A stretch of DNA of 33,073 nucleotides. Origin: an archaeon GW2011_AR19 (GTDB lineage Archaea > Nanobdellota > Nanobdellia > Pacearchaeales > GW2011-AR1). The notes below the pieces were generated by a model. The model ran no database searches. It worked only from the letters and a program-made list of their open reading frames with translations, and had not been told where the DNA came from. The stretch spans positions 1 through 33,073 of the forward strand of contig JWKY01000006.1 of NCBI GenBank assembly GCA_000806015.1, in the 5' to 3' direction. Of this stretch, positions 1 through 33,073 are shown piece by piece. The first letter of the stretch is position 1. Each line of letters opens with the position of its first letter. The translations under genes were made by a program, and so were the position numbers.

Positions 1-35
1 TAAAAATTTATAAGTTAAGATTTCTTTTTGTTTAT

Positions 36-479
36 ATGAAAAAGCAAAAAAAAGGGGCAATGGAATTATCTTTTGGAATGCTTTTTTCAATTATATTAAT
101 AATCATTTTTATTGCATTTGCAATTTACGGAGTTTCAAAATTTTTGAGTCTGCAAAAAGGGATACAAACAAAAACATTTGCTAATGATTTGAATTTTGAT
201 ATTGATAAGTTATGGAAATCTCAAGGTTCACAGCCAGTAGTTTATACTCTTCCTAAAAATGTTGAAAAAGTTTGTTTTAGCGAAGATGAATTTGAAAAAG
301 ATATTAATATTGAAATTCGCGGGGAAAAATCTATTGAAACTTATGATATAATTCATGCAAAACTTTCAGAAGATTTTTCTAAAGGTCAAGGCGGTAATTG
401 TGTTTCTGTTGAAAATGGAAAAATAGCTCTTCAGTTGGAAAAAGAGCGCAACGAGGCTTTGGTTGTTATTGGGAAATAG
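36..479 (+). CDS. Pilin-like / class III signal peptide-like membrane-anchored protein
   Basis: N-terminus KKGAMELSFGMLFSIILIIIFIAFAIYG: short basic stretch, then one hydrophobic helix, then a soluble domain. Confidence 0.7.
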   Translation: MKKQKKGAMELSFGMLFSIILIIIFIAFAIYGVSKFLSLQKGIQTKTFANDLNFDIDKLWKSQGSQPVVYTLPKNVEKVCFSEDEFEKDINIEIRGEKSIETYDIIHAKLSEDFSKGQGGNCVSVENGKIALQLEKERNEALVVIGK

Positions 480-604
480 ACAGACAAAACTTAAATTTGA
501 AAAAATAATTTAAGTCTGGGCATTCATTCCATATTAGTAGTAATTTAAAAGTAACTATAATAAAAATGTTTATAAACTGTTGATTTAATATTATTAATAA
601 GAAA

Positions 605-1225
605 ATGAAAATAATCTATCACAAAAGAATTACGGATGATAACGAATTAAAACCTTTTTTGTCACAGTTAGAGCCCCAGTTTAGCGATGAGAGAAATAGA
701 TATATCGTTGTAATGAAATATAACTTAAGAAGTTTAGAAAAAAGTCTTCTTGATAATATTAATAAACATTTAAAGGAAAAAGGTTTTACAACAACGCCTT
801 CTTCTGACAATAACCTTTGGATTTCAAAACCAGATAAATTCTCACTAACTCTTGATGCAAAAATTACTCGTGAGCGTGACAGCTCTTCTGATATAAGCTA
901 CTATTTTGACGTTCAAAATTCTCAAATGATAAAAAGAGGCACAAAACTAGAAAAGAATTTCTTTGGTACAAAAGAAATACCTGTTTATTTTGAAATACCT
1001 TCTGTGAATATAAGTGGACAAGTGGATTATGGGGCTCTTGAAGAAGTTGAAATAGTACCGGTTCTTGATGTATTGACTGCTCTTAATTATGAATCAAAAG
1101 TAATATCAACTAATCAAGAATATCTAGATGCTTTAAAAGAATCAGGATTAAAAAAAGAATATCTCAAAATCCATATCCATAATGATTCCTACATAGGCTC
1201 TCGGGAGATGTTGGCCGACGCATAA
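605..1225 (+). CDS. Hypothetical protein (206 aa)
   Basis: Complete ORF; TATA-like gtttataaac about 30 nt upstream of ATG. Confidence 0.6.
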   Translation: MKIIYHKRITDDNELKPFLSQLEPQFSDERNRYIVVMKYNLRSLEKSLLDNINKHLKEKGFTTTPSSDNNLWISKPDKFSLTLDAKITRERDSSSDISYYFDVQNSQMIKRGTKLEKNFFGTKEIPVYFEIPSVNISGQVDYGALEEVEIVPVLDVLTALNYESKVISTNQEYLDALKESGLKKEYLKIHIHNDSYIGSREMLADA

Positions 1226-1522
1226 CTCTCTTGTCACGTAAAGCGTGAAGATATCAAGACTTTTGCTTCTAAAAAAAGAAAATCTGATTGGATATAACGT
1301 ATCAGGCTATGTTTGGAGTCTTGGATTTTACTAAATTTTGGGAATTTAAAAAAATTTAAAATACCTGCTCGTTTTTCTCGCAGAAATTAAGAAAATTACT
1401 CTCACGGCAAAGTTCAGAAAATTGAGTTAATCATTTAATTAAGCTGTCTGAGTAGAATTCTAAAAAGATTTTCAATAAAATAAATAGAATAGTTTTTTAT
1501 ATCATCAGATATTAATTTAATC

Positions 1523-2521
1523 ATGTTAAAAAAAAGAGGAACTCGCGCCCCCGCTCGATTTTTTCAAATTTACCTTCGGAATAATATCTCGCGAAAACGC
1601 TCGCAACTAAACATCTCCTTTGGCTGGCTTTTTGCAATCATTGTCGGCGCAATAATTCTTTTTTTAGCGATATTTGGAGCAACAAAAGTTATTAAAATCG
1701 GACAAAGTGAAGAACAGGCTGTTGGAGCAAAAGAGCTTGGAATTTTATTAAATCCTCTTGAAACCGGCTTTGAATCAGCAATTTCAACGCCTTTAGTATT
1801 AAAAACAGAGACAAGAATTTTAAATAAATGTTCTGTTTCAGGGAATTTTGGAAAACAGGGAATACAAATTTCTGAATTTAGTTTTAATAAATGGACTATT
1901 CCGGGAGTTGAATCGGGCTTTGAAAATAAATATATCTTTTCTAAAGCGCCATATACTGAAGGAAAAAAATTTTATATTTTTTCCAAGCCATTTGAATTTC
2001 CATTTAAAGTTTCAGATTTAATTTATCTGACTTCTGAAAATGAAAAATATTGTTTTGATAATGCACCGGAAGATATTGCAGAAGAAATTTCACAATTAAA
2101 TCAGGGGAATTTAGCTGCAGATTGTTTAAATGCCGAAGCCGATACTACTAAAATATGTTTTAATCCTGCAACAAATTGTGATATTCGTGTTTATTATGAT
2201 GAGGGATATATACAAAAAGACAAAGATAAAATTTATTTTGAAGAAGATTCTTTAATGTATTCTGCAATTTTTTCAAGTCCGGAAATATATTCTTGTCAAG
2301 TTCAAAGATTAATGAAAAGAACAAAACAACTTGCAGAATTGTATAAAGAAAAGGAATTATTATTATCTCAAAGAAATTGTGAAACAAATTTAGCCGGTGA
2401 TTTAGATTCATTAATCAGCCAGATAGAAAATGCTGAAGATTATAAAGTGATTTCCAGTGTCGATAGTTTAGTTGAAGGTCTTGAAAATAAAAATAAATAT
2501 GCAGAATGCACATTATGGTAA
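1523..2521 (+). CDS. Pilin-like membrane-anchored protein with a GC-rich encoded N-terminal extension
   Basis: KRSQLNISFGWLFAIIVGAIILFLAIFG class III-like helix preceded by about 27 residues of unusual composition. Confidence 0.7.
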   Translation: MLKKRGTRAPARFFQIYLRNNISRKRSQLNISFGWLFAIIVGAIILFLAIFGATKVIKIGQSEEQAVGAKELGILLNPLETGFESAISTPLVLKTETRILNKCSVSGNFGKQGIQISEFSFNKWTIPGVESGFENKYIFSKAPYTEGKKFYIFSKPFEFPFKVSDLIYLTSENEKYCFDNAPEDIAEEISQLNQGNLAADCLNAEADTTKICFNPATNCDIRVYYDEGYIQKDKDKIYFEEDSLMYSAIFSSPEIYSCQVQRLMKRTKQLAELYKEKELLLSQRNCETNLAGDLDSLISQIENAEDYKVISSVDSLVEGLENKNKYAECTLW

Positions 2522-2522
2522 T

Positions 2523-2594
2523 GGGTTTCTTTTAAAAAAAGAAACTACAATGGTAGAAAAACTTGAATAGCAATGTAAAAGAAAATTAAAATAG
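2523..2594 (+). repeat. Dispersed repeat R1 copy 1, with GTTTCTTTT/AAAGAAAC and CTAC-N4-GTAG hairpins
   Basis: About 70 bp nearly identical to 9415-9485. Confidence 0.75.
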
Positions 2595-2731
2595 TAAAAA
2601 AATGATAAACCAAAACACTTTTAAATCAGAGAAGATTAAAAATATTAGCAATCTTAGGATTGTGAGTATGATCCCCGGTGATCGCAAGGTTGCCGGATGT
2701 TTTTATGTTTCTAATAATTTTAGAGGTTTTT

Positions 2732-3301
2732 ATGGAAGATACAATAATTTTTGTTGATGATGGTTTTTTTGGACTTGTTAAAAAACATTTTCAAAAACAA
2801 GATGGGAAACCAAAAAGATATCTTCAGTCATTTAGAAATATATGTAAAAAAGAAAATCTAAATTTAAAACATCTTTTTATTTATACTTGTCCGCCTTATC
2901 AAAGTCCAAAACCAACTAAAAAAGAAGATTTCTTGACGAGCAGATATCAAAATATGACAAAGATGTTAAGAAAAAAAAATTGGATTACTTTAAGGGAAGG
3001 AAGATGTCAAAAATTTATTAATCTGGATGGAAAAGAAGATTTTTGTCAAAAAGGGGTTGATGCTTTAATTATTATGGATATGTATGATATTAAAGAGAGT
3101 TATCCTAATGTTAAAAAAATAATTTTAATTGCTTCTGATTCGGATTTTGTCCCCCTAATTGAGAAAATGAAGAAAAGAGGCGTTGAAATCTTTATTTATA
3201 CCTATTTTAATAGAAAACGAAAATCAAAGTTCTCAACTTCCAATCATCTTTTAAAAGTTGCATCGCGTTGGACGATGTTAACAAAGGAGGATTTTGAATA
3301 A
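2732..3301 (+). CDS. NYN domain (LabA/DUF88-like, PIN-fold) putative nuclease; ORF track starts at 2678 but MEDTIIFVDDGFF is the likelier start
   Basis: N-terminal IIFVDDGFF, central DALIIMDMYDI, C-terminal IILIASDSDFVPLI, typical of NYN domains. Confidence 0.8.
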   Translation: MEDTIIFVDDGFFGLVKKHFQKQDGKPKRYLQSFRNICKKENLNLKHLFIYTCPPYQSPKPTKKEDFLTSRYQNMTKMLRKKNWITLREGRCQKFINLDGKEDFCQKGVDALIIMDMYDIKESYPNVKKIILIASDSDFVPLIEKMKKRGVEIFIYTYFNRKRKSKFSTSNHLLKVASRWTMLTKEDFE

Positions 3302-3971
3302 AATGATAAATAAAAAATCTACTCCCGCTTTGCCTTTGCTATTAGCAAAAAGAAAAAATTTGTCAAAGTCAAAACGCTCTACTCCCGCCTGCACTCGTAA
3401 TTTTTTAAAAGATTATTCTAATAAGTTTGTCTCGTGCAAACGCTCGCAAATGAAAATTCAGCAAATGGCGTTTATGTTAATAGCAGTTATGGTATTTTTT
3501 GCTTTGGTGGGATTGCTTATTTTTTCTGTAGGGTTTTCAGGATTAAAAGAAAAAGCAAGCGTCTTGCAGGAAGAAAATGCGAAACTGTTAGTTTCAAGAT
3601 TGGCTAACTCGCCTGAATTCTCGTGCGGACAGGCTTTTGGAAGCAAAGAAAATTGCATTGATTTAGATAAAGTATTTATTTTAAAAAATAATATAAATAA
3701 TTACAAAAATAAAAATAAAAATTTCTGGGGAGTTTTAGATATTGAAATAATAAAAATCTATCCTGAAAATAAAAATCTTATTTGCACAAGCGCAAATTAT
3801 CCCGATTGCGGCACTTTAAAACTTATTTCAGATCCAGGAGAAAAAACAACAGGAATCTCTGCAGAAAATTTTGTTTCGTTGTGCAGAAAAGAATATGATT
3901 CAGAAAATTACCTAAATTATGATAAATGCGAATTAGGAAAAATACTTGTGAGGTATGAGAAGATACAATAG
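3294..3971 (+). CDS. Pilin-like membrane-anchored protein; core probably starts at ATG 3450
   Basis: MKIQQMAFMLIAVMVFFALVGLLIFSVGF helix; upstream in-frame part resembles intergenic repeat modules. Confidence 0.65.
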   Translation: MNKMINKKSTPALPLLLAKRKNLSKSKRSTPACTRNFLKDYSNKFVSCKRSQMKIQQMAFMLIAVMVFFALVGLLIFSVGFSGLKEKASVLQEENAKLLVSRLANSPEFSCGQAFGSKENCIDLDKVFILKNNINNYKNKNKNFWGVLDIEIIKIYPENKNLICTSANYPDCGTLKLISDPGEKTTGISAENFVSLCRKEYDSENYLNYDKCELGKILVRYEKIQ

Positions 3972-4055
3972 ACTAATAAAAGTTTATTAATCTAAAAAAG
4001 CATCTAAAAATTAAAAGGAGGTAAAGTTTAAAAGTCTGAAGAGCTTATAAAAATA

Positions 4056-4262
4056 ATGCAAATTGAAATCTCAAATCAAAGCAAAGAAAAATTAAAGAAA
4101 ATTTCAGAAGCCACAGGATTTACTGCCAAAGATGTTTTAGACAGGGCTTTAATGTTCTTTTATTTAAGCACTGTAAAAGATGAAATTGAATTAAAAGAAG
4201 AACTCACTGCTTGGGATAAAGCAAGTGATGAAGATTTTGAAAACTTTGAAAGAAATTTATGA
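4056..4262 (+). CDS. Putative antitoxin of a MazEF-like pair
   Basis: 68-aa protein directly upstream of a MazF-like ORF; acidic C-terminus (DKASDEDFENFERNL). Confidence 0.6.
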   Translation: MQIEISNQSKEKLKKISEATGFTAKDVLDRALMFFYLSTVKDEIELKEELTAWDKASDEDFENFERNL

Positions 4263-4317
4263 AAAAAAGCAAAAACAGGAAATTTTTTCATGTTTTCCAT
4301 TTTAACAGGAAATTAAA

Positions 4318-4647
4318 ATGAAAAAAGGAGATATTTTTCTCTTGGAACTTCCATTAAGCAATGGCCACGAACAATTTGGAATAAGACCCGCAATTGTTTT
4401 TTCTGAAGAAATTGGCAAAATGATTGTTGTAATTCCCTTAACAACTAAATTATCTGCTTTAAAATATTCTTTTACAATTAATATTGAAAATTCTAAATTA
4501 AATGGATTAAAAGAAAATTCTACGGCATTGTTGTTTCAGCTTCGCGCGCTTGATAAAAAGAGAATAAAAGACAAAATAGGAGAATTAGAAGAAAATTTAT
4601 TAAAAGAAATAGATAAATTGTTAATAGAGATGTTAAAACTAAAATGA
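4318..4647 (+). CDS. MazF/PemK-like toxin
   Basis: MKKGDIFLLELPLSNGHEQFGIRPAIVFSEE...VVIPLTTK...ALLFQLRALDKKRI. Confidence 0.85.
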   Translation: MKKGDIFLLELPLSNGHEQFGIRPAIVFSEEIGKMIVVIPLTTKLSALKYSFTINIENSKLNGLKENSTALLFQLRALDKKRIKDKIGELEENLLKEIDKLLIEMLKLK

Positions 4648-5135
4648 AAAATTACAAACAAAATAAGTTAGGACAAGAAGAAATGATTGGCTTTGCCCTG
4701 ATAATTATTTTAGTGTCTGTTATTTTGCTGGTTTTTTTGGCATTTTCCTTAAGCAAACCAAAGACAGAAGCAATAGAAAGTTATGAGGTCAATAGTTTCC
4801 TTCAATCAACTTTGCAATATACTGCGGCTTGTCAAACTTCCAGAGGGTTAAATTCTATTCAAGACCTTGTTTTTGAATGCGACCTTAAAGAGAGATGCTC
4901 AAATGAGGAGGACACTTGTAAAATATTAAATGAAACTCTGACTGATATTTTAAAAGAATCCTGGCCAACTGGAGAAGACAGACCTAATAAAGGATATGAA
5001 TTAATAATAAATGCAGGAGAAGAGATAATCTTGAAGATTCAAGAAGGAAATCTTACAAATAATTGCAAGGGTAGTTCTCAAATCTTGGCAAAATCAAGAA
5101 AAGAATTTTCAATTAATTTTGAGGCGTGTTTTTAA
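4644..5135 (+). CDS. Pilin-like membrane-anchored protein
   Basis: QEEMIGFALIIILVSVILLVFLAFSL helix; ATGA overlap with the MazF-like gene. Confidence 0.7.
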   Translation: MKNYKQNKLGQEEMIGFALIIILVSVILLVFLAFSLSKPKTEAIESYEVNSFLQSTLQYTAACQTSRGLNSIQDLVFECDLKERCSNEEDTCKILNETLTDILKESWPTGEDRPNKGYELIINAGEEIILKIQEGNLTNNCKGSSQILAKSRKEFSINFEACF

Positions 5136-5148
5136 AATTTGTATTCTC

Positions 5149-5499
5149 TCAAACACTTACCCTAATCACTATTTCATCAACAGCAATCTCGGGTTTATGT
5201 CTAACCCGTTTTTTAGTCTTTTCTTTGATTAATTCAATAAATCCAAATCTTTCAAGAAGTTTAATATCTTCCACGACTGACTTAAAATTTCTTTTAAGTT
5301 TTTTGGCTAAATCATATATTGATTTTGGCTCTTGAGTTTTTATAACGTGCAGCATTCTTGCTTTTTCATTATTCAATAACTGCCTTAAAGCAGACAATCC
5401 TTCAAAATTATAATCTGATTTAGAAATTTGCTTGTCTTTAATTAAATTAAATATTCCTTTTGATTCTTTTATTGTTATTTCCCTTGTTTTTGAAGCCAT
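5149..5499 (-). CDS. Winged-helix transcriptional regulator (HVO_A0114-like)
   Basis: RMLHVIKTQEPKSIYDLAKKLKRNFKSVVEDIKLLERFGFIEL. Confidence 0.7.
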   Translation of the reverse strand: MASKTREITIKESKGIFNLIKDKQISKSDYNFEGLSALRQLLNNEKARMLHVIKTQEPKSIYDLAKKLKRNFKSVVEDIKLLERFGFIELIKEKTKKRVRHKPEIAVDEIVIRVSV

Positions 5500-5500
5500 T

Positions 5501-5543
5501 TTAGTATATATGGTATTTCTTAATATATATCTTTAGTATATAT
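5501..5543. promoter_or_regulatory. Direct repeat TTAGTATATAT x2, likely promoter/operator of the winged-helix gene
   Basis: Exact 11-bp copies at 5501-5511 and 5533-5543, directly upstream of the minus-strand start at 5499. Confidence 0.5.
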
Positions 5544-5607
5544 TTACCTCTTAATAAATTTTTTGCTTTAATGAATTAAAAACAAGTGTGTAATTAAAGT
5601 AATAACA

Positions 5608-5630
5608 CAAGGTTTATAAATGGAACCTTG
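5608..5630 (+). promoter_or_regulatory. S-layer gene promoter: TATA box inside a perfect inverted repeat
   Basis: CAAGGTT-tataaatgg-AACCTTG; TTTATAAA at 5613-5620. Confidence 0.6.
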
Positions 5631-5639
5631 AAAAAGGAG

Positions 5640-5881
5640 TGTTTTTCCCTGTCTGGTTGGTAAAAGAGCCGTAAGCTTTTTAAAGAAAAAAGAAATCTTA
5701 TAATTACATCTTAATGATTAAGATGGCAAATCTACAGGGAATAGATTTAATATCTGCCTTGTGGAAATGTTTCAACATTCAGCCTCCCTGTGCTGTAGTT
5801 GAAAAAAAATGTTGTCGTAGGCAACATACGGGGTGAAATATTCCCTATATACAGATGAAAGGAGGTTTAAAAAAAATAAAA
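5640..5881 (+). promoter_or_regulatory. Long structured 5' leader of the S-layer-like gene
   Basis: About 240 nt between TATA and ATG, with hairpins 5766-5779 and 5809-5827, alternative CCCTGT/ACAGGG/TATTCCCT pairings, and aaaggaggt at 5858-5866. Confidence 0.45.
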
Positions 5882-8191
5882 ATGAAAATTAATTTTAGAA
5901 AAATTTCAGCTGTTGCTGCTAGTTTAATTATGACTGGTATGTCTGCTGGATTCGCTGCTGCTGCAAATTACCCTGCTCCTTTCGTAGAAGCGGGTGTAGC
6001 TAATGCAGCAATTGTTTCTGGTTCAGGTACTGGAGTTTCGGCTCTTGATGCTGTTGAAGCTGGAAACATACAAGCAAATCTTAATCTCGGAGTAACAAGC
6101 ACGAGTTCAACTCTTACTGGAGAAAATGTTGTTCAATTGGACAAGGCCAGTGATAAAATAAATTTAGGTGATGCATTAAACGGGCCTTTTGGGGCTACTG
6201 TTGATGATGCTGACTTAGATTTATTAAAAGATGTTGTTTACACTGCTGAAGATTCAGATACATTTGATGCTGAACAAAGAGTTACTTTAGGAAGCCCTAA
6301 ATTATCTCATTTCAGAGATTCTGATTATGAGAGTTTAGCAGGACTAAGTGATAAAACTCCAACTATTGGAATAAATATTTCAGATGGACAGCTTGTTATG
6401 AACTATACTCTTGACTTTCTTGATGACGCAGAATCAGATGTAGTAAGTTCTGAACTTGATGACCTTGAAGGAAGTTTCTTGCCCTTATTTGGTAAACAAT
6501 TCTATATTTCAGATTGGGATAATGGAACTGTTAATAATCAAGCAGGCAAGCTTACTTTACTTGATTCAGGCACAAAAGGAGTTGTTAAAGAAGGTGAAGT
6601 TACAACAGTCACTCTTGGAGCAACCTCTTATGATGTTGCTATTGATTACATAGATGCTGATAGTACAGCATTATCAGTTAATGGAGTTATAACTTCTGAT
6701 TTATTAGAAGGAGAAACTGAAAAATTAGCTGATGGAACATATGTAGGAGTTACTGATGTTAGAAGACTTGAAGTTGGCGGAGAAATTGGTACAGTAGAAT
6801 TTAGCTTAGGTGTAGGAAAACTTGAACTTACACATGGAGATGAAATTAAGTTAAATGGAGATACTGTTTCTGATGTTAGAGCATTTATGAGAAAAAGTGC
6901 GCCAAGTTCAGGAGTTGAAAAAATAGACTACATAGCACTTGAATGGAAAGCTGATGATGAGCTATTCCTTACACCAAAATCTGAGATTACTCTTCCAGGA
7001 ATGGGTGGTTTGAAATTCAGTATGACTGAATTTGTAAGACCTACAGAAGACAAACTTACTATTGCTGGTGACGGCGATACTAATGTTAAAATAACCCTTC
7101 CAATTAAGGATGGAACAGCAACAATACCTCTTTTATATGGTAATGCTACTGGTGATTTTGCAGGAGTTGGTAAAAACTATGATGAAAGACTTGCAACTTC
7201 CCCTACAACCAGACTTACATTTTGGTCCAAAAAGAATAATTTAGATTATCACAAATATTTTGTAGCAACATATAATGATAGTGATACTGCTGAATCATAT
7301 CTATTGGAATTAAAACCAAGAGAAGAAACGGGTGTTAGAAATGAGACAGATGTCTTAAATAAAGTAACAGGAGAAACTATCTCAAGTAAAAAAGCTGGTG
7401 ATAGTGTTAAAATTGGAGATGTTTCGTTTGATATTGAATTTGTCCATGTAAATAGCACTGACAAATATGTTAATATCACTGCAGGAACAAATGTAAACTT
7501 CAATACTGTTTTCTCAGTAGGTGGATTAAAAGTTTGGTTGCCTTATAGAGTTAGTAAAGCTACTAATAGTACTTTTGGTGAAGGAGATGATTTAGATGGA
7601 GCAGGTGGAGAAACTAATACAATCTTTGGTGTATATCCCGTTGCAGATACTGCAATAGGCGCTATTAATTTCACTAATGTTACTGATCTAGGAGCAGGAG
7701 GTTCTGCTGGACATAGTTGGGATACTTATTACCTTTCTATGGTTGGAGAGGATAAGGATGACAATATTGCTTCAGGACCATATTTTGCAGTTAGATTAGA
7801 TCCAAATGCAGATGGAGATATTGAAATAGATCAAATCAACAATAGTGTAGGCGCATTCGCAGGTTCAGGAGGTGGAACAGGTAAAGAACAAGGAACTACA
7901 AGCATTTATGAAGCGTATGTAGTTGGTTCTGCTGCAGGAGGTGGTGATATTGCTCCAAAAATACTTCACTATACAAAGCCAGATAGAGACTATGCTGAAG
8001 TTTATTATCCAACAGGCGCATCTCAATCGTATGCAAAAGTGTTCTTAACAGACATTTCTGCAGTGAGTGTGCCAGAAGGTGGAGCTGTTCTTGTAAAAGA
8101 TACTGAAGTTAGTAGTGTAGCAACAAAGAATCTTATTATTGTTGGAGGAAGCTGTATTAATTCAGCTGCTAATGCTAGTTGCTGGTTATGA
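5855..8191 (+). CDS. S-layer-like protein, C-terminally frameshifted; true start could be ATG 5882
   Basis: Signal peptide SAVAASLIMTGMSAGFAAAANYPAPFVEAG...; long Asp/Gly/Thr-rich ectodomain; ends at GGSCINSAANASCWL. Confidence 0.75.
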   Translation: MKGGLKKIKMKINFRKISAVAASLIMTGMSAGFAAAANYPAPFVEAGVANAAIVSGSGTGVSALDAVEAGNIQANLNLGVTSTSSTLTGENVVQLDKASDKINLGDALNGPFGATVDDADLDLLKDVVYTAEDSDTFDAEQRVTLGSPKLSHFRDSDYESLAGLSDKTPTIGINISDGQLVMNYTLDFLDDAESDVVSSELDDLEGSFLPLFGKQFYISDWDNGTVNNQAGKLTLLDSGTKGVVKEGEVTTVTLGATSYDVAIDYIDADSTALSVNGVITSDLLEGETEKLADGTYVGVTDVRRLEVGGEIGTVEFSLGVGKLELTHGDEIKLNGDTVSDVRAFMRKSAPSSGVEKIDYIALEWKADDELFLTPKSEITLPGMGGLKFSMTEFVRPTEDKLTIAGDGDTNVKITLPIKDGTATIPLLYGNATGDFAGVGKNYDERLATSPTTRLTFWSKKNNLDYHKYFVATYNDSDTAESYLLELKPREETGVRNETDVLNKVTGETISSKKAGDSVKIGDVSFDIEFVHVNSTDKYVNITAGTNVNFNTVFSVGGLKVWLPYRVSKATNSTFGEGDDLDGAGGETNTIFGVYPVADTAIGAINFTNVTDLGAGGSAGHSWDTYYLSMVGEDKDDNIASGPYFAVRLDPNADGDIEIDQINNSVGAFAGSGGGTGKEQGTTSIYEAYVVGSAAGGGDIAPKILHYTKPDRDYAEVYYPTGASQSYAKVFLTDISAVSVPEGGAVLVKDTEVSSVATKNLIIVGGSCINSAANASCWL

Positions 8192-8285
8192 AGCTGCAGA
8201 TACTCAACTTGCAAGTACTTATGTAAGAACACAGACTTTTGATACAAGTGCTGTTGCTTATACAGGACCTGTAGTAAGTGTCTAA
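8175..8285 (+). pseudogene. Out-of-frame continuation of the S-layer C-terminus (LVAGYEAADTQLASTYVRTQTFDTSAVAYTGPVVSV)
   Basis: Reading frame +1 relative to the upstream ORF, ending in TAA at 8283-8285; composition matches the S-layer ORF. Confidence 0.65.
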
Positions 8286-8699
8286 ACCCAAAAAATTTTT
8301 TATTTTTTTTATTCTTTTTCTTTTTTTTAAGACTTAGTGAGAACTTTGTTTATTCTTAGAAATTAAAAAATTATCATAACAGCAAAATTCATGAAATTGT
8401 TTGGGGAATAATTATAAAAATAATGAGCAAGTAAATTTAATATTTTAAAATAAAAAAGAAAAAACTTGCTTCGCAAATATTAATTTGAATTTTTCCAGAT
8501 TTCATCATGGAAAAATTTTAGGGAATAAATTACCTCATACAAAATTTTAAGGTTAGACTTGGATTACTTTTAATAATCCCCATATTAAATTATGCCATTA
8601 CAACGACAATTTCTTTTATTCTAAAATTCGCGAAAAAAACTTAAAAAAACAAAAAACATAAATTTATAATTAATAAAATAATTAAAATCATAGGAAAAC

Positions 8700-9269
8700 A
8701 TGAGAAAAATACTTTCAAAATCAGAACAGGAAAAAAAGCGAAAAAGAAATTCCATAATCATTGGAGTAATTTTAATGATTGTAATGTTTGGAAGCGTGTT
8801 TGGAGTAGTTGTTGGCTCGCTTGGGCAAGGTTCTTCAGGAAAAAATAAAATGGAATATAATGGATATGAATTTCTTAATGAAAACGGGTTGTGGAAAGTT
8901 TCAATAGGAGAAATTAATTTTATATTTAGATATTTTCCAACTGAAACAACCGACACTACAAATATTTTAAAAAATGTAAATAATTATTACAATAAACCTT
9001 TATATGTATATTCTGAAGAGGCGGAATCTGAAATTGAAGTTTATGCGAATCTCCAGCAAATAGCCGCGAGAATACAGCCTGCATGTTTTAGCAATGAAAC
9101 CTGTGAAGGAGATTTTCCAATAAAAACCTGCTCTGATAATTTTATAATAATTGAAAATGGAACTGAGGAAATAACTCAGGTTGAAAATTGCGTGTATATA
9201 AAAGGGGAAAAACAGGAGCTATTAAAATTAACTGATTCATTTCTTTATAAGATATTGGATATAAAATAA
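8700..9269 (+). CDS. TM-anchored extracytoplasmic protein
   Basis: N-terminal TM (SIIIGVILMIVMFGSVFGVVVG), then ectodomain beginning MEYNGYEF, several Cys. Confidence 0.65.
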   Translation: MRKILSKSEQEKKRKRNSIIIGVILMIVMFGSVFGVVVGSLGQGSSGKNKMEYNGYEFLNENGLWKVSIGEINFIFRYFPTETTDTTNILKNVNNYYNKPLYVYSEEAESEIEVYANLQQIAARIQPACFSNETCEGDFPIKTCSDNFIIIENGTEEITQVENCVYIKGEKQELLKLTDSFLYKILDIK

Positions 9270-9414
9270 CTATTCTTTAATTCAATGTGCTTCCTACAGA
9301 CATATGTCCTAGTCAAATAGTTTTATTTTATAGAAGAGATTATAGTTTTTATCAATTTTGAAATCTAAATGAATATAAAGAGACCTTAAAAATGGGTTTT
9401 TCTTTTAGAAAAAC

Positions 9415-9485
9415 GGGTTTCTTTTTGAAAAAAGAAACTACGATGGTAGAAAAACTTGAATAGCAATGTAAAAGAAAACTAAAAA
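9415..9485 (+). repeat. Dispersed repeat R1 copy 2
   Basis: Shares gaaactacRatggtagaaaaacttgaatagcaatgtaaaagaaaa with 2523-2594. Confidence 0.75.
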
Positions 9486-9497
9486 GATATAATTAAA

Positions 9498-10157
9498 ATG
9501 GATGACGAAAATAAAAAAATAGAAGATGAAATTTCAGCTGAAAAAGTATTAAATGAAATTGAAGGAAAACCGAATAAAAACATTCTTGAAAAAGAAAGAA
9601 AACAATTAAGAAATGTGCTTCTTGGACTTGGAGTTTTTGTAATTTTAATTGTTCTCGCTGTTTTTTTTATTAATTCAATTAAAAGTTTTGAATACAAAGG
9701 AACAAAATTTGATATAGTCAAAGAAGGAAATTTAATTTTATACAATACAAAAGTCGCTTTGTTTAATGAAAATGGAGCGCATTATCAAAATTATAACTTT
9801 TTTTTAAGAAATGACCCGCGAGATTTAGCAAAGGCTGTTAAATTTAACGGGGAGCTTGAATTAAAAAAACTTGTTGTAATTAATTCGGAAGAAGAATTTA
9901 ACTGTGATGGCGACGGAATAATTGCAGTTCTTAATTTAAGACAGCTTTATGAAATTCTTGGAGCAAAAGTAATAAAAGATGAAAATGCAATGTGCAGTTC
10001 CGACGGGGAATATATGTATATTAATTTAAAAGAAGGAGAAGAAACAAGAATAGAGCAGACAGGAACGGCTTGCTATAATATTTTAATAAATAATTGCGAA
10101 ATTCTTGAAGGAACAGAAAAGTTTATGGTTGAGACTTTTGCTAATATTAATGGATGA
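9498..10157 (+). CDS. TM-anchored extracytoplasmic protein, probable paralog of the 8700-9269 product
   Basis: N-terminal TM (VLLGLGVFVILIVLAVFFI), then FEYKGTKF, same layout and size. Confidence 0.65.
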   Translation: MDDENKKIEDEISAEKVLNEIEGKPNKNILEKERKQLRNVLLGLGVFVILIVLAVFFINSIKSFEYKGTKFDIVKEGNLILYNTKVALFNENGAHYQNYNFFLRNDPRDLAKAVKFNGELELKKLVVINSEEEFNCDGDGIIAVLNLRQLYEILGAKVIKDENAMCSSDGEYMYINLKEGEETRIEQTGTACYNILINNCEILEGTEKFMVETFANING

Positions 10158-10376
10158 AAATACCTGCTCAAGCTTTGTGAAGTCGTTATTAATTTAAAAT
10201 GTTTGTCGCTTCCCAAAACTCTCGGCTCGCAGGCTCGCAGAAATTATTGCTCTGCGTTAGAATAAATTCATAACGCTTCGCTCAGAAGATTTTGCCCCTT
10301 CACTACCTTTAATAAGCGCGATTAATTCTCCAATAATAATTTAATTAAGCTGACAACAACAAAATTGACGGCAAAA

Positions 10377-11027
10377 TTAATTTCTTGCAAAAGAATTAAC
10401 AGCTGTTTTATTCCTGATTTTTATCCAAATAAGATAAGTTACTAAAATAATTGACAAAAATAAAAAAATAACTAAAAATATTAAAGTCATATTTGTTTTT
10501 ATTAATTCTAAATTATTTCCAAAAATATACCCTAAATAAATCAAAATTGCTATCCAAATTCCAGCGCCTAAAGAGGTAAACAAGCAAAATTTAAAAATAT
10601 TCATTTTAGAAAAACCTGCCGGAAGAGAAATTAATTGCCTGACTACCGGAATAAGTCTCCCAATAAAAGTCGTTATTTCGCCGTGCTTTTTAAAATAAAT
10701 ATCTGATTTTTCTAATCCTTTTTTTCCCAAAAGAAAAATTTTTCCATATTTTAAGATTAAAAAATTAATTGTTCTCCGTCCTAAATAAAATGCCAAAAAG
10801 AAATTTATCAATGCTCCTGCAAGGCTTCCTAAAAGACCTGCAAGAAACACCCAAATAAAAACCATTTCACCTTTTGCAATTAATGCTCCGGCAGGAATCA
10901 TAATTATCTCGCTTGGAAAAGGAAAAAATGAGCTTTCTATTGTCATTCCAACAAAAATTCCAAAATATCCAAAGTTTGCAATAATTGCTAATAATCCATC
11001 AACAATTTGGCTAAAAAATTCCATCAT
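10377..11027 (-). CDS. DedA family / VTT-domain membrane protein
   Basis: ANFGYFGIFVGMTIESSFFPFPSEIIMIPAGALIAKGEM...FIGRLIPVVRQLISLPAGFSKMN. Confidence 0.9.
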   Translation of the reverse strand: MMEFFSQIVDGLLAIIANFGYFGIFVGMTIESSFFPFPSEIIMIPAGALIAKGEMVFIWVFLAGLLGSLAGALINFFLAFYLGRRTINFLILKYGKIFLLGKKGLEKSDIYFKKHGEITTFIGRLIPVVRQLISLPAGFSKMNIFKFCLFTSLGAGIWIAILIYLGYIFGNNLELIKTNMTLIFLVIFLFLSIILVTYLIWIKIRNKTAVNSFARN

Positions 11028-11554
11028 TTTCTAATCTCCTTATATAAAAATTTAATATCTGAATATACTGGAATTTCTTTAATCTTAAATGTTTTTACTT
11101 CAATAAACCAGATTAAAACAACAAAGATTGTAGTCCCAAAATACCAAAATAATTTGTGTGAAATATCAAATAAATTTGAAGTCTCAGGGGAATAAACAAA
11201 AATTAAAGATAAGATAACAATTCTAAGAATGTTTAAAATCAGTAAAAAACTAAAAGAAAATAAAAGCATTTTAAGTCTTTTTTTAATTTTTATTTTAGGA
11301 ATTGAAAAGTTAAGAATAAACAGGAGATAATATGCAGAGCCTGCAATACAGGCAGGGATTATTTCTATAAAAAATTCCCCAGAAATTTTAAAAGTATTTC
11401 CAATCAATAAAACTTCTTTAAAAAAAATTTTAAATGCTCCAAAAACAGGATAAATTGTTGCAGGTGTAAAAATAAAATAAAAAACAAAAAGATTTGGAAT
11501 AGCTATTAGAACAATAATAAGATATCTAATGAAAATTTTTAAACCCTTATCCAT
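11024..11554 (-). CDS. Archaeosortase/exosortase family protein
   Basis: Multi-TM with IIPACIAGSAYYLL (Cys), LNILRIVIL (Arg) and FDISHKLFWY (His), in exosortase order. Confidence 0.75.
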   Translation of the reverse strand: MDKGLKIFIRYLIIVLIAIPNLFVFYFIFTPATIYPVFGAFKIFFKEVLLIGNTFKISGEFFIEIIPACIAGSAYYLLFILNFSIPKIKIKKRLKMLLFSFSFLLILNILRIVILSLIFVYSPETSNLFDISHKLFWYFGTTIFVVLIWFIEVKTFKIKEIPVYSDIKFLYKEIRK

Positions 11555-11700
11555 ACAATCCCAGAAAGGTTAGTTATTTAAATAATTTGATATTGAGTTA
11601 AGTATGGAAAATAAAATTAAATGGGAACAAAAGATAGGAAATCTTTTGACAAATTCATCTTCATACCCTCAAGGGCATAAAGGAAAAAGACAAATTAAAG

Positions 11701-12381
11701 ATGGGAAATAATACAAAAAATAACCAAAGGTCATACCCAAGGAGGGCACAAGAACCTGCAAGCAGGCAAGAACCTCTTCGAGGTAAAAATTTAGCAATTA
11801 TTTTTATCCTGCTTGGATTTGCAGTCATATTGAGTTTTGTTTTTGATAATTTAATTGTCCAGAACATTTCAAAATTAAGAAATGTTTTTACAGACGAAGT
11901 TTTTTTAGGAATAACTTTTATCAGTTCAGAAATAATAATCTTCTTTTTTTTAACAAGCTTATTTTTATGGCAGGAGCATAAAAGAAAATGGATTTTTCCA
12001 TTATGGCTGACTCTTTTTTTCTCAGTTATATTGAGTTTTATTTTAAAATTTGCAATTCAAAGATTAAGGCCATTTCAGCAAGATTTAGTTTCTATTCCTG
12101 AAATGCTTGCAAGCAAAAGTTATGAAATTTGGAATTTTTCTTTTCCTTCATTTCAGGCAATGCTTGTTTTTTGCGCTCTCCCAATAATTTCAAAAGAATT
12201 TCCAAAAATTAAATGGGCTTGGATTGTTTTTGCATTTTTAGTTGCATTTTCAAGAGTTTATTTTGGACTTCATTTTTTAAGCGATGTAATTGTTGGAGGA
12301 ATTTTAGGATATTTAATTGGCGTGCTGGTGATTAGATTAGAAAATAAAAAAAGTTTTGTGAGAAGAGTGTTGAGGAGATGA
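11701..12381 (+). CDS. PAP2-superfamily membrane phosphatase-like protein
   Basis: KFAIQRLRP (motif 1), SFPSFQAM (degenerate PSGH), SRVYFGLHFLSD (motif 3). Confidence 0.85.
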   Translation: MGNNTKNNQRSYPRRAQEPASRQEPLRGKNLAIIFILLGFAVILSFVFDNLIVQNISKLRNVFTDEVFLGITFISSEIIIFFFLTSLFLWQEHKRKWIFPLWLTLFFSVILSFILKFAIQRLRPFQQDLVSIPEMLASKSYEIWNFSFPSFQAMLVFCALPIISKEFPKIKWAWIVFAFLVAFSRVYFGLHFLSDVIVGGILGYLIGVLVIRLENKKSFVRRVLRR

Positions 12382-12431
12382 AATAATTTCGTTGAACTAA
12401 CAATTAAAGAAATCTCAGAAAAATAAAAAAA

Positions 12432-14387
12432 TTATTTCTTTCTAGAAGCTTTTACAATAAGCACAATAATTATTGCGATTACGATTGCGCTGATTAAAGC
12501 AATTAATATTGCAACTAAACTATCGCTGCCGGAGATGTTTAATAATCCCTGCTTGCCTTCAATTCCAACCTGAACTGGCTGAGTTTTAAGAAGTTCTCCT
12601 TCTGAATAAGATTCTATATTGAAAGTCTGGTCTCCTGAAGTTTTTTTATCAACATTAAGAGTTACCCAAATGTCTCCAGATTGTCCAGCAGCAAGTGTTA
12701 AAGTGTTGTTTACTTTAGCATTTGAAGCCCAGTCAGAAAATCCTGAAACTGCAAAAGTATAAACTGTTTCTTCATTTCCCGTATTTGTAATTGTTGATTT
12801 AACAACTAAACTTTCTCCAGCTTGTCCGCCAGATTCTAAACTAGCTGAGATAGTCAAAGCAGGAGGAACACAATTTCCGCTTACAGTTAAAGGGAAATTA
12901 AAAGTTTCTTTTGAAACCTCGTCGTATTCAGAGTTGTCTGCATCCCAATCATAATATGTTTTTATATCTAAATTATGAATTTTTTCTTCAACACCGGCCG
13001 GAACATTAAATGTGAATTCAGCTTGCACCATTTCTCCCTGGTCTAAATCTCCGACAATTGTTTTGTTTTCGCTGACTCCAAGTTCAGTATTGAAAAGAGT
13101 AATCATTATTTGATCTTCAAAGTCTTTGTCACCTATATTCCAAATGTCGGTTGAAAAAGTAACTTTTTGTTCACATTGTGTTGTTGCAGGTAAAGGCAAC
13201 GTTTCTTTATCAACAACAACTGCTTCATCATCACCAGGCAAATTAATTGAAATATCTGCTTCGTATTTTGATGTTCCAAAACTTGTCAAATCACTTGACT
13301 GAGAAATACAATCTGTAGCTTCTTTTCCAGATGGAAATGCTTTTATTTTAACATCATAATTTCCGTCAGCGCTAAATTCTGCAGGGTTTATTCTGAATAT
13401 AAAAGTATGTTTAGCGTCATCTCCTTCATCAACATCTCCAAATTCAAATTCCTCTGCATCTTCACTTATCCAAATCATATCTCCAGCAATATTTTTTCCA
13501 GTGCTGTCAAATATTCCTAATTTAAATGTAAGGTCATTTATATCATATAATCCATTTGTAGAAACTCTGTTATTATCAAATTCAACTTCAATTTCAATTG
13601 TATCTAAAGGCAACCATTCATCATCCTCTCCAGTTCCTTTATTTGTAATATCAACAGCCAAAGCTAAATTAGTGTCACTTGAGCCAGCTGTACAAAAGTT
13701 TTCATATACAACTACTGTTCTTGTTTTTTGAATTGCAATATTTCCATTTGAATCTTGCGCGCTATAAATTACTGTGTATGTTCCTGCAACAAGAGTATTA
13801 ACAGTAGACACAGAAGTAACAGTTATAGCTGAATCAAAATTATCAGTTGCTGTTGCGCCAGCGTTAGTATATGTTCCTCCAAGAGCGACATATTCAAGAG
13901 AACTTCCAGTTATAGTAATTACTGGTTTAGTTGTATCTACTATCTTTATCTGGATTCCTAAATTAACGGGAGTTAAAGGTGCTCCTGTTGGCTCATCTCC
14001 GCTTAAAATTAAAGTCCCTAAATAATTTCCAAGAGTTTGAGAAGCTGGAACAGTAAATGTTAAAGACATTTGGGTGCTTGTAGTACTATCTGTTAAAGAA
14101 GTAATAACGCCAATAATAGTAGATGCAGAATTAAAATTGTTTGGACCGCTTGTTAAAGTTACAGGTACAGTCGTAAAAAGAAGATTATCTAGATTATCAG
14201 TATCAGCTCCTGAATCAACATCTTGCGCTTGAAATGAAATTGTAACTGTTTGAGCGCTGGTTGAATATTCAAGAGTAGTTGTATTGCCAGAAACTCCTGT
14301 AAAAGCAACTGTTGCACTAAGAAAACCTAAAACAAATACCATTGCAAAAATACTTGCAATCATCAAAGACAAACTTTTATTTCTCAT
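12432..14387 (-). CDS. Surface (S-layer-like) protein with a DUF5011-type Ig-like domain and C-terminal TM anchor
   Basis: Signal peptide; DTTKPVITITGSSLEYVALGGTYTNAGATATDNFDSAITVTS...GTYTVIYSAQDSNGN; C-terminal VAILIALISAIVIAIIIVLIVKASRKK. Confidence 0.8.
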   Translation of the reverse strand: MRNKSLSLMIASIFAMVFVLGFLSATVAFTGVSGNTTTLEYSTSAQTVTISFQAQDVDSGADTDNLDNLLFTTVPVTLTSGPNNFNSASTIIGVITSLTDSTTSTQMSLTFTVPASQTLGNYLGTLILSGDEPTGAPLTPVNLGIQIKIVDTTKPVITITGSSLEYVALGGTYTNAGATATDNFDSAITVTSVSTVNTLVAGTYTVIYSAQDSNGNIAIQKTRTVVVYENFCTAGSSDTNLALAVDITNKGTGEDDEWLPLDTIEIEVEFDNNRVSTNGLYDINDLTFKLGIFDSTGKNIAGDMIWISEDAEEFEFGDVDEGDDAKHTFIFRINPAEFSADGNYDVKIKAFPSGKEATDCISQSSDLTSFGTSKYEADISINLPGDDEAVVVDKETLPLPATTQCEQKVTFSTDIWNIGDKDFEDQIMITLFNTELGVSENKTIVGDLDQGEMVQAEFTFNVPAGVEEKIHNLDIKTYYDWDADNSEYDEVSKETFNFPLTVSGNCVPPALTISASLESGGQAGESLVVKSTITNTGNEETVYTFAVSGFSDWASNAKVNNTLTLAAGQSGDIWVTLNVDKKTSGDQTFNIESYSEGELLKTQPVQVGIEGKQGLLNISGSDSLVAILIALISAIVIAIIIVLIVKASRKK

Positions 14388-14572
14388 TTTTGATGTAATT
14401 CTTTAATTATGACACTTTATAAAGATTTCCATTATTCAAAAGATATGTTGATTTGTGTATTTTAGGGCTTTAGAGGACGAGTGAGTCAGATGCGAGTGAA
14501 TTTGCTGAAATTTAATATTCAAAAATTAAATATTAAAATAAATTAATGCAAATTCCAACTCACAATTTTTTA

Positions 14573-14620
14573 TCTTTATGAAAAACTCCTGTTTTTTATT
14601 TTGAAAAATTTATTTTTCAT
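14573..14620 (-). repeat. Dispersed leader element R3 copy B
   Basis: Minus strand: ATGAAAAATAAATTTTTCAAAATAAAAAACAGGAGTTTTTCATAAAG. Confidence 0.6.
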
Positions 14621-15414
14621 CTTCTAGAAAGCTTCTTAAGATTTTCCAAATCCCTTTGCGCGGATTTTATTCTTTTTTCGGCGTCTGAAATAAGCTCCTC
14701 CATATCATTCGCTTCGGAAACAGAAAATTTTGGCTTGTTAACTTCGCTCAATTTTGTAACTTTGATAGGTCCTCTCTTTGGAGCATATCTAAAAATAAAG
14801 AAAACAACTGCTGCTAATAAAGCAACCCCTATAATATAATATAACCATTTAAAAGAAAATTTGCTTTCTTCATCTGTTTTTTCAGCTTTGTCTTTTTTTC
14901 CTAAATTTAAAAAAGCGCCAAGAAATCCTGACTTTTCCTCTGTTAAAGTTTCGTTAGAAGTTAAATTTGTTTCATCTGTTGTTTGATTAATTTCTGTAAT
15001 GTTGGTTATATTATTGGTTATATTAGTACTCTCTACGTTCCCTCCATTTGTCCCGGAAAGTGTTGGAGTTTCTTTTAATTCATATCCCTCAGGAATAATT
15101 TCTAAATAAACGGGCTCTCCTGCAATATAGTTATTTCTATATTTTTCAGATGAAATTGTCTTGTCTGATTTTTTTAAAACAACCATTAAATCAAAAATAA
15201 GTTCTTCTCCAGAATAAATAAAAGTTGCATCTCCATATGCATTAGAAGTTTGTTTGTAAATTGCATAAGCGCTATAATCTGCGTCGGGATCTAAAATAGT
15301 TAAATGAATTTCGGTAAATTCCGGGGTTTTAATTTTAATTTCTGTATCTCCAGCTAAAACAAATTGCATAGCAAATAAAAATAAAAAAAAGATGAGCAAA
15401 AATTTCTTTAACAT
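14617..15414 (-). CDS. Type I membrane protein with Asn/Thr-rich stalk and cytoplasmic coiled coil
   Basis: Signal peptide; STNITNNITNITEINQTTDETNLTSNETLT (multiple NxT sequons); TM WLYYIIGVALLAAVVFFIF. Confidence 0.7.
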   Translation of the reverse strand: MLKKFLLIFFLFLFAMQFVLAGDTEIKIKTPEFTEIHLTILDPDADYSAYAIYKQTSNAYGDATFIYSGEELIFDLMVVLKKSDKTISSEKYRNNYIAGEPVYLEIIPEGYELKETPTLSGTNGGNVESTNITNNITNITEINQTTDETNLTSNETLTEEKSGFLGAFLNLGKKDKAEKTDEESKFSFKWLYYIIGVALLAAVVFFIFRYAPKRGPIKVTKLSEVNKPKFSVSEANDMEELISDAEKRIKSAQRDLENLKKLSRR

Positions 15415-15484
15415 CTTAATATTGATAAAACCCTCTTTATAAATTTTTTTATATTGAGATGATAGGTTAATAAAAAAGAAATCT

Positions 15485-15668
15485 CCCTTTTTTAAAATGG
15501 AGTAGTTCGCCCACCATACTTCCGACCTCGCACGTAATTTTTTATTTGTTTTATTTTTTAAGTTTCTTTTGTGAAGTCTTTTGCCCCACCCACCAGCACT
15601 TCGTTCCCCTGCCTTCCAGCCCAGAGATCTTTTATTTTTATTATTTATTTTTAGTTACTGCCTACCAC
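15485..15668. repeat. Composite GC-rich intergenic repeat block, left of the 129-aa gene
   Basis: ttttaagtttct, cccacccaccagcacttcg and TTTTTAGTTACTGCCTACCAC modules; last one exact at 16399-16419. Confidence 0.6.
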
Positions 15669-15862
15669 CTCCCCGATGGAAATTAACCAAGGAAACCGCA
15701 ACTCCCGACCCCGATTTCTATTTTTTATAAATGCCTTCGGAATTAATTAAAATCAAAGTCGTTCGCACTTTAGGGTGCGGAGGATGTCATTATGAATTTT
15801 CAACAAATTTTTTTAAATAGAAAAATATTTATATGAAATGAAATTAGAAACAATATTATAAA

Positions 15863-16252
15863 ATGGTATTAAAATCTAAAGAAAACATTATCGGGGCGTG
15901 GTCTTTTTTAGTTGGGGTCGTGCTTGCAGTTATGGTCGGCGTGTTTACTACTCTAATTAAAATTCCATATTTAGTTACATACAGCGCGCAAATTTACGGA
16001 CTTTTAGTTCTTATAGGAATAGTTGTTGGAAGTTTCATAAAAGTAGAAGGGGAAGAAAGTCATACTTTTCTTATTGCCGGAGCAGTATTAGTAATAGTAA
16101 GCAAGTTTGGAAAAGAAAGCGTGTCAGGGTCTTTAATTGGTCTTGGGCTTGGGGATGTTGTTTCTTCTATTTTTGGGGCTTTATTAATATTATTTATTCC
16201 TGCGATGATAATTGTGGCTTTGAAAACTGTGTTTAGTATTGCGAAGATTTGA
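15863..16252 (+). CDS. Small multi-TM membrane protein
   Basis: 129 aa, about four hydrophobic helices. Confidence 0.65.
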   Translation: MVLKSKENIIGAWSFLVGVVLAVMVGVFTTLIKIPYLVTYSAQIYGLLVLIGIVVGSFIKVEGEESHTFLIAGAVLVIVSKFGKESVSGSLIGLGLGDVVSSIFGALLILFIPAMIIVALKTVFSIAKI

Positions 16253-16253
16253 T

Positions 16254-16419
16254 TTTTTAAGTTTCTCTCGCGGAGTTTTTTTGCTCACCCCCAGCGCTTC
16301 GCTCCCCCTCCTCCGACCCAGCATTGGGATAAAATAATTTACCCTCCGTGAACTTGCTCTACTCCCGACCTCGCACGGCATATTTTATCTTTTTTTATTT
16401 TTTAGTTACTGCCTACCAC
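16254..16419. repeat. Composite GC-rich intergenic repeat block, right of the 129-aa gene
   Basis: tttttaagtttct, ccccagcgcttcgctcccc, ctactcccgacctcgcacg and TTTTTAGTTACTGCCTACCAC. Confidence 0.6.
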
Positions 16420-16676
16420 GAAGTCGCTCGCTATCGCTCGAATGAGATGACTTCGCATCAGCGTTCCGCATAATGCTTCGCTAAGAAAATTATCGTGTCA
16501 GAAAGGTTTGAAAAGTTGGATTAATTAATTATAAATTGAGGTTGATTAATTAAAACAAATAAAATTAAGATATAGAAATACTTTTATGGTACAATCTCAA
16601 AAAAATTTGAGTGACTTTGATTTACTGATATGAAAATTCTAAAATCTCTCTTTAATAAACCAAGAATCAAACCTAC

Positions 16677-17069
16677 TTAATAATCATCAAACTTGCTTTT
16701 AGCAGGTTTTACAGGAGGAAGTTCTTTATGAATTTTGGCAAAAGAAGGCGTTGCAACAATAAGATTTTCATGTCCTGCTATACTGCCCTCAAGGGCATCA
16801 ACTGTTTTTTTTATTTTTGAAACTGCTCTTTTCAATTCAATAGGGTCTTTTTGTTTCAAAACTCTAAAATCAACAATTGCGATAGTATATCCGTCTCTTA
16901 AAGCATTTAAGATTACATTTACATCTTCGTATTGATTTAGTGTAAATAATTTTACAATGATTTTGCTTCCTTTTACATTCTCGCTCTCTAAATCAATCTC
17001 AAGATATTCATCTTCCCCGGATTCACCAAGCGCGTTTGAAAAAGCTCTTTTTATTCTGTCTAAAACCAT
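16677..17069 (-). CDS. sepF: Cell division protein SepF (DUF552-like)
   Basis: KIIVKLFTLNQYEDVNVILNALRDGYTIAIVDFRVLKQKDPIELKRAVSKIKKTVDALEGSIAG. Confidence 0.88.
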   Translation of the reverse strand: MVLDRIKRAFSNALGESGEDEYLEIDLESENVKGSKIIVKLFTLNQYEDVNVILNALRDGYTIAIVDFRVLKQKDPIELKRAVSKIKKTVDALEGSIAGHENLIVATPSFAKIHKELPPVKPAKSKFDDY

Positions 17070-17139
17070 ATTAAATTATGATAGAATGGATTTATAAATA
17101 TTTCGGGTTTAAGATATATATTATTTTTTTTGCTTTGTT

Positions 17140-17211
17140 CGAGCAATTACGAAAGGGACAAATTTTAATTTAAAAATAATTTATCAATAACAGCTTTCGT
17201 GATTGGGAGTA
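17140..17211 (+). repeat. Short repeat R2 copy A (72 bp)
   Basis: CGAGCAATTACGAAAG...CTTTCGTGATTGGGAGTA; 69/72 identical by eye to the reverse complement of 19937-20008. Confidence 0.85.
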
Positions 17212-17502
17212 GGAATTGTTTTGAAATTGGAGTTTTGATTTTTCTTGAACAACGAAATTGCTCGTTGCTTTGCCCGCAAAATTGCCCTTACTCGAGACCT
17301 CACTCGGACTTTTCAAATTTGACTTCGTGATGAAATCTCGTGAAATCTCTCGCCCCCAGCGCTTCTACTCCCCCCTTCCAGCCCAGCTTCGGGATAAAAG
17401 GAATTGTCGTCATAAAAACATTTTAAAAGTTAAGCTGAATTTAATATTCACAGATATTTGAATTTCCAAGATTTAGTAAAAACTCAAAACTCCGAACAGA
17501 GC
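17210..17502 (+). mobile_element. Degenerate MITE-like element, third copy of the GGCTCTG family
   Basis: GGAATTGTTTTGAAATTGGAGTTTTGATTTTTC near the left end; ATTTGAATTTCCAAGATTTAG...ACTCCGAACAGAGC at the right end. Confidence 0.6.
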
Positions 17503-17506
17503 ATAT

Positions 17507-17836
17507 TTATTCGTTTATTATTTGTTTTCTTATTTGTTCAAGTTTTTCAGAAAGATATTTTTCTTGTTTTTCAAAATTTTTAATTTTTAAATTTAATATT
17601 TTCTCCTTGTCAGAAAGCTCTTCTTTTATTTTTGATTTTGAAATTTTAATCATCAGTTGGCCAATTAATTTGTAAGCATCGTCTTGAGAATTTTCTATTT
17701 CTTTTAAAGCAGACTGAGTTTCTGTCAGCTCCATTTGAAAAGCTTGTTTTTGAAAAAGCAGGTTCTGAAGATTTTGCTCTAAAAATTGCACTTCCTGAAT
17801 ATTTTTATCGTTTGTCATTTTATTATTTGATTGCAT
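17507..17836 (-). CDS. pfdB: Prefoldin subunit beta
   Basis: FLEQNLQNLLFQKQAFQMELTETQSALKEIENSQDDAYKLIGQLMIK coiled coil; located beside rpo12/L37Ae. Confidence 0.85.
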   Translation of the reverse strand: MQSNNKMTNDKNIQEVQFLEQNLQNLLFQKQAFQMELTETQSALKEIENSQDDAYKLIGQLMIKISKSKIKEELSDKEKILNLKIKNFEKQEKYLSEKLEQIRKQIINE

Positions 17837-17971
17837 TTTGTTTAATGTATCTAATGATAAATTTTTTTATTCAAATTTTTAATAGATTGTCCCGCAAAAC
17901 CACTTTATTCAGCTCGTAAGCCCACTCGGTTATTTATATAATTTATCTAATTAATTTTCTCCTCCGTGAAG

Positions 17972-18109
17972 TCATTCGGCTTTTACTTTTTTGATTTTTG
18001 TTCTTTGCTTGTAAAAAATTTTGCTTCCACAAGCAGGACAAACAAATCTTTTTTTTAGATCTTCGTCTTTTATTTTACTTTTACAATTGAAACATTTGTA
18101 GGTTATCAT
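17972..18109 (-). CDS. rpo12: DNA-directed RNA polymerase subunit Rpo12/P (45 aa, absent from the ORF track)
   Basis: My translation: MITYKCFNCKSKIKDEDLKKRFVCPACGSKIFYKQRTKIKKVKAE; CxxC...CPxCG zinc ribbon. Confidence 0.9.
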   Translation of the reverse strand: MITYKCFNCKSKIKDEDLKKRFVCPACGSKIFYKQRTKIKKVKAE

Positions 18110-18224
18110 TTTTTATTGTTTAATTTCTTTAATTGAAATTTGTTTTATTAATTTAATTGTGTTTTTTAATGTTTTCATCTTGTTTTGTGGTCTCTCGTTT
18201 ATAACTTTTAAATTATTAGGGTAT

Positions 18225-18443
18225 TTAGTTCTCTAAATAAAATGCTCCGGACGCAAATTTTTTCTTGCATTTAGGACAATTCCAAATTCCTTTAGAGGAT
18301 CTTTTTGCGCCTAATCTTTTACAAAAAGGGCATTTTTGTTTTTTTCTTTGTTTTTCTTCAACTTTAACAAGTCTTGCTTTCGGAGTCTTTCCGTATCTTG
18401 CCCCAAACCTTCCCGCTGATTTTATTTTTTTTGTTTTTACCAT
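18225..18443 (-). CDS. rpl37ae: 50S ribosomal protein L37Ae
   Basis: GRFGARYGKTPKARLVKVEEKQRKKQKCPFCKRLGAKRSSKGIWNCPKCKKKFASGAF. Confidence 0.95.
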   Translation of the reverse strand: MVKTKKIKSAGRFGARYGKTPKARLVKVEEKQRKKQKCPFCKRLGAKRSSKGIWNCPKCKKKFASGAFYLEN

Positions 18444-18493
18444 GTGAGATATTATTAGATTAGAAATCTTGTTTTTAAAATGTTTGGATTATT

Positions 18494-18635
18494 GGCTCTG
18501 TCCGGAATTGTTTTCAAATTGGAGTTTTTGATTTTTCAAATTCCCACTCTACCTCGTCTTTCAGACGAGACCCGCCCTTAATTTTTATTTGAATTTCCAA
18601 AATTTAGTGAAAAATCTAAAACTCCGGACAGAGCC
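18494..18635 (+). mobile_element. MITE-like element M1 (142 bp), 13-bp perfect TIRs and 8-bp TSD
   Basis: GGCTCTGTCCGGA...TCCGGACAGAGCC flanked by GGATTATT at 18486-18493 and 18636-18643. Confidence 0.93.
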
Positions 18636-18710
18636 GGATTATTGGTTTTTTGAATTTAATAAATTTTCATCGCAAACTTTATTAATCTTTTAAAATTCAT
18701 TAAATATCAT

Positions 18711-18783
18711 GGGGCTGTAGTATAGCCTGGTAGTATTCCAGGTTTGGGACCTGGCGACCGCGGTTCAAATCCGCGCAGCCCCA
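18711..18783 (+). tRNA. tRNA-Pro (anticodon TGG)
   Basis: GGGGCTG...CAGCCCC acceptor stem; CCAGG-TTTGGGA-CCTGG anticodon arm; GCGGTTCAAATCCGC T arm; no CCA encoded. Confidence 0.95.
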
Positions 18784-18823
18784 TTGAAAATTTTTTTTAG
18801 ATTATTAAAGTTTAGGTTATCAA

Positions 18824-18971
18824 GGCTTTATCCGGAATTGTTTTGAAATTGATGTTTTGATTTTTTTCTAATTCCCACTCCAAGTTCGAGCTAAAGCTCG
18901 AAAACCCACCCCTAATTTTTATTTGAATTTCCCAAGAACATTACTAAAAAAATCAAACTCCAGACAAAGCC
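18824..18971 (+). mobile_element. MITE-like element M2 (148 bp) with 8-bp TSD
   Basis: GGCTTTATCCGGA...TCCAGACAAAGCC flanked by GTTATCAA at 18816-18823 and 18972-18979. Confidence 0.92.
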
Positions 18972-19076
18972 GTTATCAAAAGATTGTATTTTAATATTTT
19001 TAATTTAAATTCTGCCTTCAAGAAATTTTTCATCAAATATTTTCACAAATCAAAAAAGCCCGATGGCTTAATAAAA

Positions 19077-19715
19077 TTAATCTTTCCAGGAGCCATTTAG
19101 TTTTTTATATTCTTTTATTTTATTTAAGTATTCATTAACTTCTGGCTTTAAATTATTCAATAAAATTTTTCCTTCTTTTGTATCTCGTGTATAAATTGTT
19201 TTGTAATTCTTGTTTTGTGAATTGGATGCAGGCAAATTTAATATGCTGTCTTCCTGTCCGAAAGCAGATTTAAACCCATTAACTCGTAATTCAAGCCCGT
19301 CTAATTTAAATCCTTTGCCAATAAAATCTCCATTTAGATGATAAGTTTTGGTTTCATTGTTTTGCCAGAAAACTTCTTCCGAAGCAAGACCATTTTTTAA
19401 TAATTTATATCTGGATATTTCTTTATTTTTAACAAATAGAGAACCTTTTGAACAAAATCCGTCGCGAGATGATTTAAAATAAATTTCTTTTTTTAAGATC
19501 ATGGAATAATTCACTAAAGTATCTGTGTAAATTTCTCCTCTTTTCGCAAAGGTTGTATCTATTTTTAGAGTATCTGTTTTTGAAAAACTATCCACATTAT
19601 ATTTTTCAAGTTCTCTTTCTATTGAACCAAGTCCCATTCTCAGAGCCATTCCAAAACAAAAACCTATCGGTCCTGCTAACAGAACAGAAAGTATTTGCTT
19701 TTTAGTTAAGTTCAT
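19077..19715 (-). CDS. Hypothetical protein with N-terminal signal/anchor
   Basis: Complete 212-aa ORF; N-terminal hydrophobic ILSVLLAGPIGFCFGMALRMGLG. Confidence 0.55.
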   Translation of the reverse strand: MNLTKKQILSVLLAGPIGFCFGMALRMGLGSIERELEKYNVDSFSKTDTLKIDTTFAKRGEIYTDTLVNYSMILKKEIYFKSSRDGFCSKGSLFVKNKEISRYKLLKNGLASEEVFWQNNETKTYHLNGDFIGKGFKLDGLELRVNGFKSAFGQEDSILNLPASNSQNKNYKTIYTRDTKEGKILLNNLKPEVNEYLNKIKEYKKLNGSWKD

Positions 19716-19810
19716 GATAAAATTATTCCCAAATTTTTAAGGATTTTTTTAATTGCCATTTTCGTAATCACTTTAAAATGAAAGAACTATATAAAAGTTT
19801 CTGTATTCTT

Positions 19811-20103
19811 GGCTCTGTTGAAAATCTCTTTTTTACATTTCGTTTTGAATTCTAATCTACTCCCGACCTCGCTCGCGATTAATAAAAATAAAATAAGTTT
19901 GTCTTGCGAAGTCATTTGCCCCACCCACCAGCGCTTTACTCCCAATCACGAAAGCTGTTATTAATAAATTATTTTTAAATCAAAATTTGTCACTTTCGTA
20001 ATTGCTCGGCTCCCCCTTCCTCCACCCAGAATTACTCTCGTCATTCACTTTTATAATTAATTGCCAAAGAAAGTTACGAACTCAAAACTTTTTCAACAGA
20101 GTC
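19811..20103 (+). mobile_element. Larger TIR element of a related family (about 293 bp) containing an R2 insertion
   Basis: Left GGCTCTGTTGAAAA; right TTTTTCAACAGAGTC (near-perfect inverted repeat); no clean TSD. Confidence 0.65.
19937..20008 (-). repeat. Short repeat R2 copy B (72 bp, inverted relative to copy A)
   Basis: Reverse complement matches 17140-17211 at 69/72; interrupts a ccagcgctt|ctcggctccccc module. Confidence 0.85.
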
Positions 20104-20119
20104 AGATTTTTCCAGGAAT

Positions 20120-20506
20120 TTAAAATCTTCCCGCATCTGCCTTTTTTTCCAAAACTTCAACTCTCTGCTGCAGTCTATAAATCTGATTTGAAAGATTTTC
20201 AATTTGATCCGTCATGTAAGTTAATCTTTTTACAAGTTTTTGCCGTCTATCTTCTAAATCAGAAGATGGGGGTTCCGAGGCTGTTTGAGGCATGTTTTCT
20301 GCAGAACTGCTTGAACCTCCAAAGCCAAAGAAGTTTCCAAGAAATCCTCCCGAACTTCCACTGCTTGCAGGATTTTCCGACGCAGCTTGTGAATTAGAAT
20401 TTGGAGTTAAATTTTTTACCTCATTTTCTTGTGATTCTTCTTCAGGAAATTTTTCTTTATATCTTGTTAAATCTAAAACTTTATTCTTTTTTTTAAACCA
20501 GCCCAT
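20120..20506 (-). CDS. Coiled-coil hypothetical protein
   Basis: N-terminal VLDLTRYKEKFPEEE, Ser/Gly-rich linker, C-terminal coiled coil RLTYMTDQIENLSNQIYRLQQRVEVLEKK. Confidence 0.6.
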   Translation of the reverse strand: MGWFKKKNKVLDLTRYKEKFPEEESQENEVKNLTPNSNSQAASENPASSGSSGGFLGNFFGFGGSSSSAENMPQTASEPPSSDLEDRRQKLVKRLTYMTDQIENLSNQIYRLQQRVEVLEKKADAGRF

Positions 20507-20789
20507 GAATAATTAACAAATGAATTATTTATAAATTTAGTTATTTTGTTGATTTGTTAAGAATTTTTTCTTGTTGAGTTGTTTGCCCCACCCAACTCCC
20601 GACCAAGTTTTTGGATTTGATTAGGAAGCCCCACCAACCAGCGCTTCGCTCCCCCTTCCACCACCCAAGATAGTTTTTCTAATTATTAATTTTTTTAATT
20701 TATTTCTCTCACAAAAATTGAGTGCATTAAATTTTTTTAACAAAACCAAATTAGAAACCTTTTTTAAATACTAAAATATATTAATATTC

Positions 20790-22208
20790 ATGGTAGAATC
20801 AATTCACGAGATTATTCAGAGAATCAGCGAGCATTATAAAAAAAAGGGAAAGCCCGAGGCAGAACATGTAATTGGATACGATTCATCTTCAGAGGGATTA
20901 GAGCCGATTTATTTTTTTATTACAGATTTAATGAATGATTTTGGATTAAAAACAGAAAAATTAATTGACAACTTTACTTCCTCTCCGGGTTCCGGCCATT
21001 TTGGCGAGCTTGGCCAGAGAGCAACAATTATGCAGCAGCAAGGAACAAAAATTTTAGCAGATATTAACGTTGTTTTAAGAAGTGTTTTAAATTTAATTTA
21101 TGACTTAAAAGATTTTAAAACAAGATTACAGCAATACGGCGGACTTAAATCAAAAGACAGGCTAATCCACGAAGCTGCTGTGCTTTCTCTGAAACAAATT
21201 TGGATGGATAAAGTTGATATGCAAAAAGGAAATTCTTCTATAAAATCAATGGCATTAGGTCAGGCGGGATTTGTAACTTTAATTGATGCTTTTTTGTCTA
21301 TATCAAATGAAAAAGAGGCTGACAAACTTGATTTAAATGAACGTGTTAAAAGAATTTTGAAACCCAGAATACAGGAATTTAATATTTGGCTGGCTCAATC
21401 TGAAAATGAATTAAAAAAAAGATATGAATTAGAAAAAAATTATTTAAGAAGTCAGGTAAACAGTTTAAAGCTTTATTCCCGCTGGGCAAAACCATATTTA
21501 AAATCTGCGCAGCAGCTTGAACAAAAAGAAGCCGGCAGAAGCGTTGATTTAGTCAAAACTTTTAATACAATTCTTCTTGAGCTGACTTTATTTGGAAAAT
21601 CAAAACTTGACATTAAATCTTCAGCATTTGCAGGAGACCTTCCCCAGGAATTTGCAAAAGACAATTTTTTAAAAAAACAAAAGAGAAATTATAATATCTG
21701 CATTTTAGTTGATTTTTATTTCAGGGGAATTCCACAGAGAGTAAGCCAACAGCAGGCGCACTATTCTTTTGGAGGAAAAACAACAGTAACATTCAGAGCA
21801 TATGTTTTAAATGACGACGAGATAGAAAAATTAAATCTGGAGATTTCAAAATCTGATTTAGAAGATGTTTTTGGATTGATTGAAGGCGCAACAACAGACA
21901 GCTTGGGAAGATTGCAGGAAGAAATAGATTCTTTTTTAAATGAAAAAGATGAAGAGGCTGAAAAAGAAAAGAAAAGTTCAGAAGTGAATCCATTTTTAGC
22001 ATTAATCGGAGTTTATGAAAAGAAACCGAAAAAATCAGACGAAAAAAAGGAAGATACAGAAATTAAAATTAAAGAAAAACCAATTAAAAAAGAGAGCTGG
22101 ATAGAGGCTGAATTAATAAGACCCTTGGCTGTAAAAAAGGCAGATGAAAAAGTATTTAATTTATTTAACACTTACAAAAAAGCACACGGAATGGTTAGTT
22201 ATATTTAG
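20790..22208 (+). CDS. Large conserved-looking cytoplasmic protein of unknown function
   Basis: 472-aa ORF with helical body and Lys/Glu-rich linker; no motif recognised. Confidence 0.65.
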   Translation: MVESIHEIIQRISEHYKKKGKPEAEHVIGYDSSSEGLEPIYFFITDLMNDFGLKTEKLIDNFTSSPGSGHFGELGQRATIMQQQGTKILADINVVLRSVLNLIYDLKDFKTRLQQYGGLKSKDRLIHEAAVLSLKQIWMDKVDMQKGNSSIKSMALGQAGFVTLIDAFLSISNEKEADKLDLNERVKRILKPRIQEFNIWLAQSENELKKRYELEKNYLRSQVNSLKLYSRWAKPYLKSAQQLEQKEAGRSVDLVKTFNTILLELTLFGKSKLDIKSSAFAGDLPQEFAKDNFLKKQKRNYNICILVDFYFRGIPQRVSQQQAHYSFGGKTTVTFRAYVLNDDEIEKLNLEISKSDLEDVFGLIEGATTDSLGRLQEEIDSFLNEKDEEAEKEKKSSEVNPFLALIGVYEKKPKKSDEKKEDTEIKIKEKPIKKESWIEAELIRPLAVKKADEKVFNLFNTYKKAHGMVSYI

Positions 22209-22255
22209 AAAAATAAAAAATCGAATTAGCGAGCAGAGTTATCTTTGAAAAAGTT

Positions 22256-22642
22256 TTATTTTGAATTATATTTGATAACTTCGTTTTCCCCTTTTTTATC
22301 AATTCTTATTTCCATATTTACATTGCCATTTGAATTATAGAAATATAAACTGGTTATTTCTTTTTCTGACTTTTCATTTTTATAAGTTATAAACCATTCG
22401 TCTTTAATTCTTTGTCCTTTATCGTCATATTCATAAAAATGAGTATGTTTGAAATCTCCATTTTTTAAAAATTTCTTCATTAATTGATTTTTTTTATTAT
22501 ATGTTAAAGTTTGCCAATTTCCAAAAGATATTTCATATCCCTCTTTCGTCTTTAGGGTATCCTGTCCGTAACTTTTAAAATTACTAGCGCTTAATACTAA
22601 AACGGGGACTGCAATTTTAATTAAATTTTTCAGAGTTTTCAT
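22256..22642 (-). CDS. Secreted protein with YEYDDKGQ/FYNSNGN-type repeats
   Basis: Signal peptide MKTLKNLIKIAVPVLVLSASNFKSYGQ; repeats resemble the 24124-24447 product. Confidence 0.65.
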   Translation of the reverse strand: MKTLKNLIKIAVPVLVLSASNFKSYGQDTLKTKEGYEISFGNWQTLTYNKKNQLMKKFLKNGDFKHTHFYEYDDKGQRIKDEWFITYKNEKSEKEITSLYFYNSNGNVNMEIRIDKKGENEVIKYNSK

Positions 22643-23637
22643 TTTCCTGATTTATCTTTTGGTTTTTCTAAATCTTTTTCTCTTAAATAATACAAGCTTC
22701 CAAGTTTTTCACTTAAAGTGTCATGCTCGGCTTTGGTTAAAAAATTATATTCTTCAAGCAAATCAAGTTTTTGCTGATATCTTGAATCAGTTGTGTCTGC
22801 GAAATAAAGGGGATAAAGTCTTGAATAATTTTCTAAAGATGAAGCATTACGTGAAGATTTTGATTCTAATATGAATGAAGATAGCTCAATAATCGAAGAA
22901 CAAAGAGTTAGTTGTGAAGAATATAATTTCAGCTGCAAAGAATCCCTTGCTGACAAAAAAGGTTTTGATAATAGGGAATTTTTTAGGAATGAATAAGAGT
23001 CCATTTCAGATTTGTATTCTGAAACTTCTTTTGTAAGCGCAAGACTATCAGTTGTATAATTTTTATCTAATTCTTCTATATCTTCGGGATTTTTATCATA
23101 ACTTAAACATCCGACAAACTCCGCTGCGTCTTCATTTTTTGATGTTGAAGAATAAGGATTTAATAAACCATTTTTTGGATTATCTGTTCCATCTTTCCAG
23201 GTAATATCCTTTAAGATAAATGGCCAAGAATACCAAACATTTTTTATATTTTTTTTTCCATATTTAAAATCTGCAATTTTTTTCCATCTTTTTGAAAAAT
23301 CTGATTTATGTTTATCTAAAGCATAGTTCCTTACATGAGCAGCTTCGTGAAAATGACTTCCAGATTTATTTTTGAACTCTTCTGAAAAACATATTGTTGT
23401 TTTTTTATTATAGTGTGTATGAGCATATGAATTTTTTCCTAAATCTTTTTCATCAATTACATATACATCTTTCAAATATTCTTTCAATCCCGGATTAAGT
23501 TTGTTAAGCAAACTGTCTTTTTGTTCTTTTGACAATGGCTCATATTTTTTTAGTTTAATTGCATGCTGCAACGGATAACATCCGTTTAACCCCGTTATTA
23601 GAGCCGTTCCGACCAAAATTCTTGAAAGGGTTTTCAT
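22639..23637 (-). CDS. Putative lipoprotein zinc metallopeptidase; ORF track extends to 23706, likely start MKTLSRIL at 23637
   Basis: Lipobox ALITGLNGC; HFHEAAHVRNY (HExxH); downstream NEDAAEFVG. Confidence 0.65.
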   Translation of the reverse strand: MKTLSRILVGTALITGLNGCYPLQHAIKLKKYEPLSKEQKDSLLNKLNPGLKEYLKDVYVIDEKDLGKNSYAHTHYNKKTTICFSEEFKNKSGSHFHEAAHVRNYALDKHKSDFSKRWKKIADFKYGKKNIKNVWYSWPFILKDITWKDGTDNPKNGLLNPYSSTSKNEDAAEFVGCLSYDKNPEDIEELDKNYTTDSLALTKEVSEYKSEMDSYSFLKNSLLSKPFLSARDSLQLKLYSSQLTLCSSIIELSSFILESKSSRNASSLENYSRLYPLYFADTTDSRYQQKLDLLEEYNFLTKAEHDTLSEKLGSLYYLREKDLEKPKDKSGK

Positions 23638-23650
23638 TTTTCTTTTCCTT

Positions 23651-24127
23651 TCATTTTCTTTTTGTTTCAAGTATCTCACCAAGCATTTCTTCTGATCCAT
23701 AATCAACGGGAGCTGTTAATTTAAATGACTCTTTTACATATTTCTTTAATTCTTTTCTCATTGCAGCTTCTGAATCTTTATGGACGTATGCCCCCTCAAA
23801 ATTAAAATTAACCGGAATTACAACTGCTTCTTTATTTTTGTTGTAGGTTAAAAAGAAAGTTTTTGCCGGCGGTAAAAGAAAATCTTCTCCCTTTAGTAAA
23901 GTTGTGTAAGGCACTTTTGCTTTAAAATTTGTTTTTATAGAATCAATGCAAAGATCATATGTTGAAATAGAATCAATTTCTAAAGAAACTTTTCTTAAAT
24001 TAAGGCGAGAACTTAAATATGCAATTGCAACTCCTGCAGGTTTTTGCGCTTTAACCTCGTTAGGCAAAGCTAATCCTAATGTTGTTACCAAAAATGTTCC
24101 AGTTAAAAGTTTTGAGAGAGTTTTCAT
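23651..24127 (-). CDS. Secreted protein of unknown function
   Basis: Signal peptide MKTLSKLLTGTFLVTTLGLALPNEVKAQ. Confidence 0.6.
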   Translation of the reverse strand: MKTLSKLLTGTFLVTTLGLALPNEVKAQKPAGVAIAYLSSRLNLRKVSLEIDSISTYDLCIDSIKTNFKAKVPYTTLLKGEDFLLPPAKTFFLTYNKNKEAVVIPVNFNFEGAYVHKDSEAAMRKELKKYVKESFKLTAPVDYGSEEMLGEILETKRK

Positions 24128-24447
24128 TTTAATAATTCCCTATTTATAACTTCCTTTATTTTTCCTTCTTTATTATAAATTGTCTCGGTCATTAACTGCC
24201 CTTTTTCATTGTAATTATATAATCGGGTTTTCATGCCTTCACTAAATATTGTTAATTTTGTTAATTTTCCAGCGTCATATTCATAAACCCCTTCCCCTTT
24301 TCCTTTTTTCACAACATCCTGAATAATATGTCCTTCTTTATTTTTTACCGTATATCCGTCTGCAGTTTTGATTGTATCCTGAGAATAAGAATTATAGCTT
24401 AAACCTGCTAAAGCCATCGTTAGTAAAAGTTTATTTAGGGTTTTCAT
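24124..24447 (-). CDS. Secreted protein with YEYDAGK/YNYNEKGQ repeats
   Basis: Signal peptide MKTLNKLLLTMALAGLSYNSYSQ; TxYNKEGKIKE repeats. Confidence 0.6.
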   Translation of the reverse strand: MKTLNKLLLTMALAGLSYNSYSQDTIKTADGYTVKNKEGHIIQDVVKKGKGEGVYEYDAGKLTKLTIFSEGMKTRLYNYNEKGQLMTETIYNKEGKIKEVINRELLK

Positions 24448-24464
24448 ACTCTAATAATCTATTT

Positions 24465-24480
24465 AGATATTTAAATATCT
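24465..24480. promoter_or_regulatory. 16-bp perfect palindrome AGATATTTAAATATCT over the probable TATA box of the minus-strand operon
   Basis: Centre about 25 nt upstream of ATG 24447 in the divergent intergenic region. Confidence 0.5.
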
Positions 24481-24551
24481 TTCTGTAGTGTAGTAACTTT
24501 AAAATTAATACTTTACGAAAGATTTATAATATTCATATCCTTCAGCTAAGA

Positions 24552-25601
24552 ATGGTACAAAGTAGTTCTAAACTGCAATATTTAAAGAGATTTTTTGCTG
24601 CGGGAAGTTTGATAGTTTCTTTAAATGGCTTAAACAGTTTTACAAATTTAGCAAATGCGCAAGTTAATGAAATGGAATCAGATAGTGCAAACACTCCTAA
24701 AAGGGAGATATTTCATTATGCAAGAAAAATTCTTGATTTAGAAAAAGAAGCGGGGTTTAAGGTACTGCCTTTTCATTATAAGAATTTAGATTCAATAATT
24801 AATAATGCAAAAAAAGAGGTTAACATTGAAGGTGTGGCAGAAGAATTAAAAAAAGAACAGGCGCTCAATAACCTAAAAAATATTTCGGAAATTTTCAGAG
24901 CGCATAATTTTATTTATTTCAGCGATCCGGATGTCTTGCTTCATAAAGCTCTTGAAACAAAAAAAATGAATTCTTACAATTTTCTTGTTTTATATTTTGA
25001 AATCGCTGAAAAAGCAGGGCTTCCAATAACTGCAAAAAAGGCCGACGATCATTATTTTATAGAATATGATTTGGATTCTGAAACCTTTGGCTGGGAATTA
25101 TTTTTAGGAATAGAACAAGATAAAAAATTATACCCAACCCTTGAAAAAAATAAAAACGTAACTCCTCTGGATAAAGAAAAATTTTTAGGAATAGCAGATA
25201 GGACAATTGGAATTCATTTATATAAACAGGAAAAATGCGAGGAAGCAATGAAATACATCACTAAAGCTATGAACGCGGATATTACAGACCCACGAACTAA
25301 TAAATATGAAGGAGATGTTTACAAATGCCTTGGCAAAGACGAAAGAGCGCTTGACAGTTACAATTATGCAATAGAATTTGAAGAAAACTTTTTTGAAGCG
25401 CGCGCTACGCTGGGAGAAATGCTCTATAAAAGAGGAGAGCTGTCAAAAGCGCTGGAGGATTATAATAAATCCATAGAATTGTCTCCCAGCAATCCCGAGC
25501 TGTACAAAACAAAAGGGGACATTTTAATAAAACTTTTGGACAAAAAGAAAGAAGCGCAAAAAGATTATGAAAAAGCTCTGGAGTTGATATTAAAAAAATG
25601 A
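24552..25601 (+). CDS. Secreted TPR protein
   Basis: Signal peptide; repeats GDVYKCLGKDERALDSYNYAIEFEENFFEARATLGEMLYKRGELSKALEDYNKSIELSPSNPELYKTKGDIL. Confidence 0.8.
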   Translation: MVQSSSKLQYLKRFFAAGSLIVSLNGLNSFTNLANAQVNEMESDSANTPKREIFHYARKILDLEKEAGFKVLPFHYKNLDSIINNAKKEVNIEGVAEELKKEQALNNLKNISEIFRAHNFIYFSDPDVLLHKALETKKMNSYNFLVLYFEIAEKAGLPITAKKADDHYFIEYDLDSETFGWELFLGIEQDKKLYPTLEKNKNVTPLDKEKFLGIADRTIGIHLYKQEKCEEAMKYITKAMNADITDPRTNKYEGDVYKCLGKDERALDSYNYAIEFEENFFEARATLGEMLYKRGELSKALEDYNKSIELSPSNPELYKTKGDILIKLLDKKKEAQKDYEKALELILKK

Positions 25602-26023
25602 AATCCAAACAAATGAGCAAAAATGAATTTTATCTCTCAAAACTTTATAAAAAAAGCAAATTTTGCAAATGTAAAAATTTAGTAAGACTGCATTCTTTAG
25701 CAGAAGAAAGAAAAGAACTTGAGACTCTCTGCAATGATTTATTTGATTCTTTATCCGGAATTCATAAAGGAGATGACGAAGTAAGAGACATTTATGAACA
25801 AAAAATATATGAGCGTATAAGTTTTTTTAATGAACATAATTTGGAGTTAAATTTATTAATTAAGAACAAGAAACTAAAATTATATTATCACAATGAAAAA
25901 AATAATTATAATAAACAACCAACAACCTATAAAAGAGTTGAAAAATTATTAAATAAAAAGAAAATTGTCTGCGTGCATTGCTCTAATTGCAATCAATTAA
26001 TTGCGCCAATCTTCAAAAAATAA
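25598..26023 (+). CDS. Putative Zn-binding small protein, paralog 1
   Basis: N-terminal CKCKNLVRL, central YYHNEKNNY, C-terminal VHCSNCNQ. Confidence 0.6.
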   Translation: MKSKQMSKNEFYLSKLYKKSKFCKCKNLVRLHSLAEERKELETLCNDLFDSLSGIHKGDDEVRDIYEQKIYERISFFNEHNLELNLLIKNKKLKLYYHNEKNNYNKQPTTYKRVEKLLNKKKIVCVHCSNCNQLIAPIFKK

Positions 26024-26025
26024 AA

Positions 26026-26078
26026 ATGAAAAATAAATTTTTCATAACAATACAAAACAGGAGGTTTTGCATAATGGA
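26026..26078 (+). repeat. Dispersed leader element R3 copy A
   Basis: ATGAAAAATAAATTTTTCATAACAATACAAAACAGGAGGTTTTGCATAATGG; related to 14573-14620 (-) and 31601-31701. Confidence 0.6.
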
Positions 26079-26448
26079 AATAAAGGAATATATTTACTCT
26101 CTAAAAAAATCAAATGGCAAGTGTGAATGCAGGGATTTGTCAAGATTATTTTTTCTGAACAAAGAAAGAAAAACTCTTAAAAATGAATGCGAATATTTAA
26201 TGGATGAGTTAAACGAAAACCCAAATTATGGAGTAAAGGAAATGTATGATGAAAGAGCAAGTTCTTTTATGGAATACAAGAATTTATATTACGCTGAATT
26301 AGACAAACTTGCCAAAGAAAAAAAATTAAAATTTTGTTATCATAGTGAAAAAGAAAATTATAAAAAATATTTTATAAGCTCTAATGAAGCAAGAGAATTG
26401 CTTGGATATAAAGAGATAATTACCTCTCATTGCTCCAATTGTGAATAG
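26074..26448 (+). CDS. Putative Zn-binding small protein, paralog 2
   Basis: CECRDLSRL, CYHSEKENY, SHCSNCE; start at 26074 with GGAGG upstream (ORF track extends to 25987). Confidence 0.6.
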   Translation: MEIKEYIYSLKKSNGKCECRDLSRLFFLNKERKTLKNECEYLMDELNENPNYGVKEMYDERASSFMEYKNLYYAELDKLAKEKKLKFCYHSEKENYKKYFISSNEARELLGYKEIITSHCSNCE

Positions 26449-26554
26449 CAGATAAATTTATTAAAAAAATAAATTAATTTCACTCCCAGCTTGTAATCAT
26501 TTTGAAATTAAAACATTAGAAAGATTTATAATCCTGAGATATTTCTTGTGAAAG

Positions 26555-26893
26555 ATGGCTGGAAAAACAAAAATTCATTTAGTTGAATCTGATAAAAATT
26601 CATCTTTTGAATCTGATATTTATTTTACGAAAAAAATAAAAGAGATTAATTCTAAACGGCCCTTAGATGCGGTTTTTGCTGATTCTTTTGAAAACTTTCC
26701 TATTATTATAAGATATTGTTCAAGGCATGAAATTGAAACAAAAAAAGCGGTTTCTTCTGACCCAAAAGAAAAATATAATCAAGTTTTAAATTATCTGGCA
26801 GAAAATCTCGGCAAAAGAAATTTAGCATATCTCCTACTCAAAAGCGAGGAAGCGGATAAATTATATAAATTATTTATAAAGTCAGATATCTAA
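26555..26893 (+). CDS. Hypothetical protein (112 aa)
   Basis: Complete ORF with gaaagatttataat promoter-like box upstream. Confidence 0.5.
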   Translation: MAGKTKIHLVESDKNSSFESDIYFTKKIKEINSKRPLDAVFADSFENFPIIIRYCSRHEIETKKAVSSDPKEKYNQVLNYLAENLGKRNLAYLLLKSEEADKLYKLFIKSDI

Positions 26894-27624
26894 CCGGTCT
26901 TTTTCAGCAGACTAACTATTTGTCTTGCAACATTTTTTCCTGCATTTACGTCGCTCGGAGTTGATGAAGCAAGTATTCTTATATTTGGATTCTTCTTTGA
27001 ATAAATTTCTCCATGTCCTGATTTGGGAATATAAGCAAAGCCATATTCTTTTAAAACTCTTGATTGTTTTATATTCGGAGTTCCTGCCCAGCCTGAGTCA
27101 AATGCTCTTCTAATCTCAGAAATTTCTTCTTTTGTAATTAATTCTTTTTTTTCTCTTGGAATTTTTCCGGAATATAAAACTTTTAAAAATTCTTCAGCAA
27201 TATTTCTTTCCAAGAGTTTTCCTTTAGATTCTTTTTCTAAAAGCTGCGAACCATACTCTTCCCTAACTAATTGCATTAATTCAGGGTCATTTTCAATTTC
27301 TTTTACCCCTCTTTTAAATTCATTTAAGCTGACATTTCCAACTCTGCTAAAATATAATGAAGGGTCTGTCATATGATAAAATTCTTCTTTTCTCTTTGGA
27401 GTTTTTCCTTTAAAAGCATCATACACAGATATTTTTGATTCAAGCTCGCTAACTACGAACAATGCAAGCCCGCTGACAAGAAACATTATTCCTATAAATG
27501 AATCCAGAACATCAACTTTTTTGCTGATAACATTTCCCGTAATAATTGCAAAAGAAGAATTTAAAATAAAAAAAAAGCCAGCTAAAATAATAAGAATACT
27601 AATTTTTTTCAGCCCCTTTTTCAT
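26890..27624 (-). CDS. Membrane-anchored protein with C-terminal HicA-like domain
   Basis: Two N-terminal TM segments; C-terminal LKEYGFAYIPKSGHGEIYSKKNPNIRILASSTPSDVNAGKNVARQIVSLLKK. Confidence 0.6.
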   Translation of the reverse strand: MKKGLKKISILIILAGFFFILNSSFAIITGNVISKKVDVLDSFIGIMFLVSGLALFVVSELESKISVYDAFKGKTPKRKEEFYHMTDPSLYFSRVGNVSLNEFKRGVKEIENDPELMQLVREEYGSQLLEKESKGKLLERNIAEEFLKVLYSGKIPREKKELITKEEISEIRRAFDSGWAGTPNIKQSRVLKEYGFAYIPKSGHGEIYSKKNPNIRILASSTPSDVNAGKNVARQIVSLLKKTG

Positions 27625-27657
27625 AAATTTTATATATAAGCATTCCTTATATATTTT

Positions 27658-28233
27658 ATGCCTTTAAATGAGAAAATAGGAAATTTTCACTCGCTCAATA
27701 AAAATATTGAACGAAACAAAAAAGTAAAATTGTCTGCTAAAGAATTGAAAAAATTAGCAAAAGCTATAAAAGATTTGAAGTTAAAAACTGAAGATAGTAA
27801 AAAAACAAAAAACCCTAAAAAAATAATTGAGGAAAATAAGTTTATAGATTCTTTAATTGAATTGGAAGATTTTTCACCCGTTTTAAAAAAATTAAAAGCT
27901 TTTCAAGAATCGTCGGATTTAGAAAAAATTGCATCATCTGCGCCTTTGCAAGAAAATCCTGAAGATAAACAAGAAAATTTTTATTCTTTAAAACAAGAAA
28001 AAAAAGATGAAAAATATCACCAAATTCAGGAGGATTATCTGCCCAAATCAAATCAAAGATTGCAGAATGAATCTAAAAATTTAATACATTTTGGTGAATC
28101 AAGGCTAAAAGAAGAATTACAAAACGAATCTAAAAATTTAATGCATGCTGGTGAATCAAGACCAAAAGATGGATTTTCTGAGCGAGGGTCCAAATATATT
28201 GCAAAATCTAAGAGAGCGTATACGCCTCGTTAA
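27658..28233 (+). CDS. Charged hypothetical protein with internal 19-aa duplication
   Basis: LQNESKNLIHFGESRLKEE / LQNESKNLMHAGESRPKDG. Confidence 0.55.
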   Translation: MPLNEKIGNFHSLNKNIERNKKVKLSAKELKKLAKAIKDLKLKTEDSKKTKNPKKIIEENKFIDSLIELEDFSPVLKKLKAFQESSDLEKIASSAPLQENPEDKQENFYSLKQEKKDEKYHQIQEDYLPKSNQRLQNESKNLIHFGESRLKEELQNESKNLMHAGESRPKDGFSERGSKYIAKSKRAYTPR

Positions 28234-28241
28234 TTTTATTT

Positions 28242-28484
28242 TTATTGTTCATCTTTATGATAAAAATCTAATAATGTTAAAACTTTTTCATTTAAATTAT
28301 AAGAATAAGATAATCTAAATGGGCTGATATAAACTTCTCTTGTTCCCTTTCTATTATTTTGCATTGGTTTTCCAATCTCAGGATTTTGAATTATCTTTGA
28401 GATTATCTTCTCAACTCTTTCCAAATAACTTTTATCTAATTTAGATTTTATTCTTTTAAAAGAATCAGTTTCTTTTATTCTCAT
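28242..28484 (-). CDS. RelE/ParE-superfamily toxin
   Basis: SFKRIKSKLDKSYLERVEKIISKIIQNPEIGKPMQNNRKGTREVYISPFRLSYSYNLNEKVLTLLDFYHKDE. Confidence 0.85.
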   Translation of the reverse strand: MRIKETDSFKRIKSKLDKSYLERVEKIISKIIQNPEIGKPMQNNRKGTREVYISPFRLSYSYNLNEKVLTLLDFYHKDEQ

Positions 28485-28687
28485 TTTTTAAGAGTCTTTA
28501 AGAATTCATCTGGAGAAGAATATTCTGTATATTTGCCTTCATCAATTTCTTTCCAAGCTTCTTCTGTTCTTTTTGCAAACTCTAAATCTTCAAGATACTG
28601 CTCTATTTTTTTAAATTTTTTAATATTTGCATTTATTTCAAGAAGTTTTTGATAAATTTCTTCAAGAGAAATTTGTTTTGTTTCCAT
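28481..28687 (-). CDS. Cognate antitoxin (RelB-like position)
   Basis: 68-aa ORF overlapping the toxin start by ATGA; EEAWKEIDEGKYTEYSSPDEFLKTLKK. Confidence 0.7.
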   Translation of the reverse strand: METKQISLEEIYQKLLEINANIKKFKKIEQYLEDLEFAKRTEEAWKEIDEGKYTEYSSPDEFLKTLKK

Positions 28688-28794
28688 GTTTTATTTAATG
28701 AATTCAGCTTTAAAAAATTTATTGTCTTTTAGTTAAATCCGTATTAATTCCAAAGTAACGAAATGTTTATAAAGAGAGAGGGAGTAGAAGGGGG

Positions 28795-29070
28795 ATGAAA
28801 AATTTAAGAAACAAATTCACAAAAAATGTAATTTTACCTTTAGCAATTGGTGGAATGGTTTTTAGTGGGTGTGAAAGAAGTTCTATAGACATACGCCTAA
28901 TCAATGATATAAATAACGACGGGTACATGGATTTATTTATCCAACAGCCTGATGGGTTTGGGGTAAGCAGAACCTTATATCTTTCAAATGAAATAAATGG
29001 GGAAGTTAAATATTCTGCAATGGATATTCAAGAAAATTCAGATTTGTATAAAAAATATTTTAAAGAATAA
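28795..29070 (+). CDS. Small lipoprotein with one DxNxDG calcium-loop-like motif
   Basis: Lipobox GGMVFSGC; LINDINNDGYMDLFIQQ. Confidence 0.6.
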   Translation: MKNLRNKFTKNVILPLAIGGMVFSGCERSSIDIRLINDINNDGYMDLFIQQPDGFGVSRTLYLSNEINGEVKYSAMDIQENSDLYKKYFKE

Positions 29071-29198
29071 TCGGCGCAGGATTAATCGGACTTTCTAAAA
29101 TTTTCTTTTAGGGTAATCTTCTTAATTTCTGCGAAGCAGGTTTTTTCAACAGAACTCCCTCTCGTTAAGTATATAAATAATTTAATTGTTTATTCAAT

Positions 29199-31070
29199 AT
29201 GACTAATTATAATATAGAGAATATTTATCAGGGAGGGTATAGTAGTTTTAAACCAAGCTACGGAGATGTTTTTACGGGTTATCATGTCGCTGCGTCGTCG
29301 CTTGGAGCAACAACAAATCCAACAATCGCAAATCAAATAGTTGAGTTAGACAAAATTTTAAGGCAGGGAGTTGTCCCGATAGAAGTTGGAGCAATAGACC
29401 CGAAAATTTTTGAAGCTATTCCTAAACAGCACTTTAAAGAAATAAAGCGTATGGCTAAATTAACCGGAGCCAAAATTTCTGTTCATTCGCCTCTTGTTGA
29501 GCCGTCTGGAATTGCCGAGGGTGGATGGAGTGAATCTAACAGGCAAGCTGTTGAATATCAATTAAAAGATGTTATTGCAAAAGCGCATGAAGCCGATTCT
29601 CTGGGAAATATTCCGGTAGTAGTTCATGCTACAAATATTGGCGGAACAGAATGGAAAATGACTCCTGAAGGAAAAAAAATTGAAAAGCTGACCGCAATAA
29701 ACCAAGAAACAGGACAGATGACTGCAATTAAAGAGGAAATTAAATATTATCCTGGCAGAGAATCTATGATGGAGTTAAAGCCGGATATTGAAAAAAAAAT
29801 ACTTAGAGGAGAAATTAAAGAGATGAAAAACGAATATTATCAGGAAATTCCTCTTGAAAAAGGAAAAATTATTTCTCCGGAAAAACAAATAACTGTACAG
29901 AATCATTCTGAATGGGACAATTCTATATCACAGCTTTTATTTCAAAAAGAAAGAGCAGATGAAATTCTTAGAAATAATTCCCCTCAGATTTCGCATTTTA
30001 TAAAAGAAATGGCTGAAAAAAAAATGACTCCTGAAAAATTAAAAGAATATCTTAATGAGGATCCAGTGCAAAGACGGGCATATAATCATTTTATGAATGC
30101 CCAAACTTATTTGGAAGATATAGAAGAGCATTTGAGCGGTTTATTTAGTAAATCGTATAAATATGGATCGCCGGAACAGAGAAAATTTTTAACTGAAATC
30201 AGAAGCAAGTATCAAGGGGAATTAGATAAAATTCATCCAGGCGATATTATGGCGCAGTCAGAAGCAGTGCAAAATTTAATGCATAATTTAAAGACTCCTG
30301 TACTTGCTCCAAAAGTATATTCCCGCATGGAGGATTTTGCAAATGAAAAATCTGCAACGACTTTTGGAAATGTTGCTTTTGATGCCTTTAAAAAATTTGG
30401 AGAAAAAGCTCCTGTAATTTCTATTGAAAATCTTTATCCGGGGTTTGCGTTTTCAACCGGAGAAGAAATGAACAAATTAATTTTATTATCAAAAGAACAA
30501 TTTGTAAAAAATGCTGTTAAAGATGGTCTTTCTAAATCAGAAGCTGAAAAACAAGCAGACAAATCAATTGGACTGACTTTTGACGTCGGGCATCTCAACA
30601 TTCACAGAAAACACGGATTCACGGAAAAAGATTTACTAAAAGAATTTCAAGCCATGGCTCCGCATATAAAACACCTTCATTTAACAGATAATTTTGGAAG
30701 TTATGATTCTCATCTGCCTCCCGGAATGGGAAATGTTCCAATTAAACAATATTTAGAAGAGTTAGAAAAACAGGGATTTAAAGGAAGAACTATTGTTGAA
30801 GCTGGAGGATTTATTCAGCAGTTTGGAACTTCTCCGTATGTCCCGCTTTTAGAGGCTTTTGGCTCGCCAATTTATCAGGACGGCGTCGGTCCTTATTGGA
30901 ATCAGGCAATTGGATTACAGCAAGGATATTTTTCAGGTCATGGGAACATGCTTCCAGGAGTGCATTATGAAATGTTTGGAGCAGGATTTTCAAATTTACC
31001 TTTTGAACTTGGCGGACAAAGAGGCGGAGGCGGAGAAGGAAACAGGATGAGCGGGAGAGGAATGGAATGA
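29199..31070 (+). CDS. TIM-barrel protein (AP endonuclease family 2 / xylose isomerase-like) with large helical insertion
   Basis: KISVHSPLVEPSG, IPVVVHATN, VISIENLYPG, GLTFDVGHLNIHRKHG, HIKHLHLTDNFG, GRTIVEAGG. Confidence 0.85.
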   Translation: MTNYNIENIYQGGYSSFKPSYGDVFTGYHVAASSLGATTNPTIANQIVELDKILRQGVVPIEVGAIDPKIFEAIPKQHFKEIKRMAKLTGAKISVHSPLVEPSGIAEGGWSESNRQAVEYQLKDVIAKAHEADSLGNIPVVVHATNIGGTEWKMTPEGKKIEKLTAINQETGQMTAIKEEIKYYPGRESMMELKPDIEKKILRGEIKEMKNEYYQEIPLEKGKIISPEKQITVQNHSEWDNSISQLLFQKERADEILRNNSPQISHFIKEMAEKKMTPEKLKEYLNEDPVQRRAYNHFMNAQTYLEDIEEHLSGLFSKSYKYGSPEQRKFLTEIRSKYQGELDKIHPGDIMAQSEAVQNLMHNLKTPVLAPKVYSRMEDFANEKSATTFGNVAFDAFKKFGEKAPVISIENLYPGFAFSTGEEMNKLILLSKEQFVKNAVKDGLSKSEAEKQADKSIGLTFDVGHLNIHRKHGFTEKDLLKEFQAMAPHIKHLHLTDNFGSYDSHLPPGMGNVPIKQYLEELEKQGFKGRTIVEAGGFIQQFGTSPYVPLLEAFGSPIYQDGVGPYWNQAIGLQQGYFSGHGNMLPGVHYEMFGAGFSNLPFELGGQRGGGGEGNRMSGRGME

Positions 31071-31160
31071 TTTTTTAAATGATCTTTAATAAATAATAAA
31101 TTATAAATCCTTAAATTCACTAAATTTAAAAACTGAAATATATATTTTGAAGTATATAAT

Positions 31161-31374
31161 ATGAAAATTCTCCTAATTAATCATGCAAAACAAAGAATAG
31201 AAGAAAGAGAAATAACGTTCCAGCAAATTAAAGAAACAATTAATTTTTCCAGATTATATTATTTCTAAAGAAAATAAGATAGAAGCATACAAGAAAATAA
31301 ATAATAAATTATTAAAAATTGTTTATGCTAAAGAGGGTAAATTTATAAAGATTATAACTCTTATTTGGAAATGA
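31161..31374 (+). pseudogene. DUF4258-like ORF interrupted by a +1 frameshift at a T5 run
   Basis: MKILLINHAKQRIEEREITFQQIKETINF then, one T removed, PDYIISKENKIEAYKKINNKLLKIVYAKEGKFIKIITLIWK*. Confidence 0.75.
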
Positions 31375-31577
31375 AAATCACTTATGATTCAGAAGCAGAT
31401 GCAGGGTATATTTATTTTAAAGAAATTTCAAAAGGGGAAGTAGCTCAGACTATTTCTCTTAATGAATCAATAAATATAGATTTAGATAAAAATGGAAAAA
31501 CCTTGGGCATAGAAATATTAAATGCAAGCAAGAATTTGCCTAAGAATACTTTAAAATCAGCAAAAATTATTAATTAA
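31371..31577 (+). CDS. DUF2283-like protein
   Basis: MKITYDSEADAGYIYFKEISKGEVAQTISLNESINIDLDKNGKTLGIEILNAS. Confidence 0.88.
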   Translation: MKITYDSEADAGYIYFKEISKGEVAQTISLNESINIDLDKNGKTLGIEILNASKNLPKNTLKSAKIIN

Positions 31578-31600
31578 ATATTAAAGTATATAATAAAAAA

Positions 31601-31701
31601 ATGAAAATTAAAAATCTTCATAGATACAAAACAGGAAATTTTGCATAAAGATACAAAACAGGAAATTTTGCATAAAGATACAAAACAGGAAATTTTGCAT
31701 A
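31601..31701 (+). repeat. R3 leader element copy C, core triplicated in 27-bp tandem repeats
   Basis: Three copies of agatacaaaacaggaaattttgcata with 27-bp period. Confidence 0.9.
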
Positions 31702-32532
31702 ATGGTGAATAAAAAAAAGAGAACTGAAAAAAGCAATTTAAAAAACATTCCGACTTTGAAATTAAAAAGCGAGCATGAAATTGCAATGGATTTTGCAACA
31801 AAGGCTTATAAAAAATTTGAAAAGGCAATAAAATCAATTATTCTTTTTGGCTCAACGGCAAAAAAAACGCAAACTGTCGGTTCAGATATTGATATTATAA
31901 TCGTAATTGACGACGCGTCTATAAAATGGGATCAGGAATTAACTGCTTGGTATAGGCAGGAGCTTGATGCGATTTTAAGAACAAATCCTTATCAAACAAG
32001 TCTTCATATTAATACGGTAAAATTAACAACCTGGTGGCAGGATTTAATGCGGGGCGATCCAATTATTTTAAATATTCTTAGAAATGGAGAAGCTTTAGTT
32101 GATATGGCCGGATTTTTTGACCCGTTGAAATTTTTATTAATTCAGGGAAAAATAAAATCAACCCCTGAAGCAATTTATAATAATCTTCAAAGAGCTCCGG
32201 CGCATCTTGCGCGAAGCAAAGCAGCAGAATTAAATGCTATTGAAGGTTTATATTGGTGCATGGTTGATTCTGCCCACGCTGCTTTGATTTCGGCAAATGT
32301 TTCTCCGCCCTCGCCAGAACATATTCCGGAAGAGCTTGCGCGAAATTTTGTTAATAACAAAAAATTAAAAATAGAATATGTTCAGTGGTATCGGGAACTT
32401 CTCGCGCTTCATAAAGAAATTTCTCATGGAAAAATAACTGATTTAAAGGGCGCTGATATTGATTTGTGGCAGAAGAGGGCGGAAGAATTTTTATCAACAA
32501 TGGCGAAGCTGATTAAAGAAAGTGTGAAGTGA
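31702..32532 (+). CDS. Pol-beta-superfamily nucleotidyltransferase protein
   Basis: SIILFGSTAKKTQTVGSDIDIIIVIDD (GS...DxD). Confidence 0.85.
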   Translation: MVNKKKRTEKSNLKNIPTLKLKSEHEIAMDFATKAYKKFEKAIKSIILFGSTAKKTQTVGSDIDIIIVIDDASIKWDQELTAWYRQELDAILRTNPYQTSLHINTVKLTTWWQDLMRGDPIILNILRNGEALVDMAGFFDPLKFLLIQGKIKSTPEAIYNNLQRAPAHLARSKAAELNAIEGLYWCMVDSAHAALISANVSPPSPEHIPEELARNFVNNKKLKIEYVQWYRELLALHKEISHGKITDLKGADIDLWQKRAEEFLSTMAKLIKESVK

Positions 32533-32606
32533 ATTTATATATTGAAAAATACAATTAAATTATTAAAGGATAATTGTTCTGTTAAAGATTGTAAGGAAAA
32601 ATAAAA

Positions 32607-32891
32607 ATGACCTTAGAATTTGATGAAGAAGGGAGAGTAATTGTTCCTGAGATAATAGTGCATGAAGAAGATAATATTGTCTTTAAATGCAATTGGAATG
32701 ATGCGGGGTGGAAAGAAATTTGTTGGCACTGTAACAAACATGTTGATTGGGTGGATTTTGAAGCAGACCATAGACCTAATCCATATAGTAAGGGCGGTAA
32801 GACAAGTGTGGGAAATGGGGTTTGCGCCCATAAATTTTGTAATCTCAAAGCGAGTAATAAAGAGAATTTGACTAAGAATTGGTTATCTTAA
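32607..32891 (+). CDS. HNH endonuclease-like protein
   Basis: CWHCNKHVDWVDFEADHRPNPYSKGGKTSVGNGVCAHKFCNLKASNK. Confidence 0.85.
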   Translation: MTLEFDEEGRVIVPEIIVHEEDNIVFKCNWNDAGWKEICWHCNKHVDWVDFEADHRPNPYSKGGKTSVGNGVCAHKFCNLKASNKENLTKNWLS

Positions 32892-33029
32892 AAATAGTTT
32901 TATTTCTGGATAAGTCAATTTTTTCTCAAATCAAAACATTTAAATAATCTACATATGTATACAAAGGTATACCTAAAGTCAAATCAAGTCAAAGCTATAA
33001 AGCACAGACACGAAACGACACGAAATGAA

Positions 33030-33073
33030 ATGGAAACAACAGTCCGTTTGAATATCCAAACAAAAGGAGAATT
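33030..33073 (+). CDS. Start of an ORF truncated by the window end (METTVRLNIQTKGE...)
   Basis: ATG at 33030 open to the window end; TATA-like tttaaata upstream. Confidence 0.35.
   Translation, partial: METTVRLNIQTKGE

Follow-up and report, generated by a model that had tools for sequence, protein, structure and literature searches.

The leader of the S-layer protein gene studied here contains a structured RNA, some 120 nt long and acting in cis, recognizable by its structure, its sense strand, and its exclusive position before that gene. The window analyzed, meaning the whole 33,073-nt stretch of DNA, comes from an archaeal MAG of 678 kb, in which it is contig C6. A preliminary description had singled out its S-layer leader as a candidate cis-regulatory RNA with mutually exclusive pairings. 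That candidacy is now strongly supported by covariation, by the placement of the element before the S-layer gene only, and by an asymmetry between G-U and A-C combinations in its helices. The parts of the locus are as follows.

5149 to 5499, minus strand: divergent winged-helix gene (PF25212, HVO_A0114), a candidate transcription regulator of the shared intergenic region
5613 to 5620, plus strand: TATA box of promoter P1, TTTATAAA, with a predicted start near 5640
5676 to 5684, plus strand: TATA-like box of promoter P2, CTTTTTAAA, conserved in the family, with a predicted start near 5702-5706
5858 to 5866, plus strand: Shine-Dalgarno sequence AAAGGAGGT (family form GAAAGGAGGT)
5882 to 8191, plus strand: gene for the 769-aa S-layer protein (weak match to S_layer_C, Pfam PF05124, with an E value of 3e-5 that narrowly passes the cut-off)

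Relatives of the S-layer gene are present in 133 of the 147 genomes of its family, and the named genomes that carry them are nearly all Candidatus Pacearchaeota or Nanoarchaeota MAGs. The same-genus relative referred to below as the sister is contig JAUYHR010000186.1 of isolate C24_maxbin.164_sub. Slightly upstream of the divergent regulator lies a gene for a PemK/MazF-like toxin (4318-4647, plus strand; PF02452, E 2e-23), and the window also encodes an NYN-domain protein, a putative nuclease (2678-3301, plus strand; PF01936).

How long is the leader? Its length of about 240 nt had been what drew attention to it, and it is indeed long. With boxes beginning at 5613 and 5676, the usual archaeal TATA-to-start spacing places the starts near 5640 and 5702-5706, predicting a leader of ~243 nt from P1 and, beside it, a second of ~178 nt from P2. 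The 63 bp between the two boxes are typical, since a TATA pair was found in 71 of 87 leaders with a median spacing of 63 nt (5-95% range, 61-64.5), and a pair spaced 60-85 nt occurs in 68/87 leaders versus 5/435 shuffles. Leaders without the RNA element show this near-fixed tandem spacing too; it amounts to about six helical turns. As a genome-wide search pattern, the tandem pair was set aside as too AT-rich to be specific.

The following parts of the leader RNA and its possible alternatives bear on the argument.

5707 to 5725, plus strand: 5' hairpin CATCTTA-atgat-TAAGATG, located where the P2 transcript is predicted to begin
5728 to 5748, plus strand: H1, AAATCTA[CAGGGAA]TAGATTT, a small hairpin showing the pseudoknot strand in its loop (-3.1 kcal/mol)
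5731 to 5765, plus strand: alternative 14-bp hairpin, UCUACAGGG (5731-5739) with CCUUGUGGA (5757-5765), which sequesters the pseudoknot strand
5734 to 5739, plus strand: pseudoknot strand ACAGGG (family ATAGGG), pairing with the H2 loop CCCTGT at 5786-5791
5770 to 5804, plus strand: H2, TTTCAAC-att-CAGC-[CTCCCTGT]-GCTG-ta-GTTGAAA, whose loop CCCTGT (5786-5791) supplies the second side of the pseudoknot helix
5809 to 5827, plus strand: H3, ATGTTGTC-gta-GGCAACAT
5839 to 5846, plus strand: TATTCCCT, the third proposed partner, genus-specific; in a scan of 87 leaders, the window alone scored

The segments on which the preliminary description rested are all where it had placed them: ACAGGGAATA at 5734-5743, CCCTGT at both 5647-5652 and 5786-5791, TATTCCCT at 5839-5846, the Shine-Dalgarno sequence at 5858-5866, and the hairpin at 5809-5827. 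The window leader folds far better than expected (z = -4.70, with none of 200 dinucleotide shuffles equally good), as does that of the sister (z = -4.49), and the median over 70 family leaders is -3.3. The best nested fold of the window leader differs from the conserved fold because nested folding cannot hold a pseudoknot. Most of 87 leaders share one architecture: two TATA-like boxes, the 5' hairpin, ATAGGG, H2 with the loop CCCTAT, H3 (GTTGTC-ATA-GACAAC), GAAAGGAGGT, and ATG. H1 occurs in the window and many, though not all, of its relatives.

Covariation in the leaders of related S-layer genes, which had been named as a check, is strong in H2, H3, and the 5' hairpin, and the pseudoknot changes in a compensatory manner. 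Across five helices in 55 leaders there are 212 double-change cells, where shuffles give 51 +/- 8, and 94.3% of cells are paired against 38-51% for slid partners. This covariation beyond both kinds of control is the first mark of a conserved structured leader RNA. In H2, both sides change at all 11 modelled family pairs (55 leaders), and double changes were found at 11 of 12 pairs when the window genus was excluded (27 leaders). The hairpin proposed at 5809-5827 turned out to be H3, a family feature in which 99.7% of cells are paired and 4 of 6 pairs show double changes; the sister form, ATGTCGCC-gta-GGCGACAT, is compensatory relative to that of the window. In family helix 1, the 5' hairpin, 85.7% of cells are paired and double changes occur at all 5 pairs; the window's own hairpin is shifted relative to this helix of the covariance model. 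The other local hairpin that had been suggested, AATGTT-tc-AACATT at 5766-5779, was rejected: it has a 2-nt loop, clashes with the conserved H2, and is not a feature of the family.

Could the inverted repeats instead be DNA operators, bound by the divergent winged-helix regulator? That protein is a candidate dedicated S-layer regulator: by tblastn, its gene and the S-layer gene are arranged divergently at 67 of 73 named loci, whether the RNA element is present or absent. H3, moreover, is a near-perfect palindrome. The departures within the helices, however, are 139 G-U cells against 11 A-C cells, which argues that the element acts as sense-strand RNA and largely refutes an operator. In addition, H2 covaries on both sides across very different sequences, and a pseudoknot of separated strands has no operator shape. 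We consider this explanation very improbable.

The central feature of the fold is the pseudoknot. Of the pairings proposed earlier for the segment at 5734-5743, the one with CCCTGT at 5786-5791 has proved to be a conserved pseudoknot, with no mispairing and with compensatory changes in three genera. In the 55-leader alignment its helix is 100% paired wherever both strands align, gaps being set aside. Compensatory changes affect 3 of its 6 pairs; the shuffled mean is 0.2, and none of 500 shuffles reaches the observed count. The three genera with double changes include that of the window (UA to CG). By strand and loop, the combinations are ATAGGG/CCCTAT in 46 leaders, ATGGGG/CCCTAT in 2, ACAGGG/CCCTGT in 2 (the window genus), ATGGGG/CCCCAT in 1, and GTGGGG/CCCCAC in 1, with gaps in three further leaders. 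The sequence preference of the model favors consensus-like leaders and so inflates the invariant part of these counts, but matched double changes could not arise in this way. The pseudoknot may be constitutive in much of the family, since nested folding leaves the strand mostly free in about half of the leaders and the loop free in nearly all.

What about the other pairings, and the idea that they exclude one another? The idea holds in part: the window genus has a competitor hairpin, but of the three pairings originally listed only that with 5786-5791 is conserved. The pairing with CCCTGT at 5647-5652 was rejected, since it does not hold in the sister, where the site reads GACTGC; the site lies upstream of promoter P2, and this pairing would be possible only in the longer transcript. 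The pairing with TATTCCCT at 5839-5846 is confined to the window genus (1/87 leaders by pattern scan), and covariation gives no information on it because its letters are identical in the sister. The competitor is the alternative hairpin at 5731-5765, at about -17 kcal/mol versus -3.1 for H1. Its duplex beats shuffled inserts (p 0.01-0.02), and in nested folding of the window it is preferred over the pseudoknot; being much stronger than H1, it is predicted to hide the strand. This hairpin occurs only in the window genus, with analogous competitors in a few other lineages. Of 41 leaders with an insert, 8 contain a competitor that outperforms shuffled sequences at p<0.05, where about two are expected by chance; these come from a handful of lineages, and the result is no more than suggestive.

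Such competition invites the reading that the leader is a regulatory switch, in which the pseudoknot would be stabilized by a small ligand or by a protein, perhaps that of the S-layer itself or one associated with the ribosome, and the choice between it and alternative pairings would alter translation or decay. Three observations are in keeping with this. (i) The pseudoknot strand is almost invariant. (ii) Competing partners exist in the window genus and, at the level just given, in other lineages. (iii) The core (5726-5808) is identical to that of the sister at 82 of 83 positions (99%), as expected if its bases serve more than one pairing; the leaders as a whole are 86% identical over 230 nt, and the spacer between the promoters about 70%. 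On the other hand, the competitors are limited to a few lineages, only a single gene is linked, unlike with most riboswitches, and no conserved alternative pairing extends as far as the ribosome site, which is predicted to be open. Its mean predicted openness is 0.47 versus 0.35 with shuffled leaders (p = 0.001), a modest effect, computed with the leader alone and nested pairs only. Nor was a riboswitch expression platform seen, in the form of a terminator or of a conserved alternative structure hiding the ribosome site; the 5839-5846 element is present in 1 of 87 leaders. A switch is best supported in the window genus; overall we regard it as possible but on the unlikely side.

How widespread is the element? 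A covariance model built from 27 leaders, with the window genus held out, recovered the window at 5704-5827 (E 1.2e-4). In searches kept within the phylum of the window, the first model gave one match per genome in 60 of 200 genomes of the order and in 33 of 378 of the class; with the second, the numbers were 59 of 180 for the order and 28 of 371 for the phylum. The element is present at about one copy per genome in some 60 genomes of the Pacearchaeota, which are tiny, symbiont-like archaea. Apart from two genomes that belong to two further families, all matches fall in one family. All matches with a readable downstream frame directly precede an S-layer ORF, at a similar distance from its start; the few unreadable ones lie at a contig end or have a frame that the simple start finder missed. 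This fixed sense-strand position before one gene is the second mark of a cis-acting leader RNA. A weak second match of one genome (G169:C21:50292-50395, minus strand, E 0.008) lies away from the main S-layer locus, and weak reverse-strand matches, such as window 5879-5809 (E 0.07), were treated as chance.

The position of the element bears on whether it might be an independent small RNA that ends before the S-layer gene by chance. Its own promoter and compact fold would suit one, but a sigma-70 promoter and terminator scan found no terminator-like site, the element occupies the same place at a similar distance from the S-layer start in every readable genome, and it was not found elsewhere. We think this highly unlikely. 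A translated upstream ORF (5723-5836, plus strand, 37 codons) is the least credible account of the conservation. The sister has it as an open frame of 38 codons, with a 3-nt indel that keeps the frame, but no Shine-Dalgarno sequence stands in front of it, and in many relatives outside the genus the pseudoknot strand reads TAATAG. No synonymous change was seen between window and sister; the changes alter residues and preserve base pairs, a pattern that does not look like that of coding sequence, and the ORF was rejected.

Not all S-layer loci have the element. It was found in 44 of 76 named loci; the roughly 40% with no model match have other leader types or leaders that have drifted beyond the model, and the exact fold is therefore dispensable for S-layer expression. 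Other leader types include TTCCTC..AAGAGGG (among L040, L044, L045, L051, L053, L054, and L097), CTGGCCAG with the same ATAGGG/CCCTAT motif (among L063, L070, L105, L119, and L123), and a CTTATRAY[..CCCTA]GTYATAAG hairpin (among L082, L087, L096, and L099).

The element does not appear to have been catalogued. At the gathering threshold, Rfam 15 matched only a tRNA in the window and nothing in 16 relatives, and a permissive scan of the window gave only weak minus-strand matches below threshold. When the core was sought across the order by DNA similarity alone, the search returned only the sister and short chance matches, and an exact-pattern search of viral contigs returned no match. No published description of the element was found in the literature searched, which covered few subscription papers, and the search turned up no structured cis-acting RNA in the DPANN group. 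To our knowledge, few such RNAs are known in archaea at all. Long structured leaders are found on the abundant S-layer mRNAs of Lactobacillus slpA and Thermus slpA, where they are linked to stability or autoregulation; hosts and sequences are unrelated, and we know of no architecture that they share with the Pacearchaeota element. Riboswitches and the pseudoknotted cis-regulatory leaders in Rfam resemble it in having a conserved pseudoknotted 5' leader with possible alternative pairing. They differ in that the Pacearchaeota element has no Rfam match, a single-gene context, no metabolic gene set, and no conserved sequestration of the ribosome site. Among described cases, the nearest that was found is the leader of another archaeal major S-layer gene, Methanosarcina slmA1, likened here by its description: it has a TATA promoter and a mapped 159-nt leader, conserved among three species, with proposed secondary structures of unknown role (PMC3361143). 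It belongs to another phylum, and the available portion of that account reports neither covariation nor a pseudoknot for it (PMC3361143).

What, then, might the leader RNA do? Probably it protects or tunes an abundant message. More specifically, we give about even odds to its being mainly a 5'-end stabilizer and translation-ready platform. S-layer mRNA is among the most abundant in the cell, and very high output is needed; this need, together with the open Shine-Dalgarno sequence and the location of the 5' hairpin where P2 transcripts are predicted to start, is the basis for the proposal. From 5' to 3', the parts are the 5' hairpin, the pseudoknot strand, H2 with its loop pairing, H3, and the A-rich Shine-Dalgarno region, predicted to be open. 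The hairpin at the start of the P2 transcript, with the pseudoknot behind it, would slow degradation that begins at the 5' end, and the same fold would leave the ribosome site free, keeping S-layer mRNA abundant. In the window genus, the strand could also be held in the stable alternative hairpin, making folding perhaps conditional. Counting against the proposal are the named S-layer loci with no match to the model and, in the window, the preference of nested folding for the alternative hairpin. The broader proposition, that this is a new, Pacearchaeota-specific class of archaeal regulatory RNA in which switching between the loop-strand pseudoknot and alternative hairpins controls S-layer synthesis, seems to us rather doubtful.

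Overall, the element combines a pseudoknot backed by compensatory changes with a clean context of one gene and over 50 natural variants; it also offers a ready covariance model and defined, testable mutants. These reduced archaea contact their hosts through the S-layer and, if the switch proposal is true, an RNA would control the synthesis of this surface. The leader provides a handle on the control of the surface coat in host-dependent archaea with small genomes.

Follow-up and report, generated by a model that had tools for sequence, protein, structure and literature searches.

Two short elements, M1 and M2, bracket a tRNA-Pro gene in the stretch of nanoarchaeal (DPANN) DNA analysed here (33,073 nucleotides, hereafter the window). 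We conclude with good confidence that they are MITE-type elements moved in trans by IS5-family transposases, and that they carry an exchangeable foldback core inside their ends. In the mechanism we propose, IS5-family DDE transposases acting in trans on GGCTNTGT-type terminal repeats would move M1 and M2. An A-type enzyme (CCGGA ends) would generate 8-bp duplications, and its B-type relative (TTGAAAA ends) 9-bp ones. Inside the ends lies a foldback cassette with a variable hairpin, a conserved C-tract/G-tract motif and arms that are complementary to each other. The cassette is common to at least three kinds of end and recombines with them, and some copies additionally bear nested hairpin modules belonging to a separate repeat family. 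Table 1 lists the features of the window.

Table 1. M1, M2 and related features of the window, in order of position.
Feature	Position	Strand	Remark
Fragment equivalent to M1 positions 85-142, its 3′ part	1305..1359	-	
A-type element, degraded: left terminal repeat lost, extra modules present	about 17195..17504 (also given as 17212-17502)	+	absent in G001 and G002
M1 left target duplication GGATTATT	18486..18493	.	single copy at the empty site of congener G002
M1, A-type element, 142 bp	18494..18635	+	related copies genome-wide
M1 left terminal repeat GGCTCTGTCCGGA	18494..18506	+	matches G002 insertion-sequence ends
M1 conserved core (AAATTCCCACT - hairpin - ACCCGCCC - TTTGAATTTCC)	18538..18598	+	covariance models R1-R3
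M1 core hairpin CTCGTC-TTTCA-GACGAG	18553..18569	.	fold and covariation
M1 right terminal repeat (TCCGGACAGAGCC on +)	18623..18635	-	CCGGAGT/CCGGAAT asymmetry as in G002:C195
M1 right target duplication GGATTATT	18636..18643	.	
tRNA-Pro (TGG)	18710..18784	+	M1 ~67 bp upstream
M2 left target duplication GTTATCAA	18816..18823	.	
M2, A-type element, 148 bp	18824..18971	+	75% identity to M1
M2 conserved core	18869..18932	+	covariance-model matches
M2 core hairpin TTCGAGC-TAAA-GCTCGAA	18885..18902	.	letters unlike M1, pairing kept
M2 right target duplication GTTATCAA	18972..18979	.	
B-type element with GGCTCTGTTGAAAA ends, 293 bp, internal extra hairpin modules	19811..20103	+	

A first-pass annotation of this DNA had described M1 and M2 as MITE-like, non-autonomous elements with inverted-repeat ends and perfect 8-bp target duplications. 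Their coordinates, ends and duplications proved exact, and insertion by transposition is borne out by further copies, by an empty site in the congener G002 and by insertion sequences with the same ends in relatives. That annotation had also named two results that would speak against it, namely the lack of any other copy and element-free orthologous loci that still hold both 8-mers; neither was observed. It had missed that M1 and M2 are similar to each other over their full length. A 21-nt pattern of the 5′ end was matched twice, compared to 0.00 matches expected from 100 shuffles, and M1 folds with a z-score of −6.9 against dinucleotide shuffles. The features by which MITEs are recognised were all found: terminal inverted repeats, duplications of fixed length, an empty site (for M1), several copies per genome lacking a transposase gene, and full insertion sequences with the same ends. 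That the two elements flank tRNA-Pro is probably incidental.

The congeners G001 and G002 match the M1/tRNA-Pro locus at about 85% identity in the best stretches. At the M1 site G002 reads ...AAAATGTTTGTATTATT-ATTTATTG..., free of any element and with one copy of the target (GTATTATT), an empty site of the kind that the first-pass annotation had suggested looking for; this evidence concerns M1, since the downstream flank of the tRNA gene, on the M2 side, differs between species. G001 holds a 227-bp B-type element (G001:C14:2011-2237) 2 bp off the M1 site, with its own 9-bp duplication (GATTATTTG/GATTATTCG). Because two species have been hit independently, 2 bp apart and by different types of element, the data suggest that the site upstream of tRNA-Pro is an insertion hotspot. 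From the insertion site up to the tRNA gene, all three species share a conserved stretch that looks like the promoter region of this gene, which would place M1 just outside the presumed promoter.

M1 used as a query against its own assembly (G000; 678 kb in 20 contigs, about 75% complete) matched many related places. The end motif GGCTCTGTYSRRAA, allowing at most one mismatch, occurs 38 times genome-wide compared to 2 times for a reversed-pattern control. Two types of end are present in G000, A (GGCTCTGTCCGGA(A/G)T) and B (GGCTCTGTTGAAAA), and both M1 and M2 are of the A type. We compared the flanks of the copies, taking the outermost bases of the terminal repeats as the boundaries. The flanks of six A-type copies agree at 46 of 48 positions when 8 bp are taken, with no significant excess of matches at 7, 9 or 10 bp. 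For twelve B-type copies the agreement lies at 9 bp (76 of 108 positions, a value reached in none of 5,000 permutations), without any excess at 7 or 8 bp, although in several of the twelve no clear 9-bp duplication abuts the exact boundary. The length of the duplication thus goes with the type of end, as it should if the insertions are the work of two different transposases. The first-pass annotation had not noticed the window's third and fourth copies or the fragment. The third and fourth copies (17212-17502 and 19811-20103) are missing at the orthologous places in G002, and the latter has no clear target duplication.

Full insertion sequences with these ends were found in relatives, the genomes compared being draft MAGs. 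In G002 an A-type insertion sequence has the ends GGCTCTGTCCGGAGT / AGCTCTGTCCGGAAT around a 320-aa PF01609 transposase. There are two such full A-type sequences in this genome (G002:C195 and C114), and a scan of contigs with the A-type transposase matched these two loci only. Their transposases score 62.6-70.7 bits on PF01609 (cut-off 23), and their best NCBIfam model is NF033579 'IS5 family' at 94-114 bits (97.7 for the 320-aa protein), which is below the cut-off of 140. The sequence on G002:C195 has the same end asymmetry as M1, one end being CCGGAAT and the other CCGGAGT, and no clear target duplication was found around it. The B-type insertion sequence of G030 is about 880 bp long, with GGCTATGTTGAAAA ends and a perfect 9-bp duplication (GTTTGTAGG); the transposases of the B-type sequences in G030 and G073 reach 160.1 and 143.7 bits on NF033579 and so exceed its cut-off of 140. 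Core elements in G010 are flanked by a third type of end, C (GGCTTTGTAGAAAG), and by duplications such as CATTAAAAA and GGAGTTAGA. The C end is similar to those of an IS5-type insertion sequence found in G020 (GGCTTAGTAGAAAG). In G026, G029, G078 and G112 several ends lie near contig ends, as would be expected where an assembly is broken by insertion sequences present in many copies.

It is thus probable that IS5-family transposases drive the family, and helper insertion sequences like those of the relatives are likely to have moved M1 and M2. In the G000 assembly the searches turned up no PF01609, PF13737 or PF12762 protein and no intact transposase of the A or B type, which at 75% completeness is weak evidence of absence; the A-type helper is presumably missing from the assembly rather than extinct. 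At G000:C7:59007 a single B-type end is directly followed by what appears to be the decayed C-terminus of a B-type IS5 transposase (KTWWRIKIKAEIYGKAICHNLNL), with a weak E-value of 0.05 but in the expected place. We note that another single B-type end, at G000:C7:8115, is followed by a gene that by eye only resembles a Vsr endonuclease. In G001 a pair of ends 1 kb apart (C6:2311-3315) was considered as a candidate full insertion sequence and rejected, as it consists of a short element plus an unrelated membrane-protein gene.

The first-pass annotation had instead proposed an IS1595/ISXO2-like transposase, and the GGC start and the 8-bp duplications do fit IS1595. We consider this highly improbable: PF12762 was not found in G000, G001, G002 or G010, its sole match (in G026) is not bounded by these ends, and the transposases that these ends do enclose are PF01609/IS5 proteins. 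Further origins guessed from the ends were also set aside. For an IS903-like origin, PF13737 is absent from G000 and both congeners, and the examples in G024, G035 and G041 have different ends; IS6- and ISL3-like origins were dropped once PF01609 transposases with the right ends had been found. As a separate observation, the PF13737 (IS903-like) transposases of G041, G035 and G024 share a common right end resembling CATGCAACACAGC, and at least three PF13737 loci have a similar upstream sequence that resembles a divergent gene, so that this may be a two-gene insertion sequence.

Inside the terminal repeats, the interior of M1 and M2 is not derived from the A- or B-type insertion sequences. It holds a core with the layout [arm]-ATTCCCACT-hairpin-ACCCRCCC-about 10 nt-TTGAATTNCC-like motif-[arm]. 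Covariance models found this core in 7 of 116 relatives. When 211 genomes of the order were searched with a broader model, 15 had it, with 1-19 copies per genome; these belong to a single family and to 13 genera. No core element was found in G002, the carrier of the A-type insertion sequence. In a few elements with these ends the core is interrupted or not recognisable. Elements of all three end types (A, B and C) have the core, and so do copies without recognisable ends. Individual hairpin alleles cross between end types: CTCGTC/GACGAG occurs with A ends (M1) and B ends (C1:27629), and GCTTGCC/GGCAAGC likewise with A ends (G001:C5) and B ends, which indicates that ends and core recombine. Among the copies lacking recognisable terminal repeats are cores in G026 and G010 whose arms are strongly diverged, and one copy (G026:C4:6960) is flanked by direct repeats some 22 bp long.

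The family might be read as an ordinary MITE, with the core no more than ancestral filler that links two terminal repeats. Conserved non-coding interiors are common in MITEs, and most core copies in the own genome do carry terminal repeats. Filler, however, would be expected to diverge faster than the ends, whereas the same core is found with A, B and C ends and in end-less copies whose arms have diverged; we therefore regard this reading as rather unlikely. Having the same core behind different ends in most members is unusual for MITE-type parasites.

The pairing of the hairpin is maintained while its letters change. Among 40 distinct core sequences, in alignments fitted to the covariance model and thus favouring pairing, 97.4% of hairpin cells are paired. 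Two-sided changes are seen in 7 of 7 hairpin pairs and in 76 cells, compared to 21.4 in shuffles, and the signal is lost when the pairing is shifted by one column. The outer arms also co-vary, with a mean native duplex energy of −12.3 kcal/mol compared to −7.5 kcal/mol for swapped arms (0 of 20,000 permutations as low). Wobble combinations are nearly absent (2 G-T and 1 A-C among 270 cells), suggesting either that the pairing matters as DNA or that template switching rewrites the arms. Of 29 core sequences, 28 retain four C-tracts (G-tracts when the opposite strand is read), and from its sequence the G-rich strand could possibly form a quadruplex-duplex hybrid.

Strong hairpin covariation, conserved unpaired motifs and significant folds on both strands could also point to a structured RNA (a regulatory RNA, leader or terminator), with the covariation resulting from RNA folding. 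So few wobble pairs, 3 in 270 cells whichever strand is read, would be unusual for an RNA. Moreover, all 37 core copies examined are intergenic with respect to predicted genes, and their orientation relative to the neighbouring genes shows no clear strand bias (16 opposite to both, 10 the same as both, 7 between divergent and 3 between convergent genes). No gene family or function shared among the neighbours was found, and in an Rfam 15 search only the tRNA reached its gathering score, leaving the cores without a match. On these grounds a structured RNA appears improbable, and the narrower idea of a riboswitch-like cis-regulatory RNA was abandoned for want of a fixed orientation, a shared neighbour or an Rfam match.

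Arms and hairpin could also stay complementary without selection: in a near-palindrome, a template switch at replication would overwrite one arm with a copy of the other. The near-absence of wobble pairs is consistent with this. So is the comparison of an end-less copy with its orthologue (G000:C11:40595 and G001:C6:4922), in which paired positions differ in both arms. In the same pair, however, no difference is seen from AATTCCCACT through CACCC, against 84% identity over the whole locus, and template switching leaves unexplained why the unpaired ATTCCCACT and ACCCRCCC motifs are kept in 13 genera with different arms and ends. We thus hold it to be a doubtful account of the core, if one with some weight. 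In the reading that we prefer, the core would be a DNA-level structural cassette that is swapped between transposon ends and presumably has a function. It may be kept as a DNA hairpin or cruciform that is recognised by a protein or is useful for transposition. A more far-reaching proposal, which we put forward tentatively and would not favour as it stands, is that the core is a mobile cassette in its own right, a DNA hairpin flanked by conserved G-tract/C-tract motifs. It would be swapped among IS5-type ends, outlast them when they decay and be bound by a protein of the host or the transposon, and so form a new class of passenger, found in one DPANN family as searched.

Several elements, including those at 17212-17502 and 19811-20103, contain extra hairpin units of the form CTCCCGACCTCACTCGG...CCGTGAAGTCGCTCGCCC, which also occur outside elements. 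Matches to this module number 24 in G000, 9 in G001, 9 in G002 and 3 in G026, and none was found in G010. Since G002 has the modules but no core element, we take them to be a separate repeat family that has become nested in the elements.

DPANN genomes are small, and with A, B and C ends around one interior this family lends itself to testing how non-autonomous elements track diverging transposases. Target choice can be addressed from the insertions that two species carry in front of the same tRNA gene, 2 bp from each other, and the core allows one to ask why a foldback is retained whose changes are so strongly compensatory. Should it turn out to be functional, the core would be a structured passenger of a kind new to transposable elements.

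The family resembles prokaryotic MITEs (PMC10969869) in being short, non-coding and multi-copy, with terminal inverted repeats, target duplications and full insertion sequences in relatives; it differs in having a conserved, covarying foldback interior across different terminal repeats and duplication lengths. The archaeal MITEs named in the available portion of that review are from Sulfolobus, Halobacterium, Haloquadratum and Desulfurococcus, with no DPANN genus among them (PMC10969869), and our literature search found no MITE family from DPANN archaea. IS5-family insertion sequences (NF033579, PF01609) are the likely helpers, of about 0.9-1.0 kb with GGCTNTGT ends and DDE_Tnp_1 transposases of 268-332 aa, whereas M1 and M2 lack a transposase and their interior beyond the terminal repeat is not derived from the insertion sequence. 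The 8-bp and 9-bp duplications presumably correspond to the ISH1 and IS903 groups of the IS5 family. BOX elements and BIMEs are modular bacterial repeats built of hairpin modules; they are like the present family in being intergenic composites with hairpin modules in varying number, but the present family ends in terminal repeats of the DDE type and makes target duplications. REPs go together with REP-associated tyrosine transposases of the HUH type and are not known to make target duplications. Like REPs and REPINs (PMC3116915, PMC2817692), the cores are many-copy intergenic hairpins with a conserved tag, but here they are found with DDE-type ends and target duplications.
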